Positions 1 through 64,000 of a stretch of DNA of 64,000 nt are shown piece after piece. The position numbers and the translations under genes were made by a program. A model generated the notes under the pieces. That model did no database searches and had not been told where the DNA came from. It saw only the letters and a list, made by a program, of their open reading frames with translations. Source of the DNA: Idiomarina piscisalsi (GTDB lineage: Bacteria; Pseudomonadota; Gammaproteobacteria; Enterobacterales; Alteromonadaceae); NCBI RefSeq assembly GCF_002211765.1, contig NZ_CP022133.1, positions 1,612,001-1,676,000 on the forward strand, written 5' to 3'. Each line of letters opens with the position of its first letter. Positions within the stretch are counted from its first letter, which is position 1.

Positions 1-283
1 GCTTTGCTTCCTCGGCGCGGCGCTTGCGTACCGCTTTCGGGTCAGCAATGAGCGGGCGATAAATTTCAATGCGATCGCCGTCTCGCGGCGTGGCATCTAA
101 TTTTGACGCTTTATTCCAGATACCCACTTTCTGAGTGCTAAGATCAATCTCCGGAAAGTGCTCTTTAATGCCCGACTGTAAAATACACTCTTCTACCGTT
201 GCGCCCTCTTGCGGGTGCACCGTCAGAATGAGTTGCTTCTCGGGTGTGGCGTAGGCCACTTCAATGGTCAGCGTATTCGCCAT
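1..283 (-). CDS. rnfH: RnfH family protein (UPF0125), partial at window edge
   Basis: The reverse strand reads 94 codons from an ATG at 283 to the window edge, beginning MANTLTIEVAYATPEKQ and containing VGIWNKASKLD and RDGDRIEIYRPL, which are hallmarks of the small ubiquitin-fold RnfH family. The function is not firmly known; the name comes from association with rnf operons. The C-terminal end lies outside the window. It starts one base after the ratA stop, so the two are co-transcribed. ratA-rnfH next to divergent smpB is the usual gammaproteobacterial arrangement. Confidence 0.9.
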   Translation of the reverse strand, partial: MANTLTIEVAYATPEKQLILTVHPQEGATVEECILQSGIKEHFPEIDLSTQKVGIWNKASKLDATPRDGDRIEIYRPLIADPKAVRKRRAEEAK

Positions 284-284
284 G

Positions 285-719
285 TTAGTTTCCGTATACC
301 TGGTCTGCACGCTTCACAAAGGCATCGACCATTCTCGACGTCACTTCGCTAAAAATTTTGCCAAACGCCATGCCTAAAAGCCTGCTGGAAAACTCAAAAT
401 CTAATTTCAGTTCTACTTTGCAGGCGTCCTCTGACAACGGTTTGAATACCCAGCCGCCGGTCAGTTTTTTAAATGGCCCGTCGACAAGCTCCATGTCAAT
501 ACGCTCTGGCTTTACCAACCTATTGCGCGTTGTGAAGGTTTTCTGAATGCCGGCTTTGCTTATTTGCAGCGACGCCACTTTATAGTCGCCATTTTGCTCA
601 ACCACACGCGAATCCGCGCACCCCGGAACAAACTCCGGGTACGAGTCAATATCGTTAACCAAGTTGAACATTTGCTCTGCACTGTATGAAACTAACGCAC
701 TTTTTTCGATACTGGGCAT
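285..719 (-). CDS. ratA: RatA, START/COQ10-like domain protein
   Basis: The 144-residue protein has the START/polyketide-cyclase fold pattern of the RatA/COQ10 family: N-terminal IEKSALVSYSAEQMFNLV, then DSYPEFVPGC and a C-terminal FGKIFSEVTSRMVDAFVKRA helix. In E. coli RatA was reported to block 70S assembly by binding the 50S subunit, while eukaryotic COQ10 homologues bind ubiquinone, so the true role is debated. Its length matches the family. It is divergent from smpB and directly upstream of rnfH. Confidence 0.9.
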   Translation of the reverse strand: MPSIEKSALVSYSAEQMFNLVNDIDSYPEFVPGCADSRVVEQNGDYKVASLQISKAGIQKTFTTRNRLVKPERIDMELVDGPFKKLTGGWVFKPLSEDACKVELKLDFEFSSRLLGMAFGKIFSEVTSRMVDAFVKRADQVYGN

Positions 720-791
720 GTTTTTCTCTACCGCTAAAATTTAACTGCGCAATAATAACGCAACCAGATATGCTTTGAAGCCCTTAAAGCA

Positions 792-820
792 ATTTTCTTT
801 TCAGTGTGCATAGGTATAAT
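792..820 (+). promoter_or_regulatory. Possible smpB promoter with consensus -10
   Basis: A perfect TATAAT lies at 815-820, only 7 bases before the smpB ATG at 828. A -35 at the right distance is poor (T-rich, about 792-797). If the -10 is used, the transcript would start at or next to the start codon. This is inferred from sequence only. Confidence 0.35.
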
Positions 821-827
821 AGCGCTT

Positions 828-1307
828 ATGAGCAAAAAGAAACTAAAACAATCGTCTAATACCATTGCGCTGAACAAAAAAGCCCGCCATGAATATTTCC
901 TCGAAGACAAGTTCGAGGCAGGCATTAGTCTGCAAGGCTGGGAAATTAAAAGTATACGCGCCGGTAAAGCGAACATAAGCGACAGCTACGTCATTATTAA
1001 AGACGGCGAAGCCTATTTACTGGGCGCGGAAATACAACCGCTGAACCAGGCGTCTTCACACGTGTACTGCGAACCTGACCGTAGCCGTAAATTGCTGCTA
1101 AAACGTCGAGAGCTCGACAAGCTTATTGGCGCCGCTGAGCGCGAAGGCTACTCCATTGTGGCAACCGCCATGTATTGGAAAGGTCCTTGGGCCAAGCTGG
1201 AAATACACCTGGCCAAAGGTAAGAAGTCTCACGACAAACGCGACACAGTGAAAGAGCGTGACTGGCAACGCCAGAAGTCACGCATACTGAAGCATTCGGT
1301 GCGTTAG
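828..1307 (+). CDS. smpB: SsrA-binding protein SmpB
   Basis: SmpB binds tmRNA and carries it to stalled ribosomes in trans-translation. The 159-residue product has [28 protein letters not shown], the typical N-terminal beta-barrel, and ends with the basic tail [19 protein letters not shown] that enters the decoding channel. An in-frame upstream ATG at 804 would add eight unrelated residues, so the start at 828 ([10 protein letters not shown]) is preferred. The tmRNA gene ssrA, which follows smpB in many relatives, is not seen here; an accessory island begins directly after the stop codon. Confidence 0.96.
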
Positions 1308-1335
1308 GCCTTTAGTTAAGGTGTTAGCTAAAGCG

Positions 1336-2601
1336 TCAGCCAATTCGAAAGTCTGAATGCAATTCGCGCCAATGCTCTTTGAGCACCTGTTTACTGGACT
1401 CCAGCATAGGTAACTCATTGAGCATTGTTGGCCACAACTCTCTTGCTTGCTCCATAGTTTCACTTAAGTGAACCGCTATAGGTTGCCATGGTACATCCGC
1501 TCGCTCAGCCCACTTTTTAAAGGTCTCCATATTGGTTTCATACCAATTTTTAACTTTCGCCATATTGAGCGCTGCCCCGTTTTCACCTTTCACATAAGGC
1601 AAGGTGGACACAATATCGTACGCCGGTGATAGCTGAGGCGTTATTCCGTCTGGGTATATCAACGACCAGTTCTTAAGATGCGCATCACCATTTGCAAGTA
1701 GAATATTTACCAACAAACGCTTCGCCATTTTCTGGGCATTCTTTAAGCCTTGCGGACTGTGCAGGTAAATAGCGTTAACGATTTGCTCGTAGTTTTTCTT
1801 CTCATATTTCTCATGAGAATACAGCTCAAACACCTGAGCAAAGTCTTCGGTATGTATTCGTTTACCTTTACTGCGATCAAACCGTCGTATCGCATAGGCA
1901 TATTCTTCATCGGGTAGCCGAATGTCTGGTAGGTTATGCAACTGAGTCAGTTTCACTAACTGTATTTCCGGTATGTCGATACCCACTGACTCGGCTAAGC
2001 GCATGGCTGTGTATTCGTTTGCCGGCACTTGCTTATAAACATTAGACGGTACTTTGATAATCCAGCTGTCAGAGTTATCTTCTTCATTGATATTAAAACG
2101 CTTGTCAGGAGCCCTTACCGACGAAAACTTCATTTGAATGCCTGCTAGTGACTGCTTGCTTACGGCTTTGTCGATATTAACCTGTACAGCTTCTACTTGC
2201 TCTCTATGGGCAAGTGCCCAAGCCGGTAGCTCTCCCGCAGCGATGGGAGTCGCTTTAAGTGCGCCCGGAAGGTTCGCACCTAAATGAACCATAAGCGGAA
2301 ACTCATTTTCCGAGTGGACTTTCAGTTCGCGACTTATAAATTCTCGTAAAGCGCCTTCGGGTAGCAAGTTTGACAATACTGGTGACAAGCGTTGAGTGCT
2401 CACCTGAGGGAGCTCAAAATAGTTCTCACGTATTAGTTGAGTGAAACTAACTATTGGACGGTCACGTTTATCGAGCACGGCAAAGTCAGGAGAAAAACTA
2501 AGAATGTTTTTCCCTCCTGTGTAATGCGTCAACACACCGACTTTTTGATCATTCAGTGTTATTTGAAGCCCTTCGACTTTTTCTACTCTCATGCTCGCCA
2601 T
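1336..2601 (-). CDS. hipA: HipA-type serine/threonine kinase toxin
   Basis: This is a 421-residue HipA family kinase. It has the N-terminal couple_hipA-like subdomain, a SLAGIQMKFS stretch near residues 152-161 (region of the regulatory phospho-serine loop), the catalytic NGDAHLKNWS near residues 304-312 and the metal-binding PAYDIV after it. HipA of E. coli phosphorylates glutamyl-tRNA synthetase and causes persistence; the target here is unknown. It lies 6 bases downstream of hipB, so it is an antitoxin-toxin operon. An alternative ATG at 2592 exists. It is the first gene of the island after smpB. Confidence 0.92.
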   Translation of the reverse strand: MASMRVEKVEGLQITLNDQKVGVLTHYTGGKNILSFSPDFAVLDKRDRPIVSFTQLIRENYFELPQVSTQRLSPVLSNLLPEGALREFISRELKVHSENEFPLMVHLGANLPGALKATPIAAGELPAWALAHREQVEAVQVNIDKAVSKQSLAGIQMKFSSVRAPDKRFNINEEDNSDSWIIKVPSNVYKQVPANEYTAMRLAESVGIDIPEIQLVKLTQLHNLPDIRLPDEEYAYAIRRFDRSKGKRIHTEDFAQVFELYSHEKYEKKNYEQIVNAIYLHSPQGLKNAQKMAKRLLVNILLANGDAHLKNWSLIYPDGITPQLSPAYDIVSTLPYVKGENGAALNMAKVKNWYETNMETFKKWAERADVPWQPIAVHLSETMEQARELWPTMLNELPMLESSKQVLKEHWRELHSDFRIG

Positions 2602-2607
2602 TGGCGA

Positions 2608-2889
2608 TTAGTCCTCTAAATGCTTTTGATATTTGTCCCAAGAGTCATACTCGTTATAAACGGTTTCCGGCTCTCTAACTTCTACTAAATTAGCGTCTTT
2701 AAACTCCAGCTCTAACTCTAACCCGGCCAATATGCGCAACAGAGTCGACAGTCGAATATCTTGCCCTGCCTCCACCCGTTGATACTGCTGCTGGGACATA
2801 CCAATAAGCAGGCGCATGTCTTTTTGAGACAAGTTCCTTCTTTTTCGCTCTTCAACGAGTTTTTCTGAAATAGCCTTTAACGTTTTCAT
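2608..2889 (-). CDS. hipB: HipB-type antitoxin, HTH repressor
   Basis: The 93-residue protein has a Cro/C1-type helix-turn-helix at about residues 20-45 (LSQKDMRLLIGMSQQQYQRV). It is encoded just upstream of the HipA kinase. In known pairs, HipB binds HipA and represses the operon by binding inverted repeats over the promoter. Here an 11-bp inverted repeat starts 4 bp before the start codon and covers the Shine-Dalgarno region, consistent with autorepression. The C-terminus is longer and more acidic than E. coli HipB. Confidence 0.88.
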   Translation of the reverse strand: MKTLKAISEKLVEERKRRNLSQKDMRLLIGMSQQQYQRVEAGQDIRLSTLLRILAGLELELEFKDANLVEVREPETVYNEYDSWDKYQKHLED

Positions 2890-2892
2890 TGA

Positions 2893-2960
2893 GTTGTACC
2901 TTTAACATATTACTTAACCAAAGGTACAACTTATTAATTGTTAAATCAATAAAGTACAAC
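2893..2960. promoter_or_regulatory. hipBA operator: inverted repeat plus extra half-site
   Basis: GTTGTACCTTT at 2893-2903 is matched by its exact reverse complement AAAGGTACAAC at 2920-2930, with 16 bases between them. A third near-copy, AAAGTACAAC, lies at 2951-2960. The first arm overlaps the hipB ribosome-binding site. By analogy with HipB operators, this is the autoregulatory site of the pair. Confidence 0.75.
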
Positions 2961-2970
2961 TTTGCACTTA

Positions 2971-3176
2971 GCATTAAAAGTCGTGAAAGCTATTTACTGA
3001 GTGCGGATAAATAACTAGTGAACCAGGTGTCTTCGCCAGTGCAGCGCAAGCCCAAAAACAGCCCGGGTTCGCTATCAAAAAGTCACGAATTAAACAAGAT
3101 GATTGCAATCAACACCGTTAAAGAAGATAAATTACAACGCCAAAAGCACCTCATAATTGAGCATTTAATGCGTTAA
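2971..3176 (+). pseudogene. Decayed duplicate of the smpB 3' end
   Basis: The DNA aligns with the 3' part of smpB (about 993-1307). GAAAGCTATTTACTG here matches GAAGCCTATTTACTG in smpB, followed by a nearly matching AACCAGGTGTCTTC stretch. After a deletion of roughly 100 bases comes a frame reading KSHELNK..., NTVKEDKLQRQK, ...EHLMR and a stop. This parallels Smp[19 protein letters not shown]...KHSVR. The fragment has an in-frame stop near its start and no start codon. It marks the far side of the hipBA segment and suggests insertion at, or duplication of, the smpB end. Confidence 0.8.
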
Positions 3177-3391
3177 TTTAAAGTTATAGGCGAATGTAAC
3201 TCTTTACAGCTATTAAATGGCTCTACACTTACTAATGCATCTACATCTTTGGTTGAACCATCAAGCAAAAAAACATTTCTAACCCTATATGGCTCCTCAT
3301 TAAGCATTAAAACGTCATCTCGAAATGGCACTCTTGAATAAGTTGAGTTCCCTAAAAGCACGTCGTCGGAAATAATTGTAATTGTTGGCAT
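3173..3391 (-). CDS. Small protein of unknown function (72 aa)
   Basis: I do not recognise this protein. It is 72 residues with no membrane segment and alternating hydrophobic strands (MPTITIISDDVLL, YRVRNVFLLDG), which suggests a small beta-rich fold. The start at 3391 has a good ribosome-binding site (AAGGGAGAA) 6 bases upstream, and a possible promoter (TTACAA, 18 bases, TATATC on the minus strand, about 3441-3470) lies before it. Its stop codon overlaps the end of the decayed smpB copy on the other strand. It could be the first or last cargo gene of the cassette cluster. Confidence 0.6.
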   Translation of the reverse strand: MPTITIISDDVLLGNSTYSRVPFRDDVLMLNEEPYRVRNVFLLDGSTKDVDALVSVEPFNSCKELHSPITLN

Positions 3392-3440
3392 ATCTTTTCT
3401 CCCTTAAAACCAATTATTTTATTTCCCTAAGTTTATTGTT

Positions 3441-3470
3441 GATATAGTCCTAATGCTGATGCTTTTGTAA
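3441..3470 (-). promoter_or_regulatory. Possible promoter of the 72-aa gene
   Basis: On the minus strand TTACAA (3470-3465) and TATATC (3446-3441) are separated by 18 bases, about 50 bases before the ATG at 3391. It is identified by sequence match only. Confidence 0.35.
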
Positions 3471-3527
3471 GACATTTGCGTCAGATGGCTCAGACATCCC
3501 CACTGTCTGGTTAGTGCCAGGAGCGGA

Positions 3528-3656
3528 CGTTAACACCGCATTAAGGTGTGAGCAACGCTATCACTAAATCTCAACCATACCGCCGTAAACACAAAACCCA
3601 ACGATGGAATGAAAAATGCCAAGCGTTGGGAATCAGTCTTAAATGCTTTGTTAGGC
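3528..3656 (-). repeat. attC-like integron recombination site (VCR length)
   Basis: Reading the minus strand, the site starts with GCCTAAC (3656-3650, containing the stop codon of the preceding gene) and ends with GTTAACG (3534-3528). Its outer arms pair imperfectly (GCATTTAAG...CAACGC against GCATTAAGG...CAACGC in reverse complement). The inner text (CCCAACGCTTGGCATTTTTC, ...GGTTGAGATTTAGTGATAGC) closely resembles Vibrio-type VCR sites. The length of 129 bp also fits that class. It fills most of the 259-bp gap between the two neighbouring genes. Confidence 0.8.
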
Positions 3657-4724
3657 AAAATCCGCTCGCATTTTAAGGTGGGCAATATATGCCAATGGTA
3701 ATGCTTCCGCTTTTTTCCTCTCAGAGCGAATGCTATTTAAAGCTTGGTATGCTGTGGAAGCAAAGGACAGTCCAGCTCCTGCATAAGCTACTTTATTTCC
3801 AGTTTCAGCAGCTACCATCGCTAATCCCGTCCCGAATAAAGGTGCAATGGAGCCCAACATAATCTTTGACCAGGATGGCTTCATTGCATCGATGATTTCA
3901 TCAGTGTCTTCTTTACAACGCCGAATAAAGTCACTAGTCGCGTCTAATCGATCATCTGCACTTTCTAAGAGTGCAATATAGGCCGTCTCACTTTCGATCT
4001 TCTGTCGCAATCTAGGTAAAAGGTGCCCATGCTCCATCTTAAACTTAGCTAGTAAATCTAAATCAATTTTCCCAGAAGGGGTCGGTAAGATATTGTTTAT
4101 CACTACATCCTGAGCCTTTCGGTGATGGTTAAATCTAGCATCTCGTTGCTGAAACAGGTTGTGACCAAGAAAGTTTGAGTACTTTCTTTCGCTTGTAATA
4201 GGAGCTGCACTTACTGTGTTGAGAGCACCTAAGCATATAGCTAAGTAAGCCATAAACATATTGGCAACTCTGGTATCCACGTTAAACCAAGTCCCATCCA
4301 CTTGGTCGGCTAAGCCCTCTTCTATTAAATACTGGGGGAGTTCTCCCATTTTTTCTACATGGATTCCTGTCATTGGCATCATTTTTTCATGGTGGATACG
4401 AGAGCCAAATTTTTCTGCATGCATTCGTCCAGTATCAAAAACTCCTCGTATAGGCTTATCTCTATACTCCCTAGCCTTAGGCTCTAAATATCTAATAAAA
4501 CTCTGTTCGAACTGAGGAATCTCATATAGGTGTTGTGACGGAAATATTTGTTCAGCTAAATCTCTCTCCAATAAAGCTCTCATGAACGGACTTAGTTGCT
4601 CTGGATTATCAATATGATCCATAGGAACTATTGCGCTCAACTTGTCCCAATAAAGTAAAGTTTTTATTGTCCATTGACTTTCCGGAATCGAAATATAAGG
4701 AAAGTAAAGAGCATTATTTCTCAT
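3651..4724 (-). CDS. Unknown protein of a putative cassette, DUF6236-like
   Basis: The N-terminal region NNALYFPYISIPESQWTIKTLLYWDKLSAIVP resembles a family of uncharacterised proteins (DUF6236-like) found in mobile regions; this match is from memory. The middle is mainly helical and charged. Near the C-terminus there is a glycine/alanine-rich hydrophobic hairpin (SIAPLFGTGLAMVAAETG, VAYAGAGLSFASTAYQAL). The ATG at 4724 is chosen because AAAGGG precedes it; the longer frame from 4757 would translate part of the previous recombination site. The stop codon sits inside the attC-like core, as in integron cassettes. Confidence 0.7.
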   Translation of the reverse strand: MRNNALYFPYISIPESQWTIKTLLYWDKLSAIVPMDHIDNPEQLSPFMRALLERDLAEQIFPSQHLYEIPQFEQSFIRYLEPKAREYRDKPIRGVFDTGRMHAEKFGSRIHHEKMMPMTGIHVEKMGELPQYLIEEGLADQVDGTWFNVDTRVANMFMAYLAICLGALNTVSAAPITSERKYSNFLGHNLFQQRDARFNHHRKAQDVVINNILPTPSGKIDLDLLAKFKMEHGHLLPRLRQKIESETAYIALLESADDRLDATSDFIRRCKEDTDEIIDAMKPSWSKIMLGSIAPLFGTGLAMVAAETGNKVAYAGAGLSFASTAYQALNSIRSERKKAEALPLAYIAHLKMRADFA

Positions 4725-4734
4725 TGTTAACCCT

Positions 4735-4795
4735 TTCTGCCTATCGCGCGCATTCACGCGCCAACACTGCTGGTCGCGTGCGATTTATTGTTAGT
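4735..4795 (-). repeat. Weak attC-like site between two cassette genes
   Basis: On the minus strand the sequence begins CACTAAC, overlapping the stop codon of the upstream gene. It then contains a strong stem (ATCGCACGCG against CGCGTG...CGCGCGAT) around a short loop. The closing GTT core is poor. This is compatible with a short, degenerate attC but could also be a transcription-ending hairpin without a T-run. Confidence 0.4.
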
Positions 4796-5501
4796 GCTCT
4801 GACTCCAGAAATGCATTCGTCGAATCCAAAATACCTCGAATTTTCGATAAATCAATATTAAGCTGGGTCAGCCATTTTTCGTACAAGTCGCCACATTCAG
4901 TAAGCATTCGACGGAGTTCGTCATTCTCGGCTTCAATCATAGCGTTGTACATTCCGTAGTCATCACCAGAGTTTGATAACTCAGCATAGAAAGCCTTAAC
5001 TTTTGCGTCCGAGAAGATCTGAATGGACTTTTCATATAGTTCATCAGAGATTTCTGCCAGATCGTTTGATATCAACATCGGGTGCTCTCGAGTAGCAGCA
5101 TTTATCTTCTCTATGATGTTTGTAAAGTAACTTGGATCGTCATCATGGAACTCGATATACTCAGCATTATCGACGAGTGATTTTCCGATATCCCTTTTTA
5201 AATTAATCAGCTTTTCGTATGCCTCTATTCGTTTGCTAAATAGCTCTTGGTACATTTCCTTAGAGATGGACGTGTAGCTCTCGCTTTTCAGCAACTCAAG
5301 TTTAAAATCGCTCTTAATTGCTTCCATCTGCAGCCTTGCAGTTGATTTAAACTCTGCCAGGTCCCGTTTGTGCCGTGCTACTTCGCCATTAATTATCCGC
5401 TTCGAGCTGATGTGAGCGAGGAACGATGCTAAACCAATAAGTACGGCAGAAACCCCTCCGAAAGGAAGTAATACCTGGTTGATCAAATAACTAAACGTCA
5501 A
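4791..5501 (-). CDS. Membrane-anchored helical protein of unknown function
   Basis: This is a 236-residue protein with one N-terminal membrane segment (VLLPFGGVSAVLIGLASFLAHI, about residues 10-31), followed by a long charged helical region (residues about 35-120) likely to form a coiled coil and an acidic helical C-terminus. No catalytic motif is visible. The only sensible start is TTG at 5501, with AGGAGAG about 8 bases upstream. It lies in the leftward cassette series between two attC-like sequences, so it is probably cassette cargo. The function is unknown. Confidence 0.6.
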   Translation of the reverse strand: MTFSYLINQVLLPFGGVSAVLIGLASFLAHISSKRIINGEVARHKRDLAEFKSTARLQMEAIKSDFKLELLKSESYTSISKEMYQELFSKRIEAYEKLINLKRDIGKSLVDNAEYIEFHDDDPSYFTNIIEKINAATREHPMLISNDLAEISDELYEKSIQIFSDAKVKAFYAELSNSGDDYGMYNAMIEAENDELRRMLTECGDLYEKWLTQLNIDLSKIRGILDSTNAFLESEH

Positions 5502-5537
5502 AGGTGCTCTCCTCTCTTATTAGCACTGAATTGCTTG

Positions 5538-6482
5538 TTAACTGTAATACCATCGATCATCATCATCGTATCCGTTTTCATGACACCACTGTTCAACATC
5601 ATTATCTCTATCAATACTCGTTTCCATACCTGCAAGCTCTAGCTCTTCAAAATCGTCCAACTTCAAGCCGCACGCTTCACAAAGGAATGATTCACATAGA
5701 AAGGTAAGGGATATACCATCCTCATCCGAGGTCTCTTCTGTCTCTCCTGTAAACAAACCACCTTCACCACATATAGGGCACTCTTGCATCATCTGAGTCC
5801 AATCCTCACTGTAATAAAATGTCTCGCCAAACTTCCCACTTTTCACAATTCTCCGAGCGTTATCTAAGGCATTTTTAACTTTCTTTACCTTTTCTTCCTC
5901 GTAAAGTTGTAAAAAGCTTGCGGTTTTCTTCTCTGGCGTAAACGAAAAGTATTTGAAGACACTTAACTCAGAGATTTTTTGAAACAACTTCGTTGAGTGG
6001 TAAGCAATGCTCTCCAGTTCGTACCTTTGAAAGTCAGGAACTGACGCATGCACACTTACATTTCTTATTAAGGATAGCGAGGAGAGAAATCCTTTGTACT
6101 CCTGTTTAACTTCCGGGTAAAAATGAAAGAAAAGAGAACTAGCTTTATCTAGCTCAATGGTTTTGTATGAGAAATACCTAAGGTCATTAATGTAAGAAAG
6201 GGAGTTATGCTCTTTTGTCAAGCTTTCCGGGTAACACAATAACAACTTGGCTTCATCAGGTAAGCCTGCATAAAGCATATAGAGCGACTTATGTGCAATG
6301 ATCGACTTCAGCAATAACTCAACACTTATACACAAATTTCCAATTGCAGGCTGAAAATCAACCCAACCCTTCATTCTAGCGTTATGAAAAGCATCTATGC
6401 CAATTTTGTAATACGACCTCGCACTAGATCTGAGATCCAGTGAAGTTTGACTCTCGAGTTTCTCGACTTCCTTCCTATACAA
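5538..6482 (-). CDS. HEPN-like protein with C-terminal zinc ribbon
   Basis: The first 180 residues are helical and contain RNVSVH at residues 140-145, an R-x4-H motif with a polar residue after the arginine, as in HEPN ribonucleases. Near the C-terminus two CxxC pairs (C235/C238 and C268/C271) form a zinc-ribbon-like element (CPICGEGG...CEACGL). The tail is very acidic (NGYDDDDRW). HEPN proteins are often RNA-cleaving toxins or defence factors; that function is inference here. The start is TTG at 6482 with AGAGGTG ahead. It is a leftward cassette gene directly after an attC-like site. Confidence 0.6.
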   Translation of the reverse strand: MYRKEVEKLESQTSLDLRSSARSYYKIGIDAFHNARMKGWVDFQPAIGNLCISVELLLKSIIAHKSLYMLYAGLPDEAKLLLCYPESLTKEHNSLSYINDLRYFSYKTIELDKASSLFFHFYPEVKQEYKGFLSSLSLIRNVSVHASVPDFQRYELESIAYHSTKLFQKISELSVFKYFSFTPEKKTASFLQLYEEEKVKKVKNALDNARRIVKSGKFGETFYYSEDWTQMMQECPICGEGGLFTGETEETSDEDGISLTFLCESFLCEACGLKLDDFEELELAGMETSIDRDNDVEQWCHENGYDDDDRWYYS

Positions 6483-6500
6483 AAGTCACCTCTTCAAATC

Positions 6501-6614
6501 AGTTAACGCCGCCATATGGGGCATTGTTTATGGAGTGGAGCTTTGGGGTAAAGTAGCGAAGCCACCCCAAAGCGCAGCGAAGTATACGATGTCCCTATAA
6601 TGGCCTGGTTATAC
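6501..6614 (-). repeat. attC-like integron recombination site
   Basis: On the minus strand the site runs from GTATAAC (6614-6608) to GTTAACT (6507-6501), directly after the stop codon of the 143-aa gene. Its two halves form a long imperfect inverted repeat, including CTTTGGGGT against ACCCCAAAG. This is the size and layout of a VCR-type attC. Confidence 0.65.
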
Positions 6615-6618
6615 AGAA

Positions 6619-7050
6619 TTAATTTCTCTGTTGGCTATTTTTTCCGCCTTTTTCAGGTTTGATAGACAAAGACTTAACTAAGGAGTTACATAGTTCCAAC
6701 CGCATGTTCTTAATCGCATTTTTTGGAACACCATTCTTTTCGGCATCTTTGATCAGGCATAATGCTTGCTCAATCTCTTTCGGCAATTCAGAATCTTTGG
6801 AGTAACTTTCTCTAACGGTTGGAATATGCATTACAGACAGGCCTACGATGAGATAGTGCCACAACTTCAAACTCGATAATTTGACCCATTGAATGCCTGT
6901 CCAAACCGGAGCGAACAAAACACCCACGATAACGTAAATCAGGGCGCCAACCACAAAACCCAATGATGTTCTTTTTGGGTGTGTACAAAATAAGATATCA
7001 ATTGCTCTTGATATCCAATCTGACGAAGTATCTTTAAAATCCCTATTCAT
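6619..7050 (-). CDS. Small membrane protein, second gene of a two-gene cassette
   Basis: This 143-residue protein has two hydrophobic segments (LGFVVGALIYVIVGVLFAPVW and LWHYLIVGLSVMHI) and a charged helical C-terminal half. I do not recognise the family. It starts 2 bases after the stop of the upstream gene, with GGAGTC as ribosome-binding site, so the two are coupled and probably work together. An attC-like site follows within 5 bases of its stop. The function is unknown. Confidence 0.6.
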   Translation of the reverse strand: MNRDFKDTSSDWISRAIDILFCTHPKRTSLGFVVGALIYVIVGVLFAPVWTGIQWVKLSSLKLWHYLIVGLSVMHIPTVRESYSKDSELPKEIEQALCLIKDAEKNGVPKNAIKNMRLELCNSLVKSLSIKPEKGGKNSQQRN

Positions 7051-7052
7051 TA

Positions 7053-7652
7053 TCAGACTCCTACCTCTTTGGCATGAGCAGCTACTCCACCTTTACCAAA
7101 GTTATGCGCTTTTTCAATTGTAAACTCATCCAGATCTATCAATTTTCTCGGTCCATCTCCATCATTGAGATCATTGTCCGAAGCTTCACTAATTATATAT
7201 TTAAGGAACTGTCGTATTTCGTATTCACTATTCCCTAAGAATCCGTTACTTACTCTATAAGCGCTTATTGCAATCTTCACCCAAGGTAGCAACAACAAAA
7301 CTAAAGAAACGAAAACAATTATTGAATCTATTGGCTTGTCCGCAAAAATCGAGAAAGACAAATACAGAACCATAAATACAGAAAAAGTTACTGAAACAAA
7401 GTTTGCTTCTTTCATTCTCCGAGCAAACATAATTCCATAAACCGAAGAGTACCGGTCATAAGCTCTTACTGTTTCATCATCTCGATTAACAAGCCTTTTC
7501 GAGATTAATTTCATAAGCTTATCGACTGTCTGGACTAGTCCTGCTTTCGTAGTTATGTAAGAGCTAAATAGCGAAACGAACACCCCTAGTACGGCAGACA
7601 CAACGCTTGCGTGATCTAAAAGTGAAGCAAGTTTATCTAAAATTGATTCCAT
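7053..7652 (-). CDS. Multi-pass membrane protein, first gene of a two-gene cassette
   Basis: This 199-residue protein has hydrophobic segments at about residues 15-35, 88-106 and 110-130. A soluble C-terminal part (residues about 140-199) contains acidic and histidine-bearing stretches (NDLNDGDGPRKLIDLDEF). A strong ribosome-binding site (AAGGAG) precedes the ATG at 7652. It is coupled to the following small membrane protein. The family is not recognised. The pair looks like a self-contained membrane module in the leftward cassette series. Confidence 0.6.
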   Translation of the reverse strand: MESILDKLASLLDHASVVSAVLGVFVSLFSSYITTKAGLVQTVDKLMKLISKRLVNRDDETVRAYDRYSSVYGIMFARRMKEANFVSVTFSVFMVLYLSFSIFADKPIDSIIVFVSLVLLLLPWVKIAISAYRVSNGFLGNSEYEIRQFLKYIISEASDNDLNDGDGPRKLIDLDEFTIEKAHNFGKGGVAAHAKEVGV

Positions 7653-7752
7653 TTAAACTCCTTTTCGAATGTTGATAAATGAATTGATGTATAACATTTG
7701 TATATTGTGCGTGCGCATTTATAACCTCGCCTAATTAATAACTTTCGGTTCA
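7653..7752. other. Short AT-rich region with cassette-end-like motifs
   Basis: On the minus strand GTTATAC (7695-7689) matches the end motif of VCR-type attC sites, and a second GGTTATAA lies at about 7726-7719. It may be the recombination point where the two-gene membrane cassette was joined. A complete attC cannot be drawn. Confidence 0.3.
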
Positions 7753-8049
7753 TAACTTACTGTTAAAGCAACCATTCCTGATTTGAAAGGTTCCGAGTTA
7801 GCAAAGGCAATTTGAGCGTGCTCAGTTACACTCTACCGAGCGCACAATATCCAACCTTTATTTTTGTTATGTCATTGACAGTAAACGACTTAAATACACA
7901 ACACAATAACAAAGCGAGCAATATTTCCGAAGTGAATGTGCCGTGCACCGTTAAGGATACCCACAATTATTAATAACGGGACGGCTAGCCACTAGTTGGA
8001 GCATACTGAGAGCCAGAAGATCCGCTGCTCGCTCTTAGCCGACTGATTT
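7753..8049 (+). repeat. Left arm of a long imperfect inverted repeat
   Basis: This arm aligns in reverse complement with 8941-9234 over nearly its whole length. Well-conserved blocks are CAATTTGAGC, CAGTTACACTCTA, a 21-bp exact match at about 7869-7889 (containing TGTCATTGACAGTAAA) with GACTTAAAT after it, and CACTAGTT at the inner part. Identity by eye is about 75-80% in the outer half and about 60-65% in the inner half. The arm has no convincing reading frame. It lies upstream of the leftward membrane pair and upstream of the enclosed gene. Confidence 0.75.
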
Positions 8050-8141
8050 GCATAAGCAAAAGGCTGAATTTTGCCTTTCTCGATAATGTTCGTGCTGTAC
8101 ACTATGACAATTTCAGTAAAGCGAAGGAATTCTAATAATAT

Positions 8142-8915
8142 ATGAGTTCTATAGATCGTAGCCTTTTGAATCGTCTCCTTGTTCTTTCCGCCGCTATAGC
8201 CGAAATGATCGAGCTAGAAAGCCATATGTTGTCTGAGTTTCGTGAATCTACTCACCAACTAGCAGGCAGGAATGAGTACTTAGCATTTTGGTTGAGAGCT
8301 CAATCATTTTTCGTATCTGCACAGTCCTTAACTGACAGTAAGCAAATCAAGCAATATTATTTAACCAATACCGCTAAGCATTGGCGGTTTGGAATAAAAG
8401 CTCTGCGGCACTTCTTTGCGCACGAGATAGATTTTATTCCCTCGCTTCATACCTCAGTCAGATTTATTCCGGAGGAAAAAGTCTCGATTTCACTCGAAGG
8501 GTTCGTAATCAGAACGGCAGAAGCAGACCTAATATTGAGGAATTGTGTCAAAAATGATTGGCGTCGAGAGTTACGAAAAAAGGAGAAAAACGGAGCTTTA
8601 CCCTTCGGTAAGGTTAAAATGATTTATAAGAAGCATCGCACTACTCAGTTGCGAACTCTAAATGACTGGAGGAGCAGGCCGAACGAGAATGTTGTAGTAA
8701 TCACCGATATCGCTACCAGACATTACTTGATCGCGTATGAGTTACTAAATGCTTTGAAGAGGAGAGAACAAACTCTCGCATCAGAAGTTGCTGAGGAAAC
8801 TGCTGAGTATGATTCAGGTGTTATTCCTCTTAAAGATAAAGTGAAATCCATCGAGGATACAGTCGCTAAAGTCAAAGCTTATCGAGATAATAAATTTAAA
8901 TGGAGTATTAACTAG
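8142..8915 (+). CDS. HEPN-like protein enclosed by inverted repeats
   Basis: This 257-residue, mostly helical and basic protein is of unknown family. KALRHFFAHEID at residues 86-97 contains R-x4-H (R89, H94), the motif of HEPN ribonucleases, in a helical context. The C-terminal third is charged and coiled-coil-like (LKDKVKSIEDTVAKVKAYRDNK). The ATG at 8142 has GAAGGAA upstream. It is the only gene inside the loop of a long inverted repeat and reads away from the leftward genes. It could be an RNA-targeting toxin or defence protein. The motif alone does not prove this. Confidence 0.55.
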   Translation: MSSIDRSLLNRLLVLSAAIAEMIELESHMLSEFRESTHQLAGRNEYLAFWLRAQSFFVSAQSLTDSKQIKQYYLTNTAKHWRFGIKALRHFFAHEIDFIPSLHTSVRFIPEEKVSISLEGFVIRTAEADLILRNCVKNDWRRELRKKEKNGALPFGKVKMIYKKHRTTQLRTLNDWRSRPNENVVVITDIATRHYLIAYELLNALKRREQTLASEVAEETAEYDSGVIPLKDKVKSIEDTVAKVKAYRDNKFKWSIN

Positions 8916-8940
8916 CATTTACTTCCGGCTGAAGTGCGTT

Positions 8941-9234
8941 AAGCCGGTCCGCCATGAGCGAGGAACAGACCTTAGTTTTTTTGCACGAATTTAACTAGTG
9001 AACTTCGCGCCTACCATTAATAACTAAGAGGGACGGGAATCAGGCTCGGCACACTTATCTCTACAATATGGCACGTTTTTTTGTTGTGTTGTGGATTTAA
9101 GTCATTTACTGTCAATGACATAATGGGAAATCAAAATTAGGTATTGTGTGCCCGTTAGAGTGTAACTGTGCTTGCTCAAATTGTTGTAGCTTATTCAGAG
9201 CGTTTCAAGGTTGGAATTTTTTAGCTCAGTAACT
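8941..9234 (-). repeat. Right arm of a long imperfect inverted repeat
   Basis: This is the reverse-complement partner of 7753-8049. It starts 26 bases after the stop codon of the enclosed gene and ends about 85 bases before the HNH-like gene. It fills most of the 403-bp gap between those genes. No protein-coding frame is evident. Like the left arm, it lies upstream of an outward-reading gene, so the arms may be copies of one leader or attachment region placed head to head. Confidence 0.75.
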
Positions 9235-9318
9235 TAAAGCTATTTAACTACCAACTTAACGAATGACAAAGTATGCATGAAAAATATACAAAGGTTAGCA
9301 AGACAAGAGGAGATATGA

Positions 9319-9975
9319 GTGGTGCCTTGTTACTACAGAGGCTGCGATAACGAAGCGGACACAAAGGAACACGTTCCTCCTAAAGCTTTCTTCCCAAAGG
9401 ATCAACGAAATCAGCTTCTTACCGTTCCCTCGTGTAAGTCTCACAATAATTCTAAAACAAACGACGACACTTATGTTCTAGCTCATATCTGCATGAATGC
9501 TTCGCCATCCAATGGCGCGCGTGAAATCTTCACGCAAAAGATACTCCCCCAACTTGGATATAACGAAAGTGTATTTAGAAAAATGCTTTTGAAAGGGTCA
9601 GAGCGCTATGACAACGGCACTGTTCGATACCGTGTTGATGTAGAGCGATTTGATGACTTTTTCACCGCACTTTCAATGGGGATAGTCTACAAGGCGTGTG
9701 ACAATCAACTACCTGAATCCTATTCTATAGCCCACATCTATCATAATTTTAAAGATGATAATGAAACCCCTGAGTACAGAGCTCTAAAAGAGAGTATCAG
9801 TCGTCTCTATTCGGGAACACCGATGCATTTTCTGGATTTTGGCGAGCTAGATGCGCGGAATGAAAAGATATATTCGGTTAAAGTGTTTGGTATGCCAGAG
9901 TTCCGCTCATCAATAACAGTGGATCACCTATTCTTTGGTATTTTCCGGGTAACATCTATGCTGAGTAAGAAATAG
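9319..9975 (+). CDS. HNH-like endonuclease domain protein
   Basis: The first 50 residues have CYYRGCDNEADTKEHVPPKA and VPSCKSHNNSKTNDD. This gives paired cysteines (C4/C9), the EHVPP histidine (H18), C39 and a final H42-N43-N44 cluster, a layout typical of small HNH-type nuclease domains found in defence and mobile genes. The rest (218 residues in total) is unrecognised. The start is GTG at 9319 with AGAGGAGA about 6 bases before it. The gene is followed by a degenerate attC-like site, so it is probably a cassette reading rightward. Nuclease activity is inferred from the motif. Confidence 0.6.
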   Translation: MVPCYYRGCDNEADTKEHVPPKAFFPKDQRNQLLTVPSCKSHNNSKTNDDTYVLAHICMNASPSNGAREIFTQKILPQLGYNESVFRKMLLKGSERYDNGTVRYRVDVERFDDFFTALSMGIVYKACDNQLPESYSIAHIYHNFKDDNETPEYRALKESISRLYSGTPMHFLDFGELDARNEKIYSVKVFGMPEFRSSITVDHLFFGIFRVTSMLSKK

Positions 9976-9993
9976 GGTGCGGATGTTTAACCC

Positions 9994-10066
9994 TGCTAAC
10001 CAGAGAATCAAGCCGACCAATTTTCCGCAGCCGCTCCAAATTGGCGGATCATTCAAGGCGCTAGGC
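9994..10066 (+). repeat. Degenerate attC-like site
   Basis: TGCTAAC (9994-10000) and GCTAGGC (10060-10066) bound a stem-loop with an exact 7-bp inner stem (CCAATTT against AAATTGG) and AAGCCGACC in the left arm. This is the layout of a short attC. The right core has C in place of the second T of GTT, which should weaken or abolish recombination. Confidence 0.6.
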
Positions 10067-10079
10067 TACTGAGGTATCA

Positions 10080-11321
10080 ATGTCAGATAATGAATTCATA
10101 GTAAAAATGCTTGAGGATGCCGCAGAGCTAAGGAAAGGTGTATTTGAATTCCAAGGCTTTGAACGCGAGTTTCTTCTATACCAAGAACAATTACTAAGAG
10201 AATATGAAAAGTCCTCTGGTTTAAAGCATCCGGGAAATCGTGGTGATGCCCGAGAAGATTATCTGCGAAATTTTTTCTCTGCTTATGGCTTGATACCACA
10301 GAAATATGGGATTTCCTCTTCTAGTGGTCGAGTTGTATCAAGTTCTGGTCACCACAGCGAAGAGCTAGATTTATTGTTCTACGACCAATCAAATAGCATT
10401 TCTCTTTTGAAATATCAAAGCTCAGAGTTCTACCCTGTGGAACACGTCCATGGTGTCATTCAAGTAAAATCCTGCTTTAGAAACAAAAAAACAGTTAAAG
10501 ATGGATTAAGAAATATCGCATCATTTAAAAAGCTAAAGAAATCAGGAAAAGCAATACAGAAAATAAACGGCTTAACTATTGAGTCACCCTCGACAAGAGG
10601 GTTCGGAATTTTATTTGCATATAAATCATCACTTAAGTGGTTAACGGTCATAAATGCTATTAAAGAGTTTATGGCTGAAGCGCCAAGTACCGAATGGCCT
10701 AATGCGGTTGTGATTCTAGATGAAGGCCTTATTGTTCCATTTGATGGGAGTCGAGGCTGCTTTCAAACACCTGATATAGATAAGCTGACTTCAACAGAAA
10801 TCATTGGACGTCCAAATAATGGCGACTGTCTGCTCAGTTTCTATTCCATGCTAATGGAAATGCTGGACAATACTACGCTTGGTGGATTTCAGCTTTCTAA
10901 CTACATCAGACTACCTCTTTTATCAGGGGACATTTCTTATAATTTCTCTTATGGCCCATTTGCAGAAGTTGGCAATTGTGAAAAACACGGGCAATACCTT
11001 AGGGAAATATCACAGGAAGCCTTAAAGAAAATTATTGATACTTGTGATGGTCAAGACACTATTAACTGGATCAAGGCGCTTGATATAGCGTACGGCAGAC
11101 CTGATGATAATATTGAGGCATATGAACGTCAGCCTGGTGAAGTACACATATATAACCCAGATGACGAGGAATTAAAGGATATTCTTGTATTTCCAAATGA
11201 GCCACATGGTCTTGCCTATGATTCAGTATCAATCGAAGGCAAAACATACTGGGTACCGTACGCGTATAGCATTAGAGATAACTTAGTTGTAATAGAGTGC
11301 CCAAAATGCAAAAAAGCCTAA
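10080..11321 (+). CDS. DUF6602-like protein with PD-(D/E)xK nuclease-like core
   Basis: The 413-residue protein carries GNRGDAREDYLRNFF (residues 52-66), SEELDLLFYDQ (93-103) and VEHVHGVIQVKS (120-131). This order (E59, D97, Q128-x-K130) resembles the PD-(D/E)xK nuclease core, with Q in place of the usual E/D, and matches what I recall of DUF6602 proteins. The C-terminal half is unrecognised and ends in CPKCKK. The ATG at 10080 has GAGG 7 bases upstream. The stop codon lies in a GCCTAAC motif, as in an integron cassette. A role in restriction of foreign DNA is a guess from family and setting. Confidence 0.6.
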   Translation: MSDNEFIVKMLEDAAELRKGVFEFQGFEREFLLYQEQLLREYEKSSGLKHPGNRGDAREDYLRNFFSAYGLIPQKYGISSSSGRVVSSSGHHSEELDLLFYDQSNSISLLKYQSSEFYPVEHVHGVIQVKSCFRNKKTVKDGLRNIASFKKLKKSGKAIQKINGLTIESPSTRGFGILFAYKSSLKWLTVINAIKEFMAEAPSTEWPNAVVILDEGLIVPFDGSRGCFQTPDIDKLTSTEIIGRPNNGDCLLSFYSMLMEMLDNTTLGGFQLSNYIRLPLLSGDISYNFSYGPFAEVGNCEKHGQYLREISQEALKKIIDTCDGQDTINWIKALDIAYGRPDDNIEAYERQPGEVHIYNPDDEELKDILVFPNEPHGLAYDSVSIEGKTYWVPYAYSIRDNLVVIECPKCKKA

Positions 11322-11352
11322 CAAATCAATTAACTTCGCACCTTCGGCGCCG
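11316..11352 (+). repeat. Truncated attC-like start after the last cassette gene
   Basis: GCCTAAC (11316-11322) overlaps the stop codon and continues AAATCAATTAACTTCGC and a small CCTTCGG loop, like the left half of a short attC. No matching right core follows. This may be the broken right edge of the cassette cluster. Confidence 0.4.
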
Positions 11353-11433
11353 GAGAGCCTAACACGTGCCGGTTATTGAGGCTCCAATGTCCGCTCTTGG
11401 CACTTAACAGCCAGTCATTGGAATATAGAAGCC

Positions 11434-12105
11434 TTACTCAATATTAAGATATTTATGCATCTGCACCGACAAGCGCCAGTTGCGCTCAATGCAGGTTTGC
11501 ATGGCAAGCTCAGTGGCGCGTGGGCGCTGGCTTATTGGCTGTAGGCAAATAATTGCGTCAGCTTTGGGTGGGCAACGTTTTAGCAGTGAGTCTAAAGCGT
11601 CTATGTGTTTTTGCATGGCAACCGGGTGTTTTATTTCGTTAGCGCGCGCCATGCAGTCTGGCCGCACCAGGTAGCCGCCTGGCATATCCAACTTAGGCGA
11701 CACCGTTACCCAGGTGTTGTTGGTCACTTTTAGCTCGAAGGTGCCGCTGGTTTCAATTTGCAGCTGGTAGCCTTTAGCTTCTAAGGCTTCGCCTAGCGGC
11801 AGCAAGTCGAACATAGCGGGCTCGCCGCCGGTTATTACCACGTGTTTGGCAGCGTAACCTTCTTGCTCAAAGCGTTTGACTATGTCTTCGGCGGTCATTT
11901 CTGCCCATTTCGATGAGGCTTCGGTCTTTGCCATCATCTCGTCGGCGCTGACATTGTCGCTGTCGTTGGTTTCCCAGGTGTGTTGGGTGTCGCACCACGG
12001 ACAACCCACGGGGCAGCCTTGCAAGCGCACAAATATGGATGGCACACCGGTAAAGGTGCCCTCGCCCTGCAGGGTCTCGAAAATTTCGTTGATGCGGTAA
12101 GACAT
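11434..12105 (-). CDS. queE: 7-carboxy-7-deazaguanine synthase QueE
   Basis: This radical SAM enzyme converts carboxytetrahydropterin to CDG in queuosine (preQ0) synthesis. The cluster-binding cysteines are in RLQGCPVGCPWCDTQHTWE, the proteobacterial C-x3-C-x2-C spacing, and ITGGEPAMFDL follows. The frame is open up to 12177, but the start at 12105 (MSYRINEIFETLQGEG) fits the family length (223 aa) and avoids overlap with divergent queC. It is paired head to head with queC, the next enzyme in the pathway. It is the first core gene after the island. Confidence 0.95.
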   Translation of the reverse strand: MSYRINEIFETLQGEGTFTGVPSIFVRLQGCPVGCPWCDTQHTWETNDSDNVSADEMMAKTEASSKWAEMTAEDIVKRFEQEGYAAKHVVITGGEPAMFDLLPLGEALEAKGYQLQIETSGTFELKVTNNTWVTVSPKLDMPGGYLVRPDCMARANEIKHPVAMQKHIDALDSLLKRCPPKADAIICLQPISQRPRATELAMQTCIERNWRLSVQMHKYLNIE

Positions 12106-12168
12106 AGCTTTCGTTAAAATGGCTTCTATTAAGGTGAATAGACCGCAGATTATACGGAGAGTTACAGC

Positions 12169-12828
12169 ATGTCGCAAAAGGTCGTTGTTATTTATTCAGG
12201 TGGAATGGACTCGTTTACGGTGCTGCACAAAGCATTGCAGGAAGGCAATGAGGTGCTGGCACTGTCGTTTAACTACGGTCAGCGCCATGTGAAAGAACTA
12301 CAAGTTGCCGCTAACGTCTGCAAACAGCATGGAATTCCGCATAAAGTGGTCGACATTACTGCCATTAACCAACTTTTGGCGGGTAGTTCATTAACCGACG
12401 ACATTGAAATTCCCGAGGGACACTACGAGGAAGAGTCGATGAAGTCGACGGTGGTGCCCAACCGCAATATGATTTTGTTGTCGTTAGCCATTGGTTATGC
12501 GGTGTCTGAAAACGCTTCGGCGGTTTACTATGGTGCGCACTCAGGCGATCACGCCATTTATCCGGACTGTCGCCCTGAGTTTGTGCGCCAAATGGATGTG
12601 GTCAGTAAAATGGCCAATTACGAACCGGTAGCGGTTCATGCGCCCTATTTAGACGTCGATAAAAACGCCATTTTAGCTGACGGCCTGAAAATGGGCTTAG
12701 ACTACAGCCAAACCTGGACGTGCTATAACGGCCGGGACAAGGCCTGTGGTAAGTGCGGTGCCTGTGTGGAGCGGTTAGAGGCCTTCGCTGCTAACGGCGT
12801 TGAAGACCCCATTCCTTACGAAGCTTAA
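12169..12828 (+). CDS. queC: 7-cyano-7-deazaguanine synthase QueC
   Basis: QueC makes preQ0 from CDG, ammonia and ATP. The product of 219 residues has the PP-loop [13 protein letters not shown] near the N-terminus, ...[13 protein letters not shown], and the C-terminal zinc site [29 protein letters not shown] precedes the ATG. It is divergent from queE with 63 bases between the starts, and it overlaps the convergent nagZ by 4 bases at the 3' end. Confidence 0.96.
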
Positions 12829-13829
12829 TTAACCACCGAAAGCCAGCGCTGTGCTTGCTGCCAGCGCTCGGTGCGTTTTAACGCTTCCAAGCCTACCGCT
12901 GGTTCGCTCATTAGCATACGCTGCACCCGCTGAGCACTCTCAGGCTCTGTTGCCGGAAGCTCTGCGTCGAGAACCTGTAAGGCTCCTGCTCTGTCATTAC
13001 ACACCAGTATCATATCGCAGCCTGCGTTCAGTGCGGCGAATACGCGTTGTTGCATGTCACCCGCAACCGTGGCGCCTTGCATCGACAAGTCATCACTGAA
13101 AATGGTGCCGTTAAATTGCAGTTCGTTGCGCAGTATTTGTTGTAGCCAAAACTCACTAAAGCCAGCGGGCTGTGGGTCAATTTTCGGATAAATAACGTGT
13201 GCCGGCATGATGCCATCGAGCTTTTGGCTTAATGACAGAAATGGCTTTAAGTCGTGAGCACGAATTTGCTCTAGTGTGCGGTCGTCTTCTGGAATGGCAA
13301 TGTGTGAGTCAGCCTGCACCGAGCCATGACCCGGGAAATGCTTGCCCGTAGAAGCCATACCGGCTTCATGCATGCCCTCTATAAACGCCGATGCCAGCTC
13401 GGAAATCTCTGAGGGGACATCAGAGAATGCGCGATCAGCAATCACTTCGCTGCAATCATCAACGTCTAATACTGGCGCAAAGCTAATATCGATGCCAACC
13501 GCCTGTACTTCTGCTGCCATTAACCATCCTAAGTCTCGCGCAGCGCGGTGGCGTTCGTCCGCATTCTCGATGCCGCGTAACGATCCCATTGCCGGAATCG
13601 CACTAAAGCCCTCGCGAAATCGCTGTACACGCCCGCCTTCGTGGTCAACCGCAATAAGTAATGGCTTAGCGGCCGCCATACGTGCTTCCTGGGTTAATCG
13701 AGCCAACTGCTCAAGCGATGCGAAGTTACGTGTAAACAGTATCAACCCATTAACCGAGGGCTGCGCCAATAGCTTTTTGTCTTCTGGCGTTAGCTCTGTA
13801 CCCTCAATGTCTATCATGACTTGTGCCAT
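12825..13829 (-). CDS. nagZ: Beta-N-acetylhexosaminidase NagZ
   Basis: This is a cytoplasmic family 3 glycoside hydrolase of peptidoglycan recycling that removes GlcNAc from anhydromuropeptides. The 334-residue protein has [11 protein letters not shown] (61-71), the signature [14 protein letters not shown] (163-176) with the loop histidine, and [11 protein letters not shown] with the nucleophile aspartate. It has no signal peptide, as expected. It converges with queC. Its product feeds the muropeptide sensing that can induce AmpC in some bacteria; no ampR/ampC is nearby. Confidence 0.95.
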
Positions 13830-13979
13830 AACGTCGTTGTTCTCCGTCTGTGTTTAACGGTAAATAGTCAGTGTCGGCAGTGTGCCACGATGCAGTAAAA
13901 AGCGCCACGCTGGATGTTCATCTTTTCGTTCTCTGTGCTAAATTGTGAGTTAACATTTTTATAACACGCGAGATGCAGT

Positions 13980-15320
13980 ATGACCTTTAAGAAACCTTTA
14001 TTGCTACTGAGCATGGCAGCGGTATTATCAGCCTGTGGTGGCTCTGACAGCAGCTCTGACACCGGCGGTACGGGTGGAGGCTCCGGCTACGCCACGTGCT
14101 CGGCCGAAGACCAAAACCAGCGCTTTTTCAATTATATGAAAGAGGACTACTTTTGGGCAGACCAACTACAGGACAGTATTGACCCGGAAGCATTTGACGA
14201 TGTTTACGCGGTGCTTGAAGAGTTACGCGTGCCGGAAGACCGCTACAGCTACATTTTAACCGAGGAAGAGTACGAACAATTGTTTGTGAACGCCACCTAC
14301 TTTGGCTTCGGTTTTTCAATGGAGCAGATAAGCGATACTCGCGTGAAAATTCGCTTTGTTTATAACGACTCTCCGGCTGCTACGGCAGGTATAGAACGTG
14401 CTGACGAGCTCATTGCTATTGATGGTGTCCCCGTTTCTGAACTGCTTGCCAACGGCGAATTTGATGATGCCTTAGGGCCAAACGAAGAAGGTCTGAGTAG
14501 AGAACTTACTTGGAAAACACCAGGAGAGCCAGAGCAAACCGATATTCTCAGCAAAGTGGAAGTTGAAACCAACACGGTGATGGGCGCACAAACCACGGCG
14601 CTCGATAACGGAGACACCGCCGGTTACTTCACTCTCGACTCTTTCATTAACCGTACGGGCAGTGACTTAAACGAAGCTTTTGACTTGTTCGCTAACGAAG
14701 GCGTTGATCATTTAATTATCGATGTGCGCTACAACGGTGGTGGTCTCATTCGTTACGCCAACCAAACCTCCAGCCAGGCGGCAGGCAATAACGTACTGGG
14801 CGAAACCTTTTTGACTTACCGCTTTAATGAGCAAAACAGCGATAAAAACGAAACCCTTCAATTTCGCTTAGTCGACGGCACTCAGCAGCTCGACTTAGAC
14901 ACCGTTTATGTTTTAACGACTGGCAGCAGCTGCTCTTCTTCGGAAATTATCATTAACTCTTTAAAACCTTACGTGAATGTTGTCACTATTGGTGAGAACA
15001 CCTGTGGTAAACCTGTCGGCCAACAGCCTGAACCGTTGTGCGACAAAGTGACTTTTGCTATTAACTTTGAAACGGTTAATGCGGAGGGTGAAGGCCAATA
15101 TTACAACGGATTGGTCCCTACCTGCGAGGTTCAGGACCAAATTAGGGCTGATTGGGGAAGTCGGCAAGATCCGCTGACTGGCGCTGCATACAGCTATATT
15201 GAAACCGGCAGTTGCCCGGCTACAGCCAGTGCCAGCGCAGAAACGAAAAAGAGCGCTCAACAGCGCTCTTTTGTAGACCCAGTGTTCAACCTAAAAGACA
15301 AACGTCGAACACTTTATTAA
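13980..15320 (+). CDS. S41 family C-terminal-processing peptidase, lipoprotein
   Basis: The product is 446 residues. It begins with a lipoprotein signal (lipobox LSAC, Cys at about 19) and a Gly/Ser linker. A PDZ-like region follows (residues about 100-175, GFGFSMEQ...SPAATAGIERADELIAIDGVPV). The S41 catalytic domain has YNGGGLIRYA, the serine motif GSSCSSSEIIINSL (about 317-330) and GENTCGKPVG with the likely lysine. It is a periplasmic, membrane-anchored serine protease; the substrate is unknown. A terminator-like hairpin lies inside its last codons (15247-15272). It is monocistronic, convergent with fadE. Confidence 0.88.
   Translation: MTFKKPLLLLSMAAVLSACGGSDSSSDTGGTGGGSGYATCSAEDQNQRFFNYMKEDYFWADQLQDSIDPEAFDDVYAVLEELRVPEDRYSYILTEEEYEQLFVNATYFGFGFSMEQISDTRVKIRFVYNDSPAATAGIERADELIAIDGVPVSELLANGEFDDALGPNEEGLSRELTWKTPGEPEQTDILSKVEVETNTVMGAQTTALDNGDTAGYFTLDSFINRTGSDLNEAFDLFANEGVDHLIIDVRYNGGGLIRYANQTSSQAAGNNVLGETFLTYRFNEQNSDKNETLQFRLVDGTQQLDLDTVYVLTTGSSCSSSEIIINSLKPYVNVVTIGENTCGKPVGQQPEPLCDKVTFAINFETVNAEGEGQYYNGLVPTCEVQDQIRADWGSRQDPLTGAAYSYIETGSCPATASASAETKKSAQQRSFVDPVFNLKDKRRTLY
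15247..15272. terminator. Terminator-like hairpin inside the S41 protease 3' end
   Basis: GAGCGCT (15251-15257) pairs with AGCGCTC (15262-15268) around a 4-base loop, flanked by A-run and T-run. It is symmetrical, so it could work in both directions between the convergent genes. It encodes KKSAQQRS in the protease frame. Confidence 0.55.
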
Positions 15321-15330
15321 GTTGCAATGA

Positions 15331-15366
15331 ATGCGGTGGTCAGTCTCTGACCGCCGCTTTTCTTAA
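15331..15366. terminator. Hairpin at the fadE/S41 convergent junction
   Basis: GCGGTGGTCAG and CTGACCGCCGC form an 11-bp stem with one G-T pair and a 3-base loop, followed by CTTTTCTT on the + strand. It lies after the protease stop and overlaps the last fadE codons. Confidence 0.6.
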
Positions 15367-17679
15367 GTCGCCTTTCGCCGTATAAAACTGGTTATTTTCC
15401 AGAATACCCGGCGCGAAACTGTCGACACCAATAGCAAGCAGGCGCAGCTCTTCGGTTTCTGCGAGTTTATCGGCCGTTTCTTTATCCACTAAGCCTTTTT
15501 CTAAAGCCGCATCGGCAAGTTCCTGACCGTTTAGGTTGGCCGACAGTTCACCGCGTTTCTGTGCTTTTCGAAGGGTTTTATAAACCGACTTCATTTCCAG
15601 CATTGATAAAAACGCTTTTTCCATGTGGCCGGTCGGGTCGTTCTTGTCGTCTTTCCAGTAACACAGGAACGTATGGCGGTCACGCGTGACGCCTGGCTCC
15701 ATCATGCTTAGGCTAATTTCCTGCAGGGTGTCGTCTTTTGGCTTCTTAAAGTGATTACCCAGAGGGAATATCACTAAACGCATCATCCAGGCGACGGCAC
15801 GGTTCGGGAAGTTGTCGAAGAAACCATAGAACGCTTCAGCAATACTGTGCAGGTGGTGCTGTAATGCATAGTGCACATACGGCAAGTCAGCAACCTGACG
15901 TCCTTCGTCTTCAAAACGCTTCAGCACCGCAGAGCCCATGTATAAATGACTTAATACATCGCCGAGGCGCGCTGAAATCATTTCTTTACGCTTCAAATCA
16001 CCGCCCATCATCAGCATGGAGATGTCTGACGCTAGCGCCAAACCACGGCTCATGCGCCCCAATTTACGATAATACTGCGCGGTTTCACCGCTAACCGGAG
16101 ACTCGCCAAAGCGTGCGCCTGTCAGACCCAACCATAAGCTGCCAAATACGTTGCTGGCAGCAAAGCCAATGTGTTTCATCAGCAAGCCGTCAAACTCGCG
16201 CATACCCTCGTCTTCATTCGGGTTTGCGGCCGCTTGCATTTCTTTCAGTACATACGGATGACAACGCGTCGCCCCCTGACCGAAAATCATCAGGTTACGG
16301 GTTAAGATGTTGGCACCTTCTACCGTAATGGAAACGGGGGTTGCCATATAATTGTGACCCAGGTAATTATGCGGCCCCAATTGAATGCCCTTACCAGCAT
16401 GAATGTCCATTGCGTGTTCAATCACTTCACGCCCCATTTCCGTCATGTGGTACTTGGTCATTGCCGTCACAACTGACGGGCTCATGCCCTGGCACAGTGA
16501 TGAAATTGTTAAGCGGCGCATGGATTCAAGAATATAGTTCGTGCCACCAATTTTACCCATTGATGACTGCACGCCCTCAAACATACCAATAGGCAGCCCG
16601 AATTGCTGACGCACGTAAGCATACGCACCCGTCATGCGCTGAGTCACGTGGCCCGATGCTGTCGCCAACGCGGGCAGTGAAATACCGCGACCGGCTGACA
16701 AGCATTCGACCAGCATACGCCACCCCTTACCGGCATACTCTTCGCCGCCGATAATCCATTTCAGCGGAATAAATACGTCTTTGCCGTACGTTGTACCGTT
16801 TAAAAACGCCTGATTTAACGGGAAGTGACGGTCACCAATTTCGACGCCTTTGTGGCTGGTCGGAATAAGTGCACAAGTAATGCCTATGTCTTTTTTGTCG
16901 CCCATTAAACCTTCCGGGTCGTACAGTTTAAACGCCAAACCAAGCACGGTCGCAGACGGCGCCAGAGTAATGTAACGCTTTGACCAGTTCAGACGAATAC
17001 CAACAACTTCTTCGCCCTCGTGCTCGCCTTTACAGACGATACCTTCATCAGGAATAGATCCCGCATCAGACCCAGCTTCAGGACCCGTTAAGGCAAAACA
17101 TGGAATATCGGTACCATCCGCTAAACGCGGCAACCAATATTCTTTTTGCTCTTTCGTCCCATAGTGCGTCAGCAATTCACCTGGGCCTAATGAGTTAGGC
17201 ACCATAACCGATACTGCGGCGCTAATTGAACGGCTGGCAATACGCGACACAATGTAAGAGTTTGCCGCCGGAGAGAAGTCGAGACCGCCGTGTTCTTTAC
17301 CAATAATCATGGCAAAGAAACGTTCCTTTCTCAGAAAGTCCCACACTTGTTTCGGCAGGTCTCTGTCCTGTTGAACAATTTTGAAGTCATCGATCATATC
17401 CAGCAAGGTGTTCAGCTGGTTATCAATGAAGTCTTGCTCATCCTGAGTCAGTTTCGGTTGCGGCATGTCCAGCAGTTTTTGCCAGTCAGGGCGACCTTTG
17501 AACAATTCACCGTCCCACCATACGTCCCCTGCTTCCATGGCTTCACGCTCAGTGTCAGACATAGGCGGCAGAATGCGCTTAAAAATACCAAAAACAGGTT
17601 TCGTGATAAGGCTGCGACGGATATCTCCGACTGCAAATACCAGTACCACTAAAACCAACAACAAAATGAGAATTTCCAT
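15340..17679 (-). CDS. fadE: Acyl-CoA dehydrogenase FadE
   Basis: This enzyme performs the first oxidation of fatty-acid beta-oxidation, forming trans-2-enoyl-CoA. The 779-residue protein begins with a hydrophobic segment (ILILLLVLVVLVFAVGDI), then the acyl-CoA dehydrogenase domains (FALTGPEAGSDAGS, GRGISLPALATASG, VRQQFGLPIG, IQLGPHNYLGHNYMATPV) and the long C-terminal DUF1974 region typical of FadE. Length compares with E. coli FadE (814). It lies 63 bases downstream of the psrA-like regulator on the same strand. Confidence 0.94.
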   Translation of the reverse strand: MEILILLLVLVVLVFAVGDIRRSLITKPVFGIFKRILPPMSDTEREAMEAGDVWWDGELFKGRPDWQKLLDMPQPKLTQDEQDFIDNQLNTLLDMIDDFKIVQQDRDLPKQVWDFLRKERFFAMIIGKEHGGLDFSPAANSYIVSRIASRSISAAVSVMVPNSLGPGELLTHYGTKEQKEYWLPRLADGTDIPCFALTGPEAGSDAGSIPDEGIVCKGEHEGEEVVGIRLNWSKRYITLAPSATVLGLAFKLYDPEGLMGDKKDIGITCALIPTSHKGVEIGDRHFPLNQAFLNGTTYGKDVFIPLKWIIGGEEYAGKGWRMLVECLSAGRGISLPALATASGHVTQRMTGAYAYVRQQFGLPIGMFEGVQSSMGKIGGTNYILESMRRLTISSLCQGMSPSVVTAMTKYHMTEMGREVIEHAMDIHAGKGIQLGPHNYLGHNYMATPVSITVEGANILTRNLMIFGQGATRCHPYVLKEMQAAANPNEDEGMREFDGLLMKHIGFAASNVFGSLWLGLTGARFGESPVSGETAQYYRKLGRMSRGLALASDISMLMMGGDLKRKEMISARLGDVLSHLYMGSAVLKRFEDEGRQVADLPYVHYALQHHLHSIAEAFYGFFDNFPNRAVAWMMRLVIFPLGNHFKKPKDDTLQEISLSMMEPGVTRDRHTFLCYWKDDKNDPTGHMEKAFLSMLEMKSVYKTLRKAQKRGELSANLNGQELADAALEKGLVDKETADKLAETEELRLLAIGVDSFAPGILENNQFYTAKGDLRKAAVRD

Positions 17680-17742
17680 GGTTATCTCCAGTGCACCATC
17701 ACAATAAAAGTGTAGTCAAAACTCCGTCTTACGACAGTTTAT

Positions 17743-18369
17743 TTACGAATTTTCGAGTCCGCCCGAAACAAACGGAATAAGTTGATCAATGACATCCTGC
17801 GCGCCAATTTGCTGATTAAACTCGGCTTGGGCTATTTCGATAAGTGCCTGACCGGACACCTGAGCGAAAACAACCGAGCCCAATACAAAATGCAGACGCC
17901 AGAACATTTGCTGTTCATCTAAATGCGGGTTTGTGCGCTTTAAAAGCTGCAGCAAATGTTGTAATACATTGCCGTATTCTTGCTGAGTGTATTTACGCAA
18001 ATGCCCTTGTATTTCAGAATAAGCAAAACCTAATAGCCTTAAAAACGTATCGGGGCCGCGCTTGTTGATTTGGGTCAGTTTAGCCAGTGGCAATTTGAAG
18101 CGCTCAAATAATGCTTGCGTTTTAAGGTCTTTTTGGGCTTCAGCTTCGTTTAGCTGTTCTTCTAGAGCCGGCATAAAAACACTTAAATAGCGGGCAATAA
18201 CCGCCTGTATCAGCGCTTTTTTTGAGCCAAAGTGATAATTAACAGACGCCAGATTCACGCCCGCTTCGTGGGTTATCTGCCGTAAAGAGGTCTGTTCAAA
18301 ACCGTCTCGCGCAAACAGCGCTTCAGCGGCGTTGAGTATTTTTTGTTGAGTCGTAATGCGTGCTGCCAT
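17743..18369 (-). CDS. psrA: TetR-family fatty-acid regulator PsrA
   Basis: The 208-residue repressor has an N-terminal TetR helix-turn-helix (EQTSLRQITHEAGVNLASVNYHFGSKKALIQAV). Its ligand domain is very like Pseudomonas PsrA (FLRLLGFAYSEIQGHLRKY, MFWRLHFVLGSVVFAQVSGQAL, LIPFVSGGL). PsrA senses long-chain fatty acids and controls beta-oxidation genes. Here it sits directly upstream of fadE, and a PsrA-type AAAC-N4-GTTT site lies at 18392-18403, 23 bases before its start. Autoregulation plus control of fadE is inferred. Confidence 0.88.
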   Translation of the reverse strand: MAARITTQQKILNAAEALFARDGFEQTSLRQITHEAGVNLASVNYHFGSKKALIQAVIARYLSVFMPALEEQLNEAEAQKDLKTQALFERFKLPLAKLTQINKRGPDTFLRLLGFAYSEIQGHLRKYTQQEYGNVLQHLLQLLKRTNPHLDEQQMFWRLHFVLGSVVFAQVSGQALIEIAQAEFNQQIGAQDVIDQLIPFVSGGLENS

Positions 18370-18378
18370 GATATAAAT

Positions 18379-18403
18379 AAACGCATGATTTAAACATGCG
18401 TTT
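18379..18403. promoter_or_regulatory. Palindromic operator upstream of psrA
   Basis: AAACGCATG (18379-18387) and CATGCGTTT (18395-18403) form a perfect 9-bp inverted repeat with a 7-base centre. Within it, AAACATGCGTTT (18392-18403) matches the published PsrA core AAAC-N2-4-GTTT. It lies 10-34 bases before the psrA ATG. Confidence 0.75.
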
Positions 18404-18419
18404 AATTTAATTCATGTCG

Positions 18420-18445
18420 TTTCAGCGTGCAAGTGTTCGCTGAAA
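18420..18445 (-). terminator. Hairpin after trkH
   Basis: TTTCAGCG and CGCTGAAA form an 8-bp stem just downstream of the trkH stop. There is no T-run after it on the minus strand, so it may be a weak or Rho-assisted ending rather than a full intrinsic terminator. Confidence 0.35.
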
Positions 18446-18451
18446 TTTATT

Positions 18452-19945
18452 TTAGTGCTTCCAGTAATGTCTATGAAATAAGATCAGTACCGTCATAATC
18501 TCCAAACGCCCTGCTAGCATGGCAAATATCAGCAGCAATTTGGCTCCACCGTCCAGGCTGGAAAAGTTACCTGCGGGTCCAATAATTTCACCAAGACCAG
18601 GGCCAACGTTGCCCACAGCGGATGCCGCTCCGGAAATAGCGGTTAGAAAATCGAGCTCAAACAATGACAAACCAAGTGCAATAACCGCTATCAGTAAAAA
18701 ATACATGAAGCAAAAGGCAACCATTGAACCCAGCAGTGAATCGTTAACTCGTCGTTCCTGGTACGTTTCAACCCGCACTAAATTTGGGTGAATGAGTTGG
18801 CTAAACTGTTTTTTAAGCAGTAACTGTGAAAGCTGGAAACGGAATATTTTCATACCACCGGCGGTTGACCCGGTACAGCCACCAATAAACATGAGATAGA
18901 AGAAAACCATCAGGGACCAGCTACCCCAGTTGCCGTAATCTTCCGTCGCATACCCTGTTGTGGTCACCACAGATACAACATTAAATGCGGTATGCATGAG
19001 AGCGTCACCGACCTCGCGCCCTTTCAGCACTTGCACCAAAGTAATAAGCACAATGGCGATCATTAAAAAGGTGACAAACGCGCGTACCTGGGTGTCCTTC
19101 CAAAGTGGTTCATAATCCCCTTTTAGTACTCGAATGTAGAGTACAAAAGGTAATGCCCCCGCCACCATGAACAGTGTACCGGTTATAACCAAAAACGGTG
19201 TATCGGAAAAGTGACCGAAAGAAGCGTCATAATTTGAGAAACCGGCGGTCCCTATGGTTGTCATACCATGAACCAAGGCATCAAAGCTTGTCATGCCACC
19301 CAAAAGATACAACGCAACAACAGCAACCGTTAGTATCAGGTAGACTCGACCAATGGCTAAAACCATGTGACTGGAGCGAGGCATAAATTTACCCGACATA
19401 TCGGACGATTCAGCCTGGAACAGTCGCATACCGCCAACCTGCAAAAACGGTAATATCGCCATGGCCATAACGATGATCCCGATACCGCCTAACCACTGCA
19501 GCATCGCCCGCCATAGCAAAACACTGGATGGCAGATCATCAAGCCCGGAAATAACAGTGGCTCCAGTGGTGGTAATAGCCGACATAGCCTCAAACCACGC
19601 ACTGGAAAAATCGAGATAAGGCTGAGCGAAAATAAACGGTAACGTCGCAAAAAGACTGGCTGATACCCAACATAAGGTGGTTAACAAAAAGACCTGGCGT
19701 GCTCTCAGTTTGGCGTCACCCACAGGCTGTAGAAAAAGTGCAACACCAACGACAAAACCAATAATAGCCAATGTTAAATACGTCCACTGCTCCTTTTCCG
19801 CGTTAATAACGGCCATAACAAATGGTGCTAATAACGCCAGAGAAAGCAGCGCCAGCAAACCACCGACCGCTTTTAATAAGAGCTTCACCGCCTGGCGTTT
19901 ATCAAGCGGTGTTTGCTTAAGTGAGCTGCCGGCCTGAAGCGACAT
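18452..19945 (-). CDS. trkH: Trk-type potassium uptake protein TrkH
   Basis: TrkH is the membrane pore of the Trk K+ uptake system, working with the NAD-binding TrkA (not in this window). The 497-residue protein has four pore-loop repeats with filter-like segments (TTGATVISG, TIGTAGFSN, TTTGYATED, GNVGPGLGE), plus about ten membrane spans and a cytoplasmic basic loop between them. Its start lies 2 bases after the kdsA stop, so it closes the hemA-to-trkH leftward run. Confidence 0.93.
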   Translation of the reverse strand: MSLQAGSSLKQTPLDKRQAVKLLLKAVGGLLALLSLALLAPFVMAVINAEKEQWTYLTLAIIGFVVGVALFLQPVGDAKLRARQVFLLTTLCWVSASLFATLPFIFAQPYLDFSSAWFEAMSAITTTGATVISGLDDLPSSVLLWRAMLQWLGGIGIIVMAMAILPFLQVGGMRLFQAESSDMSGKFMPRSSHMVLAIGRVYLILTVAVVALYLLGGMTSFDALVHGMTTIGTAGFSNYDASFGHFSDTPFLVITGTLFMVAGALPFVLYIRVLKGDYEPLWKDTQVRAFVTFLMIAIVLITLVQVLKGREVGDALMHTAFNVVSVVTTTGYATEDYGNWGSWSLMVFFYLMFIGGCTGSTAGGMKIFRFQLSQLLLKKQFSQLIHPNLVRVETYQERRVNDSLLGSMVAFCFMYFLLIAVIALGLSLFELDFLTAISGAASAVGNVGPGLGEIIGPAGNFSSLDGGAKLLLIFAMLAGRLEIMTVLILFHRHYWKH

Positions 19946-19947
19946 GG

Positions 19948-20805
<858 letters not shown>

Positions 20806-22077
20806 TCAACTGCCAACCACACGCAACACCTGGCCTGAGAAGTACGCCATATAAGTCCCCAGCGCATAACCCATAACAGCCAACAGAACACCCACTGGTG
20901 CCAGTGACGGGTGAAACGCCGATGCGACTACCGGAGCTGAAGCGGCTCCGCCGACGTTGGCCTGACTGCCCACCGCCATGTAAAAAACAGGGGCACGTAA
21001 AATTTTAGCAACAAGCAGCATTAACGACGCATGAATAATCATCCAGATAGCGCCAATTAGGAAGTATTTTGGTGCTTCAACAATTTTTGTCACGTCCATG
21101 TGCAAGCCGATGCTTGCCACCAAAACATAGACAAAAACAGAGCCAATTTTAGAAGCGCCAGCCGCTTCCAGCGAGCGAGCGCGGGTAAAAGACAACGCAA
21201 TACCGCCCGCAGTCGCAAGAACAATAACCCAGAAGAACAAACTGTCTAAGCTGAACTTACTCAGAGCCGGGTAGTTCGTGCCAATGGCCGGTGCTATCCA
21301 GTCAGCCAGTAAATGAGCTACGCCTGCCACACCGAAGCCAACGGCTAAAATAAGCATTAAGTCTCTCAAGCTTGGATTACGAACGTGCTCGGCTTCGTAC
21401 TTTTCAACTTTATGACGGATGGCGTCAATAGCTGATGTATCTGCGCCAGTGCGTGCATCAATTTGCTTAGCGTTCGCTGCCATATAAAGCAACACAGCCA
21501 TCCATAAGTTAGCGACAATAATATCGACCGTTACCATCGCTGAGAAAATATCACCACCGACTTCATACACTTCTTTCATAGCCGCCTGGTTAGCTCCACC
21601 ACCGATCCAGCTACCGGCGATGGTCGTCATACCACGCCAAACCGCATCAGGACCTGCTCCGCCGAGCATTTCAGGAAAGATGAAAGAAACCAGCAATAGT
21701 GCAATGGGACCACCGATAACAATACCGAAGGTACCAGTTAAAAACAGTATCAATGCTTTGGATCCCAGACCCAAAATCGCTTTTAAATCCAAGCTCAACG
21801 TCAGTAACACCATACAGGCCGGTAGCAGATAATCCATGGTGATATCTGTTACGGCTGTCGCATTGCCATCGACAATACCGAAAGTGTTCAACAACGACGG
21901 CAGGAAATAGCAAAGCAATAACGCGGGTACGAAGCGATAAAATTTCTTAAACGCCGGATGGTCACTATTATTGGTATAGAAAACAAAACCCAAAATGGCC
22001 ATTAATAAGCCAATGATAACGCCATCGTTAGTAATTAGCGCACTCGTTTCTGTTACGGCGGTTTCCGGTGCTAACAT
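20806..22077 (-). CDS. DUF819 family membrane protein (YjcL-like)
   Basis: The protein has 423 residues with about 10-12 membrane spans. It carries the family's glycine-rich stretches GSWIGGGANQAAMKEVYEVG and GSQANVGGAASAPVVASAFHP, which resemble the two inverted-repeat cores of sodium-dependent carrier folds. The function is not established. It is inserted in the hemA-kdsA run at the place where E. coli has sirB1. Spacing to sirB2 (19 bases) and kdsA (9 bases) suggests one transcript. Confidence 0.85.
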   Translation of the reverse strand: MLAPETAVTETSALITNDGVIIGLLMAILGFVFYTNNSDHPAFKKFYRFVPALLLCYFLPSLLNTFGIVDGNATAVTDITMDYLLPACMVLLTLSLDLKAILGLGSKALILFLTGTFGIVIGGPIALLLVSFIFPEMLGGAGPDAVWRGMTTIAGSWIGGGANQAAMKEVYEVGGDIFSAMVTVDIIVANLWMAVLLYMAANAKQIDARTGADTSAIDAIRHKVEKYEAEHVRNPSLRDLMLILAVGFGVAGVAHLLADWIAPAIGTNYPALSKFSLDSLFFWVIVLATAGGIALSFTRARSLEAAGASKIGSVFVYVLVASIGLHMDVTKIVEAPKYFLIGAIWMIIHASLMLLVAKILRAPVFYMAVGSQANVGGAASAPVVASAFHPSLAPVGVLLAVMGYALGTYMAYFSGQVLRVVGS

Positions 22078-22096
22078 ACAACAAAATCCTTTTTAA

Positions 22097-22471
22097 CTAG
22101 CCAGCAATTAATGCTGTTTTTGACATAGCCACGTGCAATAAGAAAGCTATCCAGCCGCACGCGCCGAGAAAGCCTACCCAGCGAGTCACAGCAGACTGAC
22201 CTTTCATGGCAAAAATACCAAAAACAATGTAACCAATAACACCGATGACTTTATCCGTCAGCCAAGGCACTTCTATCGGATACATACCGACCGTCACCAT
22301 AATGCCAATGGCACTCGCCAATAAAAGCGTGTCATTGATATGTGGTACCACTTTCAGCCACTTTTTTTGTAACGCTGGAGAATCCAGCAACCGCAAGACG
22401 AAACGGAATAGAAATAAAGTGATAGAGATAAAAACAAATAGAACATGCAGGTGTTTAAAAACAACGTACAC
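22097..22471 (-). CDS. sirB2: SirB2 family membrane protein
   Basis: This 124-residue protein has four membrane spans, an early LHVLFVFISITLFLFRFVLR and a conserved PHINDTLLL, the pattern of the SirB2 family. The family is of unknown function; the name comes from an old link to Salmonella invasion regulation. The start is GTG at 22471 with AAGGGG upstream. It lies in the same hemA-prfA-prmC-sirB-kdsA context as in E. coli, although a response regulator has come in between prmC and sirB2. Confidence 0.85.
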   Translation of the reverse strand: MYVVFKHLHVLFVFISITLFLFRFVLRLLDSPALQKKWLKVVPHINDTLLLASAIGIMVTVGMYPIEVPWLTDKVIGVIGYIVFGIFAMKGQSAVTRWVGFLGACGWIAFLLHVAMSKTALIAG

Positions 22472-22493
22472 AGTAAAACCCCTTTATAATGAA

Positions 22494-23966
22494 TTAAATA
22501 TTTCTTAGTTCGGGCAGTAGCTTCAATGCTTGCTCAAGGAAGTCAGGCGAATAATAGCGACCTTTTTCGTCATCAAGTCGTGTTTTGATATCCGCGTCAC
22601 TGGTGTCTTCTTCAAACCAGTCCACTAGCTGTTCAGTTAACAACAATACTTGCGTACTCAGTGCAATATCACCGCCTTGTTTTCCTTCTGGAAGGCCTAA
22701 ACCATCCCAGCGCTCCAAGCGCTCCATCAACGCACGATGCGCTTTTTGGGTGGCTTCGTGCTCACCATGCGTTAACGCTCTTAGTGAACGAGCAACACGT
22801 TGTTGGCAAGTTGTTTCGTTGGCAGCAACAGGTGTCGACGCACAGTCCAACAGCGGACGAGCTTGTGCAAATAGCGACCAGGCTAAAGCCGTCGCTTCCG
22901 CTTCGTCGGCATTAACGGCCTGAGCCAGGCGATAAGCAATACGCCCTTCTTTGCTGCCATCCAGGACGTTATTGAAATGATTGGCATGATGCAGCATCAG
23001 CTGATCCGCCAGGCGTGCCAGGAAGTGATCAGAGTCCTCCAGGCACACAACGTTGTCCTGAGCCAACTGCACATTTTCAGCAAACAATTGCAAGACATGG
23101 TGGTCATCAGCGGTTAACGTGCGGGAAAGCCCACCAATAAATAAAACCGAGCCATGCGCACGACAATGACTGCGGCAATACAACAGCACAAAGTCTTCTC
23201 CGTAGAACGAACCATGATTTGCAATGACGTTCTCCAGCTCAGCTAATGCCTTTGAAGGAATGACCGAGCGCAGCGTTTGACCGACACTAACCTGTGAATC
23301 TTCACCGTGCGCAGCTAATACTTTATAAGAGGTGCCGTCTTCATTTGCTGTTGCATAAAGCGTTTGCTTAGCACCACCGATAACCCAACTCAACTGCTGA
23401 ACCAGACCATCAACAAAACTGTTCATCGGTTGCAGCGCATACAAATTTGTCGACGCTGAAATGATTTTTTCCAAACCATGGCGGCTTTGGTCAATGGACA
23501 TAATGTCGCGGTATGAACGCAATGAAGACATAACAGCCGTAAATAGCTTCTGCGCGGTCAACTCGGTTTTCGATTTATAGTCGTTAATATCGTAATTGAC
23601 GATAACGGTACGTTCAGGCGCCTGCCCCGGCTGTCCTGTTCGCAAAATGATACGAGTAAAGTGGTTGTCGGCTTTTTCTCGAATATAGCGAGCGACTTGG
23701 AGACCTGCGTCATCCGTTTCCATCACAACATCAAGTAAAAGAATGGCCGCATCGGGATGTTCATCAATGAGTTTTCTGGCTTCTTCACCAGAAAATGCAC
23801 TGTAAAATTTTAGGCCGCGTCCCAGAAAGTTAAAGTCGTTCAACGCCAGTTTTGTGACCGCATGCACCTCTGGCTCGTCATCGACAATTAGAATTTTCCA
23901 GTATTCTGTTGGTAATTTTGTATTTTGCTGGCTGGCTTCATCAGCAAACATGAACTGGTTGCTCAT
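22494..23966 (-). CDS. Response regulator with DUF3369 and degenerate HD-GYP-like end
   Basis: The product is 490 residues. A receiver domain (about 24-145) has KILIVDDEPEVH, the phospho-acceptor D79 in AILLLDVVME, and GQPGQAPERTVIVNYDINDYKSKTEL at its end. A DUF3369 sensor-like region follows (about 150-310). The C-terminal part resembles the second half of HD-GYP phosphodiesterases (LERWDGLGLPEGKQGGDIAL, GRYYSPDFLEQAL), but GYP reads GLP and the usual HD and HH metal ligands are not visible. It is probably a non-catalytic output. It overlaps the prmC stop by one base (TAATG). Confidence 0.8.
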   Translation of the reverse strand: MSNQFMFADEASQQNTKLPTEYWKILIVDDEPEVHAVTKLALNDFNFLGRGLKFYSAFSGEEARKLIDEHPDAAILLLDVVMETDDAGLQVARYIREKADNHFTRIILRTGQPGQAPERTVIVNYDINDYKSKTELTAQKLFTAVMSSLRSYRDIMSIDQSRHGLEKIISASTNLYALQPMNSFVDGLVQQLSWVIGGAKQTLYATANEDGTSYKVLAAHGEDSQVSVGQTLRSVIPSKALAELENVIANHGSFYGEDFVLLYCRSHCRAHGSVLFIGGLSRTLTADDHHVLQLFAENVQLAQDNVVCLEDSDHFLARLADQLMLHHANHFNNVLDGSKEGRIAYRLAQAVNADEAEATALAWSLFAQARPLLDCASTPVAANETTCQQRVARSLRALTHGEHEATQKAHRALMERLERWDGLGLPEGKQGGDIALSTQVLLLTEQLVDWFEEDTSDADIKTRLDDEKGRYYSPDFLEQALKLLPELRNI

Positions 23967-24814
23967 TACTTGTCTCTCTCCGCCGTGACGTATTGTCCAC
24001 CTGATACTCGTTCTACACTAGCATAATCCTGCCAACGGTTAACCTTTTTATAACCACTTTTTGTGAGTAGCTCAATGACACTGTCAGCCTGCTGCCACCC
24101 CTGTTCAAGTAGTAACCAACCACCGTCCGCCAAATATGACTTTGCTCGAATAATAATGTTCTTTATATCGTCTAAACCGTCGCCCGTTGCCACCAAAGCA
24201 CTTAACGGCTCAAATCGAACATCTCCCTGACGTAAATGAGGATCGGCTTCTTCGATGTATGGCGGATTAGAAACAATCAGGTCAAAAGGCTTGCCGACAG
24301 AAACATGAGAAAACCAGTCACTTTGAAAAAACTCAACGTCGAGGTCGTTACGTATGGCATTACGGACGGCTAAAGCAACCGCGGCACCGTTTTTATCGCA
24401 GCCACACACCTGCCAGTTCGGCCTCTCTGACTTTAAAGCCAGCGCAATCGCACCGGTTCCGGTACCTAAATCCAGTACTCGAGCATTATCGGGCAAATCC
24501 AGACTCAATGCTGTCTCTACCAGGGTTTCTGTGTCCCCCCTGGGTATGAGAGTACTTTCGTTCGTTTCCAACTCTAACGACCAAAACTCTTTACGTCCGG
24601 TAATGTAAGCTATCGGTTTCCCGTTAACCCTCTCATGAACCACGACCTCAAAGCGTTCCAACTGTTCGTCAGTTAATGCTCTTTCCGGCCAAGTCATTAG
24701 GTAGGTTTTGTTTTTGTCCAGCACAAAGCCCAACAACGCAAAAACGTCAGCCCTAACGTCATCAATATGCGCTAGCTGCTGACGCGCCCACTGTTGCGCT
24801 TCTTCTATGGTCAT
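23966..24814 (-). CDS. prmC: Release factor glutamine methyltransferase PrmC
   Basis: PrmC methylates the glutamine of the GGQ motif in release factors. The 282-residue protein has an N-terminal helical domain, the SAM site [15 protein letters not shown], and the catalytic NPPYIEE (around residue 185). Its start overlaps the prfA stop by 4 bases (ATGA), so enzyme and substrate are translated together, the standard gammaproteobacterial order. Confidence 0.95.
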
Positions 24815-25905
24815 TCTTCTCCTTCAGACAATGCCGCCAGCTGATCCGCCTGATGTTCAGTAATAATCGGATCCATAATCAAATCCAAATCGCCCTGCAA
24901 CACTTCATCGAGCCGATATAAGGTCAAGTTAATGCGGTGGTCGGTGACACGACTTTGCGGGTAATTATACGTTCGAATACGCTCTGAACGGTCCCCACTG
25001 CCGACCAAGTTACGACGTGTGCTAGCTTCTTCCTGCTGACGTTTTTCGTCCTCGATTTTCTGTAATCGAGCTTGCAGAACTGACATCGCTTTGGCGCGGT
25101 TTTTATGTTGTGAACGCTCTTCCTGACACTCAACAACAACGCCCGACGGCAAGTGGGTAATACGAATGGCCGAGTCTGTTCGGTTAACGTGCTGACCACC
25201 GGCACCGGATGCTCGGAAAGTATCGACTCGTAAGTCAGCTGGGTTAATCTCTATGGCTTCCGCTTCCGGAATTTCTGGTAAAATAGCCACGGTACAAGCA
25301 GACGTATGAATACGACCTTGCGATTCCGTTTCGGGCACTCGCTGCACTCTGTGGCCGCCCGACTCAAATTTCATACGGCCATAAGCGCCGTCACCATTCA
25401 TCTGTGCAATCACTTCTTTATAACCACCATGATCACCTTCGTTGGCGCTCACTACAGAGATATTCCATCCGTGCTTTTCCGCATAGCGGCTATACATTCG
25501 AAATAAGTCCCCGGCAAATATCGACGCCTCATCACCACCGGCTCCGGCCCGGATTTCCAAATAGCAGTTGCGGTCATCGTTCGGGTCTTTTGGCAATAAT
25601 AAAATTTGCAGTTGTTGCTCAAGCTCAGTTTCGTTTTCCTTGGCTTGTTTTAATTCTTCCTGAGCCATTTCCCGCATTTCAGGATCATCTTCCTCCGCCA
25701 TATCTTTAGCGGCGATCTGGTCTTCCTGGTTCTGCTTATATTTTTCAAAGCAGTCAACCACTTCCTCAAGTTGCGAGTATTCCTTCGACAACGCACGAAA
25801 ACGGTTCTGATCAGAAATAACGTCGGGTTCACCGAGCAGCGCCTGAACTTCCTGGTAACGCTCAAGCAAACCTTCAAGTTTTCGTTCAATGGATGGATTC
25901 AACAT
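24811..25905 (-). CDS. prfA: Peptide chain release factor 1
   Basis: RF1 ends translation at UAA and UAG. The 364-residue protein has the GGQ motif in [20 protein letters not shown] (around residue 235) and the tripeptide-like anticodon region [17 protein letters not shown] preceding it. The start is ATG at 25905, 18 bases after the hemA stop, and it is followed by overlapping prmC, its modifying enzyme. Confidence 0.97.
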
Positions 25906-25923
25906 AGATTTTTATTTGCCTTC

Positions 25924-27183
25924 TTAGGAGTCAGAACTCTCGTCTGACCATAATTGCTGTAACACTGCCAGGGTGTACTGGTCATTATTTTCACCGGCAG
26001 ATTTTAACAAATTGGTGGGTTGATGAGTCAGTTGCTGCACCAACCTATGACTAAACTGTTTAAGCACCTCTTCCGCCGCTTTACCTTGCTGCAGCTGAGT
26101 TAGTGCCCGCTCCAAATGCTCGTCAGCAACGGCCTTAGTATGCTGTCTGTAAGCTCGAACTAGCTCGACACTATTGAGCGACTGTAACCAGTCGGTAAAT
26201 TCCTGCGCCTGCTGACGAATAATCACCTGCGCTTCTTTTGCCGCCTGTTCACGATTTCTTATGTTTTCGCTGATAATGCTCTGTAAGTCGTCGACCGTAT
26301 ACAAATAAGCATCATCCAGCTCATTGACTTGTTCTTCGATGTCTCTGGGAACGGCTAAATCGATAAGCAACATTGGCTTATGACGACGTTTTTTAAGGGC
26401 CTTTTCAACCGTACCTTTACCAACTATGGGCAGCGTACTTGCCGTTGAGCTCACCACGATATCTGCATCAGGAAGTAGCTCAGCAAGCTCTGACAAACTG
26501 TGTGCTGCACCGTCGACTTTTTCAGCCAACTCTCGGGCACGTTGCAACGTTCGGTTCACTACGGTTATGTCGGTTACGCCCTGTTGCTTTAGATGCTGGG
26601 CAACTAATTCAGAGGTGTCCCCAGCGCCTATCAGTAAGACTTTAGATTTCGCTAAGTTGGAAAAGATATGTCGTGCCATAGACACAGCGGCATAGGCCAC
26701 CGACACAGCGTTTTGACCAACCGCTGTCTCATTACGTACGGTTTTTGCGACACGGAATGTTTGCTGAAACAAACGCTCTAAAATACCACCGACAGCCGCC
26801 TGTCGTTTCGCTATTTGATAGGCCTGCTTCACTTGACCGAGTATTTGGGGTTCACCCAGCACTAAGGAATCCAAGCCGCTGGCAACGGACATTAAGTGAC
26901 TAATCGCCTGGTCATCCTTAAACAGGTAGTGATGATTTTGCAGAGCATCGGGCGGTAAACTGTGAAAGCCTGTGAACCAACCTAACAATAGGTCATCGGA
27001 TACATCACCGCGACAATACAGCTCAGTACGATTACAGGTGGATACAATGACCGCTTCCTGTACACCTTGCAAACCACGAACCGCCTGCAACGCAGCATCC
27101 AGCTGCTCTGCGTTAAAAGCAACTTGCTCACGTAAATCAACGGGGGCTGTTTTGTGGTTTATTCCCAGAGCTGAAATGGTCAT
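25924..27183 (-). CDS. hemA: Glutamyl-tRNA reductase HemA
   Basis: This enzyme makes glutamate-1-semialdehyde from Glu-tRNA, the first committed step of haem synthesis by the C5 route. The 419-residue protein has GINHKTAPVDLRE at the N-terminus, the catalytic cysteine in VSTCNRTELYC (about residue 50), SGLDSLVLGEPQILGQVK and the NADPH-binding VLLIGAGDTSELVAQHL. It heads the hemA-prfA-prmC run and is divergent from lolB, as in E. coli. Confidence 0.97.
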   Translation of the reverse strand: MTISALGINHKTAPVDLREQVAFNAEQLDAALQAVRGLQGVQEAVIVSTCNRTELYCRGDVSDDLLLGWFTGFHSLPPDALQNHHYLFKDDQAISHLMSVASGLDSLVLGEPQILGQVKQAYQIAKRQAAVGGILERLFQQTFRVAKTVRNETAVGQNAVSVAYAAVSMARHIFSNLAKSKVLLIGAGDTSELVAQHLKQQGVTDITVVNRTLQRARELAEKVDGAAHSLSELAELLPDADIVVSSTASTLPIVGKGTVEKALKKRRHKPMLLIDLAVPRDIEEQVNELDDAYLYTVDDLQSIISENIRNREQAAKEAQVIIRQQAQEFTDWLQSLNSVELVRAYRQHTKAVADEHLERALTQLQQGKAAEEVLKQFSHRLVQQLTHQPTNLLKSAGENNDQYTLAVLQQLWSDESSDS

Positions 27184-27318
27184 CGGATTGTGTAACTCGT
27201 TATCTCAACGCGGTCATCATATTTAAGTGGCAGTGATTGTACGTGAAAGCCCCAGTCATTGAAAGTCACAGCGCTTTCTGGTCAACTAACGACTCACCGA
27301 TTACGCCAATAGAAAAAT

Positions 27319-27954
27319 ATGATTCAACACCTTACTAAATTAGCCGTTTTGCTGACTGTATTGCTTGTCACGGGCTGTTCAATACCAACGCCGTCACATC
27401 AGGACAGCAGCCGCCAGGTCAATATCGACGTAGTTAACAGCCACCAAAATAAATTAAGCACCTTTAATAACTGGTCAATGTCCGGACGTATGGCATTAAT
27501 ACAAAAAGAGCTCGACGAACGCGACTCGTTTTATGTCAATTGGCGATACCAGCCGACGTATCAAGAGCTTCGTTTTTCGCATCCACTGAAAGGTCAGCTC
27601 GCGAAACTAACAGTGAGCAAGCGCCAGGCAACGCTAGTAGACTCTAATGGCGCCACTCGCTCTGCAGTGACTGCACCGGTGTTGTTGGCAGATGTGTTAC
27701 AGGTTTATATTCCATTTGAACAGCTGCGCCAATGGTTAATCGGCCAGAAAACCGCTCGACTGAACAACCTGACCTATTATAACAACGGTACATTAGCCAG
27801 CGCCTCGGTCGTTCAAAATAATGAGCAATGGCGCATTCGATGGTTTTATGATTCACAAACAAACGCTGAGCTTCCTCTTCCAGAGCAAGTCCATATTGAC
27901 AGCCCGACACTAAAAATAAAGGTACAAATGCAAGAATGGCAGACCCACAATTAA
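27319..27954 (+). CDS. lolB: Outer-membrane lipoprotein receptor LolB
   Basis: LolB receives lipoproteins from LolA and inserts them in the outer membrane. The 211-residue product has a lipoprotein signal (lipobox LVTGC, Cys about 20), then FNNWSMSGRMALI and YVNWRYQPTYQELRFSHPL, typical of LolB. It is divergent from hemA and overlaps ispE by 19 bases, the same arrangement as in E. coli (hemA-lolB-ispE-prs). Confidence 0.92.
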   Translation: MIQHLTKLAVLLTVLLVTGCSIPTPSHQDSSRQVNIDVVNSHQNKLSTFNNWSMSGRMALIQKELDERDSFYVNWRYQPTYQELRFSHPLKGQLAKLTVSKRQATLVDSNGATRSAVTAPVLLADVLQVYIPFEQLRQWLIGQKTARLNNLTYYNNGTLASASVVQNNEQWRIRWFYDSQTNAELPLPEQVHIDSPTLKIKVQMQEWQTHN

Positions 27955-28796
27955 AACTACCTGCGCCAGCCAAACTGAATCTTTTTTTGCATATAATCGG
28001 ACGTCGCCAAGACGGCTATCATGAGCTGCAAACCGTATTCCAGTTCCTCGACTTTGGAGACTGGTTACACTTCCATTCCGCGCCAGAAAACCAATTCGAA
28101 CTGATCGATCATGGCTCTAATGTGGCGAAGCAAGACAACCTGATTTGGAAAGCGCTCCAACAACTCCAACGTGCTTACTTAAAAAAGGACATGAGCAACT
28201 TACCCGGGGTTACAATTGAGTTGAAAAAGTACCTTCCTCAAGGTGCGGGATTGGGGGGCGGCTCCTCAGACGCCGCCACGACTTTAGTTGGTCTTAACTA
28301 CTTGTGGGGGCAAAAACTATCGAATGAAGAGCTCCAGGCGATAGGGCTGGAGCTAGGTGCCGATGTCCCCGTATTTATTCACGGCAACACTTGCTTCGCA
28401 GAAGGTATTGGTGAGCAATTTACCGATGTTTCACCAGACACTCCCTGGTATTTAATCGTTAAACCCAACGTACATATATCCACTGCTGAACTGTTTAATC
28501 ACCCTGACCTAAAGCGAGACAGTAACCCCCTTGCCCCTGTTTCCTGGGAAATAAGCCAGCACGAAAACGTGTTCGAACCAGTGGTCTGTGCTCTGCATCC
28601 TGAAGTTGCTAAATTACGTGATGCCTTGCTAGAATACGCACCGACTCGGCTCACTGGCAGTGGAGCATGTCTATTTTCGACATTCGAGAGCAGGCAAGCG
28701 GCAGAGGAAGCTCAAAAACACGTTCCCAGAGAACTGTTTTCATTTATCGCTCAAGGCCAGAACCGTTCACCACTTTTCCAAACATTAACCCAATAA
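27936..28796 (+). CDS. ispE: 4-diphosphocytidyl-2-C-methyl-D-erythritol kinase IspE
   Basis: This GHMP kinase acts in the MEP pathway of isoprenoid synthesis. The 286-residue protein has PAPAKLNLFLHIIGRRQDGYHEL at the start, the ATP loop LPQGAGLGGGSSDAATTL (about residues 95-112) and LTGSGACLFSTF near the end. The start overlaps lolB, indicating translational coupling. Confidence 0.96.
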   Translation: MADPQLKLPAPAKLNLFLHIIGRRQDGYHELQTVFQFLDFGDWLHFHSAPENQFELIDHGSNVAKQDNLIWKALQQLQRAYLKKDMSNLPGVTIELKKYLPQGAGLGGGSSDAATTLVGLNYLWGQKLSNEELQAIGLELGADVPVFIHGNTCFAEGIGEQFTDVSPDTPWYLIVKPNVHISTAELFNHPDLKRDSNPLAPVSWEISQHENVFEPVVCALHPEVAKLRDALLEYAPTRLTGSGACLFSTFESRQAAEEAQKHVPRELFSFIAQGQNRSPLFQTLTQ

Positions 28797-28811
28797 AAGT
28801 CGAGGTATGTT

Positions 28812-29759
28812 GTGCCTGACATGAAACTTTTCGCTGGCAACGCTACCCCCGAGCTAGCTCAGAAAATCGCCGATCGTTTATACATTAAGCTGGGTGAAGC
28901 GTCTGTTGGACGTTTCAGTGATGGCGAAATCAGTGTCGCTATTAATGAGAATGTCCGCGGCTCCGATGTCTTTATTTTGCAGTCTACTTGCGCCCCGACA
29001 AACGATAATCTAATGGAGCTTATCGTTATGGTTGACGCCCTGCGTCGCGCCTCTGCAGGTCGTATTACTGCGGTAATGCCTTATTTCGGTTACGCCCGCC
29101 AGGATCGCCGTGTTCGCTCTGCTCGTGTACCTATTACGGCGAAAGTCGTTGCTGATTTCTTATCAAGTGTTGGTGTTGACCGCGTTCTCACCGTTGACTT
29201 ACATGCCGAGCAAATTCAGGGCTTCTTCGATGTTCCGGTTGATAACGTATTCGGCACCCCAGTGTTACTTGAACACATGCGTCAACAACAATTCGACAAC
29301 CCGGTGGTTGTTTCTCCGGATATCGGCGGTGTTGTTCGTGCTCGCGCATTTGCCAAATTAATGGATGACACTGACTTGGCGATTATCGATAAGCGTCGCC
29401 CTTCTGCTAACGTTTCTCAGGTCATGCACATTATTGGTGATGTTAAAGGGCGTGACTGTATTATCGTCGATGACATGATTGATACTGGTGGTACGCTTTG
29501 TAAAGCCGCAGAAGCGCTTAAGAGCCATGGCGCGAAACGCGTTTTCGCCTATGCGACACACCCGGTATTCTCTGGCAACGCCGTTAAAAACATTGAAGAG
29601 TCGTCTATTGATGAGCTAGTGGTTACCGACAGTATTCCTCTCAGCGAGGAAATGAAGGCCACCGGTAAAGTCAGTCAGCTGACACTGTCCGGCATGTTGT
29701 CTGAAGCACTTCGCCGCGTCAGCAACGAAGAGTCTATCTCCGCAATGTTCGAGTACTGA
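28812..29759 (+). CDS. prs: Ribose-phosphate pyrophosphokinase
   Basis: This enzyme makes PRPP for nucleotide, histidine, tryptophan and NAD synthesis. The 315-residue protein is almost identical in motif content to E. coli Prs ([61 protein letters not shown]). GTG at 28812 is chosen because GAGG lies 6 bases upstream and E. coli Prs also begins [11 protein letters not shown]; an internal ATG at 28821 is possible. Confidence 0.97.
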
Positions 29760-29764
29760 TACAG

Positions 29765-29793
29765 TTGTTTTTTTAAGACTTCAGTGCTAGTAT
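29765..29793 (+). promoter_or_regulatory. Likely rplY promoter
   Basis: TTGTTT (29765-29770) and TAGTAT (29788-29793) are 17 bases apart, with a TG one base before the -10 (extended -10). A GC-rich stretch (GCGCGCCC) follows, as in growth-rate-controlled promoters. Confidence 0.55.
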
Positions 29794-29805
29794 TGCGCGC
29801 CCTTG

Positions 29806-29867
29806 GAAACCGGCCTCGTCGTCGGTTTCTGAGTATCTGGGTCAGCAGCTTGGTCGCGAGTGCTGAC
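29806..29867 (+). promoter_or_regulatory. Two-hairpin leader of rplY
   Basis: Two stem-loops lie in the untranslated region. GAAACCG (29806-29812) pairs with CGGTTTC (29823-29829), and GTCAGCA (29841-29847) pairs with TGCTGAC (29861-29867). In E. coli and relatives the L25 mRNA has a structured two-hairpin leader bound by L25 for feedback control. The layout here fits that; the regulation is inferred. Confidence 0.55.
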
Positions 29868-29901
29868 AAATTAAAACATTTAACAATGAGAGCCCAATAT
29901 C

Positions 29902-30570
29902 ATGGCTGAATTAGATTTCACAATTAAAGCAAGTGTCCGCGCGGACAAGGGGAAAGGTGCGAGCCGCCGCCTGCGTCATGCGGATAAAGTACCTGCCATC
30001 CTATACGGTGGTAAAGGTGAGCCAGTAGCGTTAGAAATGGATCACAACAAAGTGAATAACATGGCTGACTACGAAGCCTTCTATTCACACATTCTGACCT
30101 TAGACATCGACGGCAAGAAAGAGCAGTGCATTTTGAAAGACATGCAGCGTCACCCTTTCAAGCCTAAGCTGACTCACTTAGACTTCCAACGTGTTGAGAA
30201 AGGTCAGAAGCTGCACACTCACGTCCCTCTTCACTTCTTGAATGAAACGACGGCGAAAGGCGTTAAAGAAGAAGGCGGTGTTGTTGTTCACCACGTCAAT
30301 GACGTTGAAATTTTAGTTCTTCCAAAAGACTTACCAGAGTATCTGGAAGTGGACATTGCAGAACTGAACGTTGGTGACACGATTCACCTGACTGACCTGA
30401 ACCTTCCTAAAGGTGTTGAGCTGGTTGAGCTGACTAAAGGCGAAGACCACGACCAGGCAGTTGTTTCTATCTCTGCTCCACGTGTAGAGAAAGAAGAAGA
30501 CGAAGAAGAAACAGTAGCTCCTGATGAAGTTCCTGCAGAGAAGAGCAAAGACGACGCTGACGAAGAGTAA
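29902..30570 (+). CDS. rplY: 50S ribosomal protein L25/CTC (long form)
   Basis: L25 binds 5S rRNA. The 222-residue product has the L25 N-terminal domain (KASVRADKGKGASRRLRHADKVPAILYGG) plus the C-terminal TL5/CTC domain (about residues 95-190), and an acidic tail (EEDEEETVAPDEVPAEKSKDDADEE). E. coli has only the short 94-residue form. It is followed by pth 15 bases later. Confidence 0.95.
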   Translation: MAELDFTIKASVRADKGKGASRRLRHADKVPAILYGGKGEPVALEMDHNKVNNMADYEAFYSHILTLDIDGKKEQCILKDMQRHPFKPKLTHLDFQRVEKGQKLHTHVPLHFLNETTAKGVKEEGGVVVHHVNDVEILVLPKDLPEYLEVDIAELNVGDTIHLTDLNLPKGVELVELTKGEDHDQAVVSISAPRVEKEEDEEETVAPDEVPAEKSKDDADEE

Positions 30571-30585
30571 GCATTAGTCCTAGCT

Positions 30586-31182
30586 ATGGGAACAAGCATT
30601 AAGCTATTAGTGGGCCTGGGAAATCCAGGCCCCGAATACGAAAAAACCCGCCATAACGCGGGTTTTTGGTTAGTTGACGACTTTTGCAGGCGACACGGTG
30701 TTACATTATCGGTCGACGCTAAATCAAAAGCATTAATTGGCCGTTATCAACAAGGCGCTCACGATGTGCGCATTGTAATGCCTCAGAATTATATGAACCG
30801 CAGCGGCTTTTCTGTCGCACATATCGCCAACTTCTATAAAATTCCGCCTGAATCGATTCTCGTCGCGTACGACGAATTAGATTTACCGCCCGGTGTAGCG
30901 AAGTTTAAAAAAGGCGGTGGTGCTGGCGGTCATAACGGCATTAAAGATATTATCGCCCAAATTGGCAGTCAGGATTTCCTCAGATTGCGAATTGGCATTG
31001 GACACCCGGGTCACAAATCGAAAGTGACCGGTTTTGTGCTCGGCAAGGCGCCAGCAACTGAACAGCGACTCATTGATGATTGTATCGATGAAGCCAGTCG
31101 CAGTATTGACACATTAATGGAACAAGGCTGGACGGACGCGCTTCAACGCCTCCACAGCTACCGTCCTCAACAGAAAGGTTAA
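30586..31182 (+). CDS. pth: Peptidyl-tRNA hydrolase
   Basis: Pth releases peptides from peptidyl-tRNA dropped by ribosomes. The 198-residue protein has the signature LLVGLGNPGPEYEKTRHNAGFW with the catalytic histidine (about residue 23), PQNYMNRSG and KGGGAGGHNGIKDI. It is followed by ychF 6 bases later. A terminator-like hairpin (30641-30667) lies in its coding region over the HNAGFW codons. Confidence 0.96.
   Translation: MGTSIKLLVGLGNPGPEYEKTRHNAGFWLVDDFCRRHGVTLSVDAKSKALIGRYQQGAHDVRIVMPQNYMNRSGFSVAHIANFYKIPPESILVAYDELDLPPGVAKFKKGGGAGGHNGIKDIIAQIGSQDFLRLRIGIGHPGHKSKVTGFVLGKAPATEQRLIDDCIDEASRSIDTLMEQGWTDALQRLHSYRPQQKG
30641..30667 (+). terminator. Intrinsic-terminator-like hairpin inside pth
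   Basis: CCCGC (30647-30651) pairs with GCGGG (30658-30662) around a 6-base loop, extended by a run of A before and five T after. It has every feature of a Rho-independent terminator but sits 56 bases into the pth coding region. It could end part of the rplY transcripts. Confidence 0.5.
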
Positions 31183-31188
31183 CTCATC

Positions 31189-32280
31189 ATGGGATTTCGG
31201 TGTGGTATTGTTGGTTTACCCAACGTCGGTAAATCCACGTTATTCAATGCCTTGACCAAAGCGGGTATTGAAGCAGCAAACTTTCCTTTTTGTACGATTG
31301 AGCCTAACACCGGCGTTGTTCCGGTTCCGGATACACGCCTGGACAAGCTAGCTTCAATTGTTAAACCAGAGAAGGTTCTGCCAACGACCATGGAGTTCGT
31401 TGACATTGCAGGCCTCGTAAAAGGTGCTTCAAAAGGCGAAGGTTTAGGTAACCAATTCCTGGCTAATATTCGCGAAACTGACGCGATTGGGCACGTTGTC
31501 CGCTGCTTCGAAGACGATAACATTGTACACGTCAGTGGCGGCATTAACCCTGCTGATGACATTGACACAATTAATACCGAATTGGCATTAGCCGATTTAG
31601 ACTCTGTCGAAAAGGCACTACACCGGTTAGGTAAGAAAGCCAAAGGTGGCGACGCGCAGGCCAAGGCTGAAATTGCCGTTTTGGAAAAGCTAAAACCAGC
31701 TCTTGATGAGGGGCACATGGCTCGCTCAGTAGAGTTAACGAAAGAAGACCGGGCGACTATTCGCTCATACAACTTGCTGACTTTGAAGCCAACTATGTAC
31801 ATTGCCAACGTCAATGAAGATGGCTTTGAAAATAACCCGCACTTAGATACTGTTCGCGAAATTGCTGCGGCTGAAAATGCGGTAGTGGTTCCTGTTTGTG
31901 CCGCCATTGAGTCAGAAATCGCTGAACTGGATGATGCCGATAAAGAAGAGTTTCTATCGGAAATTGGTCAGGACGAACCTGGTCTTAACCGTGTGATTCG
32001 TTCTGGTTACGAGCTTTTGAACCTGCAAACTTATTTTACAGCAGGTCCTAAAGAAGTTCGCGCGTGGACGGTTAAAGTCGGTTCTACAGCACCACAAGCG
32101 GCGGGCCGTATTCACACGGACTTTGAAAAAGGCTTTATCCGTGCTGAAGTTGTCGGCTATGACGACTTCATCGAAAACAACGGCGAGCAAGGCGCAAAAG
32201 ACGCCGGGAAGTGGCGCCTGGAAGGTAAGGAATACATCGTTAAAGACGGTGATGTCATTCACTTCCGCTTTAACGTCTGA
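31189..32280 (+). CDS. ychF: Ribosome-associated ATPase/GTPase YchF (OLA1 family)
   Basis: The 363-residue TRAFAC-class NTPase has the P-loop [17 protein letters not shown], the switch [21 protein letters not shown] and a C-terminal TGS domain (about 280-363, [17 protein letters not shown]...[14 protein letters not shown]). E. coli YchF prefers ATP and responds to oxidative stress. pth-ychF is a widespread pair. A strong terminator follows. Confidence 0.96.
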
Positions 32281-32300
32281 GAATACATTAATTCTACTTC

Positions 32301-32330
32301 AAAGCCGCTCCCGTTGAGCGGCTTTTTTTA
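32301..32330. terminator. Intrinsic terminator after ychF
   Basis: AAGCCGCTC (32302-32310) and GAGCGGCTT (32316-32324) form a 9-bp stem with a 5-base loop followed by a run of T. The convergent globin gene ends at 32328, so it may serve both sides. Confidence 0.9.
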
Positions 32331-32735
32331 TTGTTCCACAATATCCCCGTACATAGGGGCGAGTTTTGCCAATAACTGGTTTTGAGTAGAGACAGGAATA
32401 TTGTGCTTTTCCATTGCAATAATCAAATGCTCTACCAACGCATTAAAATCGGCGTGCGTTACCCCCATCCCTTCATGAGATACTCTCATTGTCTCACCAC
32501 TGTATTCACAGGGTCCACCGACCACATCGCAAACTTGTTCAGTAATAAGTTTATGAACACGCACAATATCTACTCCGTCGAAGTGATGCACAATGCGTTC
32601 ATCACCACCGACGCGATACAACATCTCCTCGACAATGGAAGAAATTCCTTCTTTTTCTCCCAATTGCTGATAAAGACTTTGCCCCATCACCATTGGCGAT
32701 AACAGGAGGAGAAACACAATACTTAGTCGTCTCAT
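32328..32735 (-). CDS. Exported group 1 truncated haemoglobin
   Basis: The product is 135 residues from the ATG at 32735 (AAGGAAATAACT before it); the open frame continues to 32777 but lacks a site there. A signal peptide (MRRLSIVFLLLLSPMVMGQS) precedes the globin SLYQQLGEKEGISSIVEEML, and CDVVGGPCEYSGETMRVSHEGMGV contains the likely proximal histidine H87. Two cysteines (C69, C76) could form a disulfide after export. Truncated globins bind O2 or NO; an exported one is less common. It is the last gene of a unit with DUF3034, GGDEF/EAL and cupredoxin-like proteins. Confidence 0.85.
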   Translation of the reverse strand: MRRLSIVFLLLLSPMVMGQSLYQQLGEKEGISSIVEEMLYRVGGDERIVHHFDGVDIVRVHKLITEQVCDVVGGPCEYSGETMRVSHEGMGVTHADFNALVEHLIIAMEKHNIPVSTQNQLLAKLAPMYGDIVEQ

Positions 32736-32746
32736 AGTTATTTCCT

Positions 32747-33595
32747 TTAAAACGCCGCTTGCAACGACAGGTACCAACCGCTTTGATCATCTAAGCCCGC
32801 AATAGAGCCAAGCTCAGTATATGCACCGACAAGAGAGACATGCTTTGAGGGAAAGTAAGCAACAAAAATATCTTTCCAGGCCTCTTCCCTAGCGAAGCTT
32901 AAATTGTCAGGCTTATCGCGAAATTCCACACCAACAGCCCAGTACCGGTTTAAAAAAGCAGCCACCGATGCCTCAGCCCCCCATTTTGAGTCCGCCTCTT
33001 TATCGCCACCAAATCCTAATAAACCAAGTTGATTTGAACGTGTTCGTCGCATCGTTAGATTAGCCACCCAGGTTCGGTGAAATGGTCCATCTAGCCAAGC
33101 TTTGGCGGCACTGACATACCAATCCGTGTCACTATCATCTAACGCCCCAACGGCACTAGGTAGAGTGAACGTTTTATTCTTCTTATGTTGGGCGCCGACA
33201 CTCAGTTGAGGCCAGTCACCGTACACCAGATTGCCAAACAGGCGAACTTTGGCACCCACGATGTTTTGCTCCAACTCTCCGCCAATCGTCGACAAATCAA
33301 ACGTTTGCTGAGCATAAGACAATTCGACACGATTGTTCCAGGAAACACTGGCACCCTGGACGCTAAGTCGAAAGTCATCAACGGCAACTTCACTCATATT
33401 AACCGTTGCCCCCCACTCGCCAGTATCAGCGTAGGAACTCAACGTCGCCCATGGAACAATGCCTCCGCCACCGGATCCTTCAATCGTCGACGCGCCGCCG
33501 GTCGCCAGTAACTTTGAACCGGTATTCGCAAACGTTGTTAGCGGGAATACTGCAAGTACAAAAACGGCACTTCTCAATAATCGTAGGTTAGTCAC
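32747..33595 (-). CDS. DUF3034 family outer-membrane-like protein
   Basis: The GTG at 33595 is preferred because AGGGAGA precedes it and it gives a clean signal peptide (VTNLRLLRSAVFVLAVFPLTTFA). The frame is open up to 33670 within the upstream gene. The mature part has alternating amphipathic strands, GGASTIEGSGGGGIVPWATLSSYA near its start and ends in SLQAAF, the aromatic-terminated end of beta-barrels. It matches what I recall of DUF3034, function unknown. The start overlaps the GGDEF/EAL stop by 8 bases; the globin gene follows 11 bases later. Confidence 0.75.
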   Translation of the reverse strand: MTNLRLLRSAVFVLAVFPLTTFANTGSKLLATGGASTIEGSGGGGIVPWATLSSYADTGEWGATVNMSEVAVDDFRLSVQGASVSWNNRVELSYAQQTFDLSTIGGELEQNIVGAKVRLFGNLVYGDWPQLSVGAQHKKNKTFTLPSAVGALDDSDTDWYVSAAKAWLDGPFHRTWVANLTMRRTRSNQLGLLGFGGDKEADSKWGAEASVAAFLNRYWAVGVEFRDKPDNLSFAREEAWKDIFVAYFPSKHVSLVGAYTELGSIAGLDDQSGWYLSLQAAF

Positions 33596-35849
33596 GAGAC
33601 TCTCCCTGTAGCCTTTCATTAAAATCATCAAAAGGAATCGGCTTGCTAAAATAGAACCCTTGTAAAACATCGCAATTCTGATTTTTTAGCCAGTTCCAGC
33701 TTTCAACGTCTTCCACACCTTCAGCGACAACCTTCAAGCCCAGCTCGTGAGCCAGCTGAATCGTTGAGCGAACGATGGATTGATCCGTTACGCTGCTTAC
33801 CAAAGGCTGGACAAAAGCTCGGTCTATTTTTAATTCAGTGACCGGTAAGCGTCTCATCTGTTCCAGTGAAGAATAACCGGTGCCGTAATCATCAATAGAT
33901 ACCTGATAACCTTTTCCCCTTAACCAGTTTAATCGTTCAATTGCAGCGTCCGGATCACTCACAATCGCACTTTCCGTCACTTCAAGAATCAAGTGTTTAT
34001 TGAGTTCCGGCATTTCCCTCTCCAGCTCATCGATAACAGAGAGAATTTCATCACTCAACAAATCAATAGCAGAGAGGTTAATACTTAAACTAAAATCACC
34101 TCCAGCATTGATGCGCTTTAAGTAAGATACTGACTGCTTAAACACCCATTCTGTCAGCCTTTTTATCAACCCTGACTGTTCAGCCAATGGAATAAACTCG
34201 TCAGGTCCCACAAAGCCGAGCTTTTCGTTGTGCCACCTTAATAAAGCTTCTGCACCTATCGTTTTTCCAGTCTGTGTCTCTATTTTTGGCTGAAGAAGCA
34301 GGGTCAGCTCCTTCTCATCAGCGGCGTACTTCAAATGCTCCAGAATATCGAGCTTACGCAAGTACTGTTCATCAAGTCCCTCGCTGTATAAGAACACGAA
34401 ATCTTGCCGGCGCTTGGCTTCTTGTGCACTCACCTGTGCCCGGCGCAACAAGGTATCGAAGACTCTACCTTGTCGGGGAAATTCCACGGCTCCCGTATTA
34501 AACAGTATCGGATAATCACTTTCTCCGACTTTTACCGGCTTCTCTATAAATGAGCGAAGGCTTTTAATAAGATCGTGGTTAGCGGATAACTTGTCCTCAA
34601 AAACCAAGGCAAATTCATCTCCTCCAATACGGGCAGAAAGACTTTGTTCGCCAAAGTCCATCAGTCGCTGCGCAATTTGTTTTAGCACAAAATCGCCCAC
34701 CTCCTGTCCGAGTGTGTCATTGAGAGTTCTGAATTTGCGGATATTGATGAGCAATAACGTTCCTTCACAACCTTTATTCAATAGTCGCTCTAAGTCCGCC
34801 GCAAACTGAGCCCTGTTCGGTAATCCGGTAAGCTGGTCATGCGTCGCTTGAAAAGATATGCGCCGCTCACGCTCAGACACCGCCCCTTTCATTGACTCAA
34901 AGGTTATAGCTAATTCACCAAATTCATCGGCTCGTTTTTCTAGGTTCAGGTTGCCATAGTCACCTTTTTGCAATTGTTTAGCCGCTTCAGTTAGCCTCGA
35001 CAGCGGTCTTGAAACACTGCGAGCCATTAGTAACGCAACAGCGCCGGCAATCAGTACAGCCACTGCACCAATCAACAACATTTGCCACTGAACCCGGTGA
35101 ACATCGGCCATTGCCTCCTCGAGTGACGACGACAACAGCACATGTACCTGATCGCCTTGGGAGGCTTCAAGCAACGTTTCTTTACCCACTAATGCTTGTT
35201 CTTCAAGCCAGTTACTCAGCGAGCCTTTACGTTTAAGTGCGTTTTGTAAATGAGTCTGAAGCTCCGGCTCAAGACTGGACGCTATCACCTTTTTCGAGGA
35301 TTCCTGCCAGAGGCTGATATCAGCATTCGCTAAATTTTGTAATTCAGCAGCTAAATTAGAGTCAATTTGAAAACCCAAAGTTGCCCATGCAATCAGTTGT
35401 GGCGCCTTTACTGGCACCGTTATCAATTGAAACAGCTCACCGTCAACAATAGCTAATTGCTGACCACGTGAATCGTTAGTCACTTCATTACCGATAGGGT
35501 GAGTTGCAGCTATCTCCTCACCTGCTGGCGTTTGAAGCACCATCAACTCAGTGTTAATTCGTTCCCCGTGATTCACCAATACGGAAACGATAGTGTCTTT
35601 ATCGCCGGTAGCCACCGCTCGCTTAAAACCAAAATCATCAGTCAATACTTGTGCGGCCTGCAGCAACAGTTCACTACGGCTGTTCAAAAGTTCACGGAAA
35701 ACTCGTTCACTCACATTCAGCTCTTGAGCAATAGAGCGTTCGGCCTGTTGCTCTACACTGAAGTTCATTGCGAACAGTGATATTGCTATAGAGCCTGAAA
35801 CAAGCAGTAGGAGAATAACTATCAGTCTGGTACGAAAACGCCGAATCAT
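33588..35849 (-). CDS. Membrane GGDEF-EAL cyclic-di-GMP protein
   Basis: The 753-residue protein has two membrane spans (about 8-28 and 256-276) enclosing a periplasmic sensor domain (30-255). A HAMP linker (about 275-330), a GGDEF domain with intact GGDEF (409-413) and an EAL domain with intact EAL (534-536) and DDYGTGYSSLEQMRRLPVTELKIDR follow. It may both make and break c-di-GMP, or act mainly as one. The periplasmic domain could read a signal from its neighbours, a cupredoxin-like protein upstream (4-base overlap) and an exported globin downstream; that link is inference. Confidence 0.92.
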   Translation of the reverse strand: MIRRFRTRLIVILLLLVSGSIAISLFAMNFSVEQQAERSIAQELNVSERVFRELLNSRSELLLQAAQVLTDDFGFKRAVATGDKDTIVSVLVNHGERINTELMVLQTPAGEEIAATHPIGNEVTNDSRGQQLAIVDGELFQLITVPVKAPQLIAWATLGFQIDSNLAAELQNLANADISLWQESSKKVIASSLEPELQTHLQNALKRKGSLSNWLEEQALVGKETLLEASQGDQVHVLLSSSLEEAMADVHRVQWQMLLIGAVAVLIAGAVALLMARSVSRPLSRLTEAAKQLQKGDYGNLNLEKRADEFGELAITFESMKGAVSERERRISFQATHDQLTGLPNRAQFAADLERLLNKGCEGTLLLINIRKFRTLNDTLGQEVGDFVLKQIAQRLMDFGEQSLSARIGGDEFALVFEDKLSANHDLIKSLRSFIEKPVKVGESDYPILFNTGAVEFPRQGRVFDTLLRRAQVSAQEAKRRQDFVFLYSEGLDEQYLRKLDILEHLKYAADEKELTLLLQPKIETQTGKTIGAEALLRWHNEKLGFVGPDEFIPLAEQSGLIKRLTEWVFKQSVSYLKRINAGGDFSLSINLSAIDLLSDEILSVIDELEREMPELNKHLILEVTESAIVSDPDAAIERLNWLRGKGYQVSIDDYGTGYSSLEQMRRLPVTELKIDRAFVQPLVSSVTDQSIVRSTIQLAHELGLKVVAEGVEDVESWNWLKNQNCDVLQGFYFSKPIPFDDFNERLQGESRD

Positions 35850-36529
35850 AAATTCCCCGTTCGGTTAAAGCGCTGCTCTAAACGAGACTTAGGCTCCTTA
35901 TCGGCCTGTTCCTTCACTACGTCTAACATTAGCGTTTTGCCGTTTACCTTATCTAAAGTGACGTCTTTCGCCGACGTTAAGTCTGAACTCATCAGCGGGT
36001 GCCAGATACGAGCGCTTAACAATGACTCAACGGCTGTATTTAGTTCTAACGTCACCTTACCATTTTCGCCAGTTATCCAGGCGGTTTCGTCCTCGGTAAT
36101 AACAATATGGGCAATCATTTGATCATGGATGTTACAACCCAGCGTCACTAAGCCGGGCTTATTGAAACTCAATGTCGGTTTTTCTTCATTGGCGTACAAC
36201 TTGAGCTCAAAAGGTTTCGGCTTAGAAAACGAATAAACGTGGTGACGAATATTATCGCTATTCGGAAAAGTGACTTCACTTCCCGCTTTTATAACCGTCA
36301 TGAATGGTGTGAACTGGCGATCAACCTGATCAATGATCTTATTTTCGACCTTAAGCTTTGCTTTGTCAGTAACATAAGCGTTATCAACAATGATCACAGC
36401 ATTTGGCAAGGGGCTTCCCTTTTCATCGACAATAGTCAGAGTCAATTCGTCAGCGTTAACCTCCATAACCGTTAGCAAACACACTAAAGTGACCAACAGA
36501 CATTTAAGTGCTCTCAAATGACACTCCAT
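35846..36529 (-). CDS. Exported cupredoxin-like protein (methylamine utilisation-type)
   Basis: The 227-residue protein has a signal peptide (to about residue 26), a carboxypeptidase-regulatory-like beta region (LTIVDEKGSPLPNAVIIVDN) and a plastocyanin-like site. RHHVYSF (H96/H97) and GCNIHDQM (C132, H135, M138) together match a type 1 copper centre. Proteins of this type are often annotated as methylamine utilisation protein, but no methylamine dehydrogenase genes are near. It is probably periplasmic. First gene of the four-gene leftward unit, and its stop overlaps the GGDEF/EAL start by 4 bases. Confidence 0.8.
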   Translation of the reverse strand: MECHLRALKCLLVTLVCLLTVMEVNADELTLTIVDEKGSPLPNAVIIVDNAYVTDKAKLKVENKIIDQVDRQFTPFMTVIKAGSEVTFPNSDNIRHHVYSFSKPKPFELKLYANEEKPTLSFNKPGLVTLGCNIHDQMIAHIVITEDETAWITGENGKVTLELNTAVESLLSARIWHPLMSSDLTSAKDVTLDKVNGKTLMLDVVKEQADKEPKSRLEQRFNRTGNL

Positions 36530-36680
36530 TTTAGATTGATAGCTCTAGATTACCCCACATCACAAATTCCGCAACTTTCTCATCTTCAACAACGTGATCT
36601 TCACCTCAGTCAATTCGTAATGTGTTATACCTATTAAAATGACATTAAACACAAATGCTTTGCCGCAGGAGGTTTTCTTT

Positions 36681-38063
36681 ATGAGTCAAGAGTATCGCAC
36701 CGAAAGCGACAGTATGGGTGAAGTTCAGGTTCCGGAAGAGGCACTTTACGCGGCACAGACACAGCGGGCCGTCGACAACTTCGCGATAAGCGGGCTGACA
36801 ATGCCTGATGATATGATTAAAGCGATTGCCCGCGTAAAAGCCGCCGCCGCCAAAGCAAATGCCCAGGTCGGTAGTTTAGAAGAAACGCAACGAGACGCGA
36901 TTGTTCAGGCGGTCGAGCAAATTATTAACGGCAAGCATAAAGAGCACTTCCCTATTGATATTTTTCAGACAGGGTCTGGCACAAGCTCGAATATGAACGT
37001 CAATGAAGTTATCGCGAATTTGTGTAAACGAAACGGCGTTGATGTTCATCCGAATGACCATGTCAACCAAAGCCAGTCGAGTAACGACGTCATACCCACA
37101 TCCATTCAAGTGGCCAGCGTGTTAGCCATTGAAAAACGCTTACAGCCTGCCATTAAGCATTTAATGGAGGTTATTCGGAGTAAAGCTGTCGAGCTTCGGG
37201 ACGTCGTAAAAACCGGGCGCACCCATTTGATGGATGCCATGCCTATGACGCTAGCGCAGGAGTTAGAAACGTGGGCGGGTCAGCTCAGCCACACCGCTGA
37301 ACAACTGCCACAACTGCTCCAACACAGCCGTATTCTGCCTCAGGGTGGCACAGCAATAGGCACTGGCATTAACGCACCAGAGGGGTTCGCAGAAGCCTTT
37401 GCAAAAGAACTCAGCGACTTTACCGGTACTGAATTTAAGGCATCCCCGAATCCATTTACAGGTATTGCGGGACAAGAATTGAACCTGCAGTTACACGGCC
37501 AATTGAACACCCTGGCAACGACGCTGTTAAAAATGAGCAATGACTTACGCTGGATGAACAGCGGTCCCCTAGCCGGCCTGGGTGAAATTCAGTTAACAGC
37601 ACTTCAACCCGGCAGCAGCATCATGCCCGGTAAGGTGAACCCGGTAATACCGGAAGCCGTCGCTATGGTGGCTGCACAAGTTAACGGCAACCACACCACG
37701 ATTACGACGGCAGCTCAGCAAGGAAACTTTCAGCTTAACGTTATGCTACCGGTTGTGGCCTATAACTTACTGCAGTCGATAGAGATTCTGACAAACAGCT
37801 GTCATGCTTTAGCTGATAAAGCCATTAAGGACTTTGAGGTCAATGAAGATCGCCTTAATGAAGCCTTGGCTAAGAACCCTATTTTAGTGACCGCGCTAAA
37901 CCCTGTTATTGGTTACAGTAAAGCGGCTGAGATAGCGAAGAAGGCTTACCAAAACGGTCGCCCCATTATCGATGTTGCAGACGAAATGACCGATTTAGGT
38001 CGTGAGCGCCTGGAACAATTATTAGACCCTAAAAAGCTAACAGAAGGTGGCGTCAGCCAATAA
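36681..38063 (+). CDS. fumC: Class II fumarate hydratase
   Basis: This enzyme interconverts fumarate and malate in the TCA cycle and is the iron-independent, heat-stable class. From the ATG at 36681 (AGGAGG about 8 bases before; an upstream in-frame ATG at 36639 is disfavoured) the protein has 460 residues. It has the signature GSSIMPGKVNPVIPEA and GRTHLMDAMPMTL, plus IFQTGSGTSSNMNVNEV. The SDR gene follows 20 bases later. Confidence 0.96.
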   Translation: MSQEYRTESDSMGEVQVPEEALYAAQTQRAVDNFAISGLTMPDDMIKAIARVKAAAAKANAQVGSLEETQRDAIVQAVEQIINGKHKEHFPIDIFQTGSGTSSNMNVNEVIANLCKRNGVDVHPNDHVNQSQSSNDVIPTSIQVASVLAIEKRLQPAIKHLMEVIRSKAVELRDVVKTGRTHLMDAMPMTLAQELETWAGQLSHTAEQLPQLLQHSRILPQGGTAIGTGINAPEGFAEAFAKELSDFTGTEFKASPNPFTGIAGQELNLQLHGQLNTLATTLLKMSNDLRWMNSGPLAGLGEIQLTALQPGSSIMPGKVNPVIPEAVAMVAAQVNGNHTTITTAAQQGNFQLNVMLPVVAYNLLQSIEILTNSCHALADKAIKDFEVNEDRLNEALAKNPILVTALNPVIGYSKAAEIAKKAYQNGRPIIDVADEMTDLGRERLEQLLDPKKLTEGGVSQ

Positions 38064-38083
38064 CTGATTAAAGGAGCAGTAGA

Positions 38084-38752
38084 ATGAGTCAACCCCACGT
38101 CGTTATAACGGGCGCAAACAGAGGCATCGGCTTTGAGTTTGCCAAACAGTATGCCGAAAAAGGTTACAAAGTCACTGCCATTTGCCGTAATAACTCTAAG
38201 CAGCTGACCGAATTGGATGTCGACATCATAGAAGGTGTCGATGTTACTAAAGCCTCAGACTTGTTGCGTTTAAAAGAAACATTAGGCGACAAGAAAGTGG
38301 ACATTTTGATTAATAACGCTGGTTTACTGCACAAAGAGGTTTTAGGTGAGCTGGACGCTGGTACCATTCGGGCACAATTTGAGGTCAATGCACTGGCGCC
38401 TTTGCGAGTAACCGAAGCTTTACTGGATAACTTATCAAAAGGCAGCAAAATTGCGTTGATTACCAGCCGGATGGGGTCGATTGCTGATAACGGATCAGGC
38501 AACCGATATGGTTACAGAATGTCTAAAGCTGCGTTAAATGCGGCGGGCAAGTCTCTTTCTATTGATTTGAAAGATAAGGGTATTGCTGTCGCGATACTGC
38601 ATCCAGGCTTCGTCCAGACCGACATGGTCAACCATGCGGGCGATATTCCGGCAGAAACCGCAGCCGAACGACTCATGCAGCGAATCGACGAACTCTCAAT
38701 GGAGTCGACGGGCGAGTTTTATCATAGTAATGGTGACCCTCTCCCATGGTGA
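38084..38752 (+). CDS. Short-chain dehydrogenase/reductase
   Basis: The 222-residue protein is a classical SDR: cofactor motif TGANRGIGFEFAKQY, NNAG (about residue 80), a serine in ITSRMGS and the catalytic YRMSK (about 145-149). The substrate is unknown. AAGGAG precedes the ATG. It is probably co-transcribed with fumC. It resembles C-factor-like SDRs in size and sequence feel, but this is not decisive. Confidence 0.88.
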   Translation: MSQPHVVITGANRGIGFEFAKQYAEKGYKVTAICRNNSKQLTELDVDIIEGVDVTKASDLLRLKETLGDKKVDILINNAGLLHKEVLGELDAGTIRAQFEVNALAPLRVTEALLDNLSKGSKIALITSRMGSIADNGSGNRYGYRMSKAALNAAGKSLSIDLKDKGIAVAILHPGFVQTDMVNHAGDIPAETAAERLMQRIDELSMESTGEFYHSNGDPLPW

Positions 38753-38828
38753 TTTGACGCCTTTTTAATCAAATGACTGTTTTTTTGCACAAACGCGCTG
38801 CTTTATTGCTTTTTTTCTCAAAAATAGG

Positions 38829-38857
38829 TTGACGGGTTGCGGAGCGATTTGCATAAT
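38829..38857 (+). promoter_or_regulatory. Promoter of the tRNA operon
   Basis: TTGACG (38829-38834) and CATAAT (38852-38857) are 17 bases apart, followed by a GC-rich discriminator (ACGCGCCGC), the hallmark of stringently controlled stable-RNA promoters. The first tRNA begins 40 bases after the -10. Confidence 0.85.
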
Positions 38858-38896
38858 ACGCGCCGCACTCACAGAGAGCGGAAAGTTAAAAAAGTT

Positions 38897-38973
38897 GGCT
38901 ACGTAGCTCAGCTGGTTAGAGCACAGCACTCATAATGCTGGGGTCGCAAGTTCGAATCTCGCCGTAGCCACCA
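38897..38973 (+). tRNA. tRNA-Met (CAT)
   Basis: This is a 77-nt cloverleaf with acceptor GGCTACG/CGTAGCC, anticodon loop CTCATAA (CAT), TTCGAAT T-loop and encoded CCA. The G1-C72 pair marks it as an elongator-type tRNA. It is the first of five tRNAs; the order Met-Leu-Gln-Gln matches the E. coli metT operon. Confidence 0.95.
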
Positions 38974-38990
38974 ACTTAACTGAGAAATGT

Positions 38991-39075
38991 GCGGACGTGG
39001 TGGAATTGGTAGACACGCTGGATTTAGGTTCCAGTGCCTCACGGCGTGAGAGTTCAAGTCTCTCCGTCCGCACCA
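38991..39075 (+). tRNA. tRNA-Leu (TAG)
   Basis: This is an 85-nt class II tRNA with a long variable arm. It has acceptor GCGGACG/CGTCCGC, anticodon loop TTTAGGT (TAG, reads CUN) and encoded CCA. Confidence 0.95.
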
Positions 39076-39099
39076 ACTCTCTCTCAGGGTAGCTAAAAT

Positions 39100-39174
39100 T
39101 GGGGCATAGCCAAGCGGTAAGGCAGCGGGTTTTGATCCCGCGATTCCCAGGTTCGATCCCTGGTGCCCCAGCCA
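39100..39174 (+). tRNA. tRNA-Gln (TTG), copy 1
   Basis: This is a 75-nt cloverleaf with acceptor TGGGGCA/TGCCCCA, anticodon loop TTTTGAT (TTG) and encoded CCA. The second copy at 39218 is identical. Confidence 0.95.
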
Positions 39175-39217
39175 TTAGCTTCTTTAATTTATTTTGTGAT
39201 TGCTGTCCTTAGTTGGA

Positions 39218-39292
39218 TGGGGCATAGCCAAGCGGTAAGGCAGCGGGTTTTGATCCCGCGATTCCCAGGTTCGATCCCTGGTGCCCCAGCCA
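39218..39292 (+). tRNA. tRNA-Gln (TTG), copy 2
   Basis: An identical repeat of the tRNA at 39100-39174, separated from it by a 43-base spacer of unrelated sequence. It is a recent or homogenised tandem duplication. Confidence 0.95.
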
Positions 39293-39306
39293 TACTAACT
39301 ACTGTT

Positions 39307-39393
39307 GCGGTGGTGGCGGAATTGGTAGACGCGCTAGCTTCAGGTGCTAGTGTCCGAAAGGACGTGAGGGTTCAAGTCCCTCCCTCCGCACCA
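39307..39393 (+). tRNA. tRNA-Leu (CAG)
   Basis: This is an 87-nt class II tRNA with anticodon loop TTCAGGT (CAG) and encoded CCA. The acceptor stem has a T-T mismatch at 5-68, comparable to the A-C mismatch of E. coli tRNA-Leu(CAG). It is the last tRNA of the operon. Confidence 0.94.
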
Positions 39394-39404
39394 CAACAGA
39401 CAAT

Positions 39405-39427
39405 GGCCACCTCAGGGTGGTTTTTTT
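39405..39427 (+). terminator. Intrinsic terminator of the tRNA operon
   Basis: CCACC (39407-39411) pairs with GGTGG (39416-39420) around a short loop, followed by seven T. It lies 12 bases after the last tRNA. Confidence 0.85.
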
Positions 39428-39443
39428 GTGCCCGTTTCCCGAG

Positions 39444-40589
39444 TTATTCTATTTCCCCAATGGCCTGCTTTATTAAGAAGTGCTTCAATATCGGAGCTCT
39501 GGCGGCACTCAAGGAGGCGTCAGCCAATAGACGAGCTATCGGATTGCTGCTGCGCCAGCTTATTTGAAGCGCATCCATTAACCGCATCATTTTAGCGTTC
39601 TCAAATTTTCGTTGTTTTTCGTATGCGTTAAGCGCTGGAGTCACTGGCTTGTTTGATAATTCGTTGAGCAAGCAACGAATATCGGCGAAGCCAAGATTAA
39701 CGCCCTGCCCTGCCATCGGGTGAATGCTATGCGCGGAGTCTCCGAGTAACGCAACGCAGCCATATGAACAATAAGTTAATGCATGCTTTCGCTGCAACGG
39801 AAAGCTCGCGGCTTTTATCAACTGAAATGGTCCTATATGGGGCTCAAACAACTGTGTCAAATGAGTTTGCAGCGCGGCTTTATCATGCTGAAGCGAGCGA
39901 ATATCGGCTCTTTTGTCATAATCAATAAGGCAAGCTTTATTGTTAGACAGTGGCAGTAATGCGTAAGGTCCCTGTGGTCTGAAAACTTCCCAAGTCTCGG
40001 AAGCAACAGGCTGTTCAAGCTCAACATTAGCCAGCAAACAGCGTTGATCGTAATCCCAGCCACGGTAAGCAGTGTGGGTCAACTGAGCAATAATGGAATT
40101 CGCACCGTCACATCCCAGCAAGACATCGAAGCTGCACCGCTCACCATGAGTGAGTTCGACGGTTCTGTCATGAGTATTCAAGGAGTTAATACGCTGCTCT
40201 GTCACAAGTTCGACATTTTCATAGTCTCGCAGACACTGCCAAAGTGCTGTTTGCAACGCGTTATTTTCTACCATCACTCCCAGTGACGCTTGGTCAACTT
40301 CACTGGCATCAAATGTCAGGCTTTTTCCTGACTGAGTGGTTACCGTTAACCGCTGGTAGTCTCTTACTTTGCTGTGAGCAATGACCTCATTAACCCCCAG
40401 TGAGCGTAACCACTGCCAGTTGGCTAAGTTTACGGACGAAATTCTGAGATCCCAATCATTGGTTTGACCCTCGAGCTTTGGTGGATGACTTTCAAATAAT
40501 TTGACGTAAGCCCCGGCTTTCGCAAATGCCAGCGCCGACGCAGCACCGACCATGCCACCGCCATTTATGACAACCGTTAAATCTCGCAT
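39444..40589 (-). CDS. ubiF: FAD-dependent ubiquinone hydroxylase, UbiF-like
   Basis: This is a 381-residue aromatic-ring monooxygenase of the UbiH/UbiF family, with the FAD motif INGGGMVGAASALAFAKAG, SLGVMVENNALQ, GCDGANS and LLGDSAHSIHPMAGQGVNLGF. E. coli UbiF hydroxylates 3-demethoxyubiquinol and likewise sits between a Met-Leu-Gln tRNA operon and miaB, which supports the UbiF call over UbiH or UbiI. It is transcribed toward the tRNA operon; start ATG at 40589. Confidence 0.85.
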   Translation of the reverse strand: MRDLTVVINGGGMVGAASALAFAKAGAYVKLFESHPPKLEGQTNDWDLRISSVNLANWQWLRSLGVNEVIAHSKVRDYQRLTVTTQSGKSLTFDASEVDQASLGVMVENNALQTALWQCLRDYENVELVTEQRINSLNTHDRTVELTHGERCSFDVLLGCDGANSIIAQLTHTAYRGWDYDQRCLLANVELEQPVASETWEVFRPQGPYALLPLSNNKACLIDYDKRADIRSLQHDKAALQTHLTQLFEPHIGPFQLIKAASFPLQRKHALTYCSYGCVALLGDSAHSIHPMAGQGVNLGFADIRCLLNELSNKPVTPALNAYEKQRKFENAKMMRLMDALQISWRSSNPIARLLADASLSAARAPILKHFLIKQAIGEIE

Positions 40590-40705
40590 AGAACCTGAAT
40601 TGCCTGTAAGTATAAGTTCTCTATAAATAACACATTTCCGGTCTTATTTCCGTTATCATAGTCATATTCATCAGTGTAAATGCCACATTTTTTAAGAGCA
40701 CCTCA

Positions 40706-41575
40706 ATGGCAACGACAGACACCTCACAAAAAGCCGTTATTCTCGCCTCGTTTTTAATTTTAAGCGCAGAGGCGAGCTTTGCCGGTGTCAGTGCTTTGGT
40801 AAAATTCATCAGCCAAGACCAACCCTTTGAACAACTGGTGTTTTTTAGAAACCTAACCGCATTTTTAGTATTGCTGCCCTGGCTATGGCGAAAAGGACCT
40901 GGGTCGCTCAAAACAACCCGTTTAGGTTTGCATCTGATTCGCGCCGCTGCCGGCATTACCGCCATGTACTTGTTTTTCTTTGCCATAGCCAGTATCCCGT
41001 TGGCTCAGGCAACACTGGTGCTACTTTTATCGCCCTTTTTAATACCAATCATTGGCTGGCTTTGGTTAAAAGACTACGTCGCCCGCCAAACTTGGCTGGC
41101 CATTGCCCTCGGTTTTGTCGGCGTCTTTATCTTCCTCGACCCGATGAACAGTGAACTCTCTCCGGTTATTGCTGTTGCGTTTTTGGCGGCTGCCTTGGCC
41201 GCTTTTACCAAAACAGTGATACGGCGTATGTCGAGCACCGAGTCAACCAGCAAAATTGTTTTCTACTTCAGTACGTTAGCAACCATTGCCTCTGGTGTGC
41301 CATTGCTTTGGTTATGGGAGCCCATTCCCAGTCATCATTGGCTTGGCGTTTTCGCACTTGGTCTACTTGCCGTTTACGGTCAACTGGCGATGACAAAAGC
41401 GTTTTCTATAGCGCCTCCCGCAAAAGTCGGCGTCTTCACTTACAGTTCGGTTATTTTCGCCGCCTTGCTGGGCTTTTGGTTATTTGATGAAGCACTTGCA
41501 TGGCATATGCTCTGGGGCGCACTGATTATATTTGTGGCGGGCTATTTTGCGATACGTTCACGTCGTAAGAGCTAA
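40706..41575 (+). CDS. EamA/DMT-family membrane transporter
   Basis: This 289-residue protein has ten predicted membrane spans arranged as two EamA repeats (about 10-140 and 155-285), including FFRNLTAFLVLLPWL and PLAQATLVLLLSPFLIPIIGWL. Members export metabolites or drugs. The substrate is not predictable. It is divergent from ubiF and 80 bases upstream of miaB. Confidence 0.88.
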   Translation: MATTDTSQKAVILASFLILSAEASFAGVSALVKFISQDQPFEQLVFFRNLTAFLVLLPWLWRKGPGSLKTTRLGLHLIRAAAGITAMYLFFFAIASIPLAQATLVLLLSPFLIPIIGWLWLKDYVARQTWLAIALGFVGVFIFLDPMNSELSPVIAVAFLAAALAAFTKTVIRRMSSTESTSKIVFYFSTLATIASGVPLLWLWEPIPSHHWLGVFALGLLAVYGQLAMTKAFSIAPPAKVGVFTYSSVIFAALLGFWLFDEALAWHMLWGALIIFVAGYFAIRSRRKS

Positions 41576-41655
41576 CAAATTCGTGTTTGGCAATTTGCCC
41601 CAATAAACGATAAAATATGCGGTCTTAATTAGAACCTATCAACCATCGAGTAGTC

Positions 41656-43095
41656 ATGAGCAAGAAGTTATATATCAAAACATGGGGTTGTCAGATGAAC
41701 GAGTATGATTCAGCGAAAATGGCTGATCTACTTAAGTCGACACACGGGTACGACGTTGCAGAAGAAGCTGAAGACGCTGATCTGATCCTGTTGAACACCT
41801 GCTCCATTCGCGAAAAGGCTCAGGAAAAGGTTTTTCACCAGTTAGGTCGCTGGAAAAACCTGAAGCAGAAAAAACCAGACTTGCTCATTGGCGTTGGCGG
41901 CTGTGTGGCGTCTCAGGAAGGCGACGAAATTCGCTCTCGCGCCCCCTTTGTCGATATTATATTTGGGCCGCAAACATTGCACCGTTTACCAGAAATGGTT
42001 AACCAGGTCAGCGAAACCCATGCGCCAATGGTTGATGTGTCGTTCCCTGAAATTGAAAAATTCGACCGTTTACCGGAGCCCAAAGCAGACGGCGCTAGCG
42101 CGTTCGTTTCGATTATGGAAGGCTGCAGCAAATACTGCTCGTTCTGCGTGGTTCCCTACACTCGTGGTGAAGAAGTCAGCCGCCCTGTTGACGATGTCAT
42201 TTATGAAATCGCTCAGCTGGCAGATCAAGGCGTACGCGAAGTTAACTTATTAGGTCAGAATGTAAACGCGTATTTGGGCGAACACTTTGACGGTACTCAG
42301 TGTCGCTTTGCTGAACTGCTGCACTTAGTCGCCGCTATCGATGGTATTGATCGTATTCGATACACCACGTCGCACCCAGTCGAGTTTACTGACGATATTA
42401 TTGAAGCCTATACAACCATCCCAGAGCTAGTGAGTCATCTGCACTTACCGGTACAGAGCGGCTCTGATCGCGTACTGACAATGATGAAACGCGGTCATAC
42501 TGCGCTTGAGTACAAGTCCAAAATGCGAGCGTTGAAGAAAGCACGTCCGGACATTGCTTTGTCATCGGATTTTATTATCGGCTTCCCGGGGGAGTCCGAT
42601 GCTGATTTTCAAGCAACCATGGATTTGATCCAAAGCGTTGATTTTGACATGAGTTTCAGCTTTATTTATAGCGCACGTCCGGGAACTCCGGCCGCCGACT
42701 TGCCTGATGACGTTTCCGAGGAAACCAAAAAGCAACGCTTACAAATTTTGCAGCAACGCTTGAACCAGCAGTCGATGGCGCATGCACGACGTATGTTGGA
42801 TACTGAGCAAAGAATATTAGTGACAGGACCATCGAAAAAGAACCCAATGGAGCTGTCTGGAAGAACAGAAAACAACCGGGTTGTAAATTTTGTTGGACAA
42901 CCCCATATGATAGGTCAGTTCGTTGATGTTCGTATTACGGAAGTGTTACCGAACAGTCTTCGCGGCGACCTTATCCGTGAAGAACAAGACATGGGGCTGC
43001 GTGTCGACACCGCCCCAGAAACGATTTTACAAAGAGGCAAAGTCAACGAACCTGACGAATTAGGTGTTGTAAAAATGCCTCCACAAGCGAGTTAA
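41656..43095 (+). CDS. miaB: tRNA-2-methylthio-N6-isopentenyladenosine methylthiotransferase MiaB
   Basis: This radical SAM enzyme adds the methylthio group to i6A37 of tRNAs. The 479-residue protein has the N-terminal UPF0004 domain with cysteines in [23 protein letters not shown] and GGCVASQEG, the SAM cluster [18 protein letters not shown] and a C-terminal TRAM domain (about 380-445). Same place as in E. coli, ahead of ybeZ. Confidence 0.97.
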
Positions 43096-43106
43096 AGAGG
43101 AATCGA

Positions 43107-44099
43107 TTGAGTCCACAAACGCAAACGCTAGATTTTGAATTGGAGCCGACGGATTCTCGTCGGCTTTCTAACCTCTGCGGGCCTTTAGACGAGAATCTGC
43201 AGCATATTGAGCGCCGCCTTGGTGTCGAAATAACCCACCGAGGTCATCAGTTCCGGTTAATAGGCAACGCTAAAACGGTTTCGGCTGTGCAAAAGTTGCT
43301 GCTTGACTTATATGTCGATACGGCACCAATGAAAGGTCGTGACGGTCAAATTGAGCCTGAGCAGGTACATTTAGCCATTCAACAGGCCAAAGTCCTTGAA
43401 CAAGACCGCGACAAGGGCGACCCAGCCGCAGAAAAAATGACACACATTAAAACCAAACGCGGTCTGATTAAGCCACGCAACCATAACCAAGCTGAATACG
43501 TCCGCGCCATTCTCGCACACGACGTAAACTTTGGTATTGGACCTGCTGGAACGGGCAAAACCTACTTAGCCGTCGCTTGTGCCGTTGACGCATTAGAACG
43601 CCAGGAAGTCCGCCGTATTTTACTGACCCGTCCGGCTGTGGAAGCTGGCGAAAAACTGGGTTTTTTACCGGGGGATTTGGCTCAAAAAGTAGACCCCTAC
43701 TTAAGACCGCTTTATGACGCGCTATTCGAGATGCTTGGCTTTGAAAAGGTTGAGAAGCTAATTGAAAGAAACGTCATTGAAGTTGCCCCGCTGGCTTATA
43801 TGCGTGGTCGTACTTTGAACGATGCCTTTATCATCCTGGATGAAAGTCAGAACACAACCTGTGAACAAATGAAAATGTTCCTGACTCGTATCGGCTTTAA
43901 CTCTAGAGCAGTAATTACCGGCGATATTACACAGGTCGACTTACCTCGCGGCCAACGATCGGGCTTACGTCACGCCATTGAAGTTTTAAATAAAGTATCC
44001 GATGTCAGCTTTACCTTTTTCCAGGCCGGTGATGTTGTCAGGCACCCAGTGGTTCAACGTATTGTCCAAGCATACGACGAGTTCGATAAGCGCTCATGA
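43107..44099 (+). CDS. ybeZ: PhoH-like ATPase YbeZ
   Basis: This 330-residue protein has an N-terminal KH-like part and a PhoH ATPase domain: Walker A FGIGPAGTGKTYLAVA (about residue 146), RPAVEAGEKLGFLPG and Walker B AFIILDESQNTT. It partners with the rRNA endonuclease YbeY in ribosome metabolism. The start is TTG at 43107 with AAAGAGG 6 bases upstream. Its end overlaps ybeY by 4 bases. Confidence 0.93.
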   Translation: MSPQTQTLDFELEPTDSRRLSNLCGPLDENLQHIERRLGVEITHRGHQFRLIGNAKTVSAVQKLLLDLYVDTAPMKGRDGQIEPEQVHLAIQQAKVLEQDRDKGDPAAEKMTHIKTKRGLIKPRNHNQAEYVRAILAHDVNFGIGPAGTGKTYLAVACAVDALERQEVRRILLTRPAVEAGEKLGFLPGDLAQKVDPYLRPLYDALFEMLGFEKVEKLIERNVIEVAPLAYMRGRTLNDAFIILDESQNTTCEQMKMFLTRIGFNSRAVITGDITQVDLPRGQRSGLRHAIEVLNKVSDVSFTFFQAGDVVRHPVVQRIVQAYDEFDKRS

Positions 44100-44581
44100 G
44101 TAAGGTCACACTGGATTATCAAACTGCCGAAGGTATTAAAGCCGCACCGGAAGAAAGCACCATTGCTCTTGCGGCCAACGCTGTTATTCAGCACCTTAGT
44201 ATCGATAAGCCTGTGGAGCTAACGGTTCGAGTTGTAAAAGATAGCGAAGCCGCTGAACTCAACCATCAGTTCAGAAGCAAAAATTACCCAACAAACGTGC
44301 TGTCTTTTCCTTTTGAAAGTCCCGTTGAATTACCCATCCAGTTACTGGGTGATTTAGTCATCTGTCAGAGCGTCGTTGAGCGCGAAGCAAAAGAGCAAAA
44401 TAAGTCCGTTATCGCCCACTGGACGCACATGGTGATACACGGTACTCTGCACCTTTTGGGTTACGACCATATACAAGAAGAAGATGCCGTCGAAATGGAG
44501 TCGATAGAAAAGCGAATTATGGCTTCTCTTGATTATCCAGACCCATATGAAACAACAAGCAACACGGAGCATACACTTTAA
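44096..44581 (+). CDS. ybeY: Endoribonuclease YbeY
   Basis: This single-strand endoribonuclease is needed for 16S rRNA 3'-end processing. The 161-residue protein has the zinc site HMVIHGTLHLLGYDHIQEEDA near residues 111-130 and NVLSFPFE. It overlaps ybeZ (ATGA) and corC (TAATG), so the three are coupled. Confidence 0.95.
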   Translation: MSKVTLDYQTAEGIKAAPEESTIALAANAVIQHLSIDKPVELTVRVVKDSEAAELNHQFRSKNYPTNVLSFPFESPVELPIQLLGDLVICQSVVEREAKEQNKSVIAHWTHMVIHGTLHLLGYDHIQEEDAVEMESIEKRIMASLDYPDPYETTSNTEHTL

Positions 44582-45462
44582 TGAGCGACGACAACCCCCA
44601 CTCAGCCAACGGCTCGTCGGGTAAATCTTGGGCAGCCAAGTTATTACAAATATTCACCGGTGAGCCGAAAAGCAGAGAAGAACTCGTCGATTTAATTCAG
44701 GACGCTGAAGAGCGTGATCTGATTGATAACGATACCAAAGAAATGATTGAAGGCGTGCTCGATGTCGCGGAGCTTAAAGTTCGCGATATCATGATTCCGC
44801 GCTCGCAAATGGTCACTATTGATGTGCACCAAAGCGTCGAAGAGTTTTTACCTATCGTTATCGACTCTCAACACAGTCGCTATCCGGTAGTGACGGATAA
44901 TAAAGATCAGGTTGAGGGTATTCTACTCGCGAAAGACTTGCTCAGTTATGGCTTTAACTCAAACGAAGAAGACTTTTCGTTAGAAAAGGTCATGCGACCG
45001 GCTGTCATTGTTCCCGAAAGCAAGCGGGTTGACGTGTTACTAAAAGACTTCCGCTCTAATCGTTATCACATGGCTATTGTGGTTGACGAGTACGGTGGTG
45101 TTTCAGGCCTCGTAACGATTGAAGATATTCTCGAAGAAATTGTTGGTGAAATTGAGGATGAAACCGATATCAATGAAAACGATGACAAGCAAAATATTCG
45201 TCGCTTAAGTCCGACCCGTTATTCAGTGAAAGCACTAACCACTATCGAAGACTTTAACGACTACTTTAAGTCTGAGTTCAGTGATGAAGAACACGACACT
45301 GTTGGTGGTTTAGTCGCTCATGGGTTTGGTCACCTTCCACAAGCCGGAGAAGAAATTACGCTCGGTAACTTCACTTTCCGCATCACCAACGCCGATAAGC
45401 GAAGGATTCAACAGCTTCAGGTCAGCATTCAGGAAGTCGAGACGTCGGAGAGTACTGAATAA
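44581..45462 (+). CDS. corC: CorC/YbeX, CBS-domain transporter-associated protein
   Basis: The 293-residue cytoplasmic protein has two CBS domains (about 70-190, MIPRSQMVTIDVHQSVEEFL, RYHMAIVVDEYGGVSGLVTIEDILEEIVGEIEDE) and a C-terminal CorC_HlyC domain (about 205-285). It is linked to magnesium/cobalt efflux and to ribosome quality in E. coli. It shares one base with both ybeY and lnt. Confidence 0.94.
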   Translation: MSDDNPHSANGSSGKSWAAKLLQIFTGEPKSREELVDLIQDAEERDLIDNDTKEMIEGVLDVAELKVRDIMIPRSQMVTIDVHQSVEEFLPIVIDSQHSRYPVVTDNKDQVEGILLAKDLLSYGFNSNEEDFSLEKVMRPAVIVPESKRVDVLLKDFRSNRYHMAIVVDEYGGVSGLVTIEDILEEIVGEIEDETDINENDDKQNIRRLSPTRYSVKALTTIEDFNDYFKSEFSDEEHDTVGGLVAHGFGHLPQAGEEITLGNFTFRITNADKRRIQQLQVSIQEVETSESTE

Positions 45463-46973
45463 TGACAAAACGCTGGGGGAGTAAATTAAGCTCTCTGCTA
45501 CTATTATTGTCAGGAGCATCGCTCACGCTGGCATACTCCCCTTTCAACTGGCACTGGTTGCCGTTTGTTGTCTTACCCGTTGTTGTAAAAATCATTTGGC
45601 CAATGGCTCCGAAGCGAGCCTTTTATGCGGGGCTAACCTTTGGGCTGGGTTGGTTTGCAACAGGCCTTAGCTGGATTTACGTCAGTATCGACCAGTACGG
45701 TGGTTTACCCGTCTATGCCACTATATTAATCCTTTTGCTGCTGTTTCTTTATCTGTCCTTATTCCCAGCAATGGCATTTGGATTGTGGCAGAAACTCGCA
45801 CATAGAAAGCCCCAGTGGCGCTTTTCATTACCGCTCATTTGGCTGGGTTTCGAGCTTCTTCGCGGTTGGCTATTTACTGGCTTCCCGTGGTTAAGCCTTG
45901 GCTATACACAAACTGACGGCATTTATGCCAATTTAGCGCCACTTATCGGTGAATCAGGCATTACGGTCGCCCTTTGGGTGACCGCACTGTGCATCTTTAT
46001 GGCGATTAAGTACCACCGTCCACTACTATTCATTGTCCCGCTGGTTTTAATGACGGTGTCGTCAGTCAGTCACAAATTACAGCCAACCTGGAGAAGCACC
46101 GAGTCAACCAGCATCCTACTGGTACAGGGCAACATTCAGCAGTCACTAAAATGGCAAGCGGAACAGCAGTGGCCTAATATTTTGCGATACCTCGACTTAA
46201 CCCGACCTAAATTTAATCACGACATTGTGATTTGGCCAGAATCAGCAGTCACTGCCTTGGAACCATATGCCCAAGACGTTTTAACGACTATGGAGCAATC
46301 GGCATCGGTTAACGGCTCAGCTCTGATCACCGGCATCATCGATTACGATAGACTCAATGACGCCTTCTATAACAGTGTGATTGTGCTTGATGACGATACC
46401 TATGAGTACAGTGGCAAAAACCGTTATCAGAAACACCATCTGTTGCCTATTGGCGAGTTTGTTCCTTTTGAGGATATTCTGCGCCCAATAGCCCCGCTAT
46501 TTAATTTACCCATGTCTTCTTTTAGCCGCGGTCGTTACCAACAACCTAATTTGGAAGCGAATAACAGAAAGCTCTCAATGGCCATTTGCTACGAAATTGC
46601 GTTTCCTCAGCAAGTTAGGGACAACACCTTTGAAGACACCGACTTTCTGGTGACCATAAGCAATGATACCTGGTTTGGTGACTCTCACGGACCGTGGCAG
46701 CACATGCAAATTTCCCGAATGCGGGCTCTCGAATTACAACGTCCTCTTTTACGGGCAACGAATAACGGCGTCACCGCGATAGTGGATGAGTTCGGACAAT
46801 TTATTGATAAAGCTCCGCAGTTTAAGGCGACCACCGTTTCTGCGGAGCTGTATCCGGTGAACGGCAATACCTGGTTTAAACAATTTGGTCTTTGGGGTGC
46901 GTTAATACTTGCACTTCTCGGCCTGGTGCCGGCCAGCTTAACGAAAGCCCGCAATAAGCGAACTCAAGCGTAG
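45462..46973 (+). CDS. lnt: Apolipoprotein N-acyltransferase Lnt
   Basis: Lnt adds the third acyl chain to lipoproteins at the inner membrane. The 503-residue protein has about six N-terminal membrane spans and a nitrilase-like domain. The catalytic triad is visible: E in IVIWPESAVTALEP, K in YQKHHLLPIGEFVPFE and C in MAICYEIAFPQQ. It is the last gene of the miaB-lnt run. Confidence 0.96.
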   Translation: MTKRWGSKLSSLLLLLSGASLTLAYSPFNWHWLPFVVLPVVVKIIWPMAPKRAFYAGLTFGLGWFATGLSWIYVSIDQYGGLPVYATILILLLLFLYLSLFPAMAFGLWQKLAHRKPQWRFSLPLIWLGFELLRGWLFTGFPWLSLGYTQTDGIYANLAPLIGESGITVALWVTALCIFMAIKYHRPLLFIVPLVLMTVSSVSHKLQPTWRSTESTSILLVQGNIQQSLKWQAEQQWPNILRYLDLTRPKFNHDIVIWPESAVTALEPYAQDVLTTMEQSASVNGSALITGIIDYDRLNDAFYNSVIVLDDDTYEYSGKNRYQKHHLLPIGEFVPFEDILRPIAPLFNLPMSSFSRGRYQQPNLEANNRKLSMAICYEIAFPQQVRDNTFEDTDFLVTISNDTWFGDSHGPWQHMQISRMRALELQRPLLRATNNGVTAIVDEFGQFIDKAPQFKATTVSAELYPVNGNTWFKQFGLWGALILALLGLVPASLTKARNKRTQA

Positions 46974-47075
46974 TCATAACGCGTTAAAATCAGTACACTA
47001 TTAAGCTGTATATTCAGTGTGTCAGCAGAGCCTTTATCTGCCGTTATTATTTATACTTTCTACAGGAATATCATT

Positions 47076-47273
47076 ATGGAAAATATCTTCGATGCTATTT
47101 TGTTTGCCGTTCTGGTTGCCGCTGGCGGTTTAGGTCTAAGCAGCTGGTTGATGTTATTAGGTATCGATAAGTCAGCCCCTGCAGAAGTCAAACAACGCTC
47201 TGTGTTTGAGTATGGCTTTTTTGGCTTAGCTGGCATCGTTGTCATGCTGGTCATGTGGTACGCCATTAGTTAA
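47076..47273 (+). CDS. Small two-span membrane protein of unknown function
   Basis: This 65-residue protein starts at the ATG at 47076 with ACAGGAA upstream; an upstream in-frame ATG at 47019 is disfavoured. It has two hydrophobic spans ([25 protein letters not shown] and [18 protein letters not shown]) joined by a charged loop. It looks like a small inner-membrane protein of the DUF3149 kind, with low certainty. It sits between lnt and leuS. Confidence 0.7.
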
Positions 47274-47308
47274 TTCACTTTATTGCACCAACGGAAGTAA
47301 GCAGGACT

Positions 47309-49885
47309 ATGCAAGAACAATATAACCCCAGCAAAATTGAAGCTGCCATGCAAAAGCGCTGGCAGGAGCAAGACGTTTTTACCGCGAAAGAAGAGCCTGG
47401 CAAAGACAAGTTCTATTGCCTATCAATGTTCCCTTACCCCAGCGGTAAGTTACATATGGGGCACGTTCGCAACTACACGTTAGGCGATGTTATCAGTCGT
47501 CATCAACGCATGTTAGGTAAAAATGTTTTACAGCCAATGGGCTGGGATGCGTTCGGTTTGCCTGCTGAAAACGCCGCAATACAGAATAAGACTGCACCGG
47601 CGAAATGGACCTACCAAAATATCGACTACATGCGCGACCAGTTAAAAAGTTTAGGTTTTGGTTACGACTGGAATCGCGAGGTCGCGACCTGCTCTCCTGA
47701 CTATTACCGCTGGGAGCAATGGTTTTTCACTAAGCTTTATGAAAAGGGTCTGGTTTATAAAAAGAACGCAACAGTTAACTGGGACCCGGTCGACCAAACC
47801 GTTTTAGCCAACGAGCAAGTGATCGATGGCAAAGGATGGCGCTCGGGGGCAACCGTAGAACAAAAGGAAATTCCACAGTGGTTTATAAAAATCACTGACT
47901 ATGCCGAAGAGCTTCTGGACGACCTTGACCAACTTGACGGCTGGCCGGAACAGGTTAAAGCCATGCAGCGCAACTGGATTGGCCGTTCTGAAGGGGTTGA
48001 AGTCGACTTTTCAGTCAATGGCTATGATCAGCCCCTAACAGTCTACACCACGCGCCCTGACACTATTTATGGCGTGACTTATATGGGTGTTGCAGCTGGC
48101 CACCCGCTGGCTAAAGAGGCGGCAAAAAACAATACTGCCCTGGCCGAATTCATCGAAGACTGCAAAAACAACAAGGTTGCAGAAGCCGATATCGCCACCA
48201 TGGAAAAGCTGGGTATGGATACCGGCTTCAAGGCCGTTCACCCAATGACCGGTGAAGAAATTCCGGTATGGGTCGCCAACTTTGTGCTAATGGACTACGG
48301 CTCAGGCGCCGTTATGGCCGTACCGGCGCACGATCAGCGTGACTGGGAGTTTGCCACCAAATACAAACTTCCGATTCAGCCCGTTATTGAACCACTTTCA
48401 GGCGACAGTGACATTAGCCAGGCTGCTATTACGGAAAAAGGAACCGTTATCAATTCAGACCGTTTCAACGGGCTGAGCTCTGCAGACGCGTTTGATGCTA
48501 TCGCCAAAGAGTTAAGCGAAAAAGGCATCGGTGAGAAGAAAGTCAACTACCGTTTACGCGACTGGGGCGTTTCTCGTCAGCGTTATTGGGGCACACCCAT
48601 TCCTATGCTGAACCTCGAAAATGGCGAGTCCGTGCCGGTTCCAGAAGAACAACTGCCCGTTAAATTGCCGGAAGACGTCGTCATGGATGGTGTTAACTCA
48701 CCTATCAAGTCCGATCCTCAATGGCGTAAAACGGAATACAACGGCATAGCGGCTGAGCACGAAACAGACACCTTTGACACCTTTATGGAATCGTCATGGT
48801 ACTACGCTCGCTACTGCAGTGCTCAAACCCACGACGCAATGTTAGATCCTGAGAAAGCGAATTACTGGCTTCCTGTCGACCAGTACATCGGTGGCATTGA
48901 GCACGCGATACTGCACTTACTGTACGCACGCTTCTTTCACAAACTGCTTCGTGACACCGGCTTAGTAGAGTCTGACGAACCGTTTAAGCGCTTACTATGC
49001 CAAGGCATGGTGTTAGCAGACAGCTATTACCGCGACACCGAAAAAGGCGGTAAAGAATGGTTCTCTCCATTAGATGTCGATATTCAACGTGACGATAAAG
49101 GCGCCATTTCCGGCGCTACGTTAAAAGCCGACGGCAAACCGGTAGAAGTTGGTGGCATGAGTAAAATGTCAAAATCGAAAAATAACGGTATTGACCCGCA
49201 AACCATGGTCGAACGTTACGGTGCCGACACCGTTCGCCTGTTTATGATGTTTGCTGCGCCACCAGAAATGACGCTTGAGTGGTCTGACTCCGGAGTAGAA
49301 GGTGCTCAACGTTTTCTGCGTCGTTTATGGAAACTGACTTTCGACTTCATTAATGCCGGAGGCTATGCATCCGGTGAAACACTGAATTCACAGCAAAAGA
49401 CTCTGCGCCGTGAGTTGCACAAAGCGATAGCCAAAGTCACCGACGACATGGGCAGACGCCAGCACTTTAATACGGCTATTGCCGCAATAATGGAGTTACT
49501 AAACCACCTCCAGAAAGCGCCAATGGAGACGAACGCTGATCGCCAGGTGTTGGGCGAAGCCATTGACGCAATGGTTCGAATGTTAGCGCCAATTACCCCT
49601 CATGTGTGCGAGCAGTTATGGGTAGAACTTGGCCACGAAGAACCATTGTCATTCGCAAAGTGGCCAAACGTTGACGAAAGCGCCCTAGTAGAAGACGAAA
49701 AGCTGATTGTTGTTCAAATCAACGGCAAGGTTCGGGCTAAGTTGACCGTGTCTGCTGATGCGTCAGCTGAGCAAGTTGAACAGCAAGCCTTTGACGACGA
49801 TTCGGTACAAAAACACGTTGAAGGAAAAGAGATTCGTAAGAAAATCTACGTTCCCGGAAAAATTCTCAACATTGTTGTTGGTTAA
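47309..49885 (+). CDS. leuS: Leucyl-tRNA synthetase
   Basis: This class I synthetase has 858 residues, matching the bacterial family. The HIGH motif is in [19 protein letters not shown] (about 42-58) and KMSKS is in [16 protein letters not shown] (about 616-630). The CP1 editing domain (about 220-415) has [13 protein letters not shown] and the C-terminal anticodon region follows. It begins the leuS-lptE-holA-nadD run in the E. coli order. Confidence 0.98.
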
Positions 49886-49890
49886 CCTCG

Positions 49891-50373
49891 ATGAGAACAG
49901 TCACACAGGTACTCTTGAGTTTTTCATTGATAGCCATACTCTCCGGGTGTGGCTTTCAGCTTCGTGGCGATTATCAGTTACCGGAAAGTCTGGAGTCAAT
50001 TCGATTACAGTCAAATGTATCAAAAGAGCTTGCTTCTCAAATGGAGCAACGACTGGTTCACTCCGGTATTAACGTTTCCAAAAACAGCAGTTACCAATTA
50101 GCGCTGCTTTCTGACAAGCTAGAGAGACGCACCCTATCACTTTTTGAGAGTGGTCAGGTTGCCGAATACGAGCTGTTGTATCAGGTCAGCTACCAACTGT
50201 TGAAAGACAATCAAGTCATCGTTGAGAGAACAGCAGAAGTAGCCAGAGACTATCAGGATGATCCAAACTTTGCACTGGCAAAAACGCGTGAGCGAGAAAT
50301 GCTAGTGAATGAAATGCGCGCTGAAGCATCACGAATTATCCTTCAGCAGATAGTTTCTGAACTCTCTCAATAA
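49891..50373 (+). CDS. lptE: LPS-assembly lipoprotein LptE
   Basis: LptE plugs the LptD outer-membrane barrel for lipopolysaccharide export. The 160-residue product has a lipobox ILSGCGFQLRG (Cys about 20) and the family fold: a start GFQLRGDYQLPESLESIRL and long C-terminal helix MLVNEMRAEASRIILQQI. Five bases after leuS, as in E. coli (rlpB). Confidence 0.93.
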   Translation: MRTVTQVLLSFSLIAILSGCGFQLRGDYQLPESLESIRLQSNVSKELASQMEQRLVHSGINVSKNSSYQLALLSDKLERRTLSLFESGQVAEYELLYQVSYQLLKDNQVIVERTAEVARDYQDDPNFALAKTREREMLVNEMRAEASRIILQQIVSELSQ

Positions 50374-50384
50374 CGGAGCGTTAA

Positions 50385-51464
50385 GTGCAGACATTGTTCC
50401 CAGAACAATTAAGTCAATACATTGAGCGTTCAGGCGTTCCCCCTGTGTTATTGCTGTTTGGCGATGACTTGTTATTGCGGATGGATGCCATAGACGTTAT
50501 CCGGCAACATTTCGGCCACGACGCAGAAAAATATCATTGGATACAGTCAAAGGACTTTGAATGGAAGCAACTGAGTGAACTCGAACAATCAATGAGTTTA
50601 TTCGGAAGCGACACACTTATTGAACTCGAGCTTCCGGAAAACAAACCCGGAAAAGAAGGTTCAAACGCTTTACACAGTTACGCAAATCAACTGCCTGAAA
50701 ACCATACACTGGTTGTCATTGGAAGCTACTTAAAAAAGGAGCACCAGAATAGCCGTTGGTTTAAGTCGCTAGCTGAACACGGCCCTCTTATTCGAACCCA
50801 AAGTCCCGATAAGGCTCGTTTGCCGGTGTTTATTCATAAGCGTGCCCAAAAGTACCAACTGACGCTAGCCGAAGGCGTACCTGAATTACTGTCTGACTGG
50901 TTTGAAGGCAACTTGTTAGCGCTTGATCAAGAACTGCGTAAATGGCAATTACTCAGTGATTCCGGCGTTATTACACACGAGTTCCTAACCGATGCGAGCA
51001 GTGACTCAAGCCGCTTTAATGTGTTTGCGCTGCAAGAAAGTATTCAGGCTGGTAACTATAAAGACGCTCTGCACAAACTGACTCGTTTACTCGATGAGGA
51101 AAACGATTTTCATCGCTTTGTCTGGATCTTACAACGGGAAATTCAATTGCTGACAACGCTGAAAAGTCACGCTGGCAACACAGACGTTTCAGCTCTTTTT
51201 CGTCGTAATATGATTTGGTCAAATCAACAACCAGGTTATATTAAACGAGCTGAGTCTTTATCAGTAGAAACACTGCACCAACTGCACTACCTCATTGAGC
51301 GTTTAGAAATGGCATTAAAACAGGACAGTGGTGAGTCGCCATTAGTACTTACTGTTCACTTGCTTGGACTGCTGTGTCAGAAGGAAAGCAGCTTAACGGC
51401 TGCTCATAGTTTGCAGCCGTTCTCTCAACCATTGCAGCTTGAAAATACGTTTATTTCATTATGA
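50385..51464 (+). CDS. holA: DNA polymerase III delta subunit
   Basis: HolA opens the beta clamp in the clamp loader. The 359-residue protein has PPVLLLFGDDLLLRMDAIDVIR at the N-terminus and LLLDEENDFHRFVWILQREIQLL-like middle segments (here RLLDEENDFHRFVWILQREI). The start is GTG at 50385 with CGGAG about 8 bases before. It overlaps nadD by 4 bases. Confidence 0.94.
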   Translation: MQTLFPEQLSQYIERSGVPPVLLLFGDDLLLRMDAIDVIRQHFGHDAEKYHWIQSKDFEWKQLSELEQSMSLFGSDTLIELELPENKPGKEGSNALHSYANQLPENHTLVVIGSYLKKEHQNSRWFKSLAEHGPLIRTQSPDKARLPVFIHKRAQKYQLTLAEGVPELLSDWFEGNLLALDQELRKWQLLSDSGVITHEFLTDASSDSSRFNVFALQESIQAGNYKDALHKLTRLLDEENDFHRFVWILQREIQLLTTLKSHAGNTDVSALFRRNMIWSNQQPGYIKRAESLSVETLHQLHYLIERLEMALKQDSGESPLVLTVHLLGLLCQKESSLTAAHSLQPFSQPLQLENTFISL

Positions 51465-52090
51465 TCAGAGCAGTCTTTGGCGGCACGTTTGACCCGATCC
51501 ATCATGGGCATTTAGAGACATCCAGCGCACTAATGAAAGAGCTCGGAATTGACCGCCTTGCGTTCATGCCAAGTGCCACTCCTCCACACCGTGCACAACC
51601 GGAAGCTTCAGCTAAGCAGCGTCTCGATATGGTCAGGCTTGCCTGCAAGGGCTATCCGGGTTTTGAGGCTGAGGACTGGGAGCTGAAGCAAACACGTCCG
51701 TCTTACACAGCATCGACACTCGCTGAACTTTCTGAGCATTATCCAGGCGACACACTCATTTTTGTGATGGGTATGGACTCGCTAATGAGCTTAAATCAGT
51801 GGTATCAGTGGCACGACATTATAAAGCATGCGCATATCGTCGTTATGCCAAGAAGCGGTGTTTCTTTTGAGCCGCAGGACAGTGAACTGAAGCGTTTCAT
51901 TGAACAACACCGAGTTTATCAGCCCGGTATCCTCGCAAATAGTCCTGACGGTAAACTTTATATAGCGCAAACACCACTTATTGATATTTCAGCAACAGAG
52001 CTTCGAAGTCAATTACACGAGCGTCCCGCTTCACCGCCTATCCCAACCTCGGTTTACGAGTATATTAAAACAAACAAACTGTATTTGTAG
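51461..52090 (+). CDS. nadD: Nicotinate-nucleotide adenylyltransferase
   Basis: NadD makes deamido-NAD in NAD synthesis. The 209-residue protein has the nucleotidyltransferase motif FGGTFDPIHHGHLETS and the C-terminal ISATELRSQL signature. It starts inside the holA end (ATGA overlap). Confidence 0.96.
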   Translation: MIRAVFGGTFDPIHHGHLETSSALMKELGIDRLAFMPSATPPHRAQPEASAKQRLDMVRLACKGYPGFEAEDWELKQTRPSYTASTLAELSEHYPGDTLIFVMGMDSLMSLNQWYQWHDIIKHAHIVVMPRSGVSFEPQDSELKRFIEQHRVYQPGILANSPDGKLYIAQTPLIDISATELRSQLHERPASPPIPTSVYEYIKTNKLYL

Positions 52091-52165
52091 CTGAACAGCC
52101 CTGCGATATTCTGTTAAACTTACCGGTTGAAGCAAAACCTTTTTAAATCAAATGGAGACCCTCCT

Positions 52166-52486
52166 TTGCAGGCAGAAGAATTACGCGATTTTGTCATCGA
52201 CAAAATTGAAGATATAAAAGCCCGTGACATTCAAGTTTTAGATGTTCACGATAAAACAGACGTTGCTGACTTTATGGTCATTTGTTCGGGCAGTTCAAAA
52301 ACGCACGTTAAAAGCATTGCCGAGTATCTGGCAACTGAAGCGAAACACGCAGGCTTCCCGCCTATCGGTATTGAAGGCGGCGAGCAGTCAGAGTGGGTTT
52401 TAGTCGACCTGGGTGATGTGGTTTTGCATGTTATGCAAGAAGCTATCCGCGACTTTTATCAGCTTGAAAAGCTCTGGGGCCAGTAA
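52166..52486 (+). CDS. rsfS: Ribosomal silencing factor RsfS
   Basis: RsfS binds L14 and blocks subunit joining in slow growth. From TTG at 52166 (GGAGA about 7 bases upstream) the protein is 106 residues, matching E. coli; a longer TTG start at 52127 lacks a site. Motifs are DFVIDKIEDIKARDI, DFMVICSGSSKTHVKSIA, GGEQSEWVLVDLGDVVLHVM. rlmH begins immediately after the stop. Confidence 0.94.
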   Translation: MQAEELRDFVIDKIEDIKARDIQVLDVHDKTDVADFMVICSGSSKTHVKSIAEYLATEAKHAGFPPIGIEGGEQSEWVLVDLGDVVLHVMQEAIRDFYQLEKLWGQ

Positions 52487-52957
52487 GTGCAGATCCAGTT
52501 ACTTGCGGTTGGCACTAAGATGCCAACCTGGGTAAAAGAAGGCTTTGAGCAATACCAAAAGCGTTTCCCTAACGACTGCAAATTTGTATTAACCGAAATT
52601 GCGGCTCAAAAGCGTACAAAGAAAGCCGATGTGAACCGAATTGTGCAGGAAGAAGGCAAGGCGCTCATTCAAGCTATCCCCAAAGGCAACAAAGTCATTA
52701 CACTGGAAGTAAACGGTAAAGCGTGGGATACACCGAAGCTGGCCCAACAGCTCGCCGCCTGGCAAATGGATGGCCGCGATGTTACGTTGCTGGTTGGTGG
52801 CCCTGAAGGGCTATCGAATGACTGTCTGGCGCTTGCGGAGCAACGTTGGTCGTTATCAAAGCTGACGCTGCCACACCCAATGGTTCGGTTAATTGTTGCT
52901 GAAAGTCTTTACCGAGCATGGAGTTTGAATAATAATCACCCTTATCACAGAGAATAA
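52487..52957 (+). CDS. rlmH: 23S rRNA pseudouridine-1915 N3-methyltransferase RlmH
   Basis: This small SPOUT methyltransferase has 156 residues. It has [20 protein letters not shown] at the N-terminus, [17 protein letters not shown] (SAM-binding knot) and the C-terminal [17 protein letters not shown]. The start is GTG at 52487, directly adjoining rsfS. Confidence 0.96.
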
Positions 52958-52968
52958 TAACGATAATA

Positions 52969-54864
52969 ATGCGTCAGCGCACAACCATACGTGATCACGA
53001 AGCCGAATCAGCTATTTTTGCCCGCCGTGCGATGGTCGCTATCGTTATTGTTGTGGCTGTATTCGTATTGCTGGCATCCAATATGTTCCACTTACAAGTA
53101 AGTGAACATAACGAACTGCAAACCCGTTCAAACGACAACCGAATTAAGCTTGTTCCTTTAGCCCCTAACCGAGGACTGATTTACGATCGTAACGGCGTTT
53201 TATTAGCTGAAAACAAGCCTATTTACAGTATTGATGTTACCCCGGAAGAAGTACCTGACTTAGACGCAACCCTGACATCCCTCCAGAGTTTGCTAGGGTT
53301 CCCCGATGAGACTCTTGAGCAATTTGAACAAAACTTAAAAAGCCAACGACGCTTTAACAATGTTCCATTACTCGACAATGTGAATGAAAAAGAACTTGCT
53401 ACATTCGCAGCACATCAACATAAATTCCCTGGGGTAAGCCTTGAAGCACGCCTTATCCGCAGCTATCCCTATGCAGATTTACTAACCCACGCTGTCGGCT
53501 ACGTTGCCAAAATTAACCAACAGGACGTCAATCGCCTTAAAGAACAAGGCGAACTTGCTAATTACGCAGCCAGTCGCACCATCGGTAAACTAGGCATTGA
53601 AAAGTATTACGAAAAGCAGCTTCACGGCACTGTCGGTTATCAAAGTGTTGAGGTGAATAACCGGGGGCGTGCCGTTCGAACGCTAAGTATTGAAGCGCCT
53701 GAACCTGGAGTGGACGTGATTCTCGAGCTTGATATTGAACTCCAGAAAAAGGCCGTTGAGCTGCTTGGGGAAAGCCGAGGCTCAATTATTCTTATGGATA
53801 ACGATACGGGTGCTATTCTTGCTATGGCAAGTACCCCAAGCTATAACCCGAACTGGTTTGTAAACGGTATCTCAGTCAAGCAGTATCGCTCCTTATTGAA
53901 TTCTAAAGACAGTCCCCTGCTCAACCGGGCAACTCAGGGCGCTTATCCGCCCGCTTCAACCGTTAAGCCGCAGATTGCACTCCTCGGTCTTGAAGACGGT
54001 ACCATTACTAAAGATACCCGTATTTGGGACCCTGGCTGGTTCGAAATTAAAGGCGTAGACAGACGTTACCGCGATTGGCTTGCCTGGGGGCATGGATGGG
54101 TCGATGTGACCAGTGCGATAACCGAAAGCTGTGACACATTTTACTACGACATGTCGCTCAAGCTCGGTATCGATAAAATATCTGACTTTATGACAAAGTT
54201 TGGGTTTGGTGAAATCACAGGCATCGATATACACGAAGAAGTCCCCGCACTCATGCCGTCCCGAGGTTGGAAACGGGCCCGATTTGGCCAACCTTGGTAC
54301 GCTGGTGAGACGTTATCGGTAGGTATTGGACAAAGTTATTGGACAGCGACCCCCATTCAACTGACCGTCGCCACCGCCATTGTGGCGAATGAAGGAAAAC
54401 ATGTTATTCCTCGACTACTTCGCGGTACTTTAGATGAGGAACAAGTATCAGAAGCGCTAATTACTTATAACCGTCCCGTAAAAATTGAAAAAACGGCACA
54501 CTGGCAAGTTATTAAAGACGCAATGAAGAAAGTGAACATGAGTGACACCGGCACGGCACGTTCAGCATTTAGAGACGCTGAATACAGTTCAGCCGGTAAA
54601 ACAGGTACGGCGCAAGTTCGAAGCCTTGGCGAGGACGAAGAGTACAATGCGGAAGAAATTGCAGAGCGCTACCGCGATAACGCTATGTACGTTGGTTATG
54701 CACCGGCAACAGACCCAAAAGTCACTATCGTTGTTGCTATTGAGAACTCACTCGGCGGTGGTGGCAGCGTGGCAGCTCCTGTTGCTCGCAAAATGCTTGA
54801 TGCATGGCATTCGCGTTACATGATAAAGGATAACCAGCAGGTGAAAGACAATGCTGACAACTGA
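52969..54864 (+). CDS. mrdA: Penicillin-binding protein 2 (transpeptidase)
   Basis: PBP2 cross-links peptidoglycan in the elongasome with RodA. The 631-residue protein has one N-terminal membrane span (about 22-42), the dimerisation domain (APNRGLIYDRNGVLLAENKP) and the transpeptidase domain with SxxK in PPASTVKPQ (Ser about 327), SESCD and KTGTAQVRS. It overlaps mrdB by 14 bases. Confidence 0.96.
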   Translation: MRQRTTIRDHEAESAIFARRAMVAIVIVVAVFVLLASNMFHLQVSEHNELQTRSNDNRIKLVPLAPNRGLIYDRNGVLLAENKPIYSIDVTPEEVPDLDATLTSLQSLLGFPDETLEQFEQNLKSQRRFNNVPLLDNVNEKELATFAAHQHKFPGVSLEARLIRSYPYADLLTHAVGYVAKINQQDVNRLKEQGELANYAASRTIGKLGIEKYYEKQLHGTVGYQSVEVNNRGRAVRTLSIEAPEPGVDVILELDIELQKKAVELLGESRGSIILMDNDTGAILAMASTPSYNPNWFVNGISVKQYRSLLNSKDSPLLNRATQGAYPPASTVKPQIALLGLEDGTITKDTRIWDPGWFEIKGVDRRYRDWLAWGHGWVDVTSAITESCDTFYYDMSLKLGIDKISDFMTKFGFGEITGIDIHEEVPALMPSRGWKRARFGQPWYAGETLSVGIGQSYWTATPIQLTVATAIVANEGKHVIPRLLRGTLDEEQVSEALITYNRPVKIEKTAHWQVIKDAMKKVNMSDTGTARSAFRDAEYSSAGKTGTAQVRSLGEDEEYNAEEIAERYRDNAMYVGYAPATDPKVTIVVAIENSLGGGGSVAAPVARKMLDAWHSRYMIKDNQQVKDNADN

Positions 54865-55966
54865 AGAACGACAGCGAAACCCGCTACTAAAAAAAATTCA
54901 TATTGACGGACCTTTATTTTTGGCCCTTATTACGCTTTCTGTTGTCAGTTTATTCGTGGTTTTTAGCGCATCGGGTCAAGATATAGCGATGATGCAGCGT
55001 CAGTCAGTTCGAATTTTAGCGTCCTTTGTCGTGCTGTTTATTCTTGCACAAGTTCCACCACGGGCATTGAGCCGACTTGCCGTTCCGCTATTTCTTATGG
55101 CAGTGCTACTGCTGGTGGCCGTTCTTGCTTTTGGCGAAATGGGTAAAGGCGCACAACGCTGGCTCGATATTGGTCCCATAACGATACAGCCATCTGAAAT
55201 AATGAAGCTTGCTATGCCACTCATGTTGGCTTGGTATATGGACAGACGACAAATTCCTCCCACATTAACTCACCTTTTTGGCGGCCTGCTTCTTGTGTTG
55301 ATACCCACATTACTAATAGCGAAGCAGCCCGATTTAGGAACTTCATTGATTGTTGCCAGTGCCGGATTGTTTGTTATTTTTCTAGCAGGTCTCAGTTGGC
55401 GACTGGTCATGACCGCCGCTGTAGCGGCCGCCGCCTTTGCACCCGTACTTTGGTTTTATCTCATGCACGACTATCAACGAGAGCGTGTACTGACCTTTTT
55501 AAACCCAGAGAGAGACCCACTTGGTAGCGGCTACCACATTATTCAATCACAAATAGCCATAGGCTCGGGTGGTATTGATGGCAAAGGCTGGTTGCAGGGG
55601 ACTCAGTCACAACTTGAGTTTCTGCCTGAACGGCACACCGATTTTATCTTTTCGGTATTTAGCGAGGAATTCGGTCTTACCGGTGTTGTGTTGCTTCTGG
55701 CTTTATACGGTTTTGTGATTTTGCGCGGCCTTATCCTTGCCATGCGCGCTCAGGATATTTTCAGTAAGTTGCTCGCCGGCTCTATAACGCTGACCTTCTT
55801 TGTGTATGTTTTTGTAAATATTGGTATGGTTTCAGGACTCTTACCTGTTGTTGGGGTACCATTACCTTTAATTAGTTACGGTGGCACCTCAATGGTGACG
55901 TTGATGGCAGGTTTTGGCATATTAATGTCGATAGCGACTCACCACAGGCTCATTATAAACAATTAA
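54851..55966 (+). CDS. mrdB: Rod-shape protein RodA (SEDS glycosyltransferase)
   Basis: RodA polymerises glycan strands for cell elongation with PBP2. The 371-residue protein has about ten membrane spans and the SEDS features GKGAQRWLDIGPITIQPSEIMKLAMPL and LPLISYGGTSMVTLMAGFGI. Its start lies inside mrdA, so both elongasome partners are coupled. Confidence 0.96.
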   Translation: MLTTEERQRNPLLKKIHIDGPLFLALITLSVVSLFVVFSASGQDIAMMQRQSVRILASFVVLFILAQVPPRALSRLAVPLFLMAVLLLVAVLAFGEMGKGAQRWLDIGPITIQPSEIMKLAMPLMLAWYMDRRQIPPTLTHLFGGLLLVLIPTLLIAKQPDLGTSLIVASAGLFVIFLAGLSWRLVMTAAVAAAAFAPVLWFYLMHDYQRERVLTFLNPERDPLGSGYHIIQSQIAIGSGGIDGKGWLQGTQSQLEFLPERHTDFIFSVFSEEFGLTGVVLLLALYGFVILRGLILAMRAQDIFSKLLAGSITLTFFVYVFVNIGMVSGLLPVVGVPLPLISYGGTSMVTLMAGFGILMSIATHHRLIINN

Positions 55967-55980
55967 AAAAGAGGCTGGTT

Positions 55981-56946
55981 ATGCGTTTATTAGCAGGCAT
56001 TACACTATCTATTTTCAGTTTTGGTCTGGCAGCACAGGACAATATACCAAGTGTTGATGAGTTTATTGAGCAGCAAGTTCAGCAGCATAACCTTGACAGA
56101 GAGCAATTGAATAAGTGGTTAAGCAAGGCCAAGGTTAACAACGAAGTCCTTGAAGCAATACAGCGCCCTTGGGAAGCCAAACCCTGGTATCAGTACTATC
56201 CAATCTTTTTAACTGAGAAACGCCTAAAAGCCGGTTTAAAGTTTTGGGAAGAGCACGAAGCCACACTCGAAAAAGCAGAGCAAGAGTACGGTGTTCCGGC
56301 TCAGATCATTGTCGCAATTATTGGAGTAGAAACCTTTTATGGTAACTATATGGGAAAATATTCCATATTGGATTCACTTTATACTTTAGGTTTCCATTAC
56401 CCCCCCCGCGCTAAATTCTTTCGTTCTGAGCTTTCAGAGTTCTTTCAGTTAGCTTCTGAAGAGGATTGGGATATTAATTCAGCGAAAGGCTCCTATGCAG
56501 GAGCTATGGGTTACGGACAGTTCATTTCATCCAGTTATCGTCATTATGCCGTCGACTTTGACGGTGATGGTGAGCGCAACCTGTTAACCAACCCGGTCGA
56601 TGCCATTGGCAGTGTCGCCAATTACTTCGCAAAACATAAATGGCAAGCGGGACAGCCTGTTGCTCAATCGCTGAACCATAGTGAGAACTGGTCAAAAGTG
56701 ATTAGTAAGGGCATGAAGCCCAATACCACGCGTCAAGCACTGAAAAATCAAGGGTTTGATTTACCCAATAACGAAACCGTGACACCGGACACCAAGGTTC
56801 GGGTCTTTGAGTTTGAAACTGAAAATGCTGCAGAATACTGGTTGGGCTACAATAATTTTTACGTGATTACGCGCTATAACCACAGCCCACTCTACGCCAT
56901 GGCGGTTTACCAATTCAGTGAGCAATTGAAAAATGCGCGCCGCTAG
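55981..56946 (+). CDS. mltB: Lytic murein transglycosylase B (MltB family)
   Basis: This enzyme cleaves glycan strands with 1,6-anhydro ends. The 321-residue protein has a signal peptide (RLLAGITLSIFSFGLAAQDN) without a lipobox, so it is likely soluble in the periplasm, unlike E. coli MltB. The catalytic glutamate is in AIIGVETFYGNYMGKYS (about residue 118), with GAMGYGQFISSSYRHYAVDFDGDGE following. Placed between mrdB and rlpA, which adds a wall hydrolase to the elongasome run. Confidence 0.93.
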   Translation: MRLLAGITLSIFSFGLAAQDNIPSVDEFIEQQVQQHNLDREQLNKWLSKAKVNNEVLEAIQRPWEAKPWYQYYPIFLTEKRLKAGLKFWEEHEATLEKAEQEYGVPAQIIVAIIGVETFYGNYMGKYSILDSLYTLGFHYPPRAKFFRSELSEFFQLASEEDWDINSAKGSYAGAMGYGQFISSSYRHYAVDFDGDGERNLLTNPVDAIGSVANYFAKHKWQAGQPVAQSLNHSENWSKVISKGMKPNTTRQALKNQGFDLPNNETVTPDTKVRVFEFETENAAEYWLGYNNFYVITRYNHSPLYAMAVYQFSEQLKNARR

Positions 56947-57754
56947 CCTGCTCTATTTCTCGTTAATCACTGTTCTGGTTGTTGGTTGCAGTTCTGATCC
57001 CTCAGGAAGGTACAGCCAACATCACGATAGCGCGCCGACTCGCTTACCAACTCAGGCAGAGTTAAGAAATGCGGTTCCGGTTCCCGAGCCGCATAGTCCT
57101 CAGGGCAACCGCGACTATGAAGTTTTTGGTAAACAATATGAGGTTATGGAGCAAGCCGACGGTTATGTCGAAGAGGGGTATGCCTCATGGTACGGCAATA
57201 AATTTCATGGCCATCTTACCTCGAATGGCGAGTACTATGACATGTACAGTATGACAGCTGCTCATACTCGACTGCCCTTACCCACTTATGTAAAAGTCAC
57301 TAACCTAAGCAATGAACGAAGCGTTATCGTAAGAGTCAATGACCGCGGCCCCTTCCACCCCGAACGCATTATTGATCTTTCTTTTGCCGCCGCTTATAAG
57401 CTTGATATGCTGGATTCTGGAACCGCTCATGTCCGGGTCGAAGCGATAAACCTGAAAACACCGTTAGCCAGTGCCGGTGAGCAACCAGCAACGAGTTCTT
57501 ACCATATTCAATTAGTGGCATCGTCCGATAAGCAACGTTTGTCGCAAATAAAAGACCAATTACCGACAACGCTTAAAGAAATTGCAACTACCGAACAAAA
57601 TGATGGTCTATACAAACTAGTATTAGGGCCTGTTCCGGAACACGAAAGTCACAACCTACTCGAACAAGTAAGAGCCAGTGGTTACCCTAAAGCCTTTCGT
57701 GTAAAAGCAACGCAAAACACTACGGCTGCGCCTGACGGGACAGCGCAGAACTGA
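56933..57754 (+). CDS. rlpA: RlpA, septal-ring lytic transglycosylase lipoprotein
   Basis: This is a 273-residue lipoprotein (lipobox VVGCSSD). A double-psi beta barrel (about 78-175) has GYASWYGNKFHGHLTSNGE and VIVRVNDRGPFHPERIIDLS, and a C-terminal SPOR domain (about 190-265, SYHIQLVASSDKQRL) that targets denuded glycan at division sites. It overlaps mltB by 14 bases. Confidence 0.94.
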   Translation: MRAASLLYFSLITVLVVGCSSDPSGRYSQHHDSAPTRLPTQAELRNAVPVPEPHSPQGNRDYEVFGKQYEVMEQADGYVEEGYASWYGNKFHGHLTSNGEYYDMYSMTAAHTRLPLPTYVKVTNLSNERSVIVRVNDRGPFHPERIIDLSFAAAYKLDMLDSGTAHVRVEAINLKTPLASAGEQPATSSYHIQLVASSDKQRLSQIKDQLPTTLKEIATTEQNDGLYKLVLGPVPEHESHNLLEQVRASGYPKAFRVKATQNTTAAPDGTAQN

Positions 57755-57822
57755 TATAATCCGGCGCTAAATTAAAACTCGCGTTTTACATGTTGTTTCA
57801 CCTGACTAAAAAGATAATTCCA

Positions 57823-58983
57823 ATGAAAAAAATCTGTCGTTTTTTTGCCATCGTTGCCATTACCTTTAGTACTGCAAGCGTAGCAGCAGCTCAATCTCTG
57901 GTGCCTAGCGCACCATCCGTTAATGCGAAAGCTTACATCTTGATTGACCACACAACCGGTAAAGTGCTGGCTCAAGAAAATGCAGACGAAAGCTTACCAC
58001 CTGCAAGTCTGACTAAAATGATGACAAGTTACATTATTGGAAAAGAAATTCTTGCCGGCCGAATTTCACCAAGTGATCAAGTCACCATTAGTGAGAATGC
58101 CTGGGCTAAGAACTTTCCTGAGTCATCAAAGATGTTTATCGAAGTTGGCAAACAAGTGCCTGTCGAAAAGCTGAACAAAGGTATTATCATCTCTTCAGGT
58201 AACGACGCCTGTGTGGCCATGGCTGAACATATCGCCGGTAGTGAGGACGCCTTCGCTGACCTCATGAACAACTACGCGCAACAACTTGGCATGTCAAGCA
58301 GCCACTTCGCAAACAGCCATGGGCTGCCAGATCCAGAGCAGTACGTATCGGCACGTGATATGGCAACTTTGGCCAGCGCGTTGATTAATGAAACGCCAGA
58401 AGAGTACGAGTTATACGCGCAAAAATCCTTTACCTATAACAACATTAAGCAGTACAACCGCAACTCGTTGTTGTGGGACAGAAGTTTAAATGTCGACGGC
58501 ATTAAAACTGGGCATACAAATGAAGCCGGTTACAGCCTGGTTTCTTCTGCTGTAGAAGACGGCACTCGTCTCATTGCGGTCGTTATGGGAACGAACAGCG
58601 AACAAGCACGCAAAGTAGAAAGTAAAAAGCTACTTAACTACGGTTTCCGTTACTACGAGACAGTAAAAGCCTATGAAGCCGGTGAAAGCTTTGTGGCGCA
58701 CCGCATTTGGGGTGGCGACATCGACGAAGTAGCGTTAGGTATCAGCGAGGATGTTGTTGTCACTTTGCCTCGCGGTCAAAAAGATGATTTAAACGCAAAT
58801 TTCGAATTAGACCAGAAGCTACAAGCACCACTAAGTAAGGGGCAAAAAGTAGGCACCGTATATTTACAGCTTAATGGCGAAGATGTTGCATCATTCCCGT
58901 TAGTTACCTTACAAGCTGTTGAGGAAGGCGGCTTTTTCAAAAAAATCATGGACTATATTAAGCAACAGTTTAGTGAAGAATAA
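57823..58983 (+). CDS. dacA: D-alanyl-D-alanine carboxypeptidase (PBP5 type)
   Basis: DacA trims the pentapeptide of peptidoglycan. From the ATG at 57823 the product of 386 residues has a signal peptide (KKICRFFAIVAITFSTASVAAA). The active-site SxxK is in PPASLTKMMTSYI, SxN in ISSGNDACVAMAEH and KTG in GIKTGHTNEAGYS, and an amphipathic C-terminal anchor (FFKKIMDYIKQQFSEE) follows. A longer frame to 57790 is possible but would spoil the signal peptide. Confidence 0.95.
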   Translation: MKKICRFFAIVAITFSTASVAAAQSLVPSAPSVNAKAYILIDHTTGKVLAQENADESLPPASLTKMMTSYIIGKEILAGRISPSDQVTISENAWAKNFPESSKMFIEVGKQVPVEKLNKGIIISSGNDACVAMAEHIAGSEDAFADLMNNYAQQLGMSSSHFANSHGLPDPEQYVSARDMATLASALINETPEEYELYAQKSFTYNNIKQYNRNSLLWDRSLNVDGIKTGHTNEAGYSLVSSAVEDGTRLIAVVMGTNSEQARKVESKKLLNYGFRYYETVKAYEAGESFVAHRIWGGDIDEVALGISEDVVVTLPRGQKDDLNANFELDQKLQAPLSKGQKVGTVYLQLNGEDVASFPLVTLQAVEEGGFFKKIMDYIKQQFSEE

Positions 58984-58994
58984 AGGTTTAAGTC

Positions 58995-59261
58995 ATGCAA
59001 AAAACGCGCTTTGATAAACTGGTAGACTTTCCGACGCGCTTCACGTTTAAAGTGATGGGCGTCGCGACTGAGAGTTTACCTGATCAAGTAGTAGCCGTAC
59101 TCCAGGAGCATGCTCCCGGGGATTATACACCGTCCATTAAGCCAAGTAGCAAAGGAAACTATCATTCAGTGTCTGTATCGGTTCGAGTGGAAAGTCAGGA
59201 GCACATAGAAATATTGTACCGTTCGCTTTCCGATATTGATGACGTTCGTTACGTACTTTGA
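58995..59261 (+). CDS. ybeD: YbeD family protein (DUF493)
   Basis: This 88-residue ACT-like protein has FPTRFTFKVMGVATESLPDQVVAVLQEHAPG and ends DDVRYVL, as in YbeD. The function is unknown. It lies between dacA and lipB as in E. coli, which points to a role tied to lipoylation or wall metabolism, without proof. Confidence 0.93.
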   Translation: MQKTRFDKLVDFPTRFTFKVMGVATESLPDQVVAVLQEHAPGDYTPSIKPSSKGNYHSVSVSVRVESQEHIEILYRSLSDIDDVRYVL

Positions 59262-59305
59262 TGTAACGACTAGCCGTAGGGCTTTGCAAACGTTATAATT
59301 GCGGC

Positions 59306-59971
59306 ATGAATGACACTCTTATCATACGCACACTTGGCAGGCAGCCATACGAACCTGTATGGCACGCCATGCAGGCGTTTACGAACCAACGTGACGAAAC
59401 CACCGCTGATGAACTCTGGGTGGTTGAACACGATCCTGTCTTTACCCAAGGGCAAGCAGGTAAAGAAGAGCACCTCCTTGCCCCGGGAGACATTCCCGTA
59501 ATACAAGTTGATCGCGGTGGTCAGGTCACGTATCACGGCCCTGGTCAGGTCGTTATATACTTTCTACTGGATATTCGACGTTTAAAATATGGCGTCAGAC
59601 AACTGGTCAACCGCATCGAGCAAACCATTGTCGATATGCTTGCTGACTATAACATAGAGGCAGCAGCGAGACGCGATGCGCCTGGCGTTTATGTCAGCGG
59701 TGACAAGGTGTGTTCATTAGGACTACGCATTCGCAAAGGCTGTTCATTCCATGGTCTCGCACTCAACGTTAATATGGATATGGAACCTTTTGCCCGCATA
59801 AACCCGTGTGGCTTAACCGGTATACAAATGGTCCAAACGAAAGATATGAATGGACCACAAAGTTTTGATGAAGCCGCAAATGCGGTTATCAAGCATTTCA
59901 CAGATGCGCTGTCATACAGCAACATTCTTCAACAAACAGGACTCGCTCAAGATTATGTCAAAGCCAGTTAG
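59306..59971 (+). CDS. lipB: Octanoyltransferase LipB
   Basis: LipB moves octanoyl from ACP to lipoyl domains. The 221-residue protein has [42 protein letters not shown] with the lysine, and the catalytic cysteine in RINPCGLTG. It overlaps the lipA start by 17 bases. Confidence 0.96.
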
Positions 59972-60923
59972 AGTTGAACCTGGCGTCAAAATGCGCGACG
60001 CCGACAAAATGGCCCTCATACCCGTGCAGGTTATTCCAACCGAGCGCGACGAAATGCTGCGTAAACCATCATGGTTGAAAGTGAAACTTCCCTCTTCAAC
60101 CGAGCGAATTGACGAAATTAAGCAGGCGATGCGCAGTCACGGATTGCATTCTGTTTGTGAGGAAGCGTCGTGCCCTAATCTCCCGGAGTGCTTTAATCAC
60201 GGCACGGCCAGCTTCATGATCCTAGGCGACATCTGCACACGTCGATGCCCTTTCTGTGATGTTGCGCACGGTCGTCCATTACCTCCGGACTCCGAAGAAC
60301 CAGAGAAATTAGGTAAAACCATTCGCGACATGAAAGTGAAATACGTGGTTATCACGTCAGTTGACCGTGATGACTTACGCGATGGTGGTGCTCAACACTT
60401 TGCTGACTGCATTCGCGAAATTCGCCACCACTGTAATGGCGACATTCAAGTCGAGGTTTTAGTACCTGACTTTCGTGGTCGTATGCAAGTTGCTTTAGAC
60501 ATTTTAAAAGACGAAGCACCAGATGTGTTCAACCATAACCTGGAAACTGTGCCTCGCTTATATAAGGCAGCACGCCCGGGTGCGAATTACCAGTGGTCAC
60601 TTGATTTGCTGAAAAAGTATAAAGAAGCACGCCCTGACATTCGAACCAAATCAGGACTCATGGTTGGCTTGGGAGAAACCAAAGAAGAAATTCTTGAGGT
60701 GATGAAAGACTTACGAGCGCACGATGTTGATATGCTGACGATTGGACAGTATCTTCAGCCTAGCCGTCATCACCTACCAGTAGCGCGTTACGTGCACCCT
60801 GACGAATTTGAAGAACTGCGCGTAGCTGGCGAAGAAATGGGCTTTTCACACATCGCCAGTGGCCCGTTGGTCCGCTCGTCTTACCATGCCGATCTACAAG
60901 CGGCTGGTGAAACCGTTCGTTAA
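59955..60923 (+). CDS. lipA: Lipoyl synthase LipA
   Basis: This radical SAM enzyme inserts sulfur into the octanoyl group. From the ATG at 59955 the product of 322 residues has the auxiliary cluster motif [12 protein letters not shown], the radical SAM motif [15 protein letters not shown] and the C-terminal RSSYHAD serine ligand. An upstream frame start at 59850 would overlap lipB much more and is rejected. Confidence 0.97.
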
Positions 60924-60949
60924 AACATTAAAAGCAACAGGAGCGCTTT

Positions 60950-61342
60950 GTGAGCTTACTTATATGGTGTCTACTCATTGCCGGGCTGTTACCTATTTTA
61001 GCCAAGGCGCCTGTTGTTTACTTTCAAAACCGCGACAACGGCTACGACAATAAACACCCAAGAGCTCAGCAACAACGGCTTATCGGTCGCGGTGCACGCG
61101 CTGTTGCTGGCCATTATAACGCGTATGAAGCCTTTCCTTTATACGCAGTTGCGTTATTAGCGGCCATAGCAACAAACGCTGTAACAGAGCGTATTGAGTT
61201 TCTGGCTATCGCCTTTATCGTTTTACGAGTGCTCTACCATATTGCTTATTTAGCGAACTACGACAAACTGCGTTCTTTACTGTGGTTTATGGCGACTTTC
61301 TGTCCGGTGATTATACTGGCTCAATTAGCCGTTTCGCTTTGA
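60950..61342 (+). CDS. MAPEG family membrane protein
   Basis: This 130-residue protein has four membrane spans and the pattern of prokaryotic MAPEG proteins (RLIGRGARAVAGHYNAYEAFPLYAVALL, VLRVLYHIAYLANYDKLRSLLW). The family includes glutathione-dependent enzymes; activity here is unknown. The start is GTG at 60950 with CAGGAGCG upstream. It converges with the next gene with a 22-base overlap. Confidence 0.85.
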   Translation: MSLLIWCLLIAGLLPILAKAPVVYFQNRDNGYDNKHPRAQQQRLIGRGARAVAGHYNAYEAFPLYAVALLAAIATNAVTERIEFLAIAFIVLRVLYHIAYLANYDKLRSLLWFMATFCPVIILAQLAVSL

Positions 61343-62451
61343 GCCTCTATTAGCTCCAGATACACCTTTGGCCAGTATTCGGTTGCATGCTGTTCCATAG
61401 CGGTAGTTTCTTTAACCGGCTTCCAGGCTTGAAAGCCCTCTTCAGCATTACATGTATCCGCTTTAAATAGCCCCACTTTATGCTTGCTTGCATCGGAGCC
61501 CAACACCCAGTATTGGCCGGTATGCTGAGCAATGTCTTTCCAGGAGCTTAGACTATTTTGCCAGGGAAGGCGTTGATATAAGGCTTTGATATCGCTCTCT
61601 GATACACCTTGCTCAGTCGAATCGGTTACTACGACATTAAGACTTTTATGTTGATAAAGCCCCTGGCAAAATCTTTTCGCCAAAACGCCTGACATGGGGT
61701 ACTCGTCAGCTAATCCCAACCAATGAGCAATCTCATGCTGAATGACGGCGCGCGAGCTATGCTCCGTTAATACTATTTGACGGCTGGAAGCACTGGCAAT
61801 CCCCGAATCAGCAAGAATGATTTGATAATCGGCTTGCTCACCCGAATTGCACTCTGCACGGTCTCTCTCCCCCTTAAGCGTGCATTCAAGCGCCCCGTCG
61901 ACCACCCAGCGAGAACACCAGTTAAGCTCAAATTCACTGTTGTCCAATGCGCTCAAGACTCTGAGGTACTCTGATTTTTGAGCGTCGCTGTGACCAATGA
62001 CAGCCAAAGTGCTATCACACTGTCCATGGCTTTCAAAAGAGTTCAGCAAGCTGCGTTGCTTATCAAGCCAAGTCGTTTGCTTCTGCTCCCAACGAGTCAA
62101 CCAGCTTGCCAAAGAGAATCTTGCACTGTTAAGCTCGCGCTTTGCGACTGCATTTATCGCTGATGGTATTTCTGCTTTTGCAGCTAACGACAGCCATTCA
62201 TCCGTCTGTTGAGGAAAGTATGCCATTAACTGGTGAATGGCTTTTACACTCCCCTTCTGAGCCGCTCTTTCCCACCAGTAATAAGCGTTTGTTTTATTAC
62301 CTTGCTGCCAGTATGCGTTGGCTAGCATGTGTTGTTCATGAATGTTACCGCTGACCGCATTTCTATAGCGTTCCTGACCCTCAGTGAGGTATTGGTGACT
62401 GATATAACCAAACACCAAAAGCAGAATAACGGCGAGTGAATTTTTTATCAT
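61321..62451 (-). CDS. Putative membrane-anchored zinc metallopeptidase with Sel1-like repeats
   Basis: This 376-residue protein begins with one membrane span (SLAVILLLVFGYISHQYL). It continues with Sel1/TPR-like helical repeats (about 35-105, MLANAYWQQGNKTNAYYWWERAAQKG) and has HEIAHWLGLADEYP at residues 239-252. This is an HExxH zinc motif in a metzincin-like setting, with aspartate/glutamate after it. Several cysteines suggest periplasmic folding. I do not recognise the exact family. It overlaps nlpI by 4 bases and is thus coupled to it; NlpI is an adaptor for periplasmic proteases, so a link is possible. Confidence 0.7.
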   Translation of the reverse strand: MIKNSLAVILLLVFGYISHQYLTEGQERYRNAVSGNIHEQHMLANAYWQQGNKTNAYYWWERAAQKGSVKAIHQLMAYFPQQTDEWLSLAAKAEIPSAINAVAKRELNSARFSLASWLTRWEQKQTTWLDKQRSLLNSFESHGQCDSTLAVIGHSDAQKSEYLRVLSALDNSEFELNWCSRWVVDGALECTLKGERDRAECNSGEQADYQIILADSGIASASSRQIVLTEHSSRAVIQHEIAHWLGLADEYPMSGVLAKRFCQGLYQHKSLNVVVTDSTEQGVSESDIKALYQRLPWQNSLSSWKDIAQHTGQYWVLGSDASKHKVGLFKADTCNAEEGFQAWKPVKETTAMEQHATEYWPKVYLELIEAQSETAN

Positions 62452-63335
62452 CGATTGATAAGCGACTGTCGAATCCGATCTAACTCGACTGATGCGTACC
62501 GGTGTTCGACAAACTCATACACATTAGTTGAAAGTGCCAGCTTAAAGTAGTTCATCGCATCTAGCGGCTTATTTTTAAGTTGCATGTACTTACCAAGGTA
62601 AAAGTAAGCTTCACACAGGCGCTCTGTCAGTTGCTCATCTTCACCAAGCTGCTGGGTCATCTTTTCGAGGAACTCATCAACATGCAGGTTACCGAGGAAT
62701 AGCTGCGCTATCTGGTAACCCCAATCAGATTTGTCCAGCTCATTAATATTCTGGCGAAGCGTACTTTTTGCGTTTTCGGCATTAATATCCACGCTAGTCA
62801 AATATAGCCAAATGACTCGGTATGGATCAGAAGGTTCTCGTTCCAGATGATATTCCAGATCTTCCTTCGACAACTCATAGCGCGAGTCATAATATTCCGC
62901 TATACCGCGATTTAAGTAAGCATAGTTATGTTTAGGCTCTAACTCTATCGCTGAGTCAAAGGCTTCATAAGCGTAGTCAAACTCTTGTAGCTGAGTGTAT
63001 TGAATGCCAAGAAAATTATAAGCATCGGCAAGCCGTGGGTTATATTCAAGGGCGCGCGTAAAGTCCATTCTGGCCAGTGTACTAAGACCAACCGCATCAT
63101 ATAAAGCACCACGACGATAGTACAGTTCAGCGCGTTGCTCGGGGCTTAAGTCTTCCGTTAAAACTTGATCAAGCCGCGCCAATTCTATTTCATAACGAAA
63201 TTCGGCTCGTTCTGGCTCAGCCAGAACCAGTTGACTTATCGCCGACGGCTGTTGCCCCACCAGCGAGGCGCAACCGGATAGAAACATCGAAACAATAGCT
63301 AAGCCAACGACGGCATGGAAACGAACCAACTGCAT
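62448..63335 (-). CDS. nlpI: Lipoprotein NlpI, TPR adaptor
   Basis: From the ATG at 63335 (AAAGGT upstream) the product of 295 residues matches E. coli NlpI in size; an ATG at 63350 overlaps that site. It has a lipobox LSGCASL, then TPR repeats (AELYYRRGALYDAVGLSTLARMDFTRALEY, ADAYNFLGIQYTQLQEFDYAYEAFDSAIEL). In E. coli NlpI presents the endopeptidase MepS to the protease Prc and organises wall hydrolases. It lies after pnp, as in E. coli. Confidence 0.93.
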   Translation of the reverse strand: MQLVRFHAVVGLAIVSMFLSGCASLVGQQPSAISQLVLAEPERAEFRYEIELARLDQVLTEDLSPEQRAELYYRRGALYDAVGLSTLARMDFTRALEYNPRLADAYNFLGIQYTQLQEFDYAYEAFDSAIELEPKHNYAYLNRGIAEYYDSRYELSKEDLEYHLEREPSDPYRVIWLYLTSVDINAENAKSTLRQNINELDKSDWGYQIAQLFLGNLHVDEFLEKMTQQLGEDEQLTERLCEAYFYLGKYMQLKNKPLDAMNYFKLALSTNVYEFVEHRYASVELDRIRQSLINR

Positions 63336-63391
63336 AATAATACCTTTCATTTATCAATAGCCCACATTACAGCACATTCAGCGCCTTTCAG

Positions 63392-63425
63392 GCAAAAAAA
63401 AGCCCCGCTAAAATAGCGGGGCTTC
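63392..63425 (-). terminator. Intrinsic terminator between pnp and nlpI
   Basis: AGCCCCGCTA and TAGCGGGGCT form a 10-bp stem with a 3-base loop; on the minus strand it is followed by eight T. It ends pnp transcription. Confidence 0.9.
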
Positions 63426-63441
63426 TTCGTCAATTGAGAAA

Positions 63442-64000
63442 TTACTCTTCTGTTGAGCTCTCTTCTGAAGTACTGCTCTCACCACTTGCTGTGTCGTTAG
63501 CGTCTTCTTTTTTCTCAACCGCTTCTTTCATACTCAGACGAACACGACCCTGACGATCAATTTCCAGTACTTTAACCGGAACAACATCACCAACTTTCAG
63601 GTATTCGTTTACGTCGTTCACACGTTCTTCTGCAATTTGAGAAATATGAACAAGACCATCTTTACCCGGCAGCACAGTAACGAAAGCACCGAAGTCTACG
63701 ATACGTGCGACTTTACCCTGATAAATTTTGCCAACTTCAACATTCGCCGTCAGCTGCTTGATTTTCTCAATCGCCGCATCGGCATCAGCTTGGTCACTAG
63801 CAGCTACTTTAATCGTGCCATCATCACCAATTTCGATGTTGGTATTAGTCGACTCAGTGAGCTCGCGAATAACAGCACCGCCTTTACCAATCACGTCTTT
63901 GATCTTGTCCTGATCAATCTTGATTGTGGTAAAACGTGGGGCATAAGCAGACAGCTCCTGACGATGTCCGCCAATCGCTTCGTCCATCACTTTCAAAATG
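63442..64000 (-). CDS. pnp: Polynucleotide phosphorylase, C-terminal part
   Basis: The open frame continues past the window edge. Visible are the linker [18 protein letters not shown], a KH domain ([26 protein letters not shown]) and an S1 domain ([32 protein letters not shown]), then an acidic serine-rich tail ([14 protein letters not shown]). These are the RNA-binding domains of PNPase, the 3'-5' phosphorolytic exonuclease of the degradosome; the catalytic cores lie outside the window. Confidence 0.95.

Follow-up and report, generated by a model that had tools for sequence, protein, structure and literature searches.

Two head-to-head cassette arrays in Idiomarina piscisalsi, each starting at an attI element that is repeated and apparently travelling among related bacteria

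Counts of integrons go by intI and attC sites. Arrays of attC sites without intI are known as CALINs and are defined by attC alone, whereas the two intI-less arrays described here start at a recognisable attI of a repeated family. One CALIN with its own attI is known from the cryptic Shewanella prophage M16-3, and the attI printed in the sections on that prophage resembles the end of our element (PMC9892861). However, what those sections present is a single instance in which the prophage also carries an intact integrase, in contrast to an element in many copies and in mostly integrase-less genomes. In class 1 and 2 integrons, there are cassettes of Delta-attI type, in which stretches of attI replace attC and recombine with IntI1; according to the sections devoted to them, they are mostly of 14-18 nt, with one type of 244 nt, and stand behind single cassettes in intI-bearing integrons (PMC12901181), whereas here whole leaders of ~350 bp head new arrays. 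The locus also recalls the Vibrio chromosomal integrons, as one of its attC sites is a VCR by sequence identity, but it differs from them in the lack of an integrase, the tiny size of the arrays and the mixed types of attC. The attI search of one study, as described in its text, covered classes 1-3 only (PMC7923331), and because of this, arrays headed by other attI would pass there as headless CALINs. No multi-copy attI family crossing genera was found in print.

Layout of the locus

The stretch of 64 kb analysed here (the window) belongs to the 2.59 Mb genome of I. piscisalsi and carries two divergent cassette arrays without intI. For the detection of attC, a covariance model (R1) trained on 30 sites taken from other genomes replaced our own R''/R' scan, which had low sensitivity and specificity. 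The features, in order of position, are:

2963..11433, no strand: stretch found where relatives have the tad pilus locus; the match to G002/G003, 94% identical, breaks off near 2963 and starts again at 11433
3514..3527, minus: conserved right-end motif of the left array, TCCGCTCCTGGCAC, immediately past attC GTTAACG (pattern search)
3528..3656, minus: attC, Vibrio-type VCR by identity; R1 28.2 bits, E 0.00037
3651..4757, minus: cassette gene, 368 aa, DUF6236 (Pfam PF19749, 28.1 bits against a cut-off of 26.2)
4791..5501, minus: cassette gene, 236 aa; the attC predicted at 4795 is unsupported by R1
5538..6482, minus: cassette gene, 314 aa; Pfam matches sub-threshold only
6501..6614, minus: attC, directly after ORF 6619..7050; R1 42.2 bits, E 2.3e-07
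6619..7050, minus: ORF of 143 aa, probably second in the first left cassette
7053..7652, minus: gene 1 of the left array, read by eye as a membrane protein of 199 aa
7690..8046, minus: putative orphan attI heading the left array, reading leftward, core GTTA 7695-7692; nhmmer 368.6 bits, 7.4e-111 (itself a row of the profile)
8142..8915, plus: ORF of 257 aa lying between the two attI elements
8947..9298, plus: putative orphan attI heading the right array, reading rightward, core GTTA 9294-9297, second subfamily; nhmmer 277.3 bits, 4.2e-83 (likewise a row of the profile)
9319..9975, plus: gene 1 of the right array, with a product of 218 aa judged by eye to resemble HNH nucleases; weak PADLOC PtuB match, E 0.01 only
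9994..10066, plus: borderline attC; R1 21.2 bits, E 0.016
10080..11321, plus: cassette gene, 413 aa, DUF6602 / PD-(D/E)xK nuclease-like (Pfam PF20247, 76.8 bits)
11323..11382, plus: degenerate attC-like sequence closing the right array; R1 12 bits, E 1.9, not significant
11390..11403, plus: conserved right-end motif TCCGCTCTTGGCAC, past the right array (pattern search)

The original prediction, made from the letters of the DNA, had proposed five attC-like sites. Clear matches were obtained at 3528-3656 and 6501-6614, whereas the site at 9994 is borderline, that at 11316 is not significant and that at 4795 had no match with E up to 10. The rest of the window gave no R1 match better than E 1.9, and the negative control, 211 kb of the smpB-queE interval of 18 relatives run with default filters, gave none at E<=1. 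The proposed likeness of 3528-3656 to Vibrio VCRs held, as in addition to its R1 match it is 87-95% identical to VCR-like places in Vibrio plasmids among the matches listed, in which single plasmid records hold up to at least 40 of these places. Judged by sequence identity, it is the only VCR of the locus.

The left genes and sites lie all on the minus strand and the right ones on the plus strand, in agreement with the orientations described before. Also as predicted, no integron integrase was found in the window, nor any match over the cut-off in the whole genome (best partial match, 72.6 bits), and tblastn with an IntI query gave no match at the window. Compared with a complete integron, the locus lacks intI but appears, from homology and junctions, to have an attI adjoining each array, and its attC sites all point away from attI, the right array counting on one borderline site. 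It does not qualify as a class 1 integron (intI1 plus attI1). The left array is a CALIN in the sense of at least two nearby attC sites (6501-6614 and 3528-3656) without intI. Taken alone, the right array counts a single attC, which is borderline.

Gene 1 of the left array starts 40 bp past the attI core, had no match in a Pfam search and probably shares one cassette with ORF 6619..7050. Behind gene 5538..6482 no attC was found by R1. The array-end motif like TCCGCTCCTGGCAC follows 13 of 103 distinct attC sites, 3528-3656 counted in. The nuclease-like gene 10080..11321 was also matched by the PADLOC models PD_DExK (1.7e-25) and NucC (4.4e-21). By blastp, the ORF between the elements showed no relation to those in three other divergent pairs, a comparison covering four of the five such pairs. 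In 18 relatives the corresponding place is occupied by the tad pilus locus, instead of which the pair of arrays stands here. An island at a tmRNA site was discarded, as neither the window nor 9 of the 18 intervals from relatives contained a tmRNA. Hairpins with the stem GTCCGCT/AGCGGAC flank the platform on both sides.

The element at the start of each array

Each array starts at a non-coding element of ~350 bp that ends in the core GTTR. The earlier reading of this DNA had not recognised these elements. Homology and cassette junctions identify the element as an attI, because a copy adjoins an intI remnant, native attI sites adjoining intI in sister genera are alike, conservation ends at the core, and a cassette is common to an orphan and a native attI. 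In the 52 distinct copies compared, the TTA of the core is 94-100% identical and its G 87%, and no later base exceeds 54%. The copy in genome G011 directly adjoins, in divergent orientation, the intI remnant, and the genes behind it look Gabija-like by eye. Seven native attI loci, lying next to intI genes that are complete or broken, match profile positions 162-354 in the correct place and orientation, the matches being weak (7-13 bits) and the sequences ending in ...ACAAATGTTA; in four more native sites (L159-L162) the likeness, judged by eye, lies in the core alone.

The junctions between attI and cassettes were compared in two pairs of loci. The orphan attI of P. atlantica and the native attI of G189 have a common first cassette (97.8% over 582 bp) running from the shared core end to at most 5 nt from the attC G/TT. 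P. marina, in which no intI match was found at 1e-25, and I. loihiensis SN11 have in common the attI (97.1% identical along 348 bp), together with one cassette (99.3% along 607 bp) limited by GTTA and the attC GTT, in such a way that this cassette lies at the attI in one of them and 1.75 kb farther in the other.

Within 4 kb downstream of the copies, 86 attC-copy pairs were on the same strand and none on the opposite one, a count including the 30 training sites of R1, which had been picked on the strand of the element; without them, 57 distinct rows remained on the same strand and none on the opposite. Upstream, 11 were on the same strand and 6 on the opposite. L215 and L247 are one P. marina stretch, so that three of the attC rows and one of the copies are counted twice here. 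No attC was present within 4 kb in 13 of the 47 copies with enough room. A search for a leader promoter (Pc) found no excess over shuffled sequences (4 found, 3.9 expected). The element was also considered as a long attC, on account of a 10-bp inverted repeat (ATATTGTGCG/CGCACAATAT), but this was rejected, since the arms, judged by eye, are not conserved in the right copy, and homologues adjoin intI.

The two elements of the window are 76% identical over their best-aligning 165 bases. BLAST detected copies of the left one in three genera. In the tree, they fall on opposite sides of a supported branch, each closer to copies from other genomes than to its partner.

Distribution of the family and origin of the arrays

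Of 40 selected genomes, 28 were positive for the element pattern, with 56 matches in total, one to five in each of them, and none in the control. Assuming that the element and integrase searches drew the same genomes, 22 of the 28 have no integrase match at 1e-25. Integrase matches over the cut-off were found in 214 of 295 genomes of the family but in 1 of 19 of this genus, where no native full-length intI was detected. That of G015, considered as the native one of the genus, was discarded because it reads as class 1; G015 is the only one of the 19 in which a class 1 integron was read, beside what we take to be attI1. There are also two damaged intI genes in I. loihiensis SN11 and the broken one of G011. 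In a tree of 44 copies the genus labels change 14 times, compared with a mean of 15.7 for shuffled labels (40 of 200 shuffles as low), and a single Pseudidiomarina clade was rejected (p-AU 1.2e-38). Neighbouring copies are in tandem in seven cases, divergent in five and convergent in none. No match to the element was found in plasmids or phages, nor in viral contigs by one pattern without mismatches. Uncoupled from intI, the family has several sites in a genome and occurs in Idiomarina, Pseudidiomarina and one further genus close to them. As intI is scarce in the genus, the pattern is present in 28 of 40 genomes and the tree ignores genus, we infer a dispersed, integrase-less attI family that heads many small arrays.

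Very probably, then, the locus consists of two small head-to-head cassette arrays without an integrase gene, each headed by its own attI and leader from a repeated family uncoupled from intI. Their cassettes would have been inserted singly by an integron integrase, either before the loss of intI or in trans, the integrase coming from another integron; a promoter for the first cassettes may lie in the leader, and in this genome the arrays would now be fixed unless an integrase arrives. It is hardly likely at all that the ~350-bp repeat serves defence genes as a conserved promoter or leader and is no recombination site: a same-direction ORF follows all 29 copies mapped, and some of the genes are defence-like, but identity ends at GTTA, cassettes are exchanged at this point, and a copy and its homologues lie between intI and the array. 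Regarding orientation, two options had been left by the original prediction. The inversion of one half of a single array, the left one, would account for the opposite directions and the inverted repeat between the halves; it is nevertheless very unlikely, and cutting and inversion of a single array does not explain the locus, because the two attI belong to different supported subfamilies, each nearer to copies of other genomes. This favours the other option, two clusters joined head to head, most likely by joining of two platforms in opposite orientation, perhaps via recombination at the bounding hairpin repeats (GTCCGCT...AGCGGAC). It may also be a former tandem pair with one member inverted.

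As regards dispersal, ordinary decay, in which intI disappeared from an old integron and chromosome rearrangement broke up and moved the arrays, attI not being mobile, agrees with the broken and damaged intI genes of G011 and SN11 and with copies being often adjacent; we consider it unlikely given that the genus labels change about as often as in shuffled trees, that the Pseudidiomarina clade is rejected, and that in P. atlantica a copy lies just behind an intact native integron. That a Y1 transposase of the REP-associated kind moves the platforms by way of the hairpins at both sides is barely credible, as this genome has no Y1 transposase match and the motif is absent around 14 of 14 Y1 loci of the genus (3.1-3.3 kb each); a REP-RAYT element was discarded, as no cognate Y1 transposase with repeats was found. 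More tentatively, and with somewhat less than even confidence, we propose that attI itself is mobile, a hairpin-bounded integrase-less unit of ~350 bp that multiplies, crosses genera, seeds arrays and relies on integrases in trans. It could be transferred in the form of an attI-type cassette, for example, or through recombination at the bounding repeats.

An attI that can be tracked as a family may show how CALINs arise, with several landing sites shown within one chromosome, and the natural pairs with the same attI and different first cassettes suit the testing of integrase action in trans between strains. If attI is mobile, one chromosome would hold several cassette-collecting stations without a collector of its own.

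Attachment sites of the window and the place of its two arrays

The window (positions 1612001-1676000 of a 2,587,498-base single-contig genome) was searched with filters off, using an attC covariance model trained on 30 attC sites from arrays in other genomes, none from the window's genome. In control searches the model gave 33 matches in 17 of 28 integron-integrase loci of the family, none used for training, and no attC match in the smpB-queE intervals of 18 relatives (211 kb).

attC matches of the covariance model in the window
3528-3656, minus strand: attC, VCR; 28.2 bits
6501-6614, minus strand: attC; 42.2 bits
9994-10066, plus strand: attC candidate; 21.2 bits, E 0.016
11323-11382, plus strand: attC-like candidate; 12 bits, E 1.9 or worse

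Both the Vibrio-like site at 3528-3656 and the one at 6614 of the original prediction were recovered on the minus strand. The plus-strand site at 9994 was found in its place, but at a borderline E value, and the one at 11316 has a nearby match that is not significant; beyond the three best matches everything in the 64 kb scores E 1.9 or worse. No match was obtained for a further site claimed at 4795.

The array pair stands where relatives have a tad pilus locus. The corresponding interval of G003, one of these relatives, encodes proteins read as TadA/TadB/TadC/RcpA/CpaB-like, all 17 other relatives match this interval at least in its TadA-like part, and the window's own genome keeps only its edges. 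A hipBA-like pair (1336-2889, minus strand) adjoins the arrays; it is found at the same place in the relatives G002 and G003 at 94%, with more distant matches at other places in some other relatives. Between this pair and the left array lies a degenerate C-terminal smpB fragment (2990-3175, plus strand; tblastn E 1e-7, one stop and a large gap), as if it were an old duplication or an insertion border.

An attI-type element at the head of the arrays

An inverted repeat (7690-8046 and 8947-9298), unnoticed in the original prediction, stands at the head of both arrays. Across 52 distinct copies of this element, what comes after the consensus CGCACGCACAATATACAAATGTTA is unrelated: identity reaches 87% at the G of the core and 94-100% over TTA, and at none of the 20 bases beyond the core does it exceed 54%. 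In genome G011 a copy starts close to a divergent, damaged integron integrase, roughly 107 bases from its closest aligned residue (48% identity over 128 residues with the IntI of G015, a genome of the window's genus); apart from this one, no integrase remnant was detected at any element locus covered by tblastn. Seven native attI sites, those adjoining an intI gene, from sister genera and I. loihiensis SN11 (L157, L158, L164, L165, L236, L238, L241) align with the element profile at its positions 162-354, in the right place and direction and with weak scores of 7-13 bits; in four more (L159-L162) only the core is similar by eye. Because conservation ends at the core, an intI remnant adjoins one copy and native attI sites resemble it, the element is, as judged from these alignments, an attI. 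The G011 copy is followed by two long genes read from sequence as Gabija-like (L087, 11697-15795); they come immediately after the attI that adjoins the intI remnant, as though the first cassette were a defence system.

The element is present throughout the genus. Of 295 sampled genomes of the family, 31 carry it; 29 of these come from three genera, and the other two are marginal (E 3e-4 and 8e-4). In the named genome collection, 21 stretches contain an exact 25-base piece of it, and every one of them is from Idiomarina or Pseudidiomarina. Forty genomes were selected for a search with a 30-base pattern allowing three mismatches: 19 from the same genus, 18 from the two sister genera and 3 from elsewhere. 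The pattern matched 56 times, in 28 of these genomes, with one to five matches in each positive one, and its reversed form never matched; G003 has no copy by either the repeat search or this pattern.

The window's own genome has five copies, two of them in the window. The third (at 1415284) has an IS110-family transposase gene directly behind it (L183, 5515-6540; genome 1414014-1415039) and its core GTTA is absent; the IS110-family element may have targeted the integron site. The two remaining copies are truncated and lie with attC cassettes inside a duplicated stretch carrying phage-integrase-type genes (L180/L181, genome about 1395.9-1407.8 kb and 2175.6-2187.5 kb; 99.99% identity over at least 11,864 bp). 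This stretch, which we take to resemble Tn554, is a possible vehicle for attI.

Of the 12 pairs of neighbouring elements in the extracted loci, five are divergent (gaps of 0.8-11 kb), seven tandem, some with partial copies, and none convergent. The window's head-to-head arrangement is therefore one of a recurrent kind. A comparison of the ORFs lying between four of the five divergent pairs showed them to be unrelated.

Arrays often share an end motif. For 13 of 103 distinct attC sites, including the window's left one, GTTAAyGTCCGCTnnTGGCAC-type sequence follows without a break (2.9% of all GTT fit the loose pattern used for this test), and the element's left border has a hairpin with the same stem. 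Since this motif is also present away from arrays, it is a general intergenic repeat. At 580958 (minus) and 587812 (plus) of the genome, two outward-facing hairpin motifs enclose a block of 6.8 kb whose genes are mostly on the minus strand; it is situated between gcvP- and hipBA-like genes and shows no attI or attC matches; a neighbourhood similar by ORF lengths carries attI copies in some relatives.

Cassette movement and integrase supply

For 54 element copies, attC sites up to 4 kb downstream gave 86 attC-copy pairs on the same strand and none on the opposite one (57 and 0 distinct rows without the 30 training sites); up to 4 kb upstream the ratio was 11 to 6 with training sites left out. 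These counts used attC rows with E <0.01, entered by hand, omitting repeats and loci without the element; L215 and L247 overlap, so that three rows were counted twice. Where at least 2.5 kb of room was available, downstream attC was present in 34 of 47 copies and absent within 4 kb in 13.

The same first cassette follows an orphan attI (an element copy without intI) in P. atlantica and the native attI of genome G189, which adjoins a full integrase, with 97.8% identity over 582 bp; the match starts at the end of the shared core and stops no more than 5 nt from G|TT in the attC. In P. atlantica the order is intI, native attI, one cassette, array-end motif and element copy. P. marina and I. loihiensis SN11 have in common an orphan attI (97.1%) and one cassette (99.3%), which is first in one and in the other is preceded by 1.75 kb of different cassettes, its limits falling at GTTA and at the GTT of the attC. 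P. marina gave no integrase match at 1e-25. One further cassette is shared between two near-identical element copies and one between two native sites; no other sharing was found with 52 element copies and 8 native sites as queries. Cassettes thus seem to move at both element and native attI sites.

An integron integrase over the cut-off was found in 214 of 295 sampled family genomes and in only one of 19 of this genus, that one presumably being class 1, next to attI1. Among 15 named element-bearing genomes, five gave an integrase match at 1e-25. Four of these matches exceed the cut-off, one of them only together with its in-frame neighbours, and the fifth falls below it; at least three of the five are damaged or incomplete, and that of P. 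atlantica is full-length. Some carriers of the element therefore have an integrase available. In I. loihiensis SN11 two integron integrases, both damaged, lie about 0.7 Mb from each other (L238 and L241), and each has an attI-like site of its own beside it.

Distribution across genera and related cases

Across a tree built from 44 full-length copies, the genus label switches 14 times, against a mean of 15.7 for shuffled labels (40 of 200 shuffles as low as 14), and a single clade of the 18 Pseudidiomarina copies was rejected (p-AU 1.2e-38). Details of the tree are unsure, as no more than 10 of its 41 inner branches are starred; the window's two copies fall on opposite sides of a starred branch (31 vs 13 rows).

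No paper was found in the open-licence literature on Idiomarina integron attI, integrase or gene cassettes, nor on multiple, orphan or duplicated attI. CALINs are well known (PMC12444791, PMC9229058). The closest cases found to the orphan-attI arrays are a CALIN in a Shewanella prophage that begins with an attI (PMC9892861) and delta-attI cassettes recombined by IntI1 (PMC12901181). Because of the latter, it is plausible that an integrase could move a stretch between two attI cores, and we infer that the element family would have arisen in this way.
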